Shown: positions 1 through 64,000 of the stretch, in pieces
Layout: every line of letters begins with the position of its first letter
Numbering within the stretch: the stretch's first letter is position 1
Origin: Gemmatimonadota bacterium
Lineage (GTDB): Bacteria > Gemmatimonadota > Gemmatimonadetes > Longimicrobiales > Gaopeijiaceae
Assembly: GCA_040882465.1 (NCBI GenBank)
Contig: JBBEBG010000036.1
Location: 186,001-250,000, forward strand
DNA: 64,000 nucleotides
Direction: 5' to 3'
Made by a program: the position numbers and the translations under genes
The notes under the pieces: generated by a model
The model's database searches: none
The model's input: the letters and a program-made list of their open reading frames with translations, nothing else
What the model was told of the DNA's origin: nothing

Positions 1-1010
1 TCCCCCCCGCTCGCCCCGATTCCGGCAAGCTCATCTCCGACGACCAACCCGGCATCCCCTCCCTGATCGATGAATGCGAAGTCGCCGGGGAGATGAAGCT
101 CTTTCCTTTCTTGGAAGGCGAGGAGCCTTGCACGCACGCCGGAGTCCGACGGGGCTGGGTGTACGCCGGAGGAGAGCGGAAAGGTCCTCGCGAGGGTCAG
201 GAGATGTCCGACGCGGAGGCGCCCGAATTCGTCCACGACCCGCGCGACAACGGCCGACGGATCCACCTGTTCGATCCGGACGATTCCCGAGGGAACCGTG
301 ACGTCCCCCAAACCTGGAATCCTCGCCCCGAGGGCGTAGGTCAGGAACTCTTCTCCGACTCTGGGCGTGCCTTCCCCGAAGAACCGCAGCACGACCTCCG
401 CGCCCGGCTGAATGCTCACACTCGTCGAAAGAGGTGCTCCGGGACTCGCCAAGCCGACCACCTCGCCCATGCGATCGCTCCCGTCCCCCTCGGACACGAT
501 CCATCCGGCGGCGAGGAACACTCCCTCGGGGACCGCTGGAGTGTCGGCCTCGCCCTGAGTCATCACGATGGGACCGACCACCTCCGGTCCCCCGGAGTCG
601 AAAAAGACCGTTCGGGTGGCAAGGTCCCGCTCGGGCGGGTTGCCGGGGGTGAAGGGACGGCTCTCCAGCATGGCCCGCCGCTCCTCGAAAGGCAGCGTCG
701 CGACCGTCACTGCCGGCCGTCCGTCCACCTGCACCCCGAGGACCGTGGCCGCCGGGGCCAGGGCGGGGGCCGCGCCCGGCAGGACGAGCTCCATTCCCAC
801 ACGGATCCGGTTGGGGTCCGAAAGCTGGCCGCGATTCGCCTCGAAGATCCGGGCCCACTCCGCGGCGGAGCCCAGGTATTGACGGGCGATGCTGCCCAGC
901 GTCTCGCCGGGCAAGACGACATGGGTTCGCGCCGCCGCCGCCCGCTGCTGAGCGCCGGCCGGAAGGAACGAAATCAGGAGGACGAGTGCGATGGCTACGG
1001 AGCGGATCAT
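1..1010 (-). CDS. LysM-domain exported protein (3' end off the window)
   Basis: The minus-strand reading frame from the ATG at 1010 runs without a stop to the left edge, giving 336 residues of an incomplete protein. AGGAG at 1020-1016 precedes the ATG and supports the start. Residues 1-21 form a Sec signal peptide (short basic start, hydrophobic core, A-Q cleavage region). Residues about 29-79 are a LysM fold, opening with HVVLPGETLGSIA and ending near VGMELVLPG, which in this family binds peptidoglycan or related glycans. The rest, from about 85, is beta-rich with hydrophobic repeats and no catalytic motif I recognise. The likely site is the periplasm, attached to the cell wall. It could be a wall-associated scaffold or hydrolase whose catalytic part lies outside the window. 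No neighbour is transcribed with it inside the window. Confidence 0.8.
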   Translation of the reverse strand, partial: MIRSVAIALVLLISFLPAGAQQRAAAARTHVVLPGETLGSIARQYLGSAAEWARIFEANRGQLSDPNRIRVGMELVLPGAAPALAPAATVLGVQVDGRPAVTVATLPFEERRAMLESRPFTPGNPPERDLATRTVFFDSGGPEVVGPIVMTQGEADTPAVPEGVFLAAGWIVSEGDGSDRMGEVVGLASPGAPLSTSVSIQPGAEVVLRFFGEGTPRVGEEFLTYALGARIPGLGDVTVPSGIVRIEQVDPSAVVARVVDEFGRLRVGHLLTLARTFPLSSGVHPAPSDSGVRARLLAFQERKELHLPGDFAFIDQGGDAGLVVGDELAGIGASGG

Positions 1011-1128
1011 GACGGCTCCTTGTGCTCCGGTGTGGCAGCCGGGTGCGGGAAAGGGCAATCCTTTCCGATCCGAGCCAGGCAGAGTGCCAAACGCCCGGAT
1101 CGCGCCGCGCCCCGGCCGTCCTTCGGGG

Positions 1129-1157
1129 AAGATACGGGCCCGAAGGAGAGGGGTCAA
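1129..1157 (-). promoter_or_regulatory. Sigma70-like promoter candidate for the LysM gene
   Basis: On the minus strand TTGACC (1157-1152) is separated by exactly 17 bases from TATCTT (1134-1129), matching the usual -35 and -10 spacing. Transcription would start near 1122, leaving a leader of roughly 110 bases before the ATG at 1010. The call rests on matches to the consensus only. Confidence 0.4.
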
Positions 1158-1238
1158 CGATTTGACTACAAATGTTTACTGGTGTCGCTGCGGGGAAGTT
1201 GGTGCAAGAACCGTGCGGGGGGTGGTCGGTCGGTCATC

Positions 1239-1349
1239 GGACGGAGGGCTGGGGGCAGACGTCACCTTCCTACCGTACCTCTTCGCGACGCTGGCTTCCG
1301 GGCAGCGGCCCCCGGACGGTCGGCGACGTCTGCCCCCAGCCCTCCGTCC
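1239..1349. repeat. Perfect 25-bp inverted repeat with 61-bp spacer
   Basis: Bases 1239-1263 and 1325-1349 are exact reverse complements over 25 positions; the arm begins GGACGGAGGGCTGGGGGC. Both arms are GC-rich. The spacer (1264-1324) has no T-run next to it, so this is not a textbook intrinsic terminator. It may be a palindromic intergenic element or a cruciform or RNA structure. Confidence 0.75.
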
Positions 1350-1384
1350 TTTCGGCGTCCTTGTATTGTCGCAATCGGAAATTA

Positions 1385-1437
1385 GGGAGGGGTAGGGGGG
1401 GCGGATGAGGGAGGAAGTGAGGGGTCCGGGGGGGGGG
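1385..1437 (+). other. G-quadruplex-prone G-run block
   Basis: The plus strand has successive runs of three, four and seven guanines at 1385-1387, 1389-1392 and 1395-1401. Further runs follow up to nine consecutive guanines near 1429-1437. Loops between the first runs are one to two bases, which satisfies the usual G3+N1-7 rule for an intramolecular G-quadruplex. It lies between the two long inverted repeats. Function is unknown. Confidence 0.5.
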
Positions 1438-1547
1438 TCACCGACCGTCGGCCTGCCTCCCCGCGCGAACGACGAACGGCTGAGGGCTCAGGGGGGCGGG
1501 TTTGCCGAGCGTCCGGAGGGGGCTGCCCCGTGCGACGAACGCGGAGG

Positions 1548-1666
1548 GCTGAGGGGGGGTCGGGGGGCTGCGGCCACCGACCGTCCGGGGGCAGACGCCA
1601 GGAATTGTTCAGATGGGAAAAAGTACGGCAGGTCGGTGGCCGCAGCCCCCCGACCCCCCCCTCAGC
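1548..1666. repeat. 35-bp inverted repeat overlapping the hemB stop codon
   Basis: Bases 1548-1582 pair with 1631-1666 over 35 positions with one bulged base (seven G against eight C). The 48-base spacer holds a T-rich run when read on the minus strand. The right arm contains the TGA stop of the rimI-hemB gene (1664-1662), so the transcript would fold immediately at its 3' end. A role in transcription termination or mRNA 3' stabilisation is likely but is inferred. Confidence 0.7.
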
Positions 1667-3218
1667 CGCGCCCCAACCTCCGCGCGTATTCCCGCGCCCA
1701 ATAAGACACGATGATGTCCGCCCCCGCCCGCCGGATCGAGAGGAGCGCCTCCTCCATCGCGCGCTCGTCCAGCCATCCCCGCTCGATCGCCGCCATGATC
1801 GCCGCGTACTCCCCTGAGACGTGGTAGGCCGCCACGGGCGCCCCTGTTTCTTCCTTCACCCGCCGGATCACGTCGAGGTACGCGAGCGCCGGCTTGACCA
1901 TGACGATATCCGCGCCCTCCTCGAGATCGGCGAGGACCTCGCGGATCGCCTCGTCCGCGTTCGCGGGGTCCATCTGGTATCCCCGCCGGTCACCGAAGGC
2001 GGGTGCCGAGTCAGCGGCATCGCGGAAGGGCCCGTAAAACGCCGAGGCGTATTTGGCGGCGTAGCTCAGGATGGGCAACTCGACGAATCCGGCTCCGTCC
2101 AGCGCGGCACGGATGGCCCCGACCCGGCCGTCCATCATGTCCGAGGGCGCGACCATGTCGGCGCCCGCCTCGGCATGGCTCACGGCCGTACGGGCCAGGA
2201 GGTCGAGCGTCGGATCGTTCAGCACCGTCTCGCCGTCCAGAACGCCGCAGTGTCCGTGCGTCGTGTATTCGCAGAGGCAGACGTCGGTCACCACGAGAAG
2301 GTCCGGGAGCTTTCCTTTGAGATCCCGAACGGCGCGTTGGACGATTCCATCGGCCTTCCAGGCCCCGGTCCCCTGTTCGTCCTTATTTTCCGGAATTCCG
2401 AACAGGAGGACCCCTCCGAGCCCGAGCTCGAACGCTTCGCGCGCGTCTTTCACCGCCTCGTCCACCGACGTGCGCGCGACTCCCGGCATCGAGGGGATGA
2501 GGGTGCGCACCCCCCTTCCTCCTTCGACGAAGAGGGGAAGGAGCAGTTGGCCGGGAGAAAGGCGGGTCTCGCGGACGAGCGCGCGGAGGCGTTCGCTTCC
2601 CCTCAACCGGCGGCCGCGATAGGTCGGTAGCTCCGTCATCGGTGCTCCGGCTCGAGAAGCGAGGGCGCTCTCTTCGGGGGGGCGAAGAGGCGGGGACGAA
2701 AGATCGAGGCGCAGGATCCGCGCATCCTCTCGGGGATGATCATAATAGTGCTCGCGGACCCCCACCTGGCGGAACCCCCGCGAGCGGTAAAGGGCGATTG
2801 CCGGGTCGTTGGAGGCCCGCACCTCGAGGAAGACGGACCGGAGGGCGGAGTCCCGGGCGAATTCGAGGAGATGGTCCAGGAGGTCGCTCCCGACCCCCCT
2901 TCCTCGCACTTCGGGCACCACGGCCAGATTTACGATCTCTCCCTCGTCCGCAGCCCAACGGAGGATTCCGTGGCCGACGAATCTACCTTCCGGCTCCGGC
3001 AATTGAGCCACGAGAAAACGAACCCCCTCGCGGCGCACCAGCGCCCTCAACGAGGCGTAGTTCCAGGGGACCGAATACGCCGCCGCCTCTACCTCCACGA
3101 CGGAGGGGAGGTCGCTTGGACGCGCATCTCGAATGCGGACCGCAAGGCGTTCCCGGTCCTGGATAAGCCGGGAGCCGATTGGCGCGGGCGCCGGTTCCGG
3201 TGGAGCCGGATCCTTCAT
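1662..3218 (-). CDS. hemB: In-frame fusion: RimI-type N-acetyltransferase + delta-aminolevulinate dehydratase (HemB)
   Basis: One 518-codon frame joins two normally separate proteins. Residues about 25-175 are a GNAT acetyltransferase of the RimI type (acetyl-CoA loop [12 protein letters not shown]-terminal ALYRSRGF), which acetylates the N-terminus of ribosomal protein S18. Residues 194-518 are a complete 325-aa HemB, which condenses two 5-aminolevulinate to porphobilinogen in haem synthesis. HemB carries the zinc-site cysteines in [13 protein letters not shown] and both catalytic lysines (SYAAKYAS and MVKPALAY; 196 and 249 in HemB numbering). The internal ATG at 2639 has a GGAG seven bases upstream, so HemB may also be made alone. 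The first ATG overlaps the tsaB stop as ATGA, matching the common tsaE-tsaB-rimI order. No stop or frameshift separates the halves. Whether the fused polypeptide is stable cannot be told from sequence. Confidence 0.9.
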
Positions 3219-3982
3219 CGGGACCGGGTGCGGCCGACCGTTGGGCGGCGCGCCCAGGATCCGCGGAGGTAGTCGGGTTCCCAGCGGCTGCCCGGCCGCT
3301 CAGGGGAATCGTCCGGAGAGAGGGCTTGTAGACGCAGTAGTCCCTCGGCGGTCGGGATTCCGGTCGGCGGGAGGAGGAGCCGGTGTCCCGATTCGAGGAT
3401 CGTGGCCGCGTGCCGGAGCGCGCCGGAGCCCGCGAAGAGGACGCCTGCCGGAAGTCGCCCGGAGAGCACCTCGCCCACTGTCGCCGGGTGTGGGCGGACG
3501 AGGACCTCGAGCCTCTCGCCGCCGAGCTTGAAGCAGGCCCCGTAGACCCGGTCACCCCGGGCGTCGAACAGGATGTACCGGGGCCGACCTGGCGCACCCG
3601 CCCCCGGCTCCACGGCCAGGCCGGGGATCGGACCGGCGACACCCTCCGGGAGCGTCGAGCCGTCCGAGACCGCGGCCGCGGCGAGGGAAGACCGGGGCCA
3701 GAGGGGAATCCCGAGGGCGATCGCGAGACCTCTCGCGGTCGCCGCCGCGATGCGGACCCCGGTGAACGAGCCCGGTCCCTTCCCCACCACGATTCCCTCG
3801 AGGTCGCGCGGGCTCACTCCGGCCCGATCGAGAGTCGCGGAGATCCCCGGAAGAAGGCGCGCGGCATGATCACGCGCTTGGAGGAGGAATTCGCGGGCGA
3901 GGAGCTCCTCTCCTCGTGCCAGAGCGATCGAGCCGACGGGGGTCGAGACGTCGAAGGCGAGGAGGAGGGCGGGCGGGCTCAC
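3215..3982 (-). CDS. tsaB: tRNA threonylcarbamoyladenosine biosynthesis protein TsaB
   Basis: TsaB is the inactive ASKHA-fold partner of TsaD in making the t6A base next to the anticodon of ANN-decoding tRNAs. From GTG 3982 it is 255 residues, starting [14 protein letters not shown]. The family signature [11 protein letters not shown] lies at about 70-80, followed by the ALGIP(L/V) element. The frame is open up to 4180, but the upstream part is proline and arginine-rich with no homology. The GTG overlaps the tsaE stop as GTGA, so I take 3982 as the start. It is coupled downstream to rimI-hemB by ATGA. Confidence 0.9.
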
Positions 3983-4446
3983 CGGCTCTCCTCGAGGCTT
4001 ACGGGAAAGCCGGGAAGGTGGGGAGGATTTCCCAGGCGGTGGACCTGGACCATCCGGAGGTGGGATCCGGGCTCGGGCGGGGCGAGGTGGATGTCCCAGC
4101 GGTCCGCCGGAAGGTGATCGCCCGCCCGCTCGGGCCACTCCACGATGACGATTTCCGACTCCTGTCCGAGTTCTTCCCAACCCAACTCCCAGAGCTCGTC
4201 TGGCTCGCGGAGGCGATAGAGGTCGAGATGCACGACCTCGACCCCTTCACGCGCCGGGTATCGAAAAAGAAGGTTGAAGGTGGGCGACGGCACGGCCGCT
4301 TCCACGCCGGCCCCCTGCGCGATCGCGCGGGCGAGGACGGACTTTCCCGCCCCGAGCTGTCCCTTGAGGCCCAGGAAAACAGGGGTCCCGACGTCCCGGC
4401 CGACGCACTCTCCCCAGCGCACGAGGTTCCGCTCCGAGAGGATCAT
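3979..4446 (-). CDS. tsaE: tRNA threonylcarbamoyladenosine biosynthesis ATPase TsaE
   Basis: TsaE is the small P-loop ATPase that works with TsaB and TsaD in t6A synthesis. From ATG 4446 it is 155 residues, usual for the family. The Walker A motif GQLGAGKS is at 29-36. The SPTFNL and HLDLYRL motifs typical of the family follow, and VEWPERAG matches the conserved VEWPE element. A TTG at 4485 would add 13 residues but lies inside uvrB, so the ATG sixteen bases after the uvrB stop is preferred; a GAGGAG sits about 12 bases upstream. It overlaps tsaB by four bases. Confidence 0.9.
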   Translation of the reverse strand: MILSERNLVRWGECVGRDVGTPVFLGLKGQLGAGKSVLARAIAQGAGVEAAVPSPTFNLLFRYPAREGVEVVHLDLYRLREPDELWELGWEELGQESEIVIVEWPERAGDHLPADRWDIHLAPPEPGSHLRMVQVHRLGNPPHLPGFPVSLEESR

Positions 4447-4462
4447 GGCGCGGGGTGGCTCC

Positions 4463-6448
4463 TCACAATTTTGTCCGGACCTCAAAGAGCTCGTCGCGAA
4501 GGAGCGCGGCTCTTTCGAAGTCGAGTTGCGCGGCGGCCTCCTCCATCTCCTTCTCCAAGACCTTCGCGAGCTCCTCCAGGTTCATCTCCTCCTGATAGGT
4601 GGCCAGCGCCTCGGCGACGCGAGGTGCCGGGGCGGTACGCGCGTCGGCCACCCGAGTGGAGAACTCTATCTCCTGCACGCTTTTCACGATGGTCTCGGGC
4701 GTGATCCCATGCTCCTCGTTGTGCGCCTCCTGGATCTCGCGACGCCGCTCGGTCTCATCGAGGCAGCGCCGCATGGAGTCCGTCATTTTATCCGCATAGA
4801 GGATCGCCCGCCCGCGAACGTTTCGCGCCGCCCGCCCGATCGTCTGGATGAGGGAGCGCGCGTCCCGCAGGAACCCCTCCTTGTCGGCGTCGAGAATCGC
4901 GACGAGGGAGACCTCGGGAAGATCCAGTCCTTCGCGCAGGAGATTGATCCCCACGAGGACGTCGAAGCGCCCGAGGCGGAGCCCACGGAGGATCTCCATC
5001 CTCTCGATCGTATCAATGTCCGAGTGCATGTATCGCACGCGCACCCCCACCCCTTGGAGGTACTCGGATAGATCCTCGGCCATTCGTTTCGTGAGAGTCG
5101 TCACCAAGACCCGCTCTCCCCTCTTTTCCCGCTCGCGAATCTCAGCGAGAAGATCGTCCACTTGCCCCTTCACCGGCCGAACCACGACCTCGGGGTCCAC
5201 GAGGCCCGTGGGGCGGATGATCTGCTCGACGACGACCCCCTTCGAGAGCTGGAGCTCTCGATCCCCCGGCGTGGCGGAGACGAAGACCGCCTGGTGGATC
5301 ATCCCTTCCCACTCGTCGTAGGTGAGGGGCCGGTTGTCCAATGCGGAGGGGAGGCGAAAGCCGTGCTCGATGAGCGTCTCTTTCCTCGAACGGTCGCCCC
5401 GATGCATCCCCTGGAGCTGGGGAAGGCTCTGGTGCGACTCGTCCACGATGACGAGGTAATCCTTCGGGAAGTAATCGAGGAGGCAAGACGGGCGCTCCCC
5501 GGCTTCCCTTCGGCTCGTGAATCGGGAATAGTTCTCGATCCCCGGACAGGTGCCGATTTCGAGCATCATCTCGACGTCGAAGCGGGTACGGGACTCGATG
5601 CGCTGGGCCTCGAGGAGCCTTCCCTCCCGCTGAAATTTCTTCACCTGCTCGTCCATCTCCCGCCGGATCAGGGGGACCGCGGCCTCGATCGTGCGCCGGT
5701 GGGTGACGTAGTGGGACGCCGGATAAATCGCGGTTCGTCCCAGCGTCGTGATGAGCTCGCCGGTGAGCGGGTCGAATCGCGTGATCCGTTCGACCTCATC
5801 TCCCCAAAACTCGACTCGAACTCCCTGTTCCTCATAGGCCGGGAAGACTTCCACCGTATCGCCCCTGACGCGGAAAGTCCCGCGCTCGAAGGCGATGTCG
5901 TTTCGGCGATACTGGATCGCGACCAGCGCACGGAGAAGCGCATTTCGGCCCACCGATTCCCCCGTGCGAAGCTCGAACATGAGGGAGCGGTAGTCGCTCG
6001 GATTTCCGAGCCCATAGATGCAGGAGACCGACGCAACGACCACGACATCCTCGCGCTCGAAGAGCGACGAGGTCGCGCGAAGGCGAAGGCGGTCGATGTC
6101 CTCGTTGATCGAGGAATCTTTCTCGATGTAGGTGTCGGTGGCCGGGAGGTAGGCCTCCGGCTGGTAATAGTCGTAGTAGGAGACGAAGTACTCGACCGCG
6201 TTTCTCGGAAGAAGTTGCTTCAGCTCCCCGTAAAGCTGGGCAGCGAGCGTCTTGTTGTGGGACATCACGAGGACTGGACGGCGGTGGCGCGCGACGACGT
6301 GCGCCATCGTGAGGGTCTTTCCCGTCCCCGTCGCTCCCAGAAGCGTCTGGAAGCGGTCCCCGCGCACCAGTCCCTCGAAGAGCTCCTCGATCGCCTTCGG
6401 CTGATCGCCCTTCGGCTCGAAGGGGGCCTCGATCTGAAATTCCGGCAT
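4463..6448 (-). CDS. uvrB: Excinuclease ABC subunit B
   Basis: UvrB is the helicase-like damage-verification subunit of UvrABC nucleotide excision repair in the cytoplasm. The 661-residue length is normal. It begins with the Q-motif region [14 protein letters not shown] and Walker A GATGTGKT (residues about 38-45). The beta-hairpin [10 protein letters not shown] follows near residue 92, then the helicase motif DESHQSLPQ. The C-terminal UVR domain ([17 protein letters not shown]) binds UvrC. It lies 12 bases downstream of the RSH gene and just upstream of tsaE in a head-to-tail operon. Nothing is missing. Confidence 0.97.
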
Positions 6449-6460
6449 CCGCGGTAGCCG

Positions 6461-8713
6461 CTACTCCAGATCCACGAGATCGGAGTCGCGGAACGACTCG
6501 CGGCGTTCCACGGAGAGAACGCCCTTCACCTGGCCGATCCCCTTCATGACCTTCTTCAGGTGATCGAGGTTGCGCACTTCGACCACGAACTCGCCGAGCA
6601 TCCCGTCGTCCACGGCCCGGATATCCGCGTGCTGGATGTTCGTTCCGGTGTCCGCGATGGCGTGAGCGATGTCCGAGAGAAGGCCGCGCCGGTCGGAGCC
6701 ACGCGTGTAGAGCTTCACCAGGAAGCGCTCGCCTTCCTCCGCGGTCCACTCGATTTCGACGCGCCGCTCCGGATCCTGGGACAGCCCGAGGACGTTCGGG
6801 CAGTCTTGCCGGTGGATCGAGACGCCTCGTCCCACCGTGATGTAGCCGATCACATCGTCGCCTGGTACGGGCTGGCAGCACTGCGAATACCGCACCATCA
6901 GGTTGTCCAGCCCCTGGATCTTCACCCCGGGCTGCGCCCTGCGGAGACGGTTCGCGAGCTTGCGGAGCGGCGATGGGGGAGGCGGAGACGCCCCGTCCGC
7001 CCCCGCCTCGGGGAAGAGCTCCTTGAGGACGCCCGAAGGACCGATGTCCCCCCGGCCGAGCGCCGCGAGGACATTTTCCCACTCTCCCAGATCGAGAGCG
7101 TGGGCCGCCCCGGCGAGGACCTCCTCCGCGGGAAGGGAGATCCTCCGCTTTCGCACTTCCCGATCCAGGAACTCCCGCCCGAGCTTCACCGACTGCTGGT
7201 GCTCCTCCTGGCGAATCCAATGGCGGATCCGGCCGCGCGCCCGCGGCGTTTTCGCGAAGGCGAGCCAGTCGCGCGACGGAGTCTGCTTCGGCGAGGTGAG
7301 GATCTCGACCGTGTCCCCGTTCCTCAGCTCCCTCGAGAGGGGCGCGATCCTCCCGTTCACTTTTGCTCCCGCGCACCGGAGCCCCACCTCCGTATGCACG
7401 GCGAAGGCGAAGTCGATCGGCGTCGCGCCCACGGGGAGCTGCTTCACCTCTCCCTTCGGAGTGAAGACGAAGATCTCTCCGAGGAAGAGATCCATCTTGA
7501 GAAATTCCATGAACTCCTCGGGCTCGGAGGCCTCTTGCTGCCACTCGAGCACCTGACGGAACCAGGAGAGGGCCTCGTCCACCTCGTCGGCCTTCCGCTC
7601 TTCCCCCTCCTTGTAGCGCCAATGCGCGGCGATTCCGTATTCCGCGGTCCGATGCATCTCTTCGCTTCGGATCTGGATCTCGTAGCGTCGCGCCCCCGGA
7701 CCGAAGACGGTCGTGTGGAGGGAGCGGTACATGTTCGACTTGGGCGTCGCGATGTAGTCGTGGAACCGCTCCTGGATCGGCGTCCAGGCGGAGTGGATCA
7801 GTCCGAGCGCCGCGTAACAGTTCTGGACGGTGTCGGTCACGACCCGCATGGCCATCAGGTCGTAGATCTCCTCGTACGGCTTCCCCCGTCGCTCGATCTT
7901 CCGATGGATGGACCAGAGGTGCTTAGGGCGTCCCGTCACCTCGGCAGGGATCCCCGCCTGGTCGAGGAGCTCCTTGAGCGGGCGCTGCATCTCGAGGATC
8001 TGGCGCTCCCGTTCCCTTCTCCGCGCCTGCACCAGCGATCGGAGCTCCTCGTATTCGCCGGGCTCGAGGAACTTGAAGGCGAGGTCCTCGAGCTCCCACT
8101 TCACCTGGGCCATTCCGAGCCGGTGCGCGAGCGGTGCGTAGATCTCGCGGGTCTCCAGCGCCACACGCTGCCGCTTGTCGCGGGGGAGGTGTTCCAACGT
8201 CCGCATGTTGTGCAGGCGGTCCGCGAGCTTGATCATGATGACCCGCGCATCCTCCGCCATGGAGAGGAGGAGTTTCCGGTAGTTCTCCGCCTGCCGCTCC
8301 GTGTTCGAGCGAAAGCGCACCTTCCCGATCTTCGTCACCCCATCCACGATCGAGGTCACTTCGGGGCCGAACCTCTGCTCCACGTCCGTCAGGGAGTATT
8401 GCGTGTCCTCCACGACATCGTGGATGAGCCCCGCGATAATCGAGGCCGTGTCGAGCTTGAACTGGGCGAGGATCGTGGCGACCTCCACCGCGTGACTGAC
8501 GAAGGTCTCTCCCGAGGCGCGTTTCTGCCCGCGATGTGCCTCCTCCGCCAGCTCGTACGCCTCGCGAATCTTGTCCACGTCGAGGCGGCGGGCATACCCC
8601 TCCAGCGCCCGCGCGAGCTCGCGCGGAATCCCCCGGATGGTCGGGGAGGCGGAAGGGGCCGCTTCGGCGGGGGGACTCATGGCCGGGGATCGGGCTCGGG
8701 GGGTCTGCCGCAT
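6461..8713 (-). CDS. Bifunctional (p)ppGpp synthetase/hydrolase (RSH, RelA/SpoT family)
   Basis: This 750-residue long RSH enzyme makes and degrades the stringent-response alarmone (p)ppGpp. The hydrolase HD domain looks active: SHAVEVATIL and GLIHDVVEDT at about 70-110 keep the metal-binding H, HD and ED residues. The synthetase domain (about 260-375) has RFHDYIATPKSN and YEIQIRSEEMH. A TGS domain (VFTPKGEVKQLP, about 425-490) and a C-terminal ACT domain (from about 675) complete the layout. The first ATG at 8713 is used; an alternative ATG at 8680 would drop 11 low-complexity residues. It heads the RSH-uvrB-tsaE-tsaB-rimI/hemB cluster, 12 bases before uvrB. Confidence 0.95.
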   Translation of the reverse strand: MRQTPRARSPAMSPPAEAAPSASPTIRGIPRELARALEGYARRLDVDKIREAYELAEEAHRGQKRASGETFVSHAVEVATILAQFKLDTASIIAGLIHDVVEDTQYSLTDVEQRFGPEVTSIVDGVTKIGKVRFRSNTERQAENYRKLLLSMAEDARVIMIKLADRLHNMRTLEHLPRDKRQRVALETREIYAPLAHRLGMAQVKWELEDLAFKFLEPGEYEELRSLVQARRRERERQILEMQRPLKELLDQAGIPAEVTGRPKHLWSIHRKIERRGKPYEEIYDLMAMRVVTDTVQNCYAALGLIHSAWTPIQERFHDYIATPKSNMYRSLHTTVFGPGARRYEIQIRSEEMHRTAEYGIAAHWRYKEGEERKADEVDEALSWFRQVLEWQQEASEPEEFMEFLKMDLFLGEIFVFTPKGEVKQLPVGATPIDFAFAVHTEVGLRCAGAKVNGRIAPLSRELRNGDTVEILTSPKQTPSRDWLAFAKTPRARGRIRHWIRQEEHQQSVKLGREFLDREVRKRRISLPAEEVLAGAAHALDLGEWENVLAALGRGDIGPSGVLKELFPEAGADGASPPPPSPLRKLANRLRRAQPGVKIQGLDNLMVRYSQCCQPVPGDDVIGYITVGRGVSIHRQDCPNVLGLSQDPERRVEIEWTAEEGERFLVKLYTRGSDRRGLLSDIAHAIADTGTNIQHADIRAVDDGMLGEFVVEVRNLDHLKKVMKGIGQVKGVLSVERRESFRDSDLVDLE

Positions 8714-8838
8714 CCGGGAAGTCGCACGAAGGGGAACAGTTGAAATCTAGCGTCCTCCGGGTCCCTGAAACACGGTACGGCGAGAACGGGGCGGAGGGGC
8801 GGCCCTTCGTGCGGTCCGGGAGAGTCCGTGGAAGGCCT

Positions 8839-9501
8839 TTAGTCGGCGGTGTCCCACCCTCCGTCCGAGACGATGACGTGGTCCAGGACGCGGATGCCGA
8901 TGGCCCGGCCCGCTTCGACCATCTGGCGCGTGACCGCGCGGTCCTCGGCGGAAGGGCTCGGGTCGCCGGAGGGATGATTGTGTACGAGGACGATCGCCGA
9001 CGCCTTCCCCACGATCGCCGGGCGAAATACTTCCCGGGGATGGATCAGGGATGCGTCGAGGATCCCCCGGGTCACCGTGATGTCGTCGAGGACCCGGTGC
9101 TGGCTGTTCAGGAGGAGGGCGTGGAACTCCTCGTGGGGAAGGTCCCGTAGTCGGGGAGCCATCAGGGCGAACACATCGGAGGGGCCCCGGATTCGCGGGC
9201 GTTCGGGAAGGTGCTCCTCCACGGCGCGCCGCCCCAGCTCCAGCGCCGCCAGGATGCGGGCGGAAGTGGCCTGGCCGACGCCCCCGACGGTCTCCAGGTC
9301 CGGGCCGGTCATCCCGCTCAGAATGCGCAGGCGTCCTCCCGTTGCCGCAAGAATCCGGTCCGCCACCCGGAGAGCGGAGTGGCCGCCGGAACCCGCCCCG
9401 ATGAGGAGAGCGAGGAGCTCCCGGTGCGAGAGGGCCCGCGCACCCACCGCGCGCATCCTTTCCCTCGGCCTTTGGCCACGCGGAGTCTCACCGGTCGGCA
9501 T
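8839..9501 (-). CDS. radC: RadC-family JAMM/MPN protein
   Basis: From ATG 9501 this is 220 residues, the typical size. The N-terminal part has the RadC helix-hairpin-helix-like region (LSHRELLALLIGAG ... LETVGGVGQATSARI). The C-terminal MPN domain has the metal-binding motif HNHPSGDPSPSAED near residues 172-185 and LNSQHRVL. RadC proteins are annotated as DNA repair proteins, but their biochemical role is unsettled. AGGAG lies eight bases before the ATG at 9501; the frame also has a TTG six bases upstream, which I rejected. The gap to the downstream RSH gene is 125 bases. Confidence 0.9.
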   Translation of the reverse strand: MPTGETPRGQRPRERMRAVGARALSHRELLALLIGAGSGGHSALRVADRILAATGGRLRILSGMTGPDLETVGGVGQATSARILAALELGRRAVEEHLPERPRIRGPSDVFALMAPRLRDLPHEEFHALLLNSQHRVLDDITVTRGILDASLIHPREVFRPAIVGKASAIVLVHNHPSGDPSPSAEDRAVTRQMVEAGRAIGIRVLDHVIVSDGGWDTAD

Positions 9502-9534
9502 CCCCAAAGCTCCTGGGAGGCGATCAGCAAGAGA

Positions 9535-12135
9535 TCAGCGCGGGACGATCTGCTCGACGGTTCCGTCCCCGTTCAGGATGTAGATCGGCTCGACGACGAC
9601 GTCGTTCAGCGGGATGCGGGTGCCGGGCTCAGCCGCCGCTCCAGGCGCTCCGGGCGCCGGAATGGCGTAGGCGTCGGCGGCTCCGAGGTTCACGCTGTAC
9701 CCGAGGTCTCCGAGCGCCGCAATGGACATTCTGCTGAGGGGCATGAAGGCGCTGTTTTCGATGAATCCGGTCATGACCTCGTGGTCGAAGACCGACTCCC
9801 GCCAGTGGGCGTCGGCCGTTCCCGGAGGGAATTCGTTCGTCTCGACCGGAATGTTCGCGTCGCTCCCACCGAGGGAGTGGTACGCCGCGATTCCACTCGC
9901 ACCGACGAAGCGGGGATTCGATCCTCCCTCGCCGATGAGGAAGTCTCTCGGCGGAAAATCCCAGATCGTCCCGATTCCGATGACGTGCCCGATTTCGTGG
10001 ATGATCAGCCCTCGCATCTTCTCCCCGGCGAAGGTGTCGAGATCCGCCGAATCGAACTGGACCGCCCCGACCCGGGGGAAGGCGGAGGCATCGAAGGGGG
10101 AGCAGGTGCTTGCCCGCGCAAGGATGTTGCCAGATGGGGACGCGCCGTCGATGAAGGCGACGTCCAGGAAGACCGCGAGATCTTCGATCGGCTCGCCGGG
10201 CCGGAGCTTCCCCGCATGTCCCAGGCAGGAACCGAGGATCCCGAGAGCGGGCACGAGGAACGTCCCGAGATCGGAAGTGATCGCGGACTCCCATTTGGCG
10301 ACCGCTTCGTCGAGCTCCCCGCGGACGGCGGGGGAGGGCATCGTCCCGGTCACGTTCACGATCGCGATGTTGTATCCCGAGGGCGGCGCGAAGGAGACGC
10401 TGAGGGCGAAGGCACGGGTCGCCTCGAAGCCTCCGCTCCGAACGCGGAGGGCGAAGTGCGCGGTCCCACTCCCGTCGGGCGTGCCCGCGAGCGTACCATC
10501 GGAAAGGATGGAGATCCCCGAAGGGAGGGAGCCCGCAACGACGTCGAATTCGTACTCCTCGCCGTCCCCCCCCGCGACCGCCACCGGGTAATCGTAGGGC
10601 TCCCCGACGAATCCGACCGGAAGGTACCAGTTCTGGATTTCGACGGGCGTGCCGCTCGGCACGGCCGCCTCGACGAGGATGGAAAACGTGCCGTCATCGA
10701 AGTCGTCGCCGCTCGCGGCCCTCACCGTGAAGGGATAACTCCCCGCGGCAGTCGGCGGTCCCGCAATGAGGCCGGAGCCGGACGACAGAGTCAGCCCGGG
10801 TGGAAGGGCGCCGCCCGTCACGGACCACGCGTAATCCTGAAGCCCGCCCACGGCCGCCAGGGAGTGCGCGTAGAAGGTGCCGACAATCGCTCCGGGGAGG
10901 GCGGACGTGGTGATCGCGACCGGTCCGGGGTGAATGGTCAGCGTGAATTCCCTCGCCACCGTTTGTCCGTCGGCACTCTCGGCCCGAACCGTGAACCGAT
11001 AGGCGTCGGGGTGGGCGGGAATCCCGTGGAGAAGACCCTCATGGCTCTCGAGTGCGAGGCCTGGGGGAAGCGATCCTCCCAGGAGGGTCCATCTGACCGA
11101 GCCGTCCCCTCCCACCGCCTCGAGGAGTTGCTCGTACGGGCTTCCGACCTCACCGTCCGGCAGGAGCTCGGTCGAGATCTGGAGAGGGGAGAAGATCTCG
11201 AGCGAGAGCTCGCGGGTCGCCTCCTGACCGTCTCCGCTCTCCGCGCGAACCGTGAAGCTCGAGCCCCCGAACGAGGGCGCCGTTCCAGCGATCTCGCCAT
11301 GGGGAGCGAGGGCGAGGCCTTCCGGCAGGACACCGGAGACCAGATTCCAGCCGAACTGTCCGTCCCCACCTTCCGCCACGAGGGTGGCGCCGTACGGCTG
11401 GTTCGCGACTCCGGGGGGAAGCGACGCCGTCGTTACGGTAAGGGTCCCCCGGGTCGTGGCGTCAACGGGGTCCGAATACGGAGAACACCCGTGGGGGTTG
11501 CAGGCGCGCACGCGATACCGGTACGTCGTCGCCGGGGAGAGCCCCGCGTCCGAGAATGACCTGGCGCCGGCTGGGAGCTCGGCGACCTCCACGAACTCGG
11601 CAACCCCCACGAATAGGGCGAGGCTCGCTTCCGGCACGGGAGAGCCGCGCTCGACCCGGTATCCCTCCACGTTCTCCGCGTTGTCGTCCCAGGTCAACTC
11701 GATTCGGGTGTTCGAGCCCGGACTCCCGGCGAGGCCCGACGGCGCGGCCGGAGGCTCGTGAATCTCCACCATGAGGGCGATGCTTCCGGTGCGCCCCCCG
11801 GCGGAAGCTGTGATCAGGGCGGGGCCTTCGCTGATTCCCGTCACGACGCCCCCCGGTGAGACCTGCGCCACTTCTTCCTGGAAGCTCTTCCAGATCACGG
11901 TGGACAGGGGAAGCAAGTCGCCGAGGGCGTTCCTCGGTTGGGCCTCGAGCTGCAGGGTGCCTCCGACCGGAACGACGGGGGGGCCGTCGGCGAGGATCGC
12001 AATGGAGGCGACCGCGCCGGGATCCGGATCGGTGGGCCCGCGTTCAGCGAGGCAGGAAGTCGCGAGGACGGTCGCCGCCATCGCCGGGACGGCTGCGAGC
12101 CAACGGTCGAATCGCACGAACGGCGATCTCCTCAT
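9535..12135 (-). CDS. Ig-like/Fn3 lipoprotein with leishmanolysin-like zinc metalloprotease domain
   Basis: This is a surface or periplasmic protein of 866 residues with a lipobox (LATSC, Cys28). In order it has a BIG2-type Ig domain (about 40-120) and an Fn3 domain (about 130-225). Four tandem putative-Ig (He_PIG-like) units of roughly 85-90 residues (about 240-590) follow, each with G.LP.G..L and FTVRA-type strands. A C-terminal protease domain ends it. The zinc motif HEIGHVIGIG starts at residue 713 (9999-9985), followed by GTIWDF, a later His (ADAHWRESVF) and a Met-turn-like MSIAALGDLGY. This matches the M8 leishmanolysin-like pattern. The likely role is a secreted peptidase held at the envelope; substrate is unknown. 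It is followed 33 bases later by radC. The ATG at 12135 is chosen over a GTG three bases upstream. Confidence 0.85.
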   Translation of the reverse strand: MRRSPFVRFDRWLAAVPAMAATVLATSCLAERGPTDPDPGAVASIAILADGPPVVPVGGTLQLEAQPRNALGDLLPLSTVIWKSFQEEVAQVSPGGVVTGISEGPALITASAGGRTGSIALMVEIHEPPAAPSGLAGSPGSNTRIELTWDDNAENVEGYRVERGSPVPEASLALFVGVAEFVEVAELPAGARSFSDAGLSPATTYRYRVRACNPHGCSPYSDPVDATTRGTLTVTTASLPPGVANQPYGATLVAEGGDGQFGWNLVSGVLPEGLALAPHGEIAGTAPSFGGSSFTVRAESGDGQEATRELSLEIFSPLQISTELLPDGEVGSPYEQLLEAVGGDGSVRWTLLGGSLPPGLALESHEGLLHGIPAHPDAYRFTVRAESADGQTVAREFTLTIHPGPVAITTSALPGAIVGTFYAHSLAAVGGLQDYAWSVTGGALPPGLTLSSGSGLIAGPPTAAGSYPFTVRAASGDDFDDGTFSILVEAAVPSGTPVEIQNWYLPVGFVGEPYDYPVAVAGGDGEEYEFDVVAGSLPSGISILSDGTLAGTPDGSGTAHFALRVRSGGFEATRAFALSVSFAPPSGYNIAIVNVTGTMPSPAVRGELDEAVAKWESAITSDLGTFLVPALGILGSCLGHAGKLRPGEPIEDLAVFLDVAFIDGASPSGNILARASTCSPFDASAFPRVGAVQFDSADLDTFAGEKMRGLIIHEIGHVIGIGTIWDFPPRDFLIGEGGSNPRFVGASGIAAYHSLGGSDANIPVETNEFPPGTADAHWRESVFDHEVMTGFIENSAFMPLSRMSIAALGDLGYSVNLGAADAYAIPAPGAPGAAAEPGTRIPLNDVVVEPIYILNGDGTVEQIVPR

Positions 12136-12306
12136 CACGACGGGGAGCGCATGCCCGTCCCGTGGGGAGGGACGCCAGGACCTCGGGTCCGAGGCGCCAC
12201 GCTCACGGGAACTCTTTTACCTTCGAGTTTTCTCCCGGATTGCGAAAGGGGTGAATGGCCCGGACGTGGGCCGAATCGGTGAGGCGCGGGCGCCACAGTT
12301 TCCGGC

Positions 12307-15300
12307 TCAGGCGCCGTCTTCCAGAATTCCCTCGCGGACGAGATCGCCGAGCTGGACCCTCGACTCCACCTCCATTTTCTTGAAGATGGCCGACAGGTGA
12401 GTGCCGACCGTTCGCGGTGAGATCCCGAGCTCCCGGGCGATGGACTTGTTCGACTTTCGCTCTCCCACGAAGCGGGCGATCTCCGCCTCGCGCGCCGTCA
12501 GGACTCCGGATCCCGGCGAACCCGACGACCGGGTCGGCGGGCGAGCGCCGACCTCGCGGAACTGTTCTCTCGCTTTCTCCAGCTCCGGTGCGGCTCCGAG
12601 ACCGGCCAGGATATCGTGTACCCGGCGGAGCTCGCGGACCGCGGCCTCGCGGTCACCCAGCTCCGCGAGCCGGCCGGCCAGCTGGCGGCGGAGGCGGGCC
12701 GCGTCGGGGAGGAGACCCATCCCCTCCAGCCCTTCGGCCCCTCGTTCCATCGCCCGTGCGCCCCCCGCGAGGTCCCCCCGAAGCCAGGTCACCAGCGCGT
12801 GGCAGATCTCGGCCCAGGCGAGCCCCAAGGGGTTCTCGAAGCGCTCGGCATCTGCGCGAAGACGGTGCGCAACCCGTTCCGCGCGCTCCAGATCGCGAAG
12901 GTGAAGCGAGGCCTCCGCGATGGTCGGAAGAAGCCGCAGGATCGCCCAGGCCGTGTAACCGCTCCGGTCCACTAGTGCCAGTCCAATCTCACCCTCTCGG
13001 ATCGCCTCCCGGAACTCTCCTCTCGCCAGGTGGAGGGCCGCCAGCCCCGATTGCACGAGGATGGCGGTGTGCGTCGTCGCGGGGCCGGCATCCTCCTGGA
13101 GTCCGGCCAATGCCCTGGCTTCGGCGATCTCAAGATCGGCCGTGTCCAGGTCCCCGGTTCCCAGATGGAGAATCCCGGAGAGGACGAGGAGTCGGGGGAG
13201 GCTGAGCCCTTGATTCAACTCCCGCGCCATCCGAATCGCCTCGGCGGCGAGGTTCGCGCCCCGGTCCCACTGGCCCAGTCGCGCGGCGTAATCTATTTCG
13301 ACCTCGGACAGGCGAAGCTGTAGGTGGGGAGAGCCCAAGCGGTCGGCGAGCTCGGCCCCGAGGTCCAGGTGCCGCCGCGTCTCGCGCGGGTGGCCGGTGA
13401 GTCCTTCCAGCACCGCCATCGCCCAATGTGCGGCGAGCTGTCCCGCCCGGTCGCCCGCTTCCTCGGCGAGGGCGAGGGCGGCCCGCCCATGTTCGCGCGC
13501 CTCCTTGGTCGGACCCGACCATGTATGGAGAAGGATCAGATTCATGTGGGCCGACACCCGGATCCCGACATCCCCGGTTTCGCCCCCCAAGCGGAGCGCC
13601 TCCGTGGCCTCCTCGTGCGCTTCCACCGGACGCGCCGTTTCCTGGAAACATGCGCTCCTGGCGAGCCTGAGCCGCGCCTCCATCTCCCGGCTCCCCGCGG
13701 CCCGGGCCTCGTTGAGCCCTCGATGCAGGTGCTGGAGGGCCTCTTGGGGACTTCCGCCCCAAAAAGCGGCCAGCCCGAGCCTCCGGTCCACGGCGGCGAG
13801 CCGTTCGTGCTCGCCGGTGGCCGCGATCGCCTCTCTCAGGGCGAGAAGGTGGCGGGCCGCCTCGGCGTTTTTCCCCCGTCTCTGCTGAGCGCGCGCCAGA
13901 TCCTCCAGGAGACGAGCCCGCTCGGCTACCATATCCCCCGGGGCGCCGACCGGGAGCGCGGCAAAGGCGCGCTCGAGATAACGAACGGCCTCGCGATCGG
14001 CGTGGGCCTCGAGAGCCTGACGCCCGGCGGCCCCCAGGTAGAGGGCCGTTCGCACTCGATCCACCTCATCCCCCGCGTGCATCAGATGCTCGGCCAGCGC
14101 CACCGCGTGGTCGATGGCCCGATCTCCGTAGAGCGACTCGAGAGCCGCCGCCAACTTTCCGTGCATCCCGCGCGCGCGCGCCGCCCCGATCTCAGCGTAG
14201 ACAACCTCTCGGACAACAGGGTGGGTGAAAGCGTAGAGCAGATCGGTCCCCTCCATCTCTTCGACCAGAACCGAGGCCGACGTCAGCTCTTCGAGCGCCG
14301 CGATAAGGACCGCTTCCGGCACGGGCACGGCGCGGGCGAGGAGCTCGAACTTCGTTCGGACCCCGGCAACGGCTACCGTGTCGGCGACGACCCGGACCGT
14401 CGGAGAGAGGGGGCGCAAGCGATCGAGGATGAGGTCCCGAACCGATCCGGGCGGTGTGACTTCGTCGAGACTCCAACCGAGCCAACGTCCCGCGTCGCGC
14501 CGAATCCGGCCCGCCGAGACGAGTTGCCCCAGCACTTCCGTCACGAAGAGTGGGTTCCCCCCCGTCCAGCGCGCCAGCTTCTGGGTGAAAGGGCGAACCA
14601 CGTCGGGTGCCACGCCGAAGCCGCGGCTCACAAGCTCCTCGATGGCGGACGCGTCCAGCGGCTGGAGCATACGGACCTCGAGCCGCTTCCCCTCGGCGAG
14701 CGAACGGGCGGCCTCGAGGACGGCGGGGCCGCTCGGCGCCCCCTGAGGATCGAGGGTGACCAACGTCATCAAGGGGATGTCGAGGTCCTGGCGGATCAGG
14801 AAATGGAGCAGCTCGAGCGACGAGGGATCGGCCCATTCGACATCCTCCAGCACCAGCAGGAGAGGTCTATCGCGTCGAAGGCGATCGAGGAAGGGTGGAA
14901 AGTTCCAAAGGAGTCGGTTCCGGAGGTCGGGAATCGCGTCCGCCGTCCCCGCGGCGGCTGCGTCGGCCGAAACCGCGAGGGATGGGCAAACGAACTGGAA
15001 TTCGGGCGCACCCCGCGTGAAGCTCAGAAGCGCCGCGGGGTCCTGGTCTCGGGAGAGCGGGTCGAGGAGGTCACAAAAGAGCGAATAGGGTACTCCCGTC
15101 TCCATCGCATAGGCCGCGGCCGACACGGCGAGGAAGCCACGGCGCTCGGCTTCCTCCCGGATCGCCGCCGCCAGACGGCTCTTCCCCATTCCCTGGGGGG
15201 CGCAAAGGAGGACCGACGCGCTTTTCCCCGCGGTGGCGCGGTCGAGCGCGCCGAGGAGGAGAGCGTACTCTTCCGGCCTCCCACACAGGGGGAGTCGTTC

Positions 15301-15327
15301 CGGAATCGAAGGACGGGTAGCTTGCAT
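12307..15327 (-). CDS. Large ATP-binding LuxR-family transcriptional regulator (LAL type)
   Basis: This 1006-residue regulator has an N-terminal AAA/STAND ATPase (Walker A APQGMGKS, residues 43-50; Walker B region LLLVLEDVEWAD near 160). A long helical TPR-like region (about 400-920) follows, then a C-terminal LuxR helix-turn-helix (about 940-1000, LTAREAEIARFVGE then NKSIARELGISPRTVGTHLS). The order matches MalT/LAL activators, which bind a ligand in the helical part and activate nearby promoters using ATP. It lies 105 bases downstream of the acyl carrier protein gene on the same strand, so it may control or belong to the membrane protein-radical SAM-ACP set. The ligand is unknown. Confidence 0.92.
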   Translation of the reverse strand: MQATRPSIPERLPLCGRPEEYALLLGALDRATAGKSASVLLCAPQGMGKSRLAAAIREEAERRGFLAVSAAAYAMETGVPYSLFCDLLDPLSRDQDPAALLSFTRGAPEFQFVCPSLAVSADAAAAGTADAIPDLRNRLLWNFPPFLDRLRRDRPLLLVLEDVEWADPSSLELLHFLIRQDLDIPLMTLVTLDPQGAPSGPAVLEAARSLAEGKRLEVRMLQPLDASAIEELVSRGFGVAPDVVRPFTQKLARWTGGNPLFVTEVLGQLVSAGRIRRDAGRWLGWSLDEVTPPGSVRDLILDRLRPLSPTVRVVADTVAVAGVRTKFELLARAVPVPEAVLIAALEELTSASVLVEEMEGTDLLYAFTHPVVREVVYAEIGAARARGMHGKLAAALESLYGDRAIDHAVALAEHLMHAGDEVDRVRTALYLGAAGRQALEAHADREAVRYLERAFAALPVGAPGDMVAERARLLEDLARAQQRRGKNAEAARHLLALREAIAATGEHERLAAVDRRLGLAAFWGGSPQEALQHLHRGLNEARAAGSREMEARLRLARSACFQETARPVEAHEEATEALRLGGETGDVGIRVSAHMNLILLHTWSGPTKEAREHGRAALALAEEAGDRAGQLAAHWAMAVLEGLTGHPRETRRHLDLGAELADRLGSPHLQLRLSEVEIDYAARLGQWDRGANLAAEAIRMARELNQGLSLPRLLVLSGILHLGTGDLDTADLEIAEARALAGLQEDAGPATTHTAILVQSGLAALHLARGEFREAIREGEIGLALVDRSGYTAWAILRLLPTIAEASLHLRDLERAERVAHRLRADAERFENPLGLAWAEICHALVTWLRGDLAGGARAMERGAEGLEGMGLLPDAARLRRQLAGRLAELGDREAAVRELRRVHDILAGLGAAPELEKAREQFREVGARPPTRSSGSPGSGVLTAREAEIARFVGERKSNKSIARELGISPRTVGTHLSAIFKKMEVESRVQLGDLVREGILEDGA

Positions 15328-15432
15328 CAGTCACGGAGCCTCATGCGGACCTTCGCGTCCGGAGGGAGATCGCCCACGGGCTGCGGCGGACGGGGGAATC
15401 ATAGGCCTCTCTTCCCAGGCGGGCCACAAAGT

Positions 15433-15675
15433 TCAATCGCCTCGCTGGACCTGCGCCAGGAAGTCGCGCAGAGTGCGGAGACGGTCCATCTCCCCGTCGG
15501 GAATCCGGACGTCGTACGCTTCTTCGACCTCGGCGACGACCTGGAGGAGCGACAAGGAGTCCAGACCGACGGCCCGAGCGAGGTCCTCGTCCGGTCCGAA
15601 GGCATCCGGAGCCCGCGCGGTGACGCGACCGATCACGGCGCGCACGTAGGCTTCGGCCTCGCTCGCGGGCCTCAT
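15433..15675 (-). CDS. Acyl carrier protein
   Basis: This 80-residue acidic carrier protein has the phosphopantetheine attachment motif GLDSLSLLQ; Ser40 is the modified residue. Helix III (EEAYDVRIPDGEM) has the usual spacing. The ATG at 15675 overlaps the radical SAM stop as ATGA, which fixes the start even though the frame is open further upstream. It is a dedicated ACP: no ketosynthase or other fatty-acid gene is next to it. Its partner is most likely the coupled radical SAM protein, which would then act on a carrier-bound substrate. That is an inference from translation coupling. Confidence 0.88.
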   Translation of the reverse strand: MRPASEAEAYVRAVIGRVTARAPDAFGPDEDLARAVGLDSLSLLQVVAEVEEAYDVRIPDGEMDRLRTLRDFLAQVQRGD

Positions 15676-16991
15676 CCGACGAGCGCCTCGGATGGATTCA
15701 ACCGCTTCACAAGCTCGATATAATGGCGCCTCCTCCGGTTCGTCGCTTCGTCCGAGTAGAGCTCCCGGAAGAGCCATCGGACTCCCGACTCGAGCTCGTC
15801 CACCGTCATCTGCATCGGGACGTGATTTACGTCGAAGAGGGTGCACCGATCCCAGAAGCGCTCCTGGAGCAGCCGCCCCTCCTCCTTCAGGCGATCATGG
15901 AGGCGGGTTCCGGGAAATGGCGTGAGAACGGTGACCTGGACTTCGATCAGCCCCGATTCCCGAACGAAGTCCCGCACCTGCTCGAAGATCTCCGGCGTAT
16001 CGGCGTCGAGACCCACGATGAAGCACCCGTTCACGGTGACGCCGGCGCCCTGGAGGGTGTCTATCGTCCTGAGGTAGTCCCCCCGCCGCCTCGCTTTCCA
16101 GTTCGACCGATCTATTCCCGCCAGGCTCTTCGCCTGCGGGCTTTCGAAGCCGATCAGGACCTGCGAGCAGCCGGCCTCGTATAACAGGCGCGGAAGTCCC
16201 GGATGCGCCGCAACGCGGACGTCGGTCTCGGTGAACCATCGCAAGTCGTACTTCGCGAGCATCCGGAGGAAACGCTCGGACCACTCCCGATTCACGAAGG
16301 TGTTGTCGTCGGCGAGCTCCAGAAACGGACGGTCGAAGAGGGAGGCGACCCGGGCCACCTCCCGCTCGACGTCCGCCACCCGCTTCTGCTCGAAACGTGG
16401 CGTGAAGATTTTCGATGCTGCACAAAAGTCGCAATCCAGGGGACATCCTCGCGACGTCTGAATCGTGATCCGATTGTATGGCCGCCCGACGAGTAGTTCG
16501 AAGCGGGGCATCACCGGAGTCCCGCGGCTGTAGAAATTCCGATTGCTTCCGCGATAGAGGGGGCGCAACTCTCCTCGGACGAAGTCCTCGAGGAAGGTGG
16601 ACCAGACCTCCTCGGCTCCCCCGCAGACAACGGCATCCGCGTGCTCCAGCGCTTCGTCCGGAAGCAACGAAGCGTGCGTTCCACCCATGACGACTGTCGT
16701 GCCGCGCTCTCGATAACGATCGGCCAGGGCATACGCTTCGTAGGCTTGGGCGCTGAAGGTCGAGATCCCGACCAGGTCGAAGTCCGGAAGTGTGCCGGGA
16801 ACGGCATCCACCTCCAGATAGGCGACCTCGTGCTCCGGTGGCGTCAGCGCGGCCACGACGAGGAGACCGAGGGACGGGAGGGACGCGATCACCTTTCCCC
16901 GGTTCACGAATCCCGGAAGGGTGACCCCGAGCTCGACGAGCTCGCGGCTGCGCACGCGCACCCCCGACATCGCGATGAGCCCGATCTTCAT
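15672..16991 (-). CDS. B12-binding-type radical SAM enzyme
   Basis: The protein has 439 residues. The N-terminal half (about 1-150) has a Rossmann-like cobalamin-binding fold (LVGISTFSAQAYEAY, VVMGGTHASLLPDEAL, CGGAEEVW), although the DxHxxG base-off motif is not evident. The radical SAM core has the iron-sulfur triad C183-x3-C187-x2-C190 within SRGCPLDCDFC. Later elements include FLELADDNTFVNREW and QVLIGFESP. Family members (HpnP, BchE, TsrM-like) carry out methylations or ring-forming reactions. The exact reaction cannot be read here. It is coupled by ATGA to the membrane protein upstream and to the ACP downstream. Confidence 0.88.
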   Translation of the reverse strand: MKIGLIAMSGVRVRSRELVELGVTLPGFVNRGKVIASLPSLGLLVVAALTPPEHEVAYLEVDAVPGTLPDFDLVGISTFSAQAYEAYALADRYRERGTTVVMGGTHASLLPDEALEHADAVVCGGAEEVWSTFLEDFVRGELRPLYRGSNRNFYSRGTPVMPRFELLVGRPYNRITIQTSRGCPLDCDFCAASKIFTPRFEQKRVADVEREVARVASLFDRPFLELADDNTFVNREWSERFLRMLAKYDLRWFTETDVRVAAHPGLPRLLYEAGCSQVLIGFESPQAKSLAGIDRSNWKARRRGDYLRTIDTLQGAGVTVNGCFIVGLDADTPEIFEQVRDFVRESGLIEVQVTVLTPFPGTRLHDRLKEEGRLLQERFWDRCTLFDVNHVPMQMTVDELESGVRWLFRELYSDEATNRRRRHYIELVKRLNPSEALVG

Positions 16992-17425
16992 GCCGGTCTC
17001 CGTTCACGCACCAGTCCGGCACAGATCAGAGCCACGGCCACGAAGGTCGCCGTCGCCGGAAGCGGGAGGAGATACTTCCACGGCTCGTGGAAGGCGGCGG
17101 CCGTGAGGATCGCCGGCATGAGCGTCGCCCCACAGATCAGGCTCGCTGAGGCCACCTTCTTTCCCGTTCGGCCGAGGGCCAATCCGGGAAGCTCGTGCCC
17201 GAAGAAGATGTTCGTGAGGCCGAGCGCCATCGCGGCGATGTGCCCCAGGCGAAGGAGCCGCCGGGGAAGTCCGTCGTATTCCGCGAATCGCGCGGGGGCG
17301 GGGGCCGGGCCGTCGAAGGCCCAGAGGCCGAGGACCATCCCTCCCGCGATCCCGGCGAGAAAAAGAGACCAGCCGACGAGCCGGTTCCGCCGGGCGATCG
17401 GGTCGGTCGAATTGGGGTCGTCCAT
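16988..17425 (-). CDS. Small multi-pass membrane protein of unknown function
   Basis: From ATG 17425 (GGGAGG four bases upstream) this is 145 residues with four likely membrane segments, about 18-36, 57-77, 85-105 and 118-138. Histidines occur at the edges or within helices (RLGHIAAMALGL, FFGHELPG, AAFHEPWKY), which could bind haem or metal. I do not recognise a family. A longer frame to 17620 is arginine and proline-rich and rejected. Its stop overlaps the start of the radical SAM gene (ATGA), so the two are made together. It may anchor or supply the radical SAM/ACP pair at the membrane, which is inference. Confidence 0.7.
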   Translation of the reverse strand: MDDPNSTDPIARRNRLVGWSLFLAGIAGGMVLGLWAFDGPAPAPARFAEYDGLPRRLLRLGHIAAMALGLTNIFFGHELPGLALGRTGKKVASASLICGATLMPAILTAAAFHEPWKYLLPLPATATFVAVALICAGLVRERRPA

Positions 17426-17485
17426 GCGCCCTCCCATGCGAAGGTGTACGCCTGGAAAGTTGCGGGGTGGCCCAGCCGCGCCCCA

Positions 17486-17501
17486 TACGTCGCATGACGT
17501 A
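17486..17501. repeat. Palindrome TACGTC-GCAT-GACGTA, possible operator
   Basis: Six-base arms at 17486-17491 and 17496-17501 surround a four-base centre. The palindrome lies in the 306-bp divergent region between the membrane protein (minus) and the flavoenzyme (plus), a plausible place for a regulator to act on both. No regulator is assigned. Confidence 0.3.
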
Positions 17502-17627
17502 GGGAGAGCCACACTTTGACGGAGACGGACAGTCGGCCGAGGGCCGGGCCGGACCCCCGGCCGGGCCTGCGCCTGGGGCCTTTCCCCTGGGTCGCCCTTT
17601 CTCGTTTTTGCGGGGTACAACCTTTCG

Positions 17628-17657
17628 TTGACCGGACTTGGAGGGGCAATGTATGTT
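17628..17657 (+). promoter_or_regulatory. Sigma70-like promoter candidate for the amine oxidase gene
   Basis: TTGACC at 17628-17633 and TATGTT at 17652-17657 are 18 bases apart. Transcription would begin about 70 bases before the ATG at 17732. The rest of the 306-bp gap (17426-17731) holds the palindrome at 17486 and nothing else I can name. Confidence 0.4.
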
Positions 17658-17731
17658 CCCCCACGCGCACTCCCCCATCTGACCCCGCCGCCCTCGGTGG
17701 CCGGGGTGGCGTTCCCACTCAGGAGCCAGTT

Positions 17732-19384
17732 ATGAGCGACGATCTATCGGCTCGGTACGGCACGGAATCCAGTCTGACCCGACGGCAGGTTCTCAAGTGG
17801 TTCGGCGCCCTGGGCGGGTCGTCCGTGATGCTCGGCGCGATGGGCGCTCTGGAGCTCCGCGGCCAACCGATTCGGCCCAGGCCGATCTTCAGCGGACAGG
17901 CCCAGGACACCCGCGTGATCGTCCTCGGGGCCGGAGTCTCCGGGATGGTCGTCGGATACGAGCTGGGCAAGCTCGGATACGACTACCAGATCCTGGAGGC
18001 GCGCGACCGTGTCGGAGGCCTCAACTGGTCGGTGCGCCGGGGCGATACCCACACGGAGCTTGGCCCGGGCGGGGAAACACAGGTGTGTGAGTTCGACGAG
18101 GGGCAATACGTGAACGCCGGTCCGTGGCGGCTCCCCCACGACCACCACGGGATTTTGGGGTATGCGAAGGAGCTCGATGTCCGGATGGAGCCCTTCAACG
18201 ACCTGAACGAGGTGCTCTTCAGCGAGGATCCGGCGCTCGGCCCCCTCGCCAACCGGATGCTCCTCCTGCGGGAGCTCACCTCCGACATGTGGGGGCACAC
18301 GGCGGAGCTTCTCGCCAAGGCGCTCGATCAGGGGTCCCTCGACAGCGAGCTTTCGACCGAGGACAAGGATCGCCTCCTCCAGTTCCTCACGAGCGCGGGG
18401 TACCTGAGCAATCCCGATCGGATCTACCAGCCGAACGCCCGGGTCAGGGGTTCGGAGGACCCTTACGACCTGAGCCTCCTCCTCCAGTCCGGGTTCGCGA
18501 ACCAGGTGCGGTCGCTGACCTCCGGAACGGGAGGCCCGGTACCCGTCCTGCAGCCGACCGGGGGGATGCAGCAGATCCCGCTGGCTTTCCAGCGCTTCCA
18601 CGGACCCCGCGTGACCCTCAACGCGAAAGTCATCTCGATCCGCACCCTGGAGAACGAGGTGCGGGTCGTGTGGGAGGACACGCAGTCAGGCGCACGGCAG
18701 GAGGTCGCGGCCGACTACGTGGTTTCGTGCCTCCCCATGACCATTCTCAAGCAACTGGAGGTGAATTTCTCGCCGGAAGTCGCGGCCGTGGTGCAGGCCT
18801 ACACCCACAGCTCGAGCTCGAAGATCGGCTTGCAGATGGCCCGCCGGTTCTGGGAGGAAGACCATCAGATCTACGGGGGGCACCTCCAGTTCAGGGCATT
18901 CAATCCGCAGGCCGCGCCGCAGCCCGCGGCAGGCGGCGGCGGACGTGGGGGCGGAGGGGGAGGAGGCGGCGGCGGCAACCCACTCCCGTCCTTCTCGTAT
19001 CCGTCGAACGACTACGGCGCGAAGAAGGGGGTCCTTCTCGGCTTCTACGGTGGACCGAACGTTCCGGGAATCGACGGCGTGCCTCTCATAGACTCGCCGG
19101 TCCGGATGCGGTTCGAGCATGTGCTCACGCACGCGAGCAAAGTGCACCCGCAGATGCGGCAAGAGTTCGAAAGCGCCTACGCGATCATGTGGCCCAGGGT
19201 GCCGTTCAGCGAGGGTGCCTGGGGGCAGAACCCGGGGGAGAACATGGACCTCCTCAGCCAGGCCCACGGTCGGATCTACCTCGGTTCCGCCGCGATCAGC
19301 GGGGATCCGGCTTGGCAGGAGGGTGCGGTCGAGTCTGCGTGGCGCGCGGTGGAATTGATCCATGCGCGTGTGATGGGCCAGTAG
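17732..19384 (+). CDS. Tat-exported FAD-dependent amine oxidase
   Basis: From ATG 17732 (AGGAG at 17721-17725) this is 550 residues. A twin-arginine signal (TRRQVLKWFG, Arg17-18, then a hydrophobic stretch) predicts export in folded form. The FAD-binding Rossmann motif VIVLGAGVSGMV is at 62-73, with RDRVGG at about 96. The C-terminal FAD motif GSAAISGDPAWQEGAVESAW matches the flavin monoamine/L-amino-acid oxidase superfamily. Such enzymes oxidise amines or amino acids to imines, giving peroxide or passing electrons on. A glycine-rich insert (residues 401-415, fourteen Gly and one Arg, mixed codons) interrupts the substrate domain and is unusual. A cytochrome c lipoprotein faces it across a terminator, and an exported RidA gene follows. 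Substrate is unknown. Confidence 0.88.
   Translation: MSDDLSARYGTESSLTRRQVLKWFGALGGSSVMLGAMGALELRGQPIRPRPIFSGQAQDTRVIVLGAGVSGMVVGYELGKLGYDYQILEARDRVGGLNWSVRRGDTHTELGPGGETQVCEFDEGQYVNAGPWRLPHDHHGILGYAKELDVRMEPFNDLNEVLFSEDPALGPLANRMLLLRELTSDMWGHTAELLAKALDQGSLDSELSTEDKDRLLQFLTSAGYLSNPDRIYQPNARVRGSEDPYDLSLLLQSGFANQVRSLTSGTGGPVPVLQPTGGMQQIPLAFQRFHGPRVTLNAKVISIRTLENEVRVVWEDTQSGARQEVAADYVVSCLPMTILKQLEVNFSPEVAAVVQAYTHSSSSKIGLQMARRFWEEDHQIYGGHLQFRAFNPQAAPQPAAGGGGRGGGGGGGGGGNPLPSFSYPSNDYGAKKGVLLGFYGGPNVPGIDGVPLIDSPVRMRFEHVLTHASKVHPQMRQEFESAYAIMWPRVPFSEGAWGQNPGENMDLLSQAHGRIYLGSAAISGDPAWQEGAVESAWRAVELIHARVMGQ
18932..18976 (+). repeat. Polyglycine-encoding insert in the amine oxidase
   Basis: Fourteen glycine codons (GGC, GGA, GGG) and one arginine codon code for residues 401-415. 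The glycine codons are mixed rather than one repeated triplet. A second flavoenzyme in the window has a similar tract at 38226-38267. Confidence 0.85.
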
Positions 19385-19436
19385 CGCGAGGGGAAGCCGT
19401 GCTCGGGCCTTTAGCCGCGGAGTGAGTCGGGTGAAA

Positions 19437-19480
19437 CGAAGGGGGCCGCTCACCGCGCGGCCCCCTTCGTTCTTTTCCTC
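19437..19480. terminator. Bidirectional intrinsic terminator
   Basis: Thirteen-base perfect arms at 19437-19449 and 19457-19469 enclose a seven-base loop. A T-rich tail (TTCTTTTCC) follows on the plus strand, and a shorter T-rich tail follows on the minus strand. It sits between the convergent amine oxidase and cytochrome c genes, so it probably stops both transcripts. Confidence 0.75.
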
Positions 19481-19547
19481 GCAGAGCGCCCGCCAACGGA
19501 GGTGAGCGGGCGGCCTCGCGAGGCCGGATCCGCCGGCGAACGGTCAG

Positions 19548-19994
19548 TCAGGGCCCCCCGGTGGTCTCGATCGTGATGGCCCCGAGCGCCGTCGGTTCCC
19601 GCGGGAGTGGTATGTCCCCCGCGCGGAAACCCTGCCTGCTCAGCATGTAGGCGATGACGTTTACGGTTTGATCTTCGGTGAGCACGCCGGGATCGTTTTC
19701 CGGCATCGTGTTCTTGATCCTGAGGTAAAGCTCCTGCAAGGACCTTCCGGACCACCGCGAGGCGAAATTGGGAGACAGCAGGTCGAACGCGCTGTGACAG
19801 GCGGTGCAGTAAATGTCGAAAACGGTTTCGCCGAGGATCGCCTGAGACGGGGTATACACGCCCCCGGTGACCGACCTGGGTCCGGCAGGGGCCGGCCCGT
19901 CCCCGGAGCCACCCCCCTCCTGGACCCCTCCACAGCCCGTCACGGTTAGCGAAAGAATTACGAGAGCAAGCGTTCGCAGGGAGTACGCATTCAT
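19548..19994 (-). CDS. Cytochrome c lipoprotein
   Basis: This 148-residue single-haem c-type cytochrome has a lipoprotein signal (LTVTGC, Cys21). The haem attachment motif is CTACH (63-67) and the likely sixth ligand is Met97 (KNTMPENDPG). The C-terminal half has TEDQTVNVIAYML, the conserved last helix of class I cytochromes. It would sit on the periplasmic face of a membrane and carry electrons. It converges with the exported amine oxidase and diverges from the exported RidA gene, so it is a candidate electron acceptor for the flavoenzyme. That pairing is inferred from position only. Confidence 0.88.
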   Translation of the reverse strand: MNAYSLRTLALVILSLTVTGCGGVQEGGGSGDGPAPAGPRSVTGGVYTPSQAILGETVFDIYCTACHSAFDLLSPNFASRWSGRSLQELYLRIKNTMPENDPGVLTEDQTVNVIAYMLSRQGFRAGDIPLPREPTALGAITIETTGGP

Positions 19995-20403
19995 GGGCTT
20001 CCCCGTCAGAGGTTCGGCCTATCGGAGGCCTTCAGCGGGAGGAGAACTTCGATGTCGCTCACCGTCCTGGCGACAGTGGCCGTCGTAGTCCGCTTCCGTC
20101 GGTGTTGGACGGTCCCGACGATCCGAAGCCGAAGGTAACCGTGTCCCTCACCGAGGACTACCCGTTCCTCGCCAGATCCATCCCGGAAGCCACGTTCCTT
20201 CACGCGGCCCGCGCGTTTCCGTCCGGGAGCACTCGTGGGCCGCCCTCCTCGCTTGCTGAGCGGGGCACGGGTTCGCATCTTGCGATTCCGATCCTCGCCC
20301 CCGCGCAGGACCCCGGGAGACTTCCGTCCCTCGCGCGAGCGTGAGGACGCCACCTCCGAGGAGCCGTGCCGCCACTCTTCATCCGATGCAAAGGATACTC
20401 CTC
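19995..20403. other. 409-bp divergent intergenic region
   Basis: It lies between the starts of the cytochrome c gene (minus) and the RidA-like gene (plus), so it should hold both promoters. I see no convincing -35/-10 pair, no hairpin with a T-run and no protein-like frame. The short open frames here are arginine and proline-rich with no motifs. Confidence 0.5.
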
Positions 20404-21714
20404 ATGACGAACGCTTCACACGGTTTCCGAGCAGCTTCGCGCTTCTTCGTCGCAGCCCTGTTCCTCGCCCCGGTGCTCTGGAGTGGAGGGGTCGAGGGCC
20501 AGGAGGTCTTTCCGCTTGCGGGGGCGCCCTATGCGGCCGGAGTGATGGCGCCCGCCGGCGCGACACTCGCCGTGTTCGGGGGAATCGAGGGTGAAGGGAG
20601 CGATGTCGGCGCGGCCGCGGCAGCGGCGCTCGGCGCGATGGAGGCACGTCTGAGCGAAGTCGGGCTGGACCGGAGCCACGTTCTCAAGGTCCGAGCGGGT
20701 CTCGCCCCCGGCGATGGTACGGAATTCACGGCGTGGGATGGCGCGTGGAGAAGCTTCTATGGTTCGGGACAGCCGCCGGCGCGCACGACGGTGGGCTCCT
20801 CCGGGGTGCCGGGGAGCGCGCGGATCGTGCTGGACGTAGTGGCCGCCTTCCCCCTCGACCGCGGACACCGGGCGGCGGTGGACGGTGCCCGCGCGACGGC
20901 GAACCCGAACCTGAGCTATGTGGGCCCCGCGGGGAATCCAACCGCGATCGTGGCTACGAGCCCGGGGCTCTTCCTCTCGTCGGGCGTGCTTCCCAACCGG
21001 AATTCCCTCGCCAACCCCGAGGCGATGGAAGACCACATGCGCGGCGCGATGAACGGCCTCGCGAACACGCTCGCCGACCACGGGCTCGCCTGGGCGGACG
21101 CATTCTTCGTGCGGGTCTTGCCGACGCCCCAGCCCGACCGGGCCACGGTGGACTTCGCCGGATGGACCCCGGTCTTCGACCGGCTGAGCGAGCTGGCCGG
21201 CGGGCAGGGGCCGGCATGGACGATGTGGGCGGCCCCCGGCTTCGGAACCGGAAACAACCCGCGATTTGTGGAGATCGAAGTGTGGGCCGTCCCGCAGGCA
21301 CCGATGCCGGCGTTCGAGGTTCTCGACCGGGAGTCCCAAAATCCCAATCTGCGCATGACCGGGACGGGTTTCATCGCTGCGGGGGCGATGGTGGCTCCCT
21401 ACCCTGAGCTCGTCTTCCTCTCCGGAATCGTAGCGCCCGAAGGGACAGCGGCGACCGAAGAGGGCATGAGCGTGCTCACCCAGATGGAGGAGCGGCTCTC
21501 GCTGATGGGTGCGACGATGGCGGATGTCGCGGAGCTCCGCGTTTACCGCGTCGCGGGCGAGGAGGGGTTCAACGACGCGTACGGCTTGTACTTCAATAAC
21601 GCGGAGCGGAATCCGCACAAGCCGGTCCGAACCAATTATGTCGTGCAGAGCTTGCCGGGTGGGCGGACGGTGGAGGTCGAGGCTGTCGTCGTGCGTCCGC
21701 CGCAGGGGTTCTGA
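20404..21714 (+). CDS. Exported three-domain RidA/YjgF-family protein
   Basis: From ATG 20404 (AAAGGA upstream) this is 436 residues with a Sec signal peptide (about 1-33, cut near VEGQE). It contains three YjgF/RidA-like units, about 35-150, 165-297 and 305-431. RidA trimers hydrolyse reactive 2-imino acids to keto acids plus ammonia using a conserved Arg. That Arg is present in unit 1 (PPARTTVG, Arg127) and unit 3 (KPVRTNYV, Arg409). Unit 2 has Trp at the equivalent place (GPAWTMW). Normal RidA is about 130 residues and cytoplasmic, so the tandem exported form is unusual. It lies beside an exported amine oxidase, which would produce imines. In-frame starts at 20341 and 20386 have poorer upstream sites. 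Confidence 0.85.
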   Translation: MTNASHGFRAASRFFVAALFLAPVLWSGGVEGQEVFPLAGAPYAAGVMAPAGATLAVFGGIEGEGSDVGAAAAAALGAMEARLSEVGLDRSHVLKVRAGLAPGDGTEFTAWDGAWRSFYGSGQPPARTTVGSSGVPGSARIVLDVVAAFPLDRGHRAAVDGARATANPNLSYVGPAGNPTAIVATSPGLFLSSGVLPNRNSLANPEAMEDHMRGAMNGLANTLADHGLAWADAFFVRVLPTPQPDRATVDFAGWTPVFDRLSELAGGQGPAWTMWAAPGFGTGNNPRFVEIEVWAVPQAPMPAFEVLDRESQNPNLRMTGTGFIAAGAMVAPYPELVFLSGIVAPEGTAATEEGMSVLTQMEERLSLMGATMADVAELRVYRVAGEEGFNDAYGLYFNNAERNPHKPVRTNYVVQSLPGGRTVEVEAVVVRPPQGF

Positions 21715-21775
21715 CGATCCGGATTGATCGGCCCGGGTGGGCGCGGCCGGCCCGGGCCCGTGCCGAGAGGGTGAA

Positions 21776-24187
21776 ATGAAAGGTCGAGCCAGCCGAAGCC
21801 CCCGCCAGGGAATGGTCCCTCCGATCCGGTCGGTGCTGGGGGCCGTCCTGGCGGCCGCCGCTTTCGCGGGGACTGCGCCCCGCGAGGCGGTCGCGCAGAA
21901 TCAGGTCACGCGTCCCGTCGTCATCGTGGACGGCGTCGTGCTGGGCGAGGCGCCGACCCCGCCGCGGGTGCGCCCGCTTCCGAACGGCGTGCTCGGCGGG
22001 GTTCCGATGACGGCCGCGGACAGCGCCGCCTGGACAGTCGTGAGACGCCTCGACTTCGAGCACTATAAGTCGCTCGTGGCGGGGCTCGCCCAGTTTGGGG
22101 ACCGCGAACAGGGAACGGAACGGAACGCCCTCGCCGTGGACTGGATCGAGGCCCAGCTCCGGAGCTGGGGATACGAGACCGAGCGGCTCCGGTACGAGTA
22201 CCAAGGACAACCTCGCGAACAGGTCTACGCGACGAAGGTCGGCTCCACCGCTCCGCACGAGATGTACATCCTCGGCGCCCACATGGATGGACGGGGCGGT
22301 GGCGAAGCGGTGAACGACAACGCCTCCGGCACCGCGCTGGTCATGGAGATCGCGCGCGTCCTCGCCTCCCCCGACGTCCGCACGGACCGCTCGGTCCGCT
22401 TCGCCCTTTGGAACAACGAGGAAACCGGGCTGAATGGGGCTCGGGCGTATGTCGAGCAGCGAGCCGAGCTGCAGGGGATCGAGAGCCCCGCCGGATCGGG
22501 CGCGTATCCGGAGCCGAGGTGGATGGGGATGATCCAGCACGACAAGGTCATGTTCGACCATGGGAATCCGGTTCAGGACGAGCAGGTGCTCGACGCCGAC
22601 GTGGACGTCGAATATCAGATGAACTCCACGCTCTGGGAGGAGTCCTCCCGTCTCGCCGTCGAGCTGATCAATGCGAATCGGATGTTCGCGACGAATCACC
22701 CGGCCGCGGCGAGCAATTCGATGAGCAACACGGATTCCACCCCCTTCATGAATCTCGTCGCCTCGGTCAGCGTGCGTGAGAATCGGCGACTCTTCGAGAT
22801 CGGCTTGGGCTCCGACCCGCACTGGCACCAGCCGACCGACCTTCTGGAGACCTTCGACGACGCGGACTATCGCCTGGGCTTCAATGCCATGCAGACCACG
22901 CTCGGGGCCACCGCCCGGCTGGCCGGCGCGCGGGTCGCGCCGCTCCGAGCCCAGGGAGGCGGCGCGCTCGTGGGACTCGACGCGGAAGTCACGGCGCTGC
23001 GCGCCCGCATGATCCACGAACGGGCGATCGCGACGGACACGCACACCGACATCAACGCGGGGAACTTCACGGCGAGCGAGCCGAACTACCTCACCGGACT
23101 CGAGAACACGCAGGTGGATCTTCCCTCGATGGAGGCGGGCGGGCTCGATGCCGTCTGGTTCTCGATGTACCAGGGGCAGCGGGACGACTTCACGGCGGAA
23201 GGCTACCGGGGCGCTTATAACACGGCGATGGACAAGGTCCTGGCGATCCGCAGGCTCACCTCCGAGCTCGCGCCGAGCCGGATCGGTCTCGCCCTGACCG
23301 CGGACGACGTCCGGAGGGTCGCCGCCGAAGGCCGCCTCGTCGCGCTCATGGGGATGGAGAACGGATATGCGCTCGGAGAGGACGTCGAGAACGTGCGACG
23401 GTTCGCCGAGCTGGGCGTCCGTTACCTCTCGCTTGCCCACAACGGGAACAACCAGCTTTCCGATTCCCATACGGGTGAAGTGGACGGCTACCGCTGGAAC
23501 GGGGTCTCGCCCCTCGGGGAGGAGGTGATCGCGGCGGCGAACCGGTGGGGGATCATTCTCGACATCTCCCATCCCTCGAAGGAAGCGAACCTCCAGACGA
23601 TGCGGCTGTCGCGGACGCCGGTGATGGCCTCGCACTCGTCCGTCCGCGCGCTTGCGAATCACAGCCGCAATCTGGACGACGAGCTGCTGCGCGCGCTCCA
23701 GGACAATGGCGGCGTCGTGCAGATCGTGGCTTTCAACTCCTATCTCGTCACGCCGCCGCCCGAGCGCGCTCCCGCGGTCCAGGCCCTTCAGGCGGACTTC
23801 GGACTCTCCGGCGGAGGGCAAGCCATCCAGGCGGCTCTCGCGGAGATGGCGCCCGACCGGCGCGCCGCGTACGACCAGCGGATGGCGCAGATCGACGCGC
23901 AGTGGCCGGTCCCACCGCCTGCGACGGTGAGAGAGCTCGTGGACCACATCGACTATGTCGTGGACCTGATCGGTGTGGATCATGTCGGAATCAGCTCCGA
24001 CTTCGATGGAGGCGGCGGAATCGAGGGGTGGGATGACGCTTCGGAGACCTTCAACGTGACCCTCGAGCTCGTGAATCGCGGGTACACCGAGGAGGAGATC
24101 GTGAAGATCTGGGGCGGCAACCTCCTCCGCATCATGGAGGAAGCCGAGCGCGTCGCGGAAGAGATGGGAAGAGAGATCGCCGACTAA
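21776..24187 (+). CDS. Exported double peptidase: M28 aminopeptidase + M19 dipeptidase
   Basis: From ATG 21776 (GAGAGGG upstream) this is 803 residues with a signal peptide (about 1-40, ending VAQNQ). Residues about 85-390 are an M28 zinc aminopeptidase, with ligands GAHMDGRG (His169), NDNASG (Asp181), NNEETG (Glu215/216), NTDSTPF (Asp320) and DPHWHQPTD (His349/351). Residues about 400-795 are an M19 membrane-dipeptidase domain, with DTHTDIN (His423, Asp425), MGMENGY (Glu528), DISHPS (His599), MASHSSVRA (His620) and SSDFDGGG. M28 enzymes release N-terminal residues. M19 enzymes cut dipeptides and accept D-residues at the second position. Both metal sites look complete, so the chain is probably bifunctional. 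The gap after the RidA gene is 61 bases. Confidence 0.9.
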   Translation: MKGRASRSPRQGMVPPIRSVLGAVLAAAAFAGTAPREAVAQNQVTRPVVIVDGVVLGEAPTPPRVRPLPNGVLGGVPMTAADSAAWTVVRRLDFEHYKSLVAGLAQFGDREQGTERNALAVDWIEAQLRSWGYETERLRYEYQGQPREQVYATKVGSTAPHEMYILGAHMDGRGGGEAVNDNASGTALVMEIARVLASPDVRTDRSVRFALWNNEETGLNGARAYVEQRAELQGIESPAGSGAYPEPRWMGMIQHDKVMFDHGNPVQDEQVLDADVDVEYQMNSTLWEESSRLAVELINANRMFATNHPAAASNSMSNTDSTPFMNLVASVSVRENRRLFEIGLGSDPHWHQPTDLLETFDDADYRLGFNAMQTTLGATARLAGARVAPLRAQGGGALVGLDAEVTALRARMIHERAIATDTHTDINAGNFTASEPNYLTGLENTQVDLPSMEAGGLDAVWFSMYQGQRDDFTAEGYRGAYNTAMDKVLAIRRLTSELAPSRIGLALTADDVRRVAAEGRLVALMGMENGYALGEDVENVRRFAELGVRYLSLAHNGNNQLSDSHTGEVDGYRWNGVSPLGEEVIAAANRWGIILDISHPSKEANLQTMRLSRTPVMASHSSVRALANHSRNLDDELLRALQDNGGVVQIVAFNSYLVTPPPERAPAVQALQADFGLSGGGQAIQAALAEMAPDRRAAYDQRMAQIDAQWPVPPPATVRELVDHIDYVVDLIGVDHVGISSDFDGGGGIEGWDDASETFNVTLELVNRGYTEEEIVKIWGGNLLRIMEEAERVAEEMGREIAD

Positions 24188-24262
24188 GAAAGCTCGCAGG
24201 AGCCCCGGGGTGCGCGCCGCGCCGCCATGGCACGGTCGGCTCCGCCGACAGGAGGAGGGACG

Positions 24263-25597
24263 ATGAGCGTGAACGATCTGCACGGTCCCACCCGCAACGT
24301 TTCCGATCGGCGCCGGTTCTTGCGCCAGCTCGCCCAGGGATCCCTGGGTCTCGCGGTCGCACCCGTGGTCGTGCGGGAGGTGGCCGCCCGCGAGCTCGCA
24401 CCCACCGCGCCGCTCACTGCGCCGCTCCGACCGGAGGCCCTCGCCGACGAGGCGTATTGGACCCAGGTCCGCGCGGCCTTTCCCCTGCGCGATGGGATCG
24501 CCCCGATGAACGCGGCGAACCTCTGTCCGGCGCCCCGAGTGGTGAACGACGCGGTGGAGCAGGCCATGCGCGACGTCGAAGGCGATGTGTCTTCGCAGAA
24601 CCGCTCCAAGTATGGCGCGCTCCTGGACGACCTGCGGGCGAGGCTGGGAACCTACCTCGGGGCGGACCCGACCGAGATGGCCGTCGTGCGAAACACGACC
24701 GAGGCGAACAACGTCATCGTCGGAGGGATCCCCCTCGGCGCCGGCGACGAGGTCCTTCTCTGGAATCAGAATCACCAGACGAACAACGTGGCCTGGGATG
24801 TCCGCGCGGCACGATACGGCTTCACGGTACGGCGGGTCACTGTCCCTCCCGCTCCCACGGCACCGGAAGAGATTCTGGACGCCTTCGTGCGGGAGCTGAC
24901 CCCTCGGACCCGCGTCCTTTCCTTCTCCGACGTTTCGAACATGTCGGGAATCAGGCCTCCCGCCGCCGAGCTCTGCCGAATCGGGCGCGAACGCGGGATC
25001 CACGTGCACGTGGATGGAGCGCAGAGCTTCGGACTCTTCGATCTGGATCTCCACGCACTCGGTTGCGATTCCTATTCGTCGAGCGCACACAAGTGGTTCA
25101 TGGGGCCCAAAGAGGGCGGAATCCTTTACGTGCGCGCGGAACGGGTGCCCGAGATCTGGCCGGGGATCGTGGGGGTCGGTTGGGGCGGAGGTGGCACTCC
25201 GCCGGATGGGGCGGAGAAGTTCGAGACCCTCGGCCAGAGGAACGATGCCACGATCGCCGGGATGTCCGCCTGTCTCGACTTCCACGAGATGATCGGCAAG
25301 GCCCCGATCCAGGCGCGCGTATTCGAGCTCGCCGCCCGCCTGAAGGACCGGCTGGCCCAGATTCCGGGAGCGGAAGCGGTGACGCCCCGCTCGCCCGAGA
25401 TGAGCGGCGGAGTCGTGATTTTTCGATTCGAAGGCGTCGCGAACGGGCAGCTCAGCTCCGCGCTCTACGCCGAGCACCGCGTGGCGGGCGCGAGCACCGG
25501 GGGGATGCGTCTCTGCCCGCATATCTACAACACCTTCGCGGACGTGGACCGGGCAGCGGCCGGGATGGCCGAGCTAGTCCCGCGGCTGCGCACCTAA
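24263..25597 (+). CDS. Tat-exported class V PLP-dependent enzyme
   Basis: From ATG 24263 (GGAGG upstream) this is 444 residues. A twin-arginine signal (SDRRRFLRQL, residues 15-22, then a hydrophobic segment ending near VAARELA) predicts export. The fold is aminotransferase class V / isopenicillin-N epimerase-like: RNTTEANN (about 143), VDGAQSFG (Asp251), and SSAHKWFMGPKEGG with the PLP lysine Lys277. Relatives catalyse transamination, racemisation/epimerisation or desulfuration. A PLP enzyme secreted with its cofactor through Tat is uncommon. It follows the double peptidase by 75 bases and may share its transcript. An epimerase acting on peptide-derived amino acids is one possibility. Confidence 0.85.
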   Translation: MSVNDLHGPTRNVSDRRRFLRQLAQGSLGLAVAPVVVREVAARELAPTAPLTAPLRPEALADEAYWTQVRAAFPLRDGIAPMNAANLCPAPRVVNDAVEQAMRDVEGDVSSQNRSKYGALLDDLRARLGTYLGADPTEMAVVRNTTEANNVIVGGIPLGAGDEVLLWNQNHQTNNVAWDVRAARYGFTVRRVTVPPAPTAPEEILDAFVRELTPRTRVLSFSDVSNMSGIRPPAAELCRIGRERGIHVHVDGAQSFGLFDLDLHALGCDSYSSSAHKWFMGPKEGGILYVRAERVPEIWPGIVGVGWGGGGTPPDGAEKFETLGQRNDATIAGMSACLDFHEMIGKAPIQARVFELAARLKDRLAQIPGAEAVTPRSPEMSGGVVIFRFEGVANGQLSSALYAEHRVAGASTGGMRLCPHIYNTFADVDRAAAGMAELVPRLRT

Positions 25598-25865
25598 GCG
25601 CGGCTGACCTTCCCACCCTGTTCGGATCCGGACACGACCATCCGGATCCGGACATTCGGGGCGCGCGCGCGGTGGCGGCCAGACTCATGCAATCATATAT
25701 CCTCACACGACTTACCGTGCCAGGCTTCCGCGGCACGGTCCTTCCTTAAGGAGTCTCCGTAGGGAGTGCGCGCTCCCTACGCGGAATTCGGCCCGGGCCG
25801 GCCCCGGGGCGGAACCGCTTCACCGGCATGCGAGCGCACGCCGACCTCGGCTTCAAGGTGGGTGC
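25598..25865. promoter_or_regulatory. 268-bp leader before the permease array, with two small hairpins
   Basis: CGGATCCGGACA occurs twice (25623-25634 and 25642-25653). An AT-rich patch with TATATC at 25696-25701 could be a -10 box, but no good -35 is placed before it. Inverted repeats lie at 25714-25721/25732-25739 (8 bp) and 25758-25766/25773-25781 (9 bp), neither with a clear T-run. They may form RNA hairpins ahead of the first permease. Confidence 0.35.
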
Positions 25866-28277
25866 ATGAGAGAGTTCTTCGCCGACATCCGTCTTGCCCT
25901 GCGAGGACTTTTCCGCGACCGCGGCTTCACCGTCGTCGCGACGGCGACGCTCGCCCTCGGCATCGGCGCGAACGCGGCCATCTTCAGCGTCGCGGACGCA
26001 GTCCTTTTTCGCCCGCTCCCGTACCCGGAAGCCGACCGCCTCGCAACGCTCTGGGAGGTGGCTCCGGCGACCGGGGAGGCGAACCTCGTTTCGAGCGGAA
26101 ACGTCCTCGACTGGAGCGACGCTCTGACCTCGTTCTCCGAGATCGGGGCTTACGGCGGGGCCATCGAGCTGGGGATCGCCGGCTCGGGAGATCCGGATCT
26201 GGTGGTCGGCCTCCAGGTCACGCCGAGCGTCTTCGGAGTCCTCGGCACCGCGCCCGAGCTCGGCCGCCCCCTCCCTTCCGGCGCAACCGAAGAGCCGACC
26301 GTCGTCCTCAGCCATGCCCTCTGGGAGAGCCGTTTTGGCGGAAATCCCGATGTCCTGGGTGAGACCATCCTGATCGAGGAAGTCGCGTACACCGTCATGG
26401 CAGTCATGCCCGGGGAATTTCAGTTCCCCTCTTCCGACGTCCAGCTCTGGCTGCTTCTCGGCCTCACCGAGGCGGACCGTGAGTCGAGAAGGAGCCACCA
26501 GTGGCGCGTCATCGGGAAGCTCGGTGAAGACACTTCGTTGGACGCGGCCCGTTCGGAGCTGCTCGCGTTGACCTCGCGCATCGCGGAGGCGCATCCGGAG
26601 TTCATGGAGGGGTGGGGCGCCAGGGTGGAGCCGTATCGGGCGGACCGCACCCGTGACGTGCGCGCGAGCCTTTTCCTCCTCCTCGGGACCGTCGGACTCG
26701 TCCTTCTGATCGCATGCGCGAACGTGGCGAACCTCCTCTTGGTGCGGGGGCTCGACCGGGCGAGGGAGTTCGCGGTGCGTCAGGCGCTCGGCGCAGGGAG
26801 GGGTCGTCTGATTCGCCAATCCCTGACGGAAACGGGCGTGCTGACGGCGCTCGGGCTGGGCGGCGGGCTCCTCCTCGCGGGAGTGGGACTCGACCTGCTC
26901 CTCGCGATCGCGCCGGGCGGGGTCCCCTTCCTGGAAAACGCCCGCCTCGACGCGCGAGTCGTCGTAACGGCCGCCGGAACCGCATTCGCCGTGAGCCTCG
27001 GAATCGGTCTCATTCCCGCGCTCCGGGCCGGGGGAGGCGGAGGATCCACACCCACCCCACTGCGCCCAGATCTCGCTGCGCAGGGCATTCCCCGGCGTCT
27101 TCGCCACGGTTTTCTGGCCGCGCAGGTCGCGGGCGCGCTGGTGCTGGTGGCCGGAGCGGGACTCCTCGTTCGAAGCCTCCTCGAGTTGGGAGAGGTGGAC
27201 CCCGGCTTCGATACGACCGATCTCTGGGCGGTCTCCGTAGACGTCCCGCGAGCGCGCTATTCCGAGCAGGCGGATCAGGATGCGCTCTACGACCGCTTCC
27301 TCGGGGAAATCCGCGCAATTCCCGGCGTTATCGCGGCGACGGGCACGGCGGAGCCACCCGTCGTCGGTTTCGGCAACACCTTCAGCTTCGTGATCGAGGG
27401 GAGGCCTCGCCCCGGGGCGAACCCGCGGGAGGCCCCCGTCTCCCTCCGGGCCGTGACCCCGGGCTACTTCGAGACACTCGGCATCCCCCTGCTCGGAGGT
27501 CGGGCGCTCGCCGGGGGCGACCGATCCGGTGCACCCCCGGCCGCGGTCGTGAACGATGCCCTGGCCCGTCGGCTCTGGCCGGACGGGGATGCCGTCGGCG
27601 CCCGGATCCGCTTCGCGGACGAACAGCCTTGGGTGGAAATCGTGGGAGTCGTCGGCGACACGCGCGATCTCGGTCTCGACGCCGAGCCGGAAGCGGCGAT
27701 CTACCTCGCGCATGCCCAACGGTTCTGGCCCTGGATGTCGTGGATGACCGTTCTCGTCCGGTCCGCCGCGGATGGTGTCGTTCTCGCTCCGATGCTCCGT
27801 GACGCACTGGGAAGAGTGGACGACCAGCTCCCGGTCCGCAGGCTCGCGGCCGTCACCGAGCTGTACCGGGGGAGCGCCGGAACGCGGACCTTCGTCGCCC
27901 GCCTCCTTGGGGCGTTCGCCGGAGTCGCTCTCTTGCTCGGCACCGTCGGTGTTTACGGCGTAGTCGCGTATTCGGTGGCCCGGGGCCGGAGAGAGATCGC
28001 CATTCGCATGGCGCTGGGTGCACGCCCGACCGGGATTCGAGGGGCGGTCCTCCTCGAGGGAGCCGGGGCGGCGGCAATCGGCGTCGCGGTCGGACTCGTC
28101 GCAACCCTCTTGGCGGGTCGGGCCGTGGAGGGACTCCTCTTCGGGATCGCGCCGACCGATCCCCTGACCATCGCGGCCGCGGTGGGCGTGCTCTTTTCGG
28201 CAGCCGTCGCCGGGAGCTGGCTTCCGGCACGGCGGGCTGCACTCACGATTCCGATGGAGAGACTCCGGCATGGGTGA
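25866..28277 (+). CDS. ADOP-type ABC permease 1 (FtsX/MacB fold)
   Basis: This 803-residue membrane protein is the first of four paralogues. It starts with a short basic helix (DIRLALRGLFRDRGF) and a membrane segment (VVATATLALGIGANAAIFS). A periplasmic MacB-PCD-like domain (about 50-250), a first FtsX unit (GLVLLIACANVANLLLVRG, near 280), a second periplasmic domain and a second FtsX unit at the C-terminus follow. This duplicated architecture without its own ATPase is the ADOP (Acidobacterial duplicated orphan permease) family. MacB-type relatives push lipoproteins, peptides or toxins outwards from the inner membrane. The ATG at 25866 begins the array; its stop overlaps the next gene by eight bases. 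Confidence 0.9.
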   Translation: MREFFADIRLALRGLFRDRGFTVVATATLALGIGANAAIFSVADAVLFRPLPYPEADRLATLWEVAPATGEANLVSSGNVLDWSDALTSFSEIGAYGGAIELGIAGSGDPDLVVGLQVTPSVFGVLGTAPELGRPLPSGATEEPTVVLSHALWESRFGGNPDVLGETILIEEVAYTVMAVMPGEFQFPSSDVQLWLLLGLTEADRESRRSHQWRVIGKLGEDTSLDAARSELLALTSRIAEAHPEFMEGWGARVEPYRADRTRDVRASLFLLLGTVGLVLLIACANVANLLLVRGLDRAREFAVRQALGAGRGRLIRQSLTETGVLTALGLGGGLLLAGVGLDLLLAIAPGGVPFLENARLDARVVVTAAGTAFAVSLGIGLIPALRAGGGGGSTPTPLRPDLAAQGIPRRLRHGFLAAQVAGALVLVAGAGLLVRSLLELGEVDPGFDTTDLWAVSVDVPRARYSEQADQDALYDRFLGEIRAIPGVIAATGTAEPPVVGFGNTFSFVIEGRPRPGANPREAPVSLRAVTPGYFETLGIPLLGGRALAGGDRSGAPPAAVVNDALARRLWPDGDAVGARIRFADEQPWVEIVGVVGDTRDLGLDAEPEAAIYLAHAQRFWPWMSWMTVLVRSAADGVVLAPMLRDALGRVDDQLPVRRLAAVTELYRGSAGTRTFVARLLGAFAGVALLLGTVGVYGVVAYSVARGRREIAIRMALGARPTGIRGAVLLEGAGAAAIGVAVGLVATLLAGRAVEGLLFGIAPTDPLTIAAAVGVLFSAAVAGSWLPARRAALTIPMERLRHG

Positions 28278-30687
28278 CCTGCTCGGCGATTTCCGATTCG
28301 CACTCCGCCAGCTTCGGCGGAGTCCAACCTTCTCCTTCGCGGCGATCCTCACGCTGGCCCTCGGAATCGGTGCGAGCACCGCGATGTTCAGCGTGGTGAA
28401 CGGGGTGCTTCTGGAGCCGCTTCCGTACGAGGATGCGGAGGACCTGATCCTCGTTCGGCACTACAACCGGCTGAACGAGGTCGAGAGAGAGACTCTTTCC
28501 ATCGGCACCTTTCGGGAGGTGGACAGAGAGGCAGGTGGCTTCAGCCGGATGGGCGGGGTCGCACCCTTCGACTGGAACGTCACCATCGGACGGGAGGCGG
28601 GGCCGGCCCGCTTCGCCGCGCAGTTCGCCTCGGCCTCCCTCCTCGACGTGCTGGGCGTCCGTCCGGCGCGCGGGCGATGGTTTCTTCCCGAAGAAGATGC
28701 GGTCGGGGGCACGCCGGTGGCCGTCGTGAGCCACGGCTTCTGGACCAGCGAGTTGGGAGCGGACCCCGCCAGCGTGGGGAGCACCCTCCCGATTGACGGG
28801 GTGCCGACGGTGATCGCGGGAGTGATGCCGCCCGGCTTCGAGCTCCTGTTCGCGCCGGATCTCTGGCTTCCATTGGAGCAGAGCCCCCTGGCCATTCGGG
28901 AAGGCGTCCGCTGGATCACGGGCGTGGGGCGACTCGCGGGGGGGGTCGGGTTCGACGCCGCCGGGGCGGAGGTCGCGGCGATCATGGACCGACTCGCGGT
29001 CGAGCTCCCGGACGCGAACGCTGGACTCGAGGCCGACCTTCTCCCGCTCGGGGAGGAGATCGTGGGGGGAGTCCGCGGACCCCTGTTGGCGCTTCTGGCG
29101 GGAGTCGGCGTGGTCCTCCTCATCGCCTGCGCGAACGTGGCGAGCCTTCTCCTCACCCGCGCCCTCGGACGGGACGGAGAGATGGCCCTCCGCGCGGCCC
29201 TCGGTGCGCGCCTTCCCCGGCTCGGCCGCCTTCTCGTCGTCGAAGGAGTCGTGCTCGCGGTCGCCGGCGGAGTGCTTGGATTCTTCTCGGCTCAGTGGAT
29301 CCTCGACGGACTCAGGGCCTCGGCCGGGCTCGATCTCCCTCGCCTCGAGGCCGTCGCCGCCGACGGGCGGGTTCTTTTTTTCCTCCTTTTCGTAACCGGC
29401 CTCGCGGGAGTGCTCGCCGCCCTCGGACCCCTTTTGCACCTCGCCAAGGGAAACCTCCACGCGCCTCTTCGCGGGGGGATGAGAGGCGGCGCCACGCGCT
29501 CGCGGCGCCTCCAGGGTGGACTCGTGGCTTCGCAGGTTGCGCTCGCCGTCGTGCTTCTGGTGGGTTCCGGACTCCTCGTGCGCAGCTTTGCGGCCTTGCT
29601 CGGCGTGGACCCAGGGTTCGAGTCCGATGGAGTGCTCACCTTCCAAGTGGGAATCCCCGCGGAGAGTTATCCCTCCGCCGAAGAGCGTCTCCTGTACGTG
29701 GAGGATCTCCTGACGCGGGTCGAAGCCATTCCGGGGGTCTCGGAGGCCGGGGCCACGACGCGGCTTCCCCTGATGGCGTTGAGCCTCACCACGACGCTCG
29801 AGGTGGAGTCGCGCCCGGCTCCGGTCCCGGAGCATCCGGAGATCGAATTCAGGAGGATCACCCCGGGTTATCTCCCGGCCATGGGAATCCGCTTGGTGGA
29901 GGGGCGCGATCTCCTCCCCGAGGAATTGGCCTCGGAAGGGTTCGCGATCCTCGTGAATCAGGCGGCGGCCGAGCGGCTCTGGCCCGGCGGGACCGCCCTC
30001 GGAGAGCGCGTGCGCTTCTCGACCGCGAATCCGGGCCCGGACGACCCCTGGTACACCGTCGTCGGTGTCGTGCGGGACGTGCGGCACTTCGGACTCGGTG
30101 AAGAGGCCCGCCCGGAGACTTATTTCAGCTTCGCGGGCTCCCCTCCGACCTCCCCCATCGTCTCGATGCGCTCCAGCGTTCCCCCGACGTCGCTCCTGGC
30201 CGAGGTCCGCACCGCCGTGAGGGAGGTGGATCCCCAGGTGACGATGTGGGAGCTCGCCACGATGAACGAGCGCCTCGCCGGCTCGCTCGCCCGGCGTCGC
30301 GTGGGGCTCTGGATCGTCGGTGGATTCGGACTTCTCGCGCTGGTCCTGGCGGGGCTCGGGGTGTACGGCGTGGTGAGTTATTCGGTGGGCTCGCGGGGGC
30401 CCGAAATCGGAATCCGTCTCGCGATGGGGGCCCGCGAACGCCAGGTTGTGGCATCGGTTCTCGGCACGGGCCTGGTCCCCGTTCTTGCGGGTCTCGGCAT
30501 TGGACTTGCCGCCGCTCTCGCGGGGAGCGGCCTCCTCGCGGAATTCCTGCACGGGGTCGCCCCGAGGGACCCCCTCATCCTGGCCCTCGTGACGCTTCTC
30601 CTGGGAGCGACGGGTGTTGTCGCCACCCTGATCCCGGCCCGCCGCGCGACCAAAATCGATCCGATGTACGTGCTTCGCGGAGAATGA
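28270..30687 (+). CDS. ADOP-type ABC permease 2 (FtsX/MacB fold)
   Basis: This 805-residue paralogue has the same plan: an N-terminal helix (DFRFALRQLRRSPTF), then a first segment (AAILTLALGIGASTAMFS). The conserved FtsX motif VVLLIACANVASLLL is near residue 280, and a C-terminal FtsX unit contains ALVLAGLGVYGVVSYSV. It overlaps permease 1 by eight bases and permease 3 by four (ATGA), so translation is coupled. No nucleotide-binding domain is present. Its partner ATPase must be encoded elsewhere, if one is needed. Confidence 0.9.
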   Translation: MGDLLGDFRFALRQLRRSPTFSFAAILTLALGIGASTAMFSVVNGVLLEPLPYEDAEDLILVRHYNRLNEVERETLSIGTFREVDREAGGFSRMGGVAPFDWNVTIGREAGPARFAAQFASASLLDVLGVRPARGRWFLPEEDAVGGTPVAVVSHGFWTSELGADPASVGSTLPIDGVPTVIAGVMPPGFELLFAPDLWLPLEQSPLAIREGVRWITGVGRLAGGVGFDAAGAEVAAIMDRLAVELPDANAGLEADLLPLGEEIVGGVRGPLLALLAGVGVVLLIACANVASLLLTRALGRDGEMALRAALGARLPRLGRLLVVEGVVLAVAGGVLGFFSAQWILDGLRASAGLDLPRLEAVAADGRVLFFLLFVTGLAGVLAALGPLLHLAKGNLHAPLRGGMRGGATRSRRLQGGLVASQVALAVVLLVGSGLLVRSFAALLGVDPGFESDGVLTFQVGIPAESYPSAEERLLYVEDLLTRVEAIPGVSEAGATTRLPLMALSLTTTLEVESRPAPVPEHPEIEFRRITPGYLPAMGIRLVEGRDLLPEELASEGFAILVNQAAAERLWPGGTALGERVRFSTANPGPDDPWYTVVGVVRDVRHFGLGEEARPETYFSFAGSPPTSPIVSMRSSVPPTSLLAEVRTAVREVDPQVTMWELATMNERLAGSLARRRVGLWIVGGFGLLALVLAGLGVYGVVSYSVGSRGPEIGIRLAMGARERQVVASVLGTGLVPVLAGLGIGLAAALAGSGLLAEFLHGVAPRDPLILALVTLLLGATGVVATLIPARRATKIDPMYVLRGE

Positions 30688-33110
30688 TGCCGATGCCAAA
30701 TCTCATTTCGGACCTCCGAATCTCGATTCGCCAGCTCATCCGCAGTCCTGGCTTCTCCGCAGCGTCCGTGATCACGCTGGGACTCGGAATCGGAGCGGCG
30801 ACCACCCTCTTCGGACTGGTCCAGGGGATTCTTCTGGCGCCCCTTCCTTTCCCGGATCCGGACCGTGTGGTCACGCTCCACTCCGCCGATCCGCCCAGGG
30901 GTGCCACGGAGATCCCCATCTCCCTTCCCGACCTCCGCGACTGGGCGGCCCGGAGCGCGGCCGTCCCGGCTATGGGTGTCTATTCGACGCTCCCCATGCA
31001 CCTGGTCCTCCAGTCCGACGCGGGGGCGCGGGAGCTTCGCACGACCCATGTTTCCGCGGGATTCTTCACCGCGCTCGGCGTCGCTCCCCTCGCCGGTCGG
31101 GTCATCGCGGAGGCGGACGAAACGGGCGATCCCCGGGTCGTCGTGGTCAGCCACGGATTCTGGACCGACGAGCTGGGCTCCGATCCCGCGGCCGTGGGTC
31201 GCACGCTCCGCCTATCCGACGAGAATTTCAGTGTCGTCGGAGTGATGCCCGCCGGCTTCGCCTTTCCCGAGGTGGGGATGGAAGTGTGGACGCCGCTGGC
31301 CATCGTTTCTCAGAGCTCCATTCCCACGGAGATCCGAGGGGTCCGATTCCTGGAGGGAATTGGGCGCATGGGGCCCGAGGTCACCCCCGAGCAAGCGCGT
31401 TCCGAATTGTCGTCCGTCGCGGCCGCCCTCGCCGAGGAGTATCCCGAATCGAATGAGGAGATTCGCGGCGTGGACGTCCTTCGGCTCAAGGACGCCACCG
31501 TGAGTGGCGTCGCGCGCTCGCTTCTCCTGGTTTTTGCGGCGGTCGGCTTCGTGCTCGTCGTCGCCTGCGCGAACGTGGCGAATCTGGTTCTGACCCGAGG
31601 GCTGGGGCGCACCCGGGAGTTCGCCGTCCGCATCGCCCTCGGGGCCGGCCGAGCGCGCCTGATTCGAATGCTCGTCACGGACAGCCTGGTGCTCGGCGTG
31701 CTGGGAGGAGCCGCCGGAACGCTCATCGCCTTCTGGACGACCGGGGCGATCAAGGCCCTCAACGCCGGCGTCCTCCCGAGAATCGAAGAAGTTGAGGTCA
31801 GCCCCGAGGTCCTCCTCTTCGCGACTCTCGTGTCCCTGCTCACGGTCGTGGCCTCGGGGCTCCTGCCCGCGCTCGCTTCGGTCCGCCTCCATCCGGCGAA
31901 CGAGCTTCGCGCGGGAAGCCGCACGGGATCGTACTCGGTCGCGCCCGGAACGCGCCGGGCCCTGATCGCCGCGCAGTTTGCCGCCTCGGTCGTCCTCCTG
32001 GTGGGAGCCGGCCTCCTCGGCAGGAGCCTCTGGCACCTTCAGACCCTCGACGTCGGTTTCGAACCCGAGGGGGCCCTCTCGGTTTCGCTCGTGATCGCGG
32101 CGAGCCGGTACCCGGAACGGGAAGATTACCGGGCCTTCCACCGCGAGACTCTCGACCGGTTCCGCGCGATTCCGGGTGTCGAGGCCGTGGGATCCATCCG
32201 GTCTCTCCCCACTCTCGGAACCGGGGAGTCGTGGGACTGGGAGCTTCCGGGCGAAGACCCGGCGGTTCGAGAGGGCCGGGAGTCCGCCGACGTGCTTCAA
32301 CTCTCCCCGGGCCTTCTCAGCGCCATGAGAATCCCACTCGTGGCCGGGAGGGATTTCACCGACGGGGACCGTGAGGACGCGGTCGGCGTCGTCCTCGTGA
32401 ACGAGACCTTCGCGAGAACCGCCTTCCCCGGAGAGGAGGCGGTCGGACGCACGATCCGGGCCTCGTCGCTGGATTGGACGATCGTCGGCGTGACCGGAGA
32501 CATCCTCCAACGAGGGCCTCAGGCTCCTCCGCGGGCGACGATCTATCTGGCCCAGGAGCAACTCTCTCGTCGCGGGATGGCCTTCGTCCTTCGTGCATCC
32601 GGCGACCCGCAGGCACTCGTCGCGCCCCTCCTGGGACAACTCCGGGAGATCGATCCGGGGCAGGCCCTCACGCAGATCCAGACCCTCGCCGACGCGGTGG
32701 ATTCGTCCATCGCGCGGCCCCGCTTCTTTGCGCTCTTTCTCGGCGCGCTCGCCACACTCACGGTGGTGCTGACCGCCATCGGGCTCTACGGCGTTCTCGC
32801 CTTCCTCGTCCGGAAGCGGACTTCGGAAATCGGCATTCGGATGGCGCTCGGTGCCACCGGGCGAGAAGTCGTGCGGGTCGCCCTCAGCGAGGGCGTGGGT
32901 CCCGTTCTCGCGGGGACGGTGCTCGGTGTCCTGATCGCCGTCGCGGGCGCCGGAGTGACGCGGGCCGTGCTCTTCGGTGTCGAGCCGTTGGATCCCTGGA
33001 CCTTCGTCGCCGCCGTCTTCGTTCTCCTCCTCGTGGCCGCCCTGGCCACCTGGATCCCCGCCCGCCGAGCGGCAACTCTCGATCCCCTGACCGCCCTCCG
33101 CTCGGAGTGA
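30684..33110 (+). CDS. ADOP-type ABC permease 3 (FtsX/MacB fold)
   Basis: The frame is open back to 30246, but that part lies inside permease 2. The ATG at 30684 overlaps the permease 2 stop as ATGA and begins MMPMPNLISDLRISIRQL, matching the other paralogues' N-termini. The resulting protein has 808 residues with two FtsX units (FVLVVACANVANLVL near residue 290; AIGLYGVLAFLV near the C-terminus) and two periplasmic domains. It is more divergent from its neighbours in the periplasmic parts than in the membrane motifs, by eye. Confidence 0.9.
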   Translation: MMPMPNLISDLRISIRQLIRSPGFSAASVITLGLGIGAATTLFGLVQGILLAPLPFPDPDRVVTLHSADPPRGATEIPISLPDLRDWAARSAAVPAMGVYSTLPMHLVLQSDAGARELRTTHVSAGFFTALGVAPLAGRVIAEADETGDPRVVVVSHGFWTDELGSDPAAVGRTLRLSDENFSVVGVMPAGFAFPEVGMEVWTPLAIVSQSSIPTEIRGVRFLEGIGRMGPEVTPEQARSELSSVAAALAEEYPESNEEIRGVDVLRLKDATVSGVARSLLLVFAAVGFVLVVACANVANLVLTRGLGRTREFAVRIALGAGRARLIRMLVTDSLVLGVLGGAAGTLIAFWTTGAIKALNAGVLPRIEEVEVSPEVLLFATLVSLLTVVASGLLPALASVRLHPANELRAGSRTGSYSVAPGTRRALIAAQFAASVVLLVGAGLLGRSLWHLQTLDVGFEPEGALSVSLVIAASRYPEREDYRAFHRETLDRFRAIPGVEAVGSIRSLPTLGTGESWDWELPGEDPAVREGRESADVLQLSPGLLSAMRIPLVAGRDFTDGDREDAVGVVLVNETFARTAFPGEEAVGRTIRASSLDWTIVGVTGDILQRGPQAPPRATIYLAQEQLSRRGMAFVLRASGDPQALVAPLLGQLREIDPGQALTQIQTLADAVDSSIARPRFFALFLGALATLTVVLTAIGLYGVLAFLVRKRTSEIGIRMALGATGREVVRVALSEGVGPVLAGTVLGVLIAVAGAGVTRAVLFGVEPLDPWTFVAAVFVLLLVAALATWIPARRAATLDPLTALRSE

Positions 33111-33114
33111 AACG

Positions 33115-35601
33115 ATGAACTCCATCCTCCAGGATCTGCGCTTCGCGCTTCGTGGCCTCGGCCGCCGCCCCGGTTTCACCGCAATCGCGGTCCTCACCCT
33201 CACCCTCGGCGTCGGCGTCAATACGGCGGTCTTCTCCGTGGTCCGCGCCGTGGTCCTGAGGCCGCTTCCCTTCGAGGACCCGGAGGAGCTCGTCCGTATC
33301 GCTGGGCTCGATATCGCCACGGGAGAAGCGGACAACCTCTCCCCCGCCGACTTCATGGACCTGGAACGCGAGTCGGGGCAGTTCGCGAGGATGGGGGCGC
33401 ATGGGTGGATCGGGCCGGCCACCGTGAGCGACGGCGCGACCGCCCAGAGGATCGGGGGTGTGCAGGTGACGGAGGGATTCTTCCCCACCCTCGCCGTAAA
33501 CCCGGCGCTCGGCCGCCTCTTCGCACCGGAGGAGGACCTTCCCGGCGCGAGCCCCGTCGCCATTCTCTCCGACGGGCTCTGGCGCTCCATGTTCGGCGCC
33601 GACCCTTCGATCGTGGGTCAGACCATCTTCGTGAATGCGACGGCCACCACGGTCGTCGGCGTGCTCCCCGCCGAGTTTCGGCACATCGAGGAGCGCACGG
33701 ACCGGAGCGCCGAGATTTTCACGCCCTATCGGTTCGAGCGTGCCGATGCGAACCGGGGAGGCCACTTCATTCGCGCGGTCGGCCGCCTCGCGCCCGAGAG
33801 CACGATCGAGGAGGCACGCTCCGAACTCTCCACGATCGCCGGCAGGCTCGAGGGGGAGTATCCGGAAAGCAACACCGGGCAGGGTGTACACTTGCAGCCA
33901 CTTCGCGCGGCCGTCGTGGGCGACGCGGGGAACACGCTCCTCATCCTCCTCGGCGCGGCGGGGCTCGTCCTCCTTGTGGCGTGCGCGAACCTGGGAACGC
34001 TCCTCCTCGCGGTAGGCGCCGGCCGGGAGCGCGAGCTGGCGGTACGCACGACCCTCGGCGCCGGGCGCCGGAGACTCGTGCGGCAGCTTCTGACGGAGTG
34101 CCTCGTGCTCGGGCTGATCGGCGGAGCAGGAGGGCTCCTCGCCGCCTCCGCCACGACCAGTCTCCTCACCCGCCTCTCGGCCGCCGGCATCCCGCGCGCG
34201 GGGGACATCGCCCTCGATCCCCTGGTCCTCACCTTCGGAGCGCTGGTGGCGATCGTCGCCTCGCTCGCCTTCGGAATGCTTCCCGCGCTTTCCCTCTCGT
34301 CCGGGGATCTCCAGAGCGCCCTCGCGAAGGGCGGCCGGCAGGGCGTGGGCGCGGTTGGAAGGCGCTCGAGAGAGATCCTGATCGCCGCGGAAGTCGCGCT
34401 CTCCGTCGTCCTGGTGGCCGGCGCGGGACTTCTGGTGGGCACCTTGCTAAACCTGAGAAACGTTTCGACCGGCTTCGAACCGACGCAGGCGATCACCATG
34501 GAGGTCGCACCCCCGACGGCGCGGTATCCGGAAGGGACCCAGACGCCTCTCCAACAGGAGCTGGAGGCGCGCGCGCGGGCCATCCCGGGCATCATCGCGA
34601 TCGGCGGAGTCAACATCCTTCCCCTGACCGACAACTATGACAGTCGCGGCATTTACGTGGACGGGAGGCCCCTTCCCCCGCCCGGTGAAGGCCCGTCACC
34701 GCAGGCCAGGACCGTCACACCCGGATACTTCGAGGCCATGGGAGTCCCGCTCGTGCGCGGCCGACTCTTCGACTCGAGGGACCAAGCCGGATCTTCCCTC
34801 GTCGCGGTGGTGAGCCAGTCGCTCGCGGATCAGCTCTGGCCCGGAGAAGATCCGATCGGGCGACGGTTCACTTACAATAGCGGCATCCCCGATGAGGCCC
34901 TCAGCGCTGCCTGCCCGGATCTGGAGTTCAGCTATCAGTGCATCGGTGGTCCGGGGTCCCGCGAGGTCGTCGGGGTGGTCGGCGACGTGAAACATCTCGA
35001 TCTCCGGGAGGCGGACGCCATCCCCATGTTTTACACGCCGAACAGTCAGACACCGTCCTATCATGCGATGATCTTCGTCGTCCGCACGCGGGCCGAGCCC
35101 ACCGCGATCGTCGCGTCCATGCGCTCCGCGCTCGCGGAGATAGACCCCGAAGTGCCGTTGGCCCAGGTCCGTACTCTCGACGACGTCCTTTCCTTTGCGG
35201 TCGCGCAGCCCACCGTCCGCGCCGGGCTCATCGGAATGTTCGCGGTGCTCGCCGTCGTCCTGGCCTGGATCGGAGTGTACGGCGTGGTGGGGTACCTCGT
35301 GACACGAAGGCGTCAGGAAATCGGAATCCGAATGGCCCTGGGCGCGCCGGCCTCCCGGCTCCTCGGGTTGTTGGCTCGGGATGGACTCCGCCCCGTCGCG
35401 ATCGGGATCCTGGTCGGTCTGCCGGTGGCGCTGGTCCTGAGCCGCGTGCTGGAGAGCCTGCTTTTCGGGGTGAGTCACCTGCATCCGGGAGTCTATCTGA
35501 TCGCGGCCCTCGCCCTGGCCGCGGCCGGACTCCTGGCGACGCTCCTTCCGGTCCGCCGGGCCCTCCGGCTCGATCCCGCCGTCGCCCTCAGCGAGGGGTG
35601 A
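33115..35601 (+). CDS. ADOP-type ABC permease 4 (FtsX/MacB fold)
   Basis: The last of the four has 828 residues. It starts four bases after the previous stop, with GGAG seven bases before the ATG. It shows the same N-terminal helix (DLRFALRGLGRRPGF), the FtsX motif VLLVACANLGTLLL and the C-terminal WIGVYGVVGYLVTRRR. The periplasmic domain before the second FtsX unit contains an extra loop with two cysteines (SAACPDLEFSYQCIGG) that could form a disulfide; I did not see it in the other three. The next gene (gamma-glutamyltransferase) has its own start region 166 bases on. Confidence 0.9.
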   Translation: MNSILQDLRFALRGLGRRPGFTAIAVLTLTLGVGVNTAVFSVVRAVVLRPLPFEDPEELVRIAGLDIATGEADNLSPADFMDLERESGQFARMGAHGWIGPATVSDGATAQRIGGVQVTEGFFPTLAVNPALGRLFAPEEDLPGASPVAILSDGLWRSMFGADPSIVGQTIFVNATATTVVGVLPAEFRHIEERTDRSAEIFTPYRFERADANRGGHFIRAVGRLAPESTIEEARSELSTIAGRLEGEYPESNTGQGVHLQPLRAAVVGDAGNTLLILLGAAGLVLLVACANLGTLLLAVGAGRERELAVRTTLGAGRRRLVRQLLTECLVLGLIGGAGGLLAASATTSLLTRLSAAGIPRAGDIALDPLVLTFGALVAIVASLAFGMLPALSLSSGDLQSALAKGGRQGVGAVGRRSREILIAAEVALSVVLVAGAGLLVGTLLNLRNVSTGFEPTQAITMEVAPPTARYPEGTQTPLQQELEARARAIPGIIAIGGVNILPLTDNYDSRGIYVDGRPLPPPGEGPSPQARTVTPGYFEAMGVPLVRGRLFDSRDQAGSSLVAVVSQSLADQLWPGEDPIGRRFTYNSGIPDEALSAACPDLEFSYQCIGGPGSREVVGVVGDVKHLDLREADAIPMFYTPNSQTPSYHAMIFVVRTRAEPTAIVASMRSALAEIDPEVPLAQVRTLDDVLSFAVAQPTVRAGLIGMFAVLAVVLAWIGVYGVVGYLVTRRRQEIGIRMALGAPASRLLGLLARDGLRPVAIGILVGLPVALVLSRVLESLLFGVSHLHPGVYLIAALALAAAGLLATLLPVRRALRLDPAVALSEG

Positions 35602-35767
35602 CCTCTCGGCGCCCCCGAGAGGGGCGAGGCGAACCTTGCGGGAGGCCGTTACGGGCGGTACGCTCGGGCTGATGGGCACGAGGCGTGGCCTGGACTTCAG
35701 GGGTGGTCCGGGCCGCGAACGGCCCTTTTCGAAGGTTGACACCCCCCTCTCGACCGGAGGAGTTCGT

Positions 35768-37546
35768 ATGGTCGGATGGCCCGCAGTCTCGCGCCCGCGA
35801 AAGCGTTCCAACAGCTGGTTCTCACTCGCCGGGCTGGCCTTGGCCGGCGGCGTGCTTCTCGCCTCCTGCGCCCCCGCGGCTCCCGAACCGATCCGGGTGT
35901 CCCCGCAGGTAGACCAGGCCGCTGTCGGCCAGACGGTCCGGACCACCGGGGGGGTCGTCGTTTCGCAGAACGAGATTGCCAGCCGGGCCGGGGCCGCCGT
36001 CCTTCGAGCCGGAGGGAATGCGGTTGACGCCGCCATCGCGACGGGGCTGGCCCTCGCGGTCGTCCATCCGACGGCCGGAAACATCGGAGGCGGCGGGTTC
36101 ATGGTCATCCGCTTTCCCGATGGAAGCTCGACGGCTATCGACTTCAGGGAAAAGGCTCCTCTCGCGGCTCATCCGGAGATGTTCGTGGATGAAAACGGGG
36201 AATACTCCCGTCAGGTGCAGGCGAATTCCCACCTCGCGGTGGGCGTCCCCGGCACGGTCGCGGGATTCGCCCTGGCGCACGAACGATACGGACGAGCCGA
36301 ATGGGCGGGCATCGTCCAGCCGTCGGTGACGCTGGCGGCCGAAGGGATCGTCCTGAGCGAGGGGCTGGCCCGGTCGCTCGCCGGGCAGGTCGGGGGATCC
36401 ATGTCGAGATACCCCGCCAGCGTCCAAGCCTTCTCCAAGAACGGAGTACCTTACGCGGCCGGCGAGACCTGGGCCCAGCCCGACCTGGCCCAGGCGCTCA
36501 CCCGCATCATGAACGAGGGGCGAGACGGCTTCTATCTGGGGGAGACCGCCCGTCTCATCGCCACCGACATGGCGGCGAACGGCGGAATGATCACGGAGGA
36601 GGATCTGGCCCAATACGACGCGGTCGAGCGCGAGCCGATCCGAGGCACGTACAAGGGATACGAGATCATCAGCATGCCCCCGCCGAGCAGCGGCGGCGTG
36701 GCGCTCGTCCAGATGCTGAACATCCTGGAGGGGTTCGATCTCCAGTCCATGGGCCAGGGGACGGCGCCTTATTTCCACCACATGGCCGAGGCCCAGAGGC
36801 TCGCCTACCGGGACCGCGCCCGCCACCTCGCCGACTCCGACTTCTGGCCCGTTCCCATCGAGATGTTGACCAGCAAGGATTATGCGGCCGAGCTCCGCGC
36901 GGGGATCGATCCGAACCGTGCCGGCGTCTCCTCGATCGAGCAGCTCGAGATCCCGGTCGAAAGCATGGAAACCACCCACTATTCGGCGGTGGACGCGGAC
37001 GGCCTGGCCGTCTCGGTCACGTACACGCTGGAGGCCGGCTACGGCTCCAAGATCACGGTGCCGGGCGGCGGCTTCCTCCTGAACAATGAGATGGGCGACT
37101 TCAACGGCTTCCCGGGGATCACCACCGACGGGGGGCAGATCGGGAACGAGCCGAATCTCGCCCGCCCGGAGCAACGGATGCTCTCCAGCATGACCCCGAC
37201 GATCCTCGCCCGTGACGGGGAGCTGGTGGCAGTGATCGGAAGCCCCGGCGGGCGGACGATCATCAATACCGTCCTCAACGTCGCGATGAGCATCATGGAG
37301 TTCGGCATGGACCTCGAGGCGGCTCAGGCCGCGCCCCGAAGCCATCATCAGTGGCTCCCCGATCGGCTCTCGATCGAGAACCGGGCCGACGTCAGCGTCG
37401 TCCAGGCGCTCGAGGCGATGGGGCACACCGTGAACCATGGCGGTGGCCAGGGACAGGTCCAGGCGATCATGTTCGATCCGGCCACCGGGATGCACGTGGG
37501 CGTACCGGATCCTCGGTCTTCGGATGCGGGAGCGTCCATCGAATGA
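35768..37546 (+). CDS. ggt: Gamma-glutamyltransferase lipoprotein
   Basis: From ATG 35768 (GGAGG upstream) this is 592 residues. It hydrolyses or transfers the gamma-glutamyl group of glutathione and similar compounds. A lipobox LLASC (Cys34) tethers it to a membrane, whereas most bacterial GGTs are soluble periplasmic proteins. The autocleavage site is ETTHYSAVDADG, with Thr402 as the predicted new N-terminus and nucleophile. PSSGG (307-310) and GSPGGRTI also match the family. GGNAVDAAIA and GNIGGGGFMV are typical N-terminal motifs. The frame continues upstream to 35636 but those residues lack a signal-peptide shape. The next gene is the permuted D-amino-acid oxidase homologue, 61 bases downstream. 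Confidence 0.93.
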   Translation: MVGWPAVSRPRKRSNSWFSLAGLALAGGVLLASCAPAAPEPIRVSPQVDQAAVGQTVRTTGGVVVSQNEIASRAGAAVLRAGGNAVDAAIATGLALAVVHPTAGNIGGGGFMVIRFPDGSSTAIDFREKAPLAAHPEMFVDENGEYSRQVQANSHLAVGVPGTVAGFALAHERYGRAEWAGIVQPSVTLAAEGIVLSEGLARSLAGQVGGSMSRYPASVQAFSKNGVPYAAGETWAQPDLAQALTRIMNEGRDGFYLGETARLIATDMAANGGMITEEDLAQYDAVEREPIRGTYKGYEIISMPPPSSGGVALVQMLNILEGFDLQSMGQGTAPYFHHMAEAQRLAYRDRARHLADSDFWPVPIEMLTSKDYAAELRAGIDPNRAGVSSIEQLEIPVESMETTHYSAVDADGLAVSVTYTLEAGYGSKITVPGGGFLLNNEMGDFNGFPGITTDGGQIGNEPNLARPEQRMLSSMTPTILARDGELVAVIGSPGGRTIINTVLNVAMSIMEFGMDLEAAQAAPRSHHQWLPDRLSIENRADVSVVQALEAMGHTVNHGGGQGQVQAIMFDPATGMHVGVPDPRSSDAGASIE

Positions 37547-37607
37547 GGGCGCGCGCGACAGCGGCGCGAAGGACACGCCATCACTCAGGCCTCGGCCGGA
37601 GGGCGTG

Positions 37608-38831
37608 ATGCGGCGGCGGCGGTTCCTGGCGACCGGTGCAACGGCGGCGTTCGGCCTCGCCCTGGGAGGTTGCGCTCCCAGGCTGTTCGGCGGATCCACG
37701 CCACGGCGGCCACCCGTCAATTTATATCCCGTCCAGGTCTCCTGGGACCGTGTCATCCGCACGACGGTGGGCCTGCGTCCCGCCCGCGACTCCGGCTTCG
37801 TTCTCCGCGCCGACCGGCTGGATGCCAAGACCGTCATCCAGAACTACGGGCACGGCGGCTCGGGAATGTCGCTCTCCTGGGGCACGGGCGCCCTCGCGGC
37901 GGATCTCGCGCTCGCCCACACGGATCGGCGCGCGGCCGTGATCGGCTGCGGGATCGTGGGGCTCACCTCGGCCCGCCAGCTCCAGCGAAGGGGTTTCGAC
38001 GTAACGATTTACGCCAAATCCCTCCCGCCGGATACGACTTCGAACATGTCCTGGGCCGGATTCACCCCCACCTCGGGGCTCGTCAGCGGTGACCGCCGGA
38101 CTCCCGAGTGGGACCGGCAGTTCCGGGAGGCCGTGCAGATCGCCTACCGCGAGCATCAGCTTCTGGTGGGACGGGGATACGGAGTCGCCTGGATCAACTC
38201 CTTCTCGCCGACGACCAACGCGACGGGAGGAGGGGGCGGCGGCGGTGGAGGAGGAGGGGGCGGCGGCGCTCAACAGGAGCCGCTCCTTCCGGCCTCCACC
38301 GAGGTGGGAAGTGTTCTCCTCCAGCCGGGGGAACACCCGTTCCAGACTCCCTACGCGCGGATGCGTCCCACGCTGCGCTTCGAGCCGTCCATCTATCTGG
38401 AAGCGCTCATGCGTGACGTCCTCGCCTTCGGAGGACGCATTGTGGTACGCTCCTTCGAGTCTCCCGCGGACTTCATGCTCCTCGACGAAGAGCTGATCGT
38501 GAACTGCACGGGACTCGGGGCTCGGGATCTCCTGGGGGACACGGAGCTCACGCCGGTCAAGGGACAGCTGGTCGTCCTCATCCCCCAGCCCGAGGTGGAT
38601 TATTCCATGGGGGGAATGATGCCGCGCCACGATGGGATCGTCCTGGGGCACGTGCAGCAGCGGGGAGAGTGGAGCCTGGAGGTGAACGAGGAGGAGCGCG
38701 TGCGGGTCATGGAGAACGCGATGGAGGACTTCGCCGGAATCCGCATCCCTTCCTCTCCACCAGGTCCCTATCGCGTGTCCGAGGTGGGGACACCGCCGGC
38801 GGTAGAATCCTTTTTTGGGTTGGCCTCCTGA
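37608..38831 (+). CDS. Tat-lipoprotein D-amino-acid-oxidase homologue, circularly permuted
   Basis: From ATG 37608 (GAGG upstream) this is 407 residues. The signal combines twin arginines (RRRRFLATG) with a lipobox (LALGGC, Cys22). Motifs of the D-amino-acid oxidase family are all present but rotated. The usual C-terminal ones come first: VGLRPARDSGF (54-64) and NYGHGGSGMSLSWG (79-92). The FAD Rossmann start VIGCGIVGL (111-119) follows, then NCTGLGARDLLGD (299-311), and the chain ends where the first block would normally follow. A 14-glycine tract (207-220) interrupts the middle. The family oxidises D-amino acids to imino acids with FAD. An in-frame ATG at 37437 lies inside ggt and is rejected. 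The order implies a true permutation rather than a truncation. Activity is unproven. Confidence 0.88.
   Translation: MRRRRFLATGATAAFGLALGGCAPRLFGGSTPRRPPVNLYPVQVSWDRVIRTTVGLRPARDSGFVLRADRLDAKTVIQNYGHGGSGMSLSWGTGALAADLALAHTDRRAAVIGCGIVGLTSARQLQRRGFDVTIYAKSLPPDTTSNMSWAGFTPTSGLVSGDRRTPEWDRQFREAVQIAYREHQLLVGRGYGVAWINSFSPTTNATGGGGGGGGGGGGGGAQQEPLLPASTEVGSVLLQPGEHPFQTPYARMRPTLRFEPSIYLEALMRDVLAFGGRIVVRSFESPADFMLLDEELIVNCTGLGARDLLGDTELTPVKGQLVVLIPQPEVDYSMGGMMPRHDGIVLGHVQQRGEWSLEVNEEERVRVMENAMEDFAGIRIPSSPPGPYRVSEVGTPPAVESFFGLAS
38226..38267 (+). repeat. Polyglycine-encoding tract in the permuted oxidase
   Basis: Fourteen consecutive glycine codons (GGA, GGG, GGC, GGT mixed) encode residues 207-220, between SPTTNAT and AQQEPLL. 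Codon mixing argues against recent expansion of one triplet. Confidence 0.85.
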
Positions 38832-38858
38832 GCTCGGCGGACCCGACGCGAATAACGC

Positions 38859-38867
38859 TGGTATAAC
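38859..38867 (+). promoter_or_regulatory. Extended -10 promoter candidate for the small lipoprotein gene
   Basis: TGGTATAAC matches an extended -10 element (TG-N-TATAAC). It stands out in GC-rich surroundings and lies about 160 bases before the ATG at 39026. No clear -35 box is seen, which is usual for this promoter class. Confidence 0.4.
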
Positions 38868-38893
38868 TAGCTTAGTGGCAAGGTTCTCTTATC

Positions 38894-38941
38894 CGTTGGT
38901 TCGCGGTGCCTCCCGGCGCTCCCGGTCGGCGGGAACCAACG
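38894..38941. repeat. Inverted repeat in the leader of the small lipoprotein gene
   Basis: CGTTGGTTC (38894-38902) pairs with GAACCAACG (38933-38941). Inner GC-rich sequence could extend the stem. It lies just after the -10 candidate, so it would form in the 5' leader RNA, or could end readthrough from the oxidase gene. No T-run follows. Confidence 0.4.
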
Positions 38942-39025
38942 AGTTGACGGTGTAGCGACCAGAACGCCTTCGGGCCGCGGCCGATTCCGGCCCCTCCCCC
39001 CGTTTGGCCGCTCCGGAGGTGACCT

Positions 39026-39562
39026 ATGGATTCCTCGATGCGCCCCGTTCCCCCTCCAGGCGCCGACTCGTCGCGTCCCGAGGGCGGAGGTGCCCCGCAC
39101 GGCCTTCGCGGGCCCGGGAGGCCGGTGAAGCTCCGCTTCACCCTCTTCCTCTTGGCCGCCGTCGGGGTGGCCGCATCCGTGGGGTGCGCTTCCGCTGCCG
39201 TTGAGACGAGCGCCACCGGGGCCTCATCGCTCGGCAGCTCCGACAGCCGGACGATCACCCTTTCCGAGGTCCAGGCCGTCGGAGGCACGAACGCCTTTGA
39301 CGTCATCGCGCGCCTCCATCCCAACTGGCTCCTGGCCGCCGGGACCCGAGCCCGGAGCACGCGCCTTCCCTCCGAGATCGTGGTGGTCACGGACGGTCAG
39401 TACTTCGGGCCTGTGGGGGCTCTCCGTCAAATTCCCATTGGCATGGTCGGCGGGATCCGCTACCTGACCGGGACGGACGCGACCAATCAGTTTCCATGGC
39501 TGGCCTCCGGGCGGCATGTCGAGGCGGCGATCATCGTCAGCCAGCGGACCGTGATTCCGTAG
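39026..39562 (+). CDS. Small lipoprotein resembling a TonB plug fragment
   Basis: From ATG 39026 (GGAGGT upstream) this is 178 residues with a lipobox (ASVGC, Cys54) after an unusually long, proline and glycine-rich N-terminal tail. The mature part contains NAFDVIARLHPNWL and VVVTDGQYFGPVGALRQIP. It ends with IGGIRYL-like and AAIIVSQR segments, which resemble the end of a TonB-receptor plug domain. I do not know a function. It is alone on its strand, before a terminator that serves the opposite gene. Confidence 0.65.
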   Translation: MDSSMRPVPPPGADSSRPEGGGAPHGLRGPGRPVKLRFTLFLLAAVGVAASVGCASAAVETSATGASSLGSSDSRTITLSEVQAVGGTNAFDVIARLHPNWLLAAGTRARSTRLPSEIVVVTDGQYFGPVGALRQIPIGMVGGIRYLTGTDATNQFPWLASGRHVEAAIIVSQRTVIP

Positions 39563-39570
39563 CGGGTCCC

Positions 39571-39613
39571 AAAAAACGTCGAGGCGGCCCCACGCTTTCG
39601 CGGGGCCGCCTCG
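39571..39613 (-). terminator. Intrinsic terminator for the outer-membrane protein gene
   Basis: Twelve-base perfect GC-rich arms at 39580-39591 and 39602-39613 enclose a ten-base loop. On the minus strand a run of six T (39576-39571) follows the hairpin closely. It lies 35 bases after the stop of the outer-membrane protein gene. The hairpin may also slow plus-strand transcription from the small lipoprotein gene. Confidence 0.8.
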
Positions 39614-39648
39614 AACCTGCCACGGGGCGGTGTTCCAGCTCTCGCGAC

Positions 39649-40368
39649 TCAGAAGGTCATCGAGACCCCGGTCGTGAACATCACGTCCCAGTTGGTGACG
39701 TCGTCCGTCACGCCACCGTAAAACCCGACGGGCTCGATCGGGTTCGCGGGAGTACCAACCCGCCAGTTCCCCCCGTTGATCCCGAAGCTGTTGAAGTTCG
39801 AGCGATACGCCCGGACTTCGGCGTTGAAGCCGAACCGGCCGAGCGATGCATGCCGGACTTCGACTCCCCCGGCTCCGGTCACCACGAAGTACCGTTCCTC
39901 GTCGTGGAGCGCGTTCGACCAATAGTACTGCTTCCCACCGACCCCCGCGGCGATGTACGGAAAGCCGGAGAACGATCCGGTATCGAAGGTCTGGCGTGCA
40001 ACCACCTCGCCGGTCAACATCCACTGAGTGGCCTCCTGGACCGCGAGCGCCGCGAAGGGAAATTCGTCATTGGTCCCCGAATTCGAGCTCCGCATGACCT
40101 TCGCACGAAGGCCGATGCGCTCATAGGGCCAGACCGTCGCGGACGCTCCGAAGGCCGCCCCGCTTTCGAGGCTGCTCTGGCCACCCGTGGGGTCATCAAA
40201 TTTCGTAACGGGCGCGAGCATCCCGAAGTGGATGGCGAAGTTCACGATTTCGTCCCCCGCCCCTGGACCGGAGCCTAGCTGCGCGGAGGCCCCCGGTGCG
40301 AAGGCCGTCGTGGCCAGCAGCGCCGCCCCGGCGAACGCGACCCCCTTAATCTTGTTTTTGCCTCTCAT
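39649..40368 (-). CDS. Outer-membrane beta-barrel protein
   Basis: This 239-residue protein has a signal peptide (about 1-29, cut at ASAQ) and alternating beta-strand pattern. The C-terminus ends VMFTTGVSMTF, with the terminal Phe expected for BAM-dependent barrels. A predicted eight-strand barrel is likely. AAGGAG lies ten bases before the ATG. It is 64 bases downstream of SusD and ends in the terminator at 39571-39613, so it is the last gene of the susC-susD transcript. Substrate is unknown. Confidence 0.75.
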   Translation of the reverse strand: MRGKNKIKGVAFAGAALLATTAFAPGASAQLGSGPGAGDEIVNFAIHFGMLAPVTKFDDPTGGQSSLESGAAFGASATVWPYERIGLRAKVMRSSNSGTNDEFPFAALAVQEATQWMLTGEVVARQTFDTGSFSGFPYIAAGVGGKQYYWSNALHDEERYFVVTGAGGVEVRHASLGRFGFNAEVRAYRSNFNSFGINGGNWRVGTPANPIEPVGFYGGVTDDVTNWDVMFTTGVSMTF

Positions 40369-40432
40369 GAGACACCGTCTCCTTAGTCTGTTTCAGGTGG
40401 ACGCGGTCTCCCGCGTCGCACCCCGGGGTTCG

Positions 40433-42151
40433 TCAGTTCGGGGTGGGTCCGTAGGTCGCCGTCGAAGGATTGCCGACCCCTCCATAGGTATAGAGGGACA
40501 GCCCGTATAGACTGAGGGCGTTCCCGGGAACGGGCCAGTGCAGCAGGGCGCCGTCCGGAAGTGTGCCCCATCCCCTCGATTCCGCATACCCACGCGCCAC
40601 ATCCATCACCGCATTTTCGATGACGATCTCATAGCGGAGGGCGGCAAAAAGCCCACCGCAGTCTCCATTGTCCAACCGGGGCACGCAGACACCCCCTGGG
40701 TTGGGAACGCCCGCCACGGTCACCGCGGGAAGCCCGGGATGCTCGGTCCCGAGAATCGTCCGTGGCCGGGTCCTCGTGACATTGATGAGGGGCACCGCGG
40801 CCGCGGCGTTGTTGGTTCGGAGAAACGCCTCTGCTCGCAGCAGCGTGTTCTCATCCACGGTGATGAGTCCATACTCACCGATGTCGTCGGCGTCGTCGTT
40901 CAGGTTGGAGATCCCATTCTCCAGGTGATGCCGCCGCCACTGGTACGCCGAGAAAAGGTACGTGCCCCGCTCGGCGGTGAACCCATTGTCGTTCGCGTGA
41001 TATACCGTGTACGACCCGTTCGAGGTGGGCGTCAACCCCGTGATCCGGCGGTCCGGCGTCTCGATGTTGAACCGGTCGCGCTGCGCAACTGGCGAGCCGA
41101 TCCAGTTCTGGTATGCACCCGACTGATCGGCCGGGCCGATCGCCCGGTAGTCCCAGCGGTAGTTCTGTGTCCCGGTGGCCGAGTTGATGAATCGGGACAT
41201 GAGCTGGCTTTCCCGGACCCCCTGGAGCTGGAACTCGTAGTCTCCGACCGCGTCGTTCAGCCCGTTGGCCGTGTACGCGAGCACACGGTCCCACGGCACG
41301 TCCGCGCGGTCCTGCGGGTTCCGCGACGAAAGCACGAGCAGGCGTGCGGCCAGAGTATTCGCCATCCGTATGAACTTGTCGTTCGAGATGGGCGTCGGTG
41401 ACCCGAACCAGAACTGCGACTCCGGGAAGGCCGGATACTGCACAACCGTCGGATTCGCCTGCGCGATCGAGATCGCCTCTTCGAGCGCGTCGATCGCCAA
41501 TTCAACCACCACGTCATAATCGAAGAGGTGCTCGACGGCGACGTCCACCACCAACAGGGGGTCAGCGGGAAGCTCGACATCCTCCGGAAGGGCATGGAAC
41601 TGATCGAACATCATCGCACCGTATCCCCACGCCCACCCCTGCATGAACTTCGCGAAGGCCCGGGCGCGTGGGGTCACGTCTACGTCGTCTTCCTCGATCT
41701 CGATTCCGCCGTCGAGGAACCGCAGCCCGTCGTAAGCGACGCTCGCGGTCTCGTTGACCCAGGCCCAGTAGTCGCGCGCGCCCTGTGGGCCGTTTCCGAT
41801 CGAGAGAATCACCCCGTTGTCGTGGAGACCTCGGGGCTCTCGGAGTTCCTCCCAAAAGAGTTGGGTCGTGAGGCCCGACATCGTAGCCGTGGATTCGGAG
41901 GCCGCGACCGGCCATGCCGCCGTCGTCTGCTGGTCGTCGTGCAGCGCGTTCCACATCGTCGGATAAAACGCACCTCCGATGAACGCCTGGACGTCCTCCG
42001 CGTTTCCCGCCGCACGCGCAGCGTCCGCGTCGTTCAGGTTGGGTATGTCCAATTCGAGGCACCCGGAGGCGCCCGCGAGAACCACGAGGGCCGCAATGAG
42101 GCGTGCGGCCCCCCTGCCCCTCGATCCCGTCGATCTATTTTTCTTCAGCAT
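40433..42151 (-). CDS. SusD/RagB-family nutrient-binding lipoprotein
   Basis: This 572-residue surface lipoprotein has a lipobox (AGASGC, Cys31). It starts with LDIPNLNDADA, the typical SusD N-terminal region. Helical TPR-like segments follow (AFAKFMQGWAWGYGAMM, about 190; VVELAIDALEEAI). The C-terminal part has ENTLLRAEAFLR and RYEIVIENAVMDVARGY. SusD caps the SusC barrel and captures oligosaccharides or peptides. It lies 24 bases after susC, so the two form the usual pair. No glycoside hydrolase is nearby, whereas peptidases are, so a peptide substrate is plausible but inferred. Confidence 0.92.
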   Translation of the reverse strand: MLKKNRSTGSRGRGAARLIAALVVLAGASGCLELDIPNLNDADAARAAGNAEDVQAFIGGAFYPTMWNALHDDQQTTAAWPVAASESTATMSGLTTQLFWEELREPRGLHDNGVILSIGNGPQGARDYWAWVNETASVAYDGLRFLDGGIEIEEDDVDVTPRARAFAKFMQGWAWGYGAMMFDQFHALPEDVELPADPLLVVDVAVEHLFDYDVVVELAIDALEEAISIAQANPTVVQYPAFPESQFWFGSPTPISNDKFIRMANTLAARLLVLSSRNPQDRADVPWDRVLAYTANGLNDAVGDYEFQLQGVRESQLMSRFINSATGTQNYRWDYRAIGPADQSGAYQNWIGSPVAQRDRFNIETPDRRITGLTPTSNGSYTVYHANDNGFTAERGTYLFSAYQWRRHHLENGISNLNDDADDIGEYGLITVDENTLLRAEAFLRTNNAAAAVPLINVTRTRPRTILGTEHPGLPAVTVAGVPNPGGVCVPRLDNGDCGGLFAALRYEIVIENAVMDVARGYAESRGWGTLPDGALLHWPVPGNALSLYGLSLYTYGGVGNPSTATYGPTPN

Positions 42152-42175
42152 CGGATAGTCCTTGGGGTGTGGGGC

Positions 42176-45100
42176 TCAGAAGGTAATCTCGAACTCGGCC
42201 GTGAGCGTCCGCGTCGGCGGATAGTCGCTCGAATCCGAACTCGCCAACGAGTTGAGGTCGAAGCCGGTCTCCGGATCGAACCCGTCGTAGTTCGTCAGCG
42301 TGAAGACGTTTCGCACGATGAGGCCGAGGCGAATCGCCTCGATTCCCATCCCGCCGAGGCCGAACCGGCTGAGCGTGTTCTGGTTCATGTTGTAGCTCGC
42401 CGAGAGCGTCCTCATCTTCAGGTAGCTCGAGTCCTCGATCGTGTAGCTGTTGTCCCCGTCCACCGCCGCGCGGTAGTAGCTGATCGGCTTCTTCAGCTCG
42501 TCATCCTTCCCGGACTGATCCAGCTCCGGCGACGTCAGCCGGGTGTTCCGCATCATGTTCTGGAAGTGCCGGTTGTTGGTCTGGCCGCCGACGGACGCGT
42601 GAAGCGCCGCGTGGAAGGTGAACCCGCCCCACTGCACGTTGTTGATCCACCCGAAGTTCGAGGGTGCACCCTCGCCGAGGAGCGTCCGGTGCGCGCCGCC
42701 GAGCTCGAGCCTTTCGTAGAACGGATCGCCCCACCCGTACGTCACGCCGTTGACTTCCTTGGACGTGCCCCAGAGGTCGTCGTCGTCGCCGAGGATCCCA
42801 TTCTCGCCGGCCCCTTCCCAGTAATGATTTCCTTCGCCCACCCAGACGAGGAACCCTTCGTCGTTCACCTCGAACTGGTCGGCGATCGGAAGAAGGGAGC
42901 CGCCATGGTGCTGGTTCAGGGACTCCACGTCCTTGAGGAGCCAGCGGGAATAGATCCCGTAGACCGGGATGTCCACGCAGTTCCAGCGCCAGGACTGCGC
43001 GTAGCAGGGAATGTCCCACTCGCTGATCTTGGCGTTCGAATAGTCCGCCACGACCATGCTGGTCCAGTTCAGATTGGGCTGCTGGATGACCTGCGCCTCG
43101 AACTCGAACTCCGTCGTGTGCCCGGAAATCGTTCCGGCGTTCTGCCACTGGCTCGAATAGCCGGTGATCGCCGGGAGCGGCCCCGGATTGAGCTGGCCCT
43201 CCGTGGACTGTCTCGCATGCGTCAGCACGATCCCGAACCGGTCGGCGATGACCATGTTGAGCGAAAATTCGTGCTCCGTCGTGTGCTCGGGCGCGAGGTT
43301 CCGGTTGCCGAGCGTCGTCTTGGTCGGGATCCCGCCTGTCTGGGTCCACGTTTCGTATTGATTCGCGAACGAGGGACGGCCACCGGCGGTCCCCCGCGCC
43401 ACGCTGATCTTGAGCTCGTCGATCAGGTCCACGTTGAACCAATCTTCCTGTGAGATGCGCCAGGCGCCGGCGACCCGGTAGTAGTTGTGCCACCGGTTGT
43501 CGGGCCCGAAGAGGGAGCTTCCGTCCCGCCGCCCCAGGACGCTGAAGATGTACTTCCCGGCGTAGTCGAAGGCGGTGTCCCACAGGTACCCGATCGAGTG
43601 AATATCTCGCTCTTCCGAGGTGGCGTTCCGGTCCTCCGGCGCGACGTTCGAGAGCTGCGGAACGCCGAAAAGGATGAAGTCTACCCCGTCGCGGGCGGCC
43701 TCGAGGCTTCGGTCGGCCTCCATGATCCCGCGGACCGTCGTCCGGACGTTCAGCTGTCCGAAGTCCCGCATCAGGGTGAGGGACCCTTCCGCGTTCCACG
43801 CCTCATCGAGGTCGTCGTCGAAGTGGATCTCGCCGTCGAGAAGGTCCTCGTCGCCGATGTCGCCGGGCGTTCCCTTGGGTACGTATTCAACCTGATGGGA
43901 GTCGCCCCGGTCGTACCCGACGTTTCCGGAGGCGCGGAACCAGGAGAGTGGGGTCCAAGTTAGAGAAAGGTTCGCGAGCGTCCGCGAGCCGCGCGTCAGA
44001 TCCGAGCGAGTCGCGAACTCCCAAAGCGGGTTCTGTACGCCGAGCCCACCCGGGTCCTGCACGTAGTTCCCCTCGGCATCCTGGATGCTGAAGTCCACGT
44101 CCCGCGGAGCGTTCAGAATTTCGTCGAAGGCGCCGGATCCCTGGTTGTCCCTTCGGTCCCTCGAATTGAAGAAGGAGACGCCGACGCTCAGGTCGTCATG
44201 GAAGCGGTGGTCCAGGTTGATCCGGATGGACGAGCGGCGGTAGCCGGCGGAACCGATCAGCGACCCCTTGTCGTCGTTGTGCGCGAGGCTGAGCGAGAAG
44301 TTCGTCTCCGCCGAGTTCCCGGTCACCTGGAAGTTCTGGCTCATGTACTGCCCGCCCTGCGTGATCGCGCCGACGTTGTCGTAGATGGGACCCGGATACG
44401 GGTTGTCCAGGAAGGACCGGGCGTCGGCCGGACGGACGCGGGCGGCACGATCCACGACCGTCACCCCGTCCGCGAGCGTGTACTCCGTCCCGGCCGCGTT
44501 CATGTAGTAGGCGTGGCTGTTGTTCAGATCCGGAGTCCTCAGGTTCTGGCTGACCCCGAACTCCGTCCGGGCCGTGAACCGCGTCTGCCCGATCCCGAGC
44601 GCCTGGCCGCGGGCCGTCGTGATCGAGATGACGCCTGAGGCCGCGCGCGAGCCGTAGAGCGACGACGCCGCCGCGCCCCGGATCACCTCCATGCTTTCGA
44701 TATCCATGCTCTCGAGATCCACCGTCCCGGGGACCCCTTCACCGCTGAGAATGACGCCATCCACCACGACGAGGGGCGATCCGCCTCCACGAAGGCTCGT
44801 CGGCGTCCGGAGCATGATCGAGACGCCGCTCCCCGGACCCGTATTGTTCCGATTGATGCGAACTCCGGCGACCCGGCCGGCGAGGTTCTCGATGGCACCC
44901 GAAGAACCACCGACCGTGACGGGCATCATTTCACGGGTCACCCGCGCCACCGCGATCGGCGACCGGACCCCTTCAACCGGGTCCACCAGTCCCGTGGCCA
45001 CGATCCCCTGGAGCGCGAGCGCCTGTGGCGCCATGGCCAGGTTGAGTGTCGTGGCGGCACCGGCCGTCACGGTCACATCCCCCTGCCGCACCTGGCTGTA

Positions 45101-45367
45101 CCCGAGGCGCTGCGCCACCACCGAATGCGTGCCGGCAGGCACGTTTTCGATGGCGAAGGAGCCGTCCGCGCCACCCACCGTTCCGACGCCGGCGCCCTCT
45201 ACGAAGACCTGCACGGATGCGAGCGGTCCACCGCTCTGCGCATCGGTGACCGTACCGACGATACGGCCGGTCTGCTGAGCCTGGGTCTCCATGGGGATCG
45301 CGACGGCCAACGCCGTCAGGCAAATCATCCCCCAAGACCATCCTGCCCTTACATGACGCGGAGCCAT
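42176..45367 (-). CDS. SusC/RagA-family TonB-dependent outer-membrane transporter
   Basis: From ATG 45367 (AGGAGGT four bases upstream; the GTG six bases earlier is too close to it) this is 1063 residues with a signal peptide cut near METQAQQ. Residues about 33-115 are a carboxypeptidase-regulatory-like beta-sandwich (IVGTVTDAQSGGPLASVQV, GSFAIENVPAGTHSV). The plug follows (about 120-260, with SPLVVVDGVILSG and GAAASSLYGSRAASGVI). The rest is the 22-strand barrel, ending LTAEFEITF. It moves substrates through the outer membrane using TonB energy. It heads the susC-susD-OMP operon. Its leader region is long. Confidence 0.95.
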   Translation of the reverse strand: MAPRHVRAGWSWGMICLTALAVAIPMETQAQQTGRIVGTVTDAQSGGPLASVQVFVEGAGVGTVGGADGSFAIENVPAGTHSVVAQRLGYSQVRQGDVTVTAGAATTLNLAMAPQALALQGIVATGLVDPVEGVRSPIAVARVTREMMPVTVGGSSGAIENLAGRVAGVRINRNNTGPGSGVSIMLRTPTSLRGGGSPLVVVDGVILSGEGVPGTVDLESMDIESMEVIRGAAASSLYGSRAASGVISITTARGQALGIGQTRFTARTEFGVSQNLRTPDLNNSHAYYMNAAGTEYTLADGVTVVDRAARVRPADARSFLDNPYPGPIYDNVGAITQGGQYMSQNFQVTGNSAETNFSLSLAHNDDKGSLIGSAGYRRSSIRINLDHRFHDDLSVGVSFFNSRDRRDNQGSGAFDEILNAPRDVDFSIQDAEGNYVQDPGGLGVQNPLWEFATRSDLTRGSRTLANLSLTWTPLSWFRASGNVGYDRGDSHQVEYVPKGTPGDIGDEDLLDGEIHFDDDLDEAWNAEGSLTLMRDFGQLNVRTTVRGIMEADRSLEAARDGVDFILFGVPQLSNVAPEDRNATSEERDIHSIGYLWDTAFDYAGKYIFSVLGRRDGSSLFGPDNRWHNYYRVAGAWRISQEDWFNVDLIDELKISVARGTAGGRPSFANQYETWTQTGGIPTKTTLGNRNLAPEHTTEHEFSLNMVIADRFGIVLTHARQSTEGQLNPGPLPAITGYSSQWQNAGTISGHTTEFEFEAQVIQQPNLNWTSMVVADYSNAKISEWDIPCYAQSWRWNCVDIPVYGIYSRWLLKDVESLNQHHGGSLLPIADQFEVNDEGFLVWVGEGNHYWEGAGENGILGDDDDLWGTSKEVNGVTYGWGDPFYERLELGGAHRTLLGEGAPSNFGWINNVQWGGFTFHAALHASVGGQTNNRHFQNMMRNTRLTSPELDQSGKDDELKKPISYYRAAVDGDNSYTIEDSSYLKMRTLSASYNMNQNTLSRFGLGGMGIEAIRLGLIVRNVFTLTNYDGFDPETGFDLNSLASSDSSDYPPTRTLTAEFEITF

Positions 45368-45977
45368 GTACACCTCCTGTTGAGACAGTAGCGGACGATC
45401 ACTTCACCACTGACAACCGGGCCGAGCCACGCCCGACAAAAGCCAGTGTACTTCGGGGGCCCGGGTCCCAAGAGGACGCCGAGCCGACCACACTGGAAAG
45501 TACAAAGAACGTGGGACCGAAGCGGCGAGCGAAAAGCGCTCGCGCGTGCGGACCCACGAAAATCCATGAAGAACTGGAAGCAAAGCGCGTTCCACCCGTG
45601 CTTACCTCCCGCCGCTGGCAGGCAATTACCTGTGTTGCGTTCGATTTAGGGGACCGGTCGCCTGGTCGAGGCGAGCGGGCCCTCAAGGGGGTCGTCCCTA
45701 CGCGGGGGTGGGGAGGCGACCCGGATCTTACATTTCTGTAGGTCTCTTGCCGCATTGTACGCCTACGTAACTCTCCATGCAATGTCGCCAGGCCCGCTCG
45801 GTTGCCCTGTCGCGTCATCCGGTCCGGTTTGGGTCGCCCGGCCATCCCCGGGAGGGGATCGTCTCGCCGGCGTTCTGTTACGTATGGAGGTCATAATTGT
45901 CTCCCAAGCCGCCATTGGCAAGTCACGCGTTTTCCATCCCCTCGTCTCGGGGCCCTCGCGACCGCGGCGGCGCCCCG
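45368..45977. other. 610-bp gene-free region upstream of susC
   Basis: The region lies between the stop of the Fn3 lipoprotein gene and the susC start, both minus strand. It is less GC-rich than the rest. On the minus strand TTGCAT (45782-45777) and TACAAT (45759-45754) are 17 bases apart, a possible promoter that would give a leader of about 380 bases. The Bacteroidetes-type TAnnTTTG box was not found. No protein-like frame is present. Confidence 0.45.
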
Positions 45978-46973
45978 TCAGGGAAGGAGGCGCACGGTGC
46001 GCCCTCCCCCCGGATCCGAAGCGGCCGGGAGCTCCATCCGCGAGCCGGACTCGTGGGGTCCCGTGAAGGACCCAAGGTTGTGGGAGAGGACCTCGATCGT
46101 GTACTCGGAGAAGAGATCCACGGGAAGTCCCAGGGGTGAGAATTCGAAGCTTCGAGCGCTCCCGTCCGTCAGGGTGAACGTCTGGAACGCGGCACACTCG
46201 TCCCAGCAGACGCGGACCTGAAATCCGTCCGGATCGTCGAGCAACTCCCAGGCGACAGGCACCAATTGGTCCGGGGAGTAGGTGGCGTCGTCCGCCGGCG
46301 CCGTCAGAACGGGCGTGAGCGGAATCTCGCCGGTGCCGACGACGAGTGACTCCCCGACCACCGCCTCGACCGTCATGATCGTGCCGGCGGCGGGCGCGTC
46401 CGCGAGATCGCCGGCGTACACGCCGTCTCCTATATGCGTAAGCGAAGTCCCCTCGACCCGAACCTCGGCTCCTTCGATGCCGACGGTCCTTCGCGTGACC
46501 CTCACTTGTTGGCCGGCGCGCCCCACCCCCCATCCCTCGACGAGGTAGTGGGCCTCCGGCGCGACGTCGGCCACGGCCGAGCGGGCGCTTTCGGCCCCGA
46601 AGCTCTCCGCGGACACCGCGAAGTAGTAAGTGGTGCCATTGGTCAGCCCCCGGGCCACGTATTCCAGGGCTGTCGGGAAGGGCCCCGCGATCTTCACGAG
46701 ACTCTGTGGCGATGTCCCCTGGAAGACGTTGAAGGCGTGCCCCTGGTTGGGCAGGTACACGACATCGTCCCAGGTGAGCAAGACTTCTTCATCCCCGGCC
46801 TGGACCATGAGACCGCCGGGAGTCGGTGGGGCATTCGGATTGATCGAGAGCAGGGGCTCGTCGCACCCCGTCGCGAGGAGGGCGATCCCCACGAAGGGGG
46901 CGGGGGCCCACCGGCGCCGACCCGGCCGGCGCGGGGCGGCGGTCTCGGTCGGAATTCGCTTCGTCCCTTCCAT
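45978..46973 (-). CDS. Fibronectin type III-domain lipoprotein
   Basis: This 331-residue protein has a lipobox (ALLATGC, Cys37) and one Fn3 domain (about 50-135; EVLLTWDDVVY, NGTTYYFAVSAES). Beta-rich domains without catalytic motifs follow. One contains a cysteine pair (VRVCWDECAAF) that could form a disulfide. It is likely a periplasmic or surface adhesion or binding module. It precedes susC by about 600 bases and follows secA by 82, so it probably has its own transcript. No specific function is known. Confidence 0.75.
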   Translation of the reverse strand: MEGTKRIPTETAAPRRPGRRRWAPAPFVGIALLATGCDEPLLSINPNAPPTPGGLMVQAGDEEVLLTWDDVVYLPNQGHAFNVFQGTSPQSLVKIAGPFPTALEYVARGLTNGTTYYFAVSAESFGAESARSAVADVAPEAHYLVEGWGVGRAGQQVRVTRRTVGIEGAEVRVEGTSLTHIGDGVYAGDLADAPAAGTIMTVEAVVGESLVVGTGEIPLTPVLTAPADDATYSPDQLVPVAWELLDDPDGFQVRVCWDECAAFQTFTLTDGSARSFEFSPLGLPVDLFSEYTIEVLSHNLGSFTGPHESGSRMELPAASDPGGGRTVRLLP

Positions 46974-47055
46974 GGCTTCTCCGGCGCTCGGCGCAAATCA
47001 GGGGAATCGGGAGCCGGATCCTGGAGGGACCTCGAGCAGTGAGGGCCTTCCCCTC

Positions 47056-50000
47056 CTAGCCGGCGCTCCCGTGGCACTTCTTGTACTTCTTCCCGCTCCC
47101 GCACGGGCACGGGTCGTTTCGTCCGGGCTCCGCCGTGGCCGTCACGGGAAGCTGCGGGCGCGCCTCGCCCCGGTTCGTCTGGAGCCGCGCCGGATCGTCG
47201 GGCCCCATGGCCCTCGCGGTCGCGGCGACCCCCACCGAATCGAGCCGGACCGCACCACCCCGCCCTCCCCTCGCGGCCGTGCCGGTGACCCCCGTGTCCG
47301 GGGCCGCATCCGGTCCCGTGTATTGGAGCCGCTGCGGGACGCGGCCCCGAACCGGCGGGGGTTGTCCGAGCTGCGCCCGGTAAAAGAGGCTCGTGACGGT
47401 CTTTCGGATGTCCGTCATGAGGTCCACGAACATGTCGTAGGCCTCTTTTTTGTACTCGACGAGGGGATCCTTCTGTCCCCAGCCGCGGAAGCTGATGGAG
47501 GCCTTGAGCGAGTCGAGATCGAAGAGATGGTCCTTCCACTTGTCGTCGAGGACCGAAAGGAGGATCCATCCCTCCAGCTTCTCGGCATGTTCGCCGAAGC
47601 TCTGGAGCTTCGCCTCGAACTGCTCGCGGGCCGCCGTGAGGACGGCCTCGCGGACCTCCTCCGCATCCACGAAGTCCCCTACGCTTCCTTCCTGGTCGGG
47701 GAGGACAGGCACCTGAAGGAGGAAATCGGTCAGAAGCCGGCGCCGGAGGGCGGCGAGCTCCCAACTCTCCGGGTGCGAGCCGTCGGCCGCGTATTCGTCC
47801 ACCACGGCTTCGATCGCCGTATCGATCATCTCCCAGATTTCGCCGACGAGATCCCCGCCGCCTTCGAGCGCGAAGAGGCGGAGGTCGTAGATGACCTCGC
47901 GCTGCTGGTTCATCACGTCGTCGTAATCGAGCAGTCGCTTCCGGGCCTCGAAGTTGTTCCCCTCGACCCGCTTCTGCGCCCGCTCGATGGACCGGGTGAC
48001 GAGGCCGTGGGTGATCACTTCCCCCTCTTCCGCGCCCATCTTCTCCATCGCCGACGCGATTCGCTCCGACCCGAAGAGACGCATGAGGTCGTCTTCGAGG
48101 GAGAGGAAGAACTGGCTCGCGCCCGGATCGCCCTGGCGTCCAGCTCGTCCACGGAGCTGCCGGTCGATCCGGCGGGACTCGTGCCGCTCCGACCCCAGGA
48201 TGTGGAGCCCGCCCATCTCGATCTCGAAGTCGTCCGGCTTCTCGGTGAGATCGGCCCAGAGGTTGGGATCCACCGGAGCGAGCTCTTCGAGATCGAGACC
48301 GCGCGCCTTCGCCCAACCGACGGTGCGCGATTCGACCACCCCCTTCCCCAGCTTGATGTCGGTTCCGCGGCCCGCCATGTTGGTGGCGATCGTGACCGCG
48401 CTCGGGCGCCCGGCCTCCGCCACGATGTCCGCTTCGCGCTTGTGCTGCTTCGCGTTCAGGACGTTGTGCGTGATGCCGCGCCGCTTCAGCATCCGCGACA
48501 TGGTCTCGGACACCTCGACGTTGGTCGTCCCCACCAGGACGGGAAGCTCCATCTTGTTGAGGCGCACCACCTCGTCCATCAGGGCGTTGTACTTCTCCCT
48601 CTTCGTCTTGAAGATGAGGTCATTGCGGTCGTCCCGGATCACGGGGCGATTGGTGGGAATCACGAGAACGTCCAGAGTGTAGATCTGGTGGAATTCGTTC
48701 TCTTCGGTTTCCGCCGTACCCGTCATCCCCGCGAGCTTGTCGTACATCCGGAAGTAGTTCTGGATCGTGACGGTGGCGAGCGTCTGGGTCTCCCCGCGAA
48801 CTTCGACTCCCTCCTTCGCCTCCACCGCCTGGTGTAGCCCGTCGCTCCACCGGCGGCCGACCATCTGGCGGCCCGTGAACTCGTCCACGATCACGACCTG
48901 TCCGTCCTCCCCGATGATGTACTGCTCGTCCTTCTGAAAGAGGGCGTACGCTTTGAGGAGCTGGTGGATGACGTGCATCCGTTCGCTCTTGCTCGCGTAC
49001 TCCGCCTCCAACTTGGCGATGCTGTCGCGTTTTTCGCCGGCGGTGAGATCTTCGTCCTCCTGGATCCGCCCGATTGCCTCCGAAAGGTCCGGAATGAGGA
49101 AGGCGTCCGCGTCGTCCGGGCTCAGCTGGTCTATCCCCCGGTCCGAGAGGTGGACGTTGTGTCCCTTCTCGTCCATCGCGAAGAGAAGGTATTCGTCCAG
49201 CTCGTGGAGCCGTTTCTCGCGCATGAGGTCGGCCTCGGCCTTCTGCACGAGCATCTGGAGGGACGGGTCGTCCGAAAACATCTTGACGAGCCGCCGGTGC
49301 TTCGGTGTTCCGCGCTTCACGGAGAGAAGGTTTTGCGAGGCCGTCCATTCGTCCCCCGCCTCTAGCGCGGTTTCAGCGTCCGCGATCAGCTTCGAGGCGA
49401 TCTCCATTTGCTCACGGTAGAGCTTCCCCACGAGGGGTTGGAACTGGCGATAGACCGTCTCCGTGTTCCGGCTCGCCGGGCCCGAGATGATGAGCGGAGT
49501 TCGCGCTTCGTCAATGAGGATGGAGTCCACTTCGTCGATGATCGCGTACCGGTGCCCGCGCTGGACCCGCCGGTCCAGCGAATGGACCATGTTGTCGCGG
49601 AGATAGTCGAAGCCGTATTCGTTGTTCGTTCCGTAGGTGATGTCGGCGCGATACGCGCCGCGCCGCTCTTCGCTCCCTGGCTGGTGAAGGTCTATGACCC
49701 CGACCTCCATGCCCAGCACCCGGTAGACGTTCCCCATCCACTGGGCGTCGCGCTCGGCCAGGTAGGAGTTCACCGTGACGAGGTGGGAGCCTCGGCCCGC
49801 GAGCGCGTTCAGGTACAGCGGCATCGTGGCGGCGAGGGTCTTTCCCTCCCCCGTCGCCATCTCGGTCGCGGTTCCCTGGTGGAGCGCGATCGCGCCGACG
49901 AGCTGCACATCGTAGGGGACCATGTCCCAGACGAGCGGTTGCCCGGTGACCACGACCTCCCGGCCGACCAGCCTCCGGCACGCCGCCTTGACCGCCGCGA

Positions 50001-50334
50001 ACGCTTCGGGGAGGAGCTCGTCGAGCGCCGCATCGAGCGTGTCGTTCAGCTCGGCGTCGAGCTCCTGGATGCGCACGGCGAGGGCTTCCCGCTCGGCCAG
50101 GTCCGACGATTGGGCTTTTTCATGGCGGGCCGCGCGGAGCTGCTCCTCGACGGAGGCGGTCCGCTCGGCGACGTAGGCGCGAAACTCCGCGGTCTTTCCC
50201 TGGAGCTCGTCGTCGGAGAGGGCGGAAAACTCCTCGGCGAGCTGGTTGATCTCGTCCACGAGCGGCTGGAGCTTGCGCACCTCCCGCTCGTGCTGGGAGC
50301 CGACGACCTTCTTTAAAAGCGACTTTAGGTTCAT
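47056..50334 (-). CDS. secA: Preprotein translocase ATPase SecA
   Basis: SecA drives Sec-dependent export of unfolded preproteins across the inner membrane. The protein is 1092 residues, longer than the 900 of E. coli, mainly through extended insertions and a proline/glycine-rich C-terminal linker. Walker A is [10 protein letters not shown] (near residue 159), followed by [16 protein letters not shown] (DEAD motif) and MAGRGTDI. The C-terminus has the zinc-binding [14 protein letters not shown] for SecB or ribosome contact. The many signal-peptide proteins in this window depend on it. It lies 79 bases after nadD on the same strand. Confidence 0.97.
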
Positions 50335-50413
50335 AACCCTTGAAAGTTACCGCTGGCCCCCCTTTCCCGGCAGGGCAACGCCTTTGATGCCCGGGCGGCG
50401 GGGCCTTCGTCCT

Positions 50414-51025
50414 TCAACGGTACAGCGACTTCGCCTCGATGATCCGCCCCACGGGGTCGGGCACGAGGAAGCGGATGGAGCGGCGGGCGCGAACCCGCTC
50501 GCGCACCAGTGTGGAGGACACGTCCAACCGCGTGACCGGGATCTCGAGGAAGGCCGGAGGTGGCCCGTCCCCGAGTTCCGGGAGGCTTTCCGAGGGGCGC
50601 TCGCCGTCCCTGGTGAGAACCGCGATCCGGGCCAGGCGCACGATCTCGCGCGGTTCCTTCCAGCGTCCGAAGGCCCGCCACTGGTCCACCCCGAGGATGA
50701 GCGTGATCTCCGTGTCCGGCTCGGAGGTGGCCATCTCGGCGAGGGTGTCCACGGTGTACGAGGGAGCCGAACGCCGAAGCTCGAGATCGCTCACCCTGAG
50801 GCGGGGGTATCCCTCGACCGCGCCCCGTACCATGTCCAGGCGCACTTCCGCGGGAGTCAGCGTTGCGTCCGGCTTGTGGGGAGAGCGGAGCGCCGGAACG
50901 AAAATGAGGAGGTCGAGTTCCAGAGTCTCGAGCGCTTCGATTCCCGTGACGAGGTGACCGACGTGGATCGGGTCGTAGGTCCCCCCGAAGACTCCGGCCT
51001 TCCGAGGCCGCTGGCCCACCGGCAT
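50414..51025 (-). CDS. nadD: Nicotinate-nucleotide adenylyltransferase
   Basis: From ATG 51025, five bases after the bamD stop, this is 203 residues, normal for NadD. It makes nicotinate adenine dinucleotide from NaMN and ATP in NAD synthesis. The nucleotidyltransferase motif GGTYDPIHVGHL (13-24) and the C-terminal SSTLVRER (ISSTxxR) motif are present. The frame is open upstream to 51148, overlapping bamD, and is rejected. It is likely co-transcribed with bamD and secA. Confidence 0.92.
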   Translation of the reverse strand: MPVGQRPRKAGVFGGTYDPIHVGHLVTGIEALETLELDLLIFVPALRSPHKPDATLTPAEVRLDMVRGAVEGYPRLRVSDLELRRSAPSYTVDTLAEMATSEPDTEITLILGVDQWRAFGRWKEPREIVRLARIAVLTRDGERPSESLPELGDGPPPAFLEIPVTRLDVSSTLVRERVRARRSIRFLVPDPVGRIIEAKSLYR

Positions 51026-51030
51026 CCCGG

Positions 51031-51912
51031 TCAGAGCCCCGCGGACGGGTCCTCGTCCCCAAGCTCCCGCTGGAGCTCGAGGGCCGCGTCCGATGCGGGA
51101 TACAGGCGGAGGAGCCGCGCCGCCTCGTCCTCGGCCTCGGCATCCCATCCCAACTCGCGGTACGCCCGGACCATCGCGAGGAGCGCCCGCGGAGCCCAGG
51201 GCGTATCGGGATAGGTGTCCACCACCGCTTCGTAGATGAGGATCGCGGAGTCGAGACCGCCACGCTGGTGATATTGGCGCCCCTCCTCGTACTCCTTTTC
51301 AGCCAGCTTCCGCCACATCTCATCCCCGATGGCCTGGGCTTCCTCGGCCACGTTGAGACCGCGGAACTGGAGCGCAGTCTCGGAGCAAGCCTGGATCGCC
51401 TCGCGCGTGTAGGTCTGGTCCCTCGCCGGGATCGGCGAGAGCTCGGCGTATGCCCGACAGATCCCGAGCGAGGCCTCCGGCGCCAACCCGTGGCCCGGGT
51501 GCTGCTGGAGAAAGGTTTCGTACTCTGCCGCCGCGGTGATGAACTCCTCACGCGCCGCGTGGGCGCGGGCCGTATAGATGCGGGCCTCGGGATTGCGCGG
51601 GTGACCGGGCGACTCCCGGACCAGGAGGCCGAAGGCCTCGATGGCGGCGTCCCAATCCTCCTCCTCGAAGGCAGCGACTCCGGTCGAGTAGAGCTCTTCC
51701 GCCCCGAGGCCGGCGAACCGGATCGCCGAGGCGCACGACAGGGGCAAAAGCACCACCGCCAACGCGAAGAGACTAAGGCCCCGGCTCGACCGGCGAGTCG
51801 GCGCGTCAGGCGAAACCCGGACGGGGAGCCCCCCCTCGCCGCTGGGGGACACCCGCCCCAGTTCGGGGCCCCGCCCCACCTCAGGGGTTTTCCGACCGCC
51901 TGATCCGCTCAT
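51031..51912 (-). CDS. BamD-like outer-membrane assembly lipoprotein
   Basis: From ATG 51912 (GGGAGAG upstream) this is 293 residues. A lipobox (LLPLSC, Cys60) follows a polar N-terminal extension of about 40 residues, longer than usual. The mature part is TPR-rich: ELYSTGVAAFEEEDWDAAIEAF, RIYTARAHAAREEFITAAAEYE and the final repeat AVVDTYPDTPWAPRALLAMVRAYREL. BamD (YfiO) is the essential TPR lipoprotein of the BAM complex that inserts outer-membrane barrels. I am less sure it is BamD than a related TPR lipoprotein (YbgF-like), since no partner bam gene is near. Confidence 0.75.
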   Translation of the reverse strand: MSGSGGRKTPEVGRGPELGRVSPSGEGGLPVRVSPDAPTRRSSRGLSLFALAVVLLPLSCASAIRFAGLGAEELYSTGVAAFEEEDWDAAIEAFGLLVRESPGHPRNPEARIYTARAHAAREEFITAAAEYETFLQQHPGHGLAPEASLGICRAYAELSPIPARDQTYTREAIQACSETALQFRGLNVAEEAQAIGDEMWRKLAEKEYEEGRQYHQRGGLDSAILIYEAVVDTYPDTPWAPRALLAMVRAYRELGWDAEAEDEAARLLRLYPASDAALELQRELGDEDPSAGL

Positions 51913-52125
51913 CGCTCTCCCGTGGCCCATCTCATCGCCCTCGCGCCCGTACCCCGTTTTCGTCATTCGGCCCACCCCACGGGCCCCTTCCTCCGCGGCC
52001 GGGGCCTTCCGGGGAAGCCCGGAAGTCTGGTCGCAGCACCCTCCGGAATCAACCTCCAGCCCCTTAGGGGCGGCCCCTGGGGCAGCCCTTGGCGGCGGTC
52101 CCCCCCTCTTGTTTCGATTACTCCG

Positions 52126-53259
52126 TCATCGTCCGTAGAAGTCCCGGATCGCGTCGGAAACCTGCGCCAGGCGGTCTTCTCCGAGCTCCGGAAAGATCGG
52201 AAGGGACAGGACTTCTTCGCAGAGCCGCTCGGCGACGGGGAAAGTCCCCGGTCGTCCGCCCAGCTCCGCGAAACAGGGTTGGAGGTGCAGAGGAACCGGA
52301 TAATACACGCCCGTTCCGATGCCACGCTCCTGGAGAAACCCGCGGAGGGCGTCCCGGCGCTCCGCGCGAATTGTATACTGATTATAGACGTGGAATGTCC
52401 CGGCGGACTCCTTGGGGAGGAAAACTTCCGCAACATCGGCAAGGGCATCCCCGTACGAAGCGGCGTTTCGCCTGCGGCCCTCCGTCCATCGCTCGAGGTG
52501 CCCCAGCTTGACGCGAAGCACGGCCGCCTGAAGCGCGTCCAGCCTGGAGTTCGTCCCCACCATTTCGTGATGGTACATCTGCCGTCCCCCGTGGACCCGA
52601 AGCTTCGCGACCTTGTCGGCGAGCTCCGGGTGGTGCGTCGAGATGAGGCCGCCGTCGCCGAACCCGCCGAGGTTCTTCGTCGGGAAAAAGGAGAAGGCCC
52701 CGGCGTCGCCGGCCGCTCCGGCCATGACCCATCCATCCCGGGAGCCCGGGCCGTCTTCCCTCCTTCGCGCCCCGATCGCCTGCGCGGCATCCTCGAGGAC
52801 GAAGGCCCCTCGAGTTTTCGAGACCTGTACGAGTCCCGCCATCGCGGCCATTTCGCCAAAGAGATGCACGGGAACGACGGCGCGTGTCCGATCGGACCAG
52901 GCCGCCTCGACGGTCTCGAGCGTCACGTTGAAGGACTCGGCATCCACATCGCAGAAGGCGGGCCGGAACCCCGCGTTCCAGGCCGCGCCCGCGGTCGCGA
53001 AGAAGGTGAAGGCCGGGACGATCGCCTCGTCGCCGGGCCTCGGGTCCATGGCCCGGAGGGGGAGAAGCAGTGCGTCCGTCCCCGAGGCGCACCCGATCGT
53101 GCAGGGGACGTTCAGGAAGGCGGCCATCTCCTTCTCCAGACCCTCGACTTCCGGGCCCAGGACGAAGCCCTGGGACTCGACCACACGCGAGACCGCATCC
53201 GACACCTCGTCCCTGATCGTCTCATGCTGGGCTTTCAGGTCGAGGAGGGGAACGCGCAT
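52126..53259 (-). CDS. DegT/DnrJ/EryC1-family sugar aminotransferase
   Basis: From ATG 53259 this is 377 residues; the frame extends upstream to 53349, but the family N-terminus (VPLLDLKAQ) begins right at this ATG. The fold-I PLP enzyme has ASGTDALLL (58-66), LEDAAQAIGA (155-164) and FFPTKNLGGFGDGG, with the PLP lysine Lys195. Relatives transfer an amino group onto a keto-sugar nucleotide, for example in making UDP-diaminouronates or amino-deoxy sugars. It lies 213 bases upstream of bamD. A WbpA-like dehydrogenase 9 kb away could supply a related precursor, which is inferred. Confidence 0.88.
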   Translation of the reverse strand: MRVPLLDLKAQHETIRDEVSDAVSRVVESQGFVLGPEVEGLEKEMAAFLNVPCTIGCASGTDALLLPLRAMDPRPGDEAIVPAFTFFATAGAAWNAGFRPAFCDVDAESFNVTLETVEAAWSDRTRAVVPVHLFGEMAAMAGLVQVSKTRGAFVLEDAAQAIGARRREDGPGSRDGWVMAGAAGDAGAFSFFPTKNLGGFGDGGLISTHHPELADKVAKLRVHGGRQMYHHEMVGTNSRLDALQAAVLRVKLGHLERWTEGRRRNAASYGDALADVAEVFLPKESAGTFHVYNQYTIRAERRDALRGFLQERGIGTGVYYPVPLHLQPCFAELGGRPGTFPVAERLCEEVLSLPIFPELGEDRLAQVSDAIRDFYGR

Positions 53260-53320
53260 CTGGCCTTCGTGGGAGAACCGGGGGAGAGGTTGGGAAAGGA
53301 GCGGTCCCGAAACAGCGGGG

Positions 53321-54280
53321 TCAGCAGGGCCCGTCAGTGCCACGGCCAAAACGGATCTGGTCTATCCGATCGCGCGCCCGGTCCCAGAGGGCTCCCGTCG
53401 CCTGGTCCTGGCGCAGGACCTCGATGACGTTTTCGAAGGCCCGGACGGCGGCCGCGCACTCGCCCCTCGCGGCGAGAATCTCCGCGATCTCGAACCAGGC
53501 GGGCGCCACATTTCTTCGGGGCTCGCCGATCGAGATCGTGTTCTGATACATCCGGAGCGCCTCCTCGGTGTCCCCATTCATCTGAGCCGCGCGGGCGAGC
53601 TCGGTCGAACAGTCCCCGACGTAGTAGTCCAGCTCCGAAAGGAGGTCACGCCGAAGTCCGTTTCTAGCCTGCTCGAAGAAGATCAGAGCGCGCTCGCAAT
53701 CGCCGAGCTCGCGGTGTGCCCGTGCCATCTCGTAGACGACGTCCGGCGACGACGCCGCTTCGAGAACGGCCTTCTCGAAGAAAGGGACCGCCTGCCCGTA
53801 TTGGCCCCTGCGCGCGAAATGTCTCGCGAGCGGGAGGGCGACCCCCGACAGGCTGACCCCCGGGCGGATCTCCATCGCGGCTTCGTAAGCGGTCGCGGCC
53901 GCGATCCCGTCGTCCCGTGCCACGGCTTCCCCCGCCACCCGGAGCAAGTCCGAAGCGGCCAGGTTCGCGACGGCCGAATCGAGCGCCACCGCCTCCGCGT
54001 AATGCGCGCGCGCCTCCTCGATCCGTCCGGAACGCGCGTACGCGTGCGCCGCTCGCACCAGGAGCTCGACGGTTCGATCGCCCTGGCGCAGCCCGAGGCG
54101 GTACTCGGCGAGTGCCTCCGGGAGATCGCCCCTCGCGAACGCCTGGTCGCCCCGGCGCATCGCGCCTTCCTCGGATCCTGATCCGCCGCATGCCACGAGC
54201 GGAATCGCCCCGAGGAGGAGCAGCATGGTAACCCGAGTTTTCCGGGCTCCGCGGCGGAGCTTGCGAAGGAGTCCGGTCAT
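53321..54280 (-). CDS. TPR lipoprotein
   Basis: This 319-residue protein has a lipobox (IPLVAC, Cys31) and tandem TPR repeats through its length (AMRRGDQAFARGDLPEALAEY, AYARSGRIEEARAHYAEAVAL, FFEKAVLEAASSPDVVYEMARAHRE, and others). It is probably a scaffold facing the periplasm. The ATG overlaps the stop of the upstream TPR gene (ATGA). The aminotransferase gene follows after about 60 bases. Confidence 0.8.
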   Translation of the reverse strand: MTGLLRKLRRGARKTRVTMLLLLGAIPLVACGGSGSEEGAMRRGDQAFARGDLPEALAEYRLGLRQGDRTVELLVRAAHAYARSGRIEEARAHYAEAVALDSAVANLAASDLLRVAGEAVARDDGIAAATAYEAAMEIRPGVSLSGVALPLARHFARRGQYGQAVPFFEKAVLEAASSPDVVYEMARAHRELGDCERALIFFEQARNGLRRDLLSELDYYVGDCSTELARAAQMNGDTEEALRMYQNTISIGEPRRNVAPAWFEIAEILAARGECAAAVRAFENVIEVLRQDQATGALWDRARDRIDQIRFGRGTDGPC

Positions 54281-55062
54281 ACCGGTGATACCTCGACCTC
54301 GTCGAACTGGACTCCCGCCGAGATCAGGTAGGCGCGCGACCGCCGGTCATGAGGGTCCATCTCCAGGCAGCGCCGCCACTCGGCGATCGCGTCGTCGCGT
54401 CGCCCCATCCGAAGGAGAAGCGCGCCGAGCCGCACCCGGGCGTCGAGAAAGGAAGGGTGTTCCGCGAGCACGAGCGTCAGCTCGTCCACCGCGTCTTCGA
54501 GCTCTCCCATCGCGACGAATCCCTGGGCGAGCCGATTCCGGATGTCCACGAACCAGGGTCGGATTTCGAGCGCCTTCCGGTACTCTTCCACCGCGTCCTC
54601 GGCGCGCCCCGCCTGCATGTAGAGGTCTCCAAGCCGGGAGTGGTCCACGGCGATCCGGTTTCCGAGTTCCGCCGGGAACGAGTCGTCCGCCGCCGCATCG
54701 AGCTCGCGGAGCCGATCCACCGACTCGCCGGCCTCATCGGAGCGCCCGAGCTCGCTCAGGATCACGACGCGGTTCAGATGGGCATCGGCATACCGTGGAT
54801 TCAGCCGAATCGCCTGGTCGAACTCGTCGAGCGCCCTGTCCGGGTGCCCCAACATCGCCCTGCAGACCCCCGCCCAATTCCGGACATCGGGAAAGTCGGG
54901 ATTAGCGGCGAGGATCTCCTCGAAGTCAGCGAGCGCAGAAGCGTAATCGTCCCGCTCCCACGCCGCTCTCCCACGTGCGATCAGATGTTTCAGGTTGAAA
55001 GCGAAGCCCTGCCGGCCCGGAGAAGGACCGGGGGTCCAACCATCGTTCGCGTCTTCGAGCAT
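54277..55062 (-). CDS. Cytoplasmic TPR-repeat protein
   Basis: This 261-residue protein has at least six TPR units (ARGRAAWERDDYASALADFEE, FDQAIRLNPRYADAHLN, EYRKALEIRPWFVDIRN, LTLVLAEHPSFLDARV) and no signal peptide. It ends with RAYLISAGVQFDEVEV. It may be an adaptor whose partner is the coupled TPR lipoprotein. The ATG at 55062 is the first in frame after an incompletely resolved leader. No catalytic motif is seen. Confidence 0.78.
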   Translation of the reverse strand: MLEDANDGWTPGPSPGRQGFAFNLKHLIARGRAAWERDDYASALADFEEILAANPDFPDVRNWAGVCRAMLGHPDRALDEFDQAIRLNPRYADAHLNRVVILSELGRSDEAGESVDRLRELDAAADDSFPAELGNRIAVDHSRLGDLYMQAGRAEDAVEEYRKALEIRPWFVDIRNRLAQGFVAMGELEDAVDELTLVLAEHPSFLDARVRLGALLLRMGRRDDAIAEWRRCLEMDPHDRRSRAYLISAGVQFDEVEVSPV

Positions 55063-55308
55063 CGTGGAGGCCTCCGTTCTGGTTTGGAGGGGGACCGCCG
55101 GCCCCTTCGCGGGAGTGAAACACCTCCGGCCCTCACTTTGGTCCTGAGGGCGCCGGACCCTCGACGACGATTCCGTTCGCAGCCATTCCTGAAGCCATTC
55201 CAGAGCCTTGATTCCCTTCCCTGGTCCACGTACCCTCCGTGCGCGCGCTCCGAAGTGCCGCGAGGCCCCCTCGGTCGCGCCTCATTTGTTTCCAGGGGGT
55301 TGTGCCGG

Positions 55309-56169
55309 ATGTCCGCCATCGTCTTCCTCATTGACTGCCCCGACCGGAAGGGTCTCGTGGCCTCCACGAGCAACTTCTTTTACAAGCGAGGCTTCAACCT
55401 CCTCCACTGCCAGCAATACGTGGACCCGGAGGATCGGCACTTTTACATGCGCATGAAACTCAGCCTCGAGGACCTCGGAACCTCGCGAAAGGAGCTTGAA
55501 GAAGACTTCGCCGCCTTCGCCGGGGAGCTGGAGATGGAGTGGTCCGTCCATTACACGGACTACGTCCAGCGGATCGCCGTCCTGGTGACCACCGCGCCGC
55601 ACTGCCTCTACGATCTCCTCCTCCGAAAGGAGGAGGGCGAGCTCCGGTGCGAGATCCCCGTGATTATCAGCAACCACGCCACGCTCGAAGGTGTGGCGGA
55701 CCGCTTTCGCATCCCCTTCCACTTTCTTCCGGTGACGCCTGATTCACGCGCGGAGCAAGAGGAGCGCCTTCAGGAGCTCCTTCGCCGGTATCACATTGAC
55801 CTGGTCGTGCTCGCGAGGTACATGCAGGTCCTCACGGCGAACGTCGTGGCGCCCTATCGCGGCCGGATCATCAACATCCACCACGCCTTCCTTCCAGCCT
55901 TCCAGGGGGGAAATCCCTACGAACGCGCGTATGCCCGCGGCGTGAAGATGATCGGGGCCACGGCGCACTACGTCACGGAAGAGCTCGACGAGGGGCCGAT
56001 CATCGAGCAGGGTGTGGAGAGGGTCACGCACGAGCACACCCCCGAGGAGCTGCGCCGAATCGGACGCGATGTGGAGCGGATCGTGCTCGCGCGCGCAGTG
56101 AAGGCGCATGTGGAACACCAGATCATCGTCTCCGGCCGCCGTACGATCTGTTTCGGCGGCGCCTCCTGA
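55309..56169 (+). CDS. purU: Formyltetrahydrofolate deformylase
   Basis: PurU hydrolyses 10-formyltetrahydrofolate to formate and tetrahydrofolate, feeding formate to purine synthesis. From ATG 55309 it is 286 residues, starting MSAIVFLIDCPDRKGLVA, an ACT-like regulatory domain (1-80). The formyltransferase-like domain holds NIHHAFLPAFQGGNPY, with catalytic His and Asp elements (HHAF, TEELDEGPI). The frame is open back to 54349 antisense to the TPR gene and is rejected. It is the only plus-strand gene in the right third, in a 246-bp divergent gap. Confidence 0.95.
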   Translation: MSAIVFLIDCPDRKGLVASTSNFFYKRGFNLLHCQQYVDPEDRHFYMRMKLSLEDLGTSRKELEEDFAAFAGELEMEWSVHYTDYVQRIAVLVTTAPHCLYDLLLRKEEGELRCEIPVIISNHATLEGVADRFRIPFHFLPVTPDSRAEQEERLQELLRRYHIDLVVLARYMQVLTANVVAPYRGRIINIHHAFLPAFQGGNPYERAYARGVKMIGATAHYVTEELDEGPIIEQGVERVTHEHTPEELRRIGRDVERIVLARAVKAHVEHQIIVSGRRTICFGGAS

Positions 56170-56206
56170 CGCCGGCCCGCTCGCCCTGCGGCTCCCCGCT
56201 CCCGGG

Positions 56207-57169
56207 TTACTGAAGAGTCCGGGCGCGCGCGTTTCCAGTCTCGACGAGAGCGCGAAACCAGGGTACGGTTCGGCGAATTCCTTCGGTGAGCTCCACTTTG
56301 GGCTCCCACCCCAGGAGGGCGCGGGCCCGTGAGATGTCGGGGCGCCGCACCTTGGGATCGTCCACCGGAAGCGGGTAATATCGGATCTCCGAGGCGCTGG
56401 CCGTTTCCTCGACGATCACCCTCGCAAGCTCCGCCACCGTAAACTCGTTGGGGTTCCCCAGGTTCACGGGGTCCGAACCCGAGGCGTGGAAGAGTCGCGT
56501 GATCCCCTCCACGAGGTCGTCCACGAAACAAAAGGACCGCGTCTGCTCGCCGGATCCATAGATGGACAGCGGCTCCCCCCGGAGCGCCTGTACGATGAAG
56601 TTCGAGACGACCCGCCCGTCGCCCGGCCGCATCCGGGTCCCATAGGTGTTGAAGATCCGCACGATCCGCGTATCGATCCCGTGGGCGCGGTGATACGCCA
56701 TCGTGATCGCCTCCGCGAATCGTTTCGCCTCGTCATACACTCCGCGCGGCCCGACCGGGTTCACGTTTCCCCAATAACTCTCCGGTTGCGGATGGACCTG
56801 AGGATCTCCATAAACCTCCGAGGTCGAGGCCAGGAGGAAGCGCGCGTTTGTCGCCCTCGCCATTCCGAGCATGTTGTGCGTGCCTAGGCTTCCCACCTTG
56901 AGGGTCTGGATTGGAAGCTCGAGATAATCGACCGGGCTCGCGGGTGACGCGAAGTGGAGGATCCCGTCCAACTCCCCGGCCAGGTGGAGAGGTGTCGAGA
57001 CGTCGTGCTCGATAAAGGAGAAGCTTGAATTGTCCGCGAGGTGTTCGAGGTTTCTCCGGTGCCCGGTGATGAAGTTGTCCACACCCACGACCCGGTGGCC
57101 GTCCGCGAGGAAGCGGTCCACCAGGTGAGACCCGAGGAAACCCGCCGCACCGGTGATGAGAACCCTCAT
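56207..57169 (-). CDS. UDP-glucuronate decarboxylase (UDP-xylose synthase)
   Basis: This 320-residue extended short-chain dehydrogenase has [10 protein letters not shown] (7-16) for NAD. The UXS-type substrate motif is SPASPVDY, and the catalytic YxxxK is [29 protein letters not shown] matches the UDP-glucuronate decarboxylase subgroup rather than GalE. It turns UDP-glucuronate to UDP-xylose. It is translationally coupled (ATGA) to UDP-glucose dehydrogenase, which makes its substrate. Confidence 0.9.
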
Positions 57170-58503
57170 GCCGGCGGCCCCTTCGGCGCTTCTGGGAGCA
57201 CGGCCGGCCTCCCGATCGAGTGATATTCGAAGCCGAGCTCACGCATGCGGGCGGGCTCGTAAAGGTTTCGCCCGTCGAAGATGATGCAATGCCGCAAGCG
57301 CCCCCGCATCCGATCGAAGTCCGGCCGCCGGTACGGTTGCCACTCGGTGCAGATGAAAAGCGCGTCGGCTCCTTCGAGGCAATCGTAGTTGTGCTCCTTG
57401 AACTCGATTCGCTCCCCCAGGATCGAGCGGGCGCGATCCATCGCCACCGGATCGTGGGCCCGAACGCGCGCGCCCCGGGCGAGCAGTCCCTCGATGACGA
57501 CAAGGCTCGGCGCCTCGCGCATGTCGTCGGTTCCCGGCTTGAAGGCCAGCCCCCATACCGCGAAGGTACGCCCCGAAAGGTCCTCGCCGAATCGTTGCAC
57601 GGCTCGGTCCACGAGGAGCCGCTTCTGGTCGTGGTTCACCCGCTCCACCGCGTCGAGGAGGCCCCCTTCCTGCTCCATTTCGCTGAGCGTCTTGAGCAGG
57701 GCCTTCACGTCCTTCGGAAAACAAGACCCGCCGTACCCTATCCCGGGGAAGAGAAAGGCCTGTCCGATCCGCGAGTCGCTCCCTACGCCATGGCGCACTC
57801 GATCCACGTCGGCGCCCGTGACCTCGCAGAGGCGCGCCATGAGGTTCATGAAGCTGATCCGGGTCGCGAGCATCGCGTTGGCGGCGTACTTGGTGATCTC
57901 GGCGGAAGCCACGTCCATGAACAGGATCGGATTCCCCGTCCGGACGAAGGGGGCGTAAAGCTCCTCCAGCGTCGCGCGAGCCCGCTCGCTCTCCACCCCG
58001 AGAACCACGCGGTCGGGTTTCATGAAGTCCTCGACCGCGGCTCCCTCCTTGAGGAACTCCGGATTCGAGCAGACGTGGACGGGATGGGAGGTGCGGGCCT
58101 CGATCTCCCGGCGGACGAGGCGCGCCGTCCCGACCGGGACCGTGCTTTTCGTCACGACGACCTTTTCGCCATTCATGTGGTCGCCGATGGACCGTGCGAC
58201 GGCGAGCACGTGCTGGAGATCGGCGGACCCATCTTCACGTTCGGGCGTCCCCACGGCGATGAAGATCACCTCCGCCGCGCGGACGGCGTCCCCGATCTCG
58301 GTTGTGAAGCGAAGGCGTCCCTCCTGAAGGTTCTGCTCGACGAGCGGGTCGAGACCCGGCTCGTGGATGGGGACCTTGCCCTCCGAGAGGGCCTTCACTT
58401 TTTCCGCGACCGAATCCACGCAGGTGACGTCATTCCCCGTCTCCGCGAGGCACGCACCCGCGACAAGTCCAACGTATCCGGTTCCGACGATGGTGACTTT
58501 CAT
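57166..58503 (-). CDS. UDP-glucose 6-dehydrogenase
   Basis: This 445-residue enzyme oxidises UDP-glucose twice to UDP-glucuronate using NAD. The N-terminal Rossmann motif is [19 protein letters not shown], the catalytic Cys lies in [14 protein letters not shown], and the C-terminal UDP-binding domain includes [18 protein letters not shown]. Length is typical of the Ugd/TuaD class. It feeds the coupled UDP-xylose synthase. The gap upstream to cysNC is 118 bases. Confidence 0.94.
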
Positions 58504-58621
58504 GAGGCGTTCGAATGGGATCGAGAACGAAGGATGGGCGAAAACCTACCTGACTGGGACCGCTCCGACAACGCGACGGCACCCGCCCCCCCGGCGCCGC
58601 GACGGATACGACAGGACGAGG

Positions 58622-60532
58622 TCATCCCGGGGGTACTAGTCCGTCTTGGACGAGTCGGTCCACGATGCGATCCACGGCCTCTTCGACCTGGATCGATGAG
58701 GTGTCGAGCTCCATCTCGGGCTTTTCGGGCGGTTCGTACGGTCCGCGGCTCCCGGAGAGGTTTCCGAGCCGCCCCTCCGCCTCCAGCCGGTAGAGCCCCT
58801 TGGGATCTCGCTTTCGAAGCTCTTCGAGCGGCGCATGCACCCAGATCTCCAGGAACCGTCCCTCCGGGAAGAGCTTCCGGAGGTTGTCGCGCCCTTCCCG
58901 GTACGGCGATACGAACGTGCAAAGTACGAGATTCCCATGTTCGAAGAAGAGCTTCGCGACCTCACCGGCCCGTCGGATGTTCTCCACCCGGTCGCGAGGA
59001 CTGAAGGCCAGGTCTCCGCAAAGCCCGTGCCGGATCTGGTCCCCATCGAGGAGCATGGTCCGCACGCCCCGCTCGAAGAGGCGGCGTTCCAATTCGCGCG
59101 CGATCGTGGTCTTTCCGGCACCGGAAAGACCTGTCAGCCAGAGAACTGCCGCCCGGTTCACGTTTCGGAGCTCCCGCTCCTCCCGCGGGATGTTCCAGGC
59201 CTGCCAGACGACGTTCGGCGAGACCGGTCGGCCGGATTTTGGAGAATCTTCCCCTTCGAGATCCAACCGTCGCACCATGCCTCGGATCATCCCGGCCGCA
59301 ACCGTGACATTGGTGTGCGGATCCACGAGGACGAAGCTCCCCGTCTGGATGTTGATCTGGTAGGAGTCGAAAAAGAGGGGCTTCGACGTCGAGATTTCCA
59401 CCCGCCCGATCTCGTTCAGGCCGAGTGTCCGGGTCTTCTCGCGGTGAAGCGTGTCCACGTCCACCCGGTACTCGACCTTGTCCACGAAGGCTTGCACCTG
59501 CCGGGTCGTGTGAAGGAGGAGATACGGACGGGCCGGCTCCATCTCCTCTTCATTCATCCAGCAGAGGTAAGCCTCGAAACGATTGCCGAGCTCGGGGAGA
59601 TTTTTCTTCCGGACGACCATGTCGCCCCGGGAGATATCCACCTCGTCCTCCATGGTGAGGACGACGGCTTCCCCGGCTCGCGCCTCCTGCGTCACGCCCT
59701 CATAGGTCTCCACGGTGCGCACGCGGGTTCGCATCCCGGAGGGGAGAACGAGAACCTCTTCACCCGGGCCGATGGAGCCCGACGCCACGGTTCCGGCGTA
59801 TCCTCGGAAGTTTTGATGCGGGCGCAGGACGTACTGCACCGGAAAGCGGAAGTCGATCTGGTTCCGGCGCGCCCCGACGCTGACGTTTTCCAGCTTGTGG
59901 AGGAGCGAGCCCCCCTTGTACCAGGGCATCCGGTTGGACCAGTCCACGACGTTGTCGCCCTCGAGCGCGCTGATCGGGACGTAGGAGATATCCTTGACCG
60001 TGAGTTTGGTCGCGAACTCGCGGAATTCGGCGCGGATCTGGTCATAGACCTCCTCGGAGTAGCCCACGAGGTCCATCTTGTTCACCGCGACGATGACGTG
60101 CGGGATCCCCAGGAGGGAGGTGATGAAGGCGTGCCGCCGCGACTGCGTCAGCACTCCCTTTCGTGCGTCCACGAGGATGACCGCCAGCTCGGCGGTCGAG
60201 GCGCCGGTGACCATGTTTCTCGTGTACTGCACGTGCCCCGGCGTATCCGCGATGATGAACTTCCGCTTCGGCGTCGCGAAATAGCGGTACGCGACGTCGA
60301 TCGTGATTTTCTGCTCCCGCTCGGCCCGGAGCCCGTCGGTGAGGAGAGCGAGGTTCACCCTTTCTTCCCCAAGGCGCCGGCTCGCCCCCTCGATCTGCTC
60401 CATCTGATCTTCGAAGATGGATTTGGTGTCGTGGAGGAGGCGGCCGATGAGGGTGCTTTTCCCATCGTCCACGCTCCCGGCCGTCGTGAACCGGAGGAGT
60501 TCCGTCTCGGCGTAAACTCTGGGGGAGGACAT
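58622..60532 (-). CDS. cysNC: Sulfate adenylyltransferase subunit 1 / adenylylsulfate kinase fusion
   Basis: This 636-residue bifunctional enzyme has an N-terminal GTPase (about 1-440) with SVDDGKSTLIGRLLHD, DTPGHVQYTRNM and NKMDL, which drives ATP sulfurylase. An APS kinase (about 455-636) follows, with LTGLSGAGKTTIARELERRL. It turns sulfate plus ATP into APS and then PAPS. The start ATG shares one base with the cysD stop (TGATG). The fusion is a known form. Confidence 0.97.
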   Translation of the reverse strand: MSSPRVYAETELLRFTTAGSVDDGKSTLIGRLLHDTKSIFEDQMEQIEGASRRLGEERVNLALLTDGLRAEREQKITIDVAYRYFATPKRKFIIADTPGHVQYTRNMVTGASTAELAVILVDARKGVLTQSRRHAFITSLLGIPHVIVAVNKMDLVGYSEEVYDQIRAEFREFATKLTVKDISYVPISALEGDNVVDWSNRMPWYKGGSLLHKLENVSVGARRNQIDFRFPVQYVLRPHQNFRGYAGTVASGSIGPGEEVLVLPSGMRTRVRTVETYEGVTQEARAGEAVVLTMEDEVDISRGDMVVRKKNLPELGNRFEAYLCWMNEEEMEPARPYLLLHTTRQVQAFVDKVEYRVDVDTLHREKTRTLGLNEIGRVEISTSKPLFFDSYQINIQTGSFVLVDPHTNVTVAAGMIRGMVRRLDLEGEDSPKSGRPVSPNVVWQAWNIPREERELRNVNRAAVLWLTGLSGAGKTTIARELERRLFERGVRTMLLDGDQIRHGLCGDLAFSPRDRVENIRRAGEVAKLFFEHGNLVLCTFVSPYREGRDNLRKLFPEGRFLEIWVHAPLEELRKRDPKGLYRLEAEGRLGNLSGSRGPYEPPEKPEMELDTSSIQVEEAVDRIVDRLVQDGLVPPG

Positions 60533-61437
60533 CAGAAGTACCCCTCCCGCTTCCGGTCTTCCATCGCGGCCTCGGAACGCTTGTCGTCACTCCGCCCGCC
60601 CCGCTCGGTGACGCGGGCCACGGAGGTCTCCTGGATGATCTCGTCCACCGTCCCCGCCGCGGATTCGACGGCACCGGTGCAGGTCGCATCGCCGATCGTG
60701 CGAAAGCGCACGCGCGTCCGCACCTCCTCGTCGGTCGTGAGCACCCGGATGAATTCGGTGCGTGCGAGAAGCATCCCATTTCGACGGACGAGGGCCCGCT
60801 CGTGCGCAAAGTAGAGGGAGGGAATCGGAAGGTCCTCGTGCCGGATGTACTGCCAAATGTCGAGCTCGGTCCAGTTCGACAGGGGAAAGACACGGAAGTG
60901 CTCGCCTGGGTTCTTTTTCCCATTGTAGAGGCTCCAGAGCTCGGGGCGCTGGTTTTTCGGGTCCCACTGGCCGAAGCGGTCGCGGTGGGAAAAAAAACGC
61001 TCCTTCGCGCGTGCCTTTTCCTCGTCGCGACGGGCTCCCCCGAGCGCGGCGTCCACCTGGAGCTCCCTCAGCGCGTCGAGGAGGGTGACCGTCTGGAGCG
61101 CGTTCCGACTCGCCTCGGGACCCTTCTCTTCTTTCGCCCTTCCCTGGTCGATGGAATCCTGCACGTAGCGGACGACGAGCTCGGCCTCCATCTCGGCCAC
61201 AAAGCGGTCCCTGAATTCGATCGTCTCGGGAAAGTTGTGCCCCGTGTCCACATGGAGGAGGGGAAAGGGTATCGGGGCCGGATGGAAGGCCTTACGGGCG
61301 AGCCAGGCCATCACGATCGAGTCCTTTCCCCCGGAAAAGAGGAGAATCGGCCGGTCGAACTGGGCCGCGACCTCACGGAAGACGTGGACCGCCTCGTTTT
61401 CGAGGGCCCTCAGGTGCCCCTGTACGCGTTGCTTCAT
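60532..61437 (-). CDS. cysD: Sulfate adenylyltransferase subunit 2
   Basis: This 301-residue PP-loop ATP pyrophosphatase has FSGGKDSIVMAW (35-46). The C-terminus contains RTIGDATCTGAVES and REGYF, typical of CysD. It works with CysN to make APS. It lies 10 bases after cysQ and overlaps cysNC by one base, so the three genes are one unit. Confidence 0.97.
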   Translation of the reverse strand: MKQRVQGHLRALENEAVHVFREVAAQFDRPILLFSGGKDSIVMAWLARKAFHPAPIPFPLLHVDTGHNFPETIEFRDRFVAEMEAELVVRYVQDSIDQGRAKEEKGPEASRNALQTVTLLDALRELQVDAALGGARRDEEKARAKERFFSHRDRFGQWDPKNQRPELWSLYNGKKNPGEHFRVFPLSNWTELDIWQYIRHEDLPIPSLYFAHERALVRRNGMLLARTEFIRVLTTDEEVRTRVRFRTIGDATCTGAVESAAGTVDEIIQETSVARVTERGGRSDDKRSEAAMEDRKREGYF

Positions 61438-61447
61438 CGCTATCCCT

Positions 61448-62308
61448 TCATCGTGGTGCCAGCCCCGCGCGCCCCAGGAGGTCGCGCCACGGGCCCGCCG
61501 GGTCCCCGACGGCGAGGAAGGGCAAGTTCGTCAGGGTCTCCTTGTTGTAACGCAGCGTGCCCCCGGAGCTCGCGCCGTCCAAGGTGAACACCCGTCCGCC
61601 CGCCGCCTCGAGCACACTCTGGGCGGCTCCCGTATCCCACTCCATGGTGGGACGGTCCCGGAAGTAGAGGTCCGCCTTCCCCTCGGCGAGGAGACAGAAC
61701 TTTAGGGAGCTCCCCATGCTGGTGAATTCCACGTTGTCCCCGAGCGCCCCTGCGAGCGCCTTCACCCCGGGCCCGGCGTGGTCGCGGCTCGCGACCAACA
61801 CGGGGCGCCCGGCCCGGAAGCGCCGGGAGCTGATCGCGCGAAACGCGTCGTCGCCTTCCGCGGCCTCCGCGCCCCACCCCTCCGCGCCCCTGAAGGTCCG
61901 GCCCAGGGCAGGGGCGTGAACGATCCCGGCGATCGGCCGTCCCCCCTCCACGAAAGCGACGTTCACCGTGAATTCCCCCGTTCCCTTCAGGAACTCCTTG
62001 GTGCCGTCCACGGGATCCACGAGCCAGAAACGATCCCAGTTCGCCCGGTCCCGGATCGCTTCCGGGTCCGACTCTTCGGAGAGGCATGGGGTCCCCGGAA
62101 GGAGCGTGCCCAATTCACGCTCGAGGGTGAGGTGTGCGGCCCGGTCGGCGACGGTCAGGGGAGACCCGTCCCCCTTCTCTTCCGTCGGAAGGGTCGGGGA
62201 GTGGCGCAGGACCTCCTCGCCGGTACGACGCACGATCGCCGTGAGATCATCGAGCGAAAAGGGAAGCCGAGTCCTTAGCGAGGCGCCTCCCTCCCCTTCA
62301 CAATCCAC
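61448..62308 (-). CDS. cysQ: 3'(2'),5'-bisphosphate nucleotidase
   Basis: CysQ hydrolyses PAP to AMP, removing the by-product of PAPS use. The 286 residues contain the lithium-sensitive phosphatase motifs DPVDGTKEFL (metal-binding), SEESD (Glu) and WDTGAAQSVLEAAGG. The GTG start at 62308 overlaps the upstream dehydrogenase by 34 bases; no ATG lies closer to the family N-terminus. It is the first of the sulfate activation genes here. No PAPS reductase is nearby, so PAP would come from sulfotransferases or elsewhere. Confidence 0.9.
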   Translation of the reverse strand: MDCEGEGGASLRTRLPFSLDDLTAIVRRTGEEVLRHSPTLPTEEKGDGSPLTVADRAAHLTLERELGTLLPGTPCLSEESDPEAIRDRANWDRFWLVDPVDGTKEFLKGTGEFTVNVAFVEGGRPIAGIVHAPALGRTFRGAEGWGAEAAEGDDAFRAISSRRFRAGRPVLVASRDHAGPGVKALAGALGDNVEFTSMGSSLKFCLLAEGKADLYFRDRPTMEWDTGAAQSVLEAAGGRVFTLDGASSGGTLRYNKETLTNLPFLAVGDPAGPWRDLLGRAGLAPR

Positions 62309-63618
62309 CGCGGCGCACGCCCCCCCACCTGTTCGCCGGTCACCTTGGCGGTCGCATTCCTCGAGTCCACCAGGACCCTGGAGTGCTCGAGAATGCGCCC
62401 CAGATCGAAGCTCGAGTGATCCGTTACGAGCAGCACGGCATCGGCGGACCGGAGTACCTCATCGGTGAGCGGGACCCCCGTCCAGCGCTTCCCGTCATCC
62501 TCGTACGACTCGATATACGGGTCATGGAAGAGGACCTCCGCCCCCTCGCGCTCGAGATCCTTTATGATCTCGAGGGCCGGCGACTCGCGGATGTCGTCAA
62601 TATCCTTCTTGTACGCCACGCCGAGAAGGAGGATGCGCGAGCCGTTCACCGCCTTTCGTTCGCGGTTCAGCGCCTCGCGGACCTTGCCCACCATGAAGTG
62701 AGGCATCTCCGCGTTGATCTCGGACGCGAGCTCGATGAAGCGCGTCCGATAATCGAGAGTGCGCATCTTCCAGGACAGATAGTGCGGGTCCACCGGGATG
62801 CAGTGTCCCCCGAGGCCGGGACCCGGAGTGAAGCGCATGAATCCGAAGGGTTTCGTGGCCGCCGCGTCCACGACCTCCCAGATGTCCACCCCGAGGCGGT
62901 CGGCGATCTGAGCCGTTTCGTTCACGAGGGCGATGTTGACCGCCCGGAAGGTGTTTTCGAGGATCTTCACCATCTCCGCGGCCTCCGGGGAGGAGACCGG
63001 GACCATCGTCTCGATGAAACGCCGGTACGCCGCCAGGCCGGCCTCGAGGCAGGCCGGAGTGATCCCCCCGATGACCTTCGGGGTGTTCCGCGTTCCCCAG
63101 GCGGGATTCCCCGGATCTATCCGCTCGGGAGAGAAGCTGAGGTAGAAGTCCTTCCCGACCTGGAGCCCCCGAGCCTCGAAGAGGGGGAGGAGGACGTCCC
63201 TCGTCGTCCCCGGATAGGTCGTGGATTCGAGGACGATGAGCTGGCCCGGGCGAAGCGTCGCCGCCACGGCTTGCCCCGCCGCGAGGATATAGGAGATGTC
63301 AGGGTCCCTCGTCTTCGAAAGCGGGGTTGGAACGCAGATCGAGATGACGGACGCCTCCCCGAGGCGGGCCATGTCGTCGGTCGCCTCGAGGAGTCCCGCC
63401 TCTCGAAGCGCGGCCACCTCCTCGGAGGGAACGTCCTGGATGTGGCTCCGCCCCTCCTGGATCCCCTGCACCACGTCCTTCTTCACGTCGAACGCGATGA
63501 CGCGGCACCCGCTCTTCCCGATTTCCACCGCGAGGGGAAGGCCGACGTAGCCCAACCCCAACACCCCGAAAATCACGTCGTCGCCGCCGAAACGGTCGGC
63601 GAGTGAGGACTTGGCCAT
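62275..63618 (-). CDS. Nucleotide-sugar dehydrogenase, WbpA/WecC type
   Basis: From ATG 63618 (AAAGGA upstream) this is 447 residues. It has GLGYVGLPLAVEIGKSG at the N-terminus and VPTPLSKTRDPDIS, with the catalytic Cys in GPGLGGHCIPVDPHYL. The spacing fits UDP-N-acetyl-hexosamine 6-dehydrogenases (UDP-GlcNAc or UDP-ManNAc), which make UDP-acetamido-uronic acids for surface glycans. Residues of the longer frame upstream to 63717 look non-coding. Which hexosamine is used is not clear from sequence. Confidence 0.88.
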   Translation of the reverse strand: MAKSSLADRFGGDDVIFGVLGLGYVGLPLAVEIGKSGCRVIAFDVKKDVVQGIQEGRSHIQDVPSEEVAALREAGLLEATDDMARLGEASVISICVPTPLSKTRDPDISYILAAGQAVAATLRPGQLIVLESTTYPGTTRDVLLPLFEARGLQVGKDFYLSFSPERIDPGNPAWGTRNTPKVIGGITPACLEAGLAAYRRFIETMVPVSSPEAAEMVKILENTFRAVNIALVNETAQIADRLGVDIWEVVDAAATKPFGFMRFTPGPGLGGHCIPVDPHYLSWKMRTLDYRTRFIELASEINAEMPHFMVGKVREALNRERKAVNGSRILLLGVAYKKDIDDIRESPALEIIKDLEREGAEVLFHDPYIESYEDDGKRWTGVPLTDEVLRSADAVLLVTDHSSFDLGRILEHSRVLVDSRNATAKVTGEQVGGRAPRWIVKGREAPR

Positions 63619-63744
63619 TCGGCGCTTCCTTTGCGTAGTTCGTCCGGCGATCGAGCCCACACCGATACGGCCCCCCCGGGCGGCCGGGAATATCGCGGAG
63701 GGAAGAAGGGCGGGCAACGCGTGGAATCGCGTTGATGCGGTGTT

Positions 63745-64000
63745 TCAAGGCCCCTGGGTCCTCGCGCGCGCCCATCTCTCGGCCCCCGCGACCACCCCCT
63801 CCAGCGTGTGGGGGTCGGCGATCTCCTGGGGGGGAATTCCCAGGCGTTCGAGGGCCCCGGCGGTCGCGGGCCCGATCGCAACGACTCCCACGCCCGGGGG
63901 GAGAGATCTCCGGGCGCCCCAGCTGGCGGCGAAGCTCCGGGCCGCGGACCCGGCCGTGAAGGTCAACAGATCGATCTTCCCGGCGGCCACGTCCGCGCCG
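63745..64000 (-). CDS. hemD: Uroporphyrinogen-III synthase (5' end off the window)
   Basis: The C-terminal 84 residues of a frame entering from the right edge contain LLTFTAGSAARSFAAS and VVAIGPATAGALERLGIPP. ADPHTLEGVVAGAERW follows before the stop. This matches HemD's last domain, which cyclises hydroxymethylbilane to uroporphyrinogen III. The start is outside the window. It lies 62 kb from hemB, so the haem genes are not in one operon here. Confidence 0.78.
   Translation of the reverse strand, partial: GADVAAGKIDLLTFTAGSAARSFAASWGARRSLPPGVGVVAIGPATAGALERLGIPPQEIADPHTLEGVVAGAERWARARTQGP

Follow-up and report, generated by a model that had tools for sequence, protein, structure and literature searches.

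A Widespread Radical SAM–Membrane Protein Gene Pair, Probably Altering Lipid Acyl Chains, and Its Acyl Carrier Protein Branch at a Gemmatimonadota Locus

Related Radical SAM Systems and Membrane Proteins

Action on lipids is established or proposed for the related radical SAM enzymes HpnP and HpnJ and for the ladderane enzymes (PMC3908369, PMC13142503, PMC2649909). The ladderane clusters of anammox bacteria encode a radical SAM enzyme with a B12 domain, a dedicated acyl carrier protein (ACP), and fatty acid synthesis (FAS) genes, and action on ACP-bound acyl chains is proposed (PMC2649909, PMC9821293). In the swf clusters of sponge symbionts the B12-domain enzyme SwfC is likewise coupled to an acyl chain borne by an ACP domain, within a system that relies on a type I PKS/FAS together with a reductase-sulphotransferase (PMC3908369). 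Hopanoid and tetraether radical SAM enzymes are also among the nearest concepts (PMC13142503, PMC11186832). Of these, HpnJ, HpnP, and HpnR belong to the class with an N-terminal B12 domain and act on lipids. Literature searches on lipid pathways joining an ACP to a B12 radical SAM enzyme yielded the ladderane, swf, and tetraether/Gms systems only. AprD4, a radical SAM diol dehydratase, acts on a free aminoglycoside substrate with neither a carrier protein nor a membrane partner. Among small membrane proteins, styrene oxide isomerase (SOI) and the MAPEG enzymes are four-helix trimers acting on lipophilic substrates, and SOI binds haem b via H58 at the trimer interfaces (PMC11374702).

The locus described here lies in a 64,000-nt stretch (the window) from a Gemmatimonadota bacterium (GCA_040882465.1, JBBEBG010000036.1); all window coordinates are positions within that stretch. 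The source genome comprises 3.5 Mb in 41 contigs. The relevant features are as follows.

16988-17425, minus strand: c1, a small membrane protein of 145 aa, four helices in the model; no Pfam or NCBIfam family
15672-16991, minus strand: radical SAM enzyme (rSAM), 439 aa, assigned from Pfam domains, the CxxxCxxC motif, and the model
15433-15675, minus strand: dedicated ACP, 80 aa, assigned from PF00550 and the DSL site
16988-16991, minus strand: ATGA overlap of the c1 stop and the rSAM start, read from the sequence
15672-15675, minus strand: ATGA overlap of the rSAM stop and the ACP start, read from the sequence
12307-15327, minus strand: LAL-type LuxR regulator, 1006 aa, AAA_16 plus LuxR HTH; a neighbor, not a conserved part

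The original prediction that the first three genes form a coupled unit is borne out by their shared strand and their two ATGA overlaps. The arrangement is not due to chance, because relatives of all three proteins show it as well. No described pathway with this trio was found in the literature, as had been anticipated. Unlike the ladderane clusters, the trio lacks an FAS gene set and has c1 as a constant partner; unlike swf, it has neither a type I PKS/FAS nor a reductase-sulphotransferase. The c1 partner is absent from the ladderane, swf, and hopanoid/tetraether systems as far as the available portions of their descriptions show. The module is a variant of the lipid- or carrier-directed radical SAM systems.

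The large LAL-type regulator pointed out earlier is present on the same strand, 105 bases downstream of the ACP gene, and carries the features of its class (AAA_16, 81.7 bits; GerE, 58.2 bits; N-terminal AAA/NTPase and C-terminal LuxR HTH regions). No relative of the regulator, however, occurs in any of the fetched loci, including that of the closest relative, L028 (73-75% rSAM identity), in which different genes lie downstream. The regulator was therefore rejected as part of the unit. A mobile element was also considered and rejected, since searches of plasmid and phage collections, at the limits applied, gave no match to rSAM.

Conservation of the c1-rSAM Pair

A scan of genome contigs with rSAM gave 48 loci, and a search of 395 Gemmatimonadota genomes gave a match in 12. 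The set analyzed comprised 53 orthologous loci, window included, with the distant loci L072, L073, and L084, one truncated locus, and one duplicate left out. The rSAM orthologues span more than a dozen phyla: the 53 loci come from Gemmatimonadota, Planctomycetota, Verrucomicrobiota, Kiritimatiellota, Omnitrophota, Zixibacteria, Chloroflexota, Poribacteria, Bdellovibrionota, Pseudomonadota, Acidobacteriota, Bacteroidota, and candidate phyla. By an iterated profile, the c1 gene adjoins rSAM in 46 of the 53, and weakly in one more, mostly lying directly upstream and often overlapping. An rSAM match at E<=1e-110 is present in eight of the 395 Gemmatimonadota genomes and c1 likewise in eight, with seven genomes common to both sets; in each of these seven the two genes touch (Fisher p 2e-13 for co-occurrence across the 395). 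Pseudogulbenkiania subflava (L066), represented by a cultured strain, has the pair without an ACP. A second small membrane protein of about 130 aa, c2, adjoins rSAM in 27-28 loci of the ACP-free branch (examples are L035:3713-4108 and L053:9362-9736); the two members tested have no Pfam match.

The conserved core is thus c1 with rSAM, and the ACP is a clade-specific addition. Conservation of the whole trio in relatives, on which the original prediction depended, is found within one clade of rSAM, while across the family only the pair is constant. The pair is a genuine, uncharacterized module that probably alters lipid (fatty-acyl) chains.

The Dedicated Acyl Carrier Protein

The window ACP matches PF00550 at 53.5 bits and has an intact DSL phosphopantetheine site (D39, S40), and D39-S40 is invariant in the ten operon ACPs. 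The claim that this is a private ACP was upheld: the source genome has eight PP-binding matches, of which this is one, and the housekeeping acpP lies elsewhere, in a plsX-fabD-fabG-acpP-fabF cluster on contig C40 (genes named from translations by eye). A housekeeping role for the window ACP is accordingly ruled out. It shares 21% identity with the ACP of the C40 cluster and falls under the AcpP model cut-off (TIGR00517, 31.8 vs 70.45 bits).

A maximum-likelihood tree places the window rSAM in a nine-member clade supported at 98/93, and an ACP gene adjoins rSAM in seven of the nine. The two genes overlap by four bases in all seven ACP-bearing members whichever comes first: the ACP gene precedes rSAM in five and follows it in the window and L028. 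Every one of the ten ACP-profile matches in the window and about 704 kb of relatives' DNA adjoins rSAM. Sampling of the ACP clade outside Gemmatimonadota consists of one scan. Outside the clade an ACP occurs in three other lineages (L050, L072, and L074). ACP identities are low (21-35%), and recruitment of the ACP on more than one occasion is possible, as hinted, without good support, by the ACP tree.

Elsewhere in the source genome, a separate carrier-protein locus (L101, G000:C20:58000-76000) encodes near-identical ACPs at C20:63637 and C20:70270, about 6.6 kb apart, and an AMP ligase at C20:68590.

The Radical SAM Enzyme

Membership of rSAM in the radical SAM superfamily is supported by PF04055 (55.2 bits, cut-off 29.5) and by the CxxxCxxC motif, whose cysteines C183, C187, and C190 are invariant in 45 orthologues; mean column identity across these 45 sequences is 61%. 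An N-terminal B12-binding-like Rossmann domain (PF02310, 41.1 bits, cut-off 32.1) precedes the radical SAM motif, and the C-terminus is DUF4070-like (29 bits). Thirteen positions separate the two rSAM branches, one of them position 125, which is glycine in all nine ACP-clade members and typically glutamate in the other branch. Among curated NCBIfam models, the enzyme scores far below the cut-offs for its best relative there, HpnJ (TIGR03471, 86.9 vs 577.6 bits), for the ladderane type (TIGR04072, 39.4 vs 360 bits), for AprD4 (NF033070, 42.7 vs 500 bits), and for BchE. The hopanoid enzymes HpnJ, HpnP, and HpnR, although of the same domain class, are all far below cut-off as matches.

The closest solved fold to the AlphaFold2 model of rSAM (pLDDT 90) is that of AprD4 (Z 34.2, rmsd 2.4 over 382 residues), followed by MgmA (Z 28.9), CysS (28.6), TsrM (25.7), and OxsB (25.6), to all four of which the model aligns over both domains. 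AprD4 has the B12-domain fold and is reported to work without cobalamin. The earlier designation of rSAM as a B12-type enzyme is consequently apt for the fold, given the PF02310 match, but describes the fold only. Radical dehydration or deoxygenation of the AprD4 kind, with no cobalamin involved, is possible though doubtful as an alternative to B12-dependent methylation. AprD4 leads the fold list by a clear margin over MgmA and is also the top PDB sequence match, yet its sequence identity to rSAM is only 18%, PF02310 exceeds its cut-off, and the cobalamin enzymes CysS, TsrM, and OxsB follow in the list. This alternative concerns the chemistry and is compatible with a module acting on acyl chains. 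Methylation, dehydration, rearrangement, and ring formation are all candidate reactions.

The Membrane Protein c1

Invariant residues in c1 are W19, R55, R59, and H62, the last being its one invariant histidine, early in helix 2. The AlphaFold2 model (pLDDT 94.9) consists of four long helices. Among small proteins it is most like SOI (Z 11.9, rmsd 3.1 over 131 residues; Foldseek TM 0.70 to the query), with MAPEG enzymes next (Z 9-10), but Z under 13 is unsafe for helical bundles and the likeness may reflect a common helical arrangement only. A Foldseek search returned no match at E<=0.001, and the c1 profile against PDB sequences gave chance matches only. Homology to SOI is unsupported by sequence, with no HMMER match and an hhalign probability of 0.4%. 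H62 lies near SOI H58 by simple register, without sequence support.

In Rhodopirellula sp. SM50 the rSAM neighbor (L062:4643-6049) is a 468-aa chain of three fused c1 domains (83, 46, and 55 bits), two of which keep the histidine. This fusion offers independent support for a trimer and suggests that c1 works as one. It is very unlikely, in our estimation, that c1 is a haem-binding, SOI-type trimeric enzyme and that the pair would couple radical SAM functionalization to a subsequent haem-catalyzed step in the membrane, giving an undescribed acyl structure in more than a dozen phyla.

Lipid-Type Neighbors and the Nature of the Substrate

The original prediction was of radical chemistry on an acyl or amino-acyl group bound to the carrier, and for an acyl group such chemistry is supported as probable. 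The acyl alternative is favored over the amino-acyl one because the AMP ligases beside the ACP in four relatives are fatty-acid-ligase-like. Those of L030, L032, and L033 are orthologous (46-51% identical) and encoded immediately upstream of the ACP gene, while the corresponding position in L031 is taken by a member of a different ligase subfamily (27%). For all four, the top-scoring models are those of long-chain fatty acid ligases. Another ligase is present in L072. A full MFS-acyltransferase-acyl-ACP synthetase (Aas-type) protein is encoded directly upstream of rSAM in L048, an acyltransferase-synthetase (LPLAT-AAS) near rSAM in L029, and an Aas-like synthetase a few genes upstream in L058. 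Ceramidase-like membrane genes, below the Pfam cut-off and 47% identical to each other, lie beside rSAM in two Pseudomonadota loci (L066:6776-7627 and L071:9385-10215). Absence of ketosynthases, also part of the original prediction, holds at the window but not throughout the family, since in an Omnitrophota relative (L074) the gene order is FabF-type ketosynthase-ACP-c1-rSAM. Taken together, and coming from different phyla, these neighbors favor a lipid acyl substrate, none being decisive singly.

It counts against the acyl reading that no ligase adjoins the trio in the window or in L028. Nor does the source genome have a convincing orthologue of the operon-type ligase (its closest ligase reaches 35% identity across most of the length, vs 46-51% among operon ligases), and an orthologue search in genome G411, which is 76% complete, was empty in a run without a positive control.

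Some loci have unrelated neighbors that stand against an acyl-lipid substrate. In L059 (5879-7639) and L037 (2142-4162), from unrelated phyla, an aminotransferase and a GNAT domain, fused in the former and encoded by two genes in the latter, directly precede the c1-rSAM pair. These genes would fit a trio making a specialized metabolite, with an amino acid or other small acid on the ACP and c1 exporting or binding the product. Free-standing ligase-ACP-radical SAM sets are found in natural-product clusters, and LAL regulators often control such clusters. We nevertheless regard this explanation as unlikely: the operon ligases score far better against fatty acid ligases than against amino-acid adenylation models, the LAL gene is not conserved, and PKS, NRPS, and tailoring genes are absent from the window neighbors examined, which are of housekeeping and peptidase types.

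Alternatively, the core pair might act on a non-acyl membrane lipid (a quinone, a hopanoid, or another terpenoid), with the ACP in a side role. Most family members lack an ACP, as this would allow, and the best curated NCBIfam relative of rSAM is a hopanoid enzyme, albeit far under cut-off. Against it stand the repeated links to ACPs, acyl ligases, and a ketosynthase, and the neighbors read include no hopanoid or quinone genes; we consider a non-acyl substrate quite improbable.

A Proposed Role for the Module

The reading that fits best is radical modification of an acyl chain held either by a carrier or in the membrane. We put at about even chances the explanation in which a widespread two-gene module modifies lipid acyl chains and the trio is its ACP-using branch. 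The dedicated ACP would be phosphopantetheinylated and loaded with a fatty-type acid, by an operon-encoded AMP ligase in several relatives and, in the window, either by an enzyme encoded elsewhere or directly out of fatty acid synthesis. The rSAM enzyme would then cleave SAM via its [4Fe-4S] cluster and abstract a hydrogen from the acyl chain; methylation, rearrangement, dehydration, or ring formation would follow. The c1 protein, probably as a trimer, might serve as a membrane anchor for rSAM or for the lipid product, or carry out a second step. We infer this acyl substrate, order of steps, and membrane protein role from the gene neighborhoods and predicted folds. Since most members of the wider family have no ACP and many have c2 instead, a carrier is not necessarily needed for the core reaction.

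A compact and nearly inseparable pair in Gemmatimonadota, Planctomycetota, Verrucomicrobiota, Omnitrophota, and other phyla points to a modification not yet described, with membrane lipids as its most likely target, and brings with it an uncharacterized membrane protein family of its own. For the many enzymes, yet to be identified, that add methyl groups, rings, and cross-links to acyl chains in bacteria, the module provides a defined candidate. In the ACP branch the carrier is soluble, and mass spectrometry could catch the substrate on it.

Other Open Reading Frames in the Window

Three further reading frames of the window have unusual or composite domain content. At 1662-3218 (minus strand) a GNAT acetyltransferase domain is joined to delta-aminolevulinic acid dehydratase (HemB), either an unusual fusion or a mis-started frame. 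A protein with two RidA/YjgF-type (L-PSP) stretches is encoded at 20341-21714 (plus strand), and at 21737-24187 (plus strand) a single open reading frame encodes two domains, peptidase M28 first and membrane dipeptidase M19 second.
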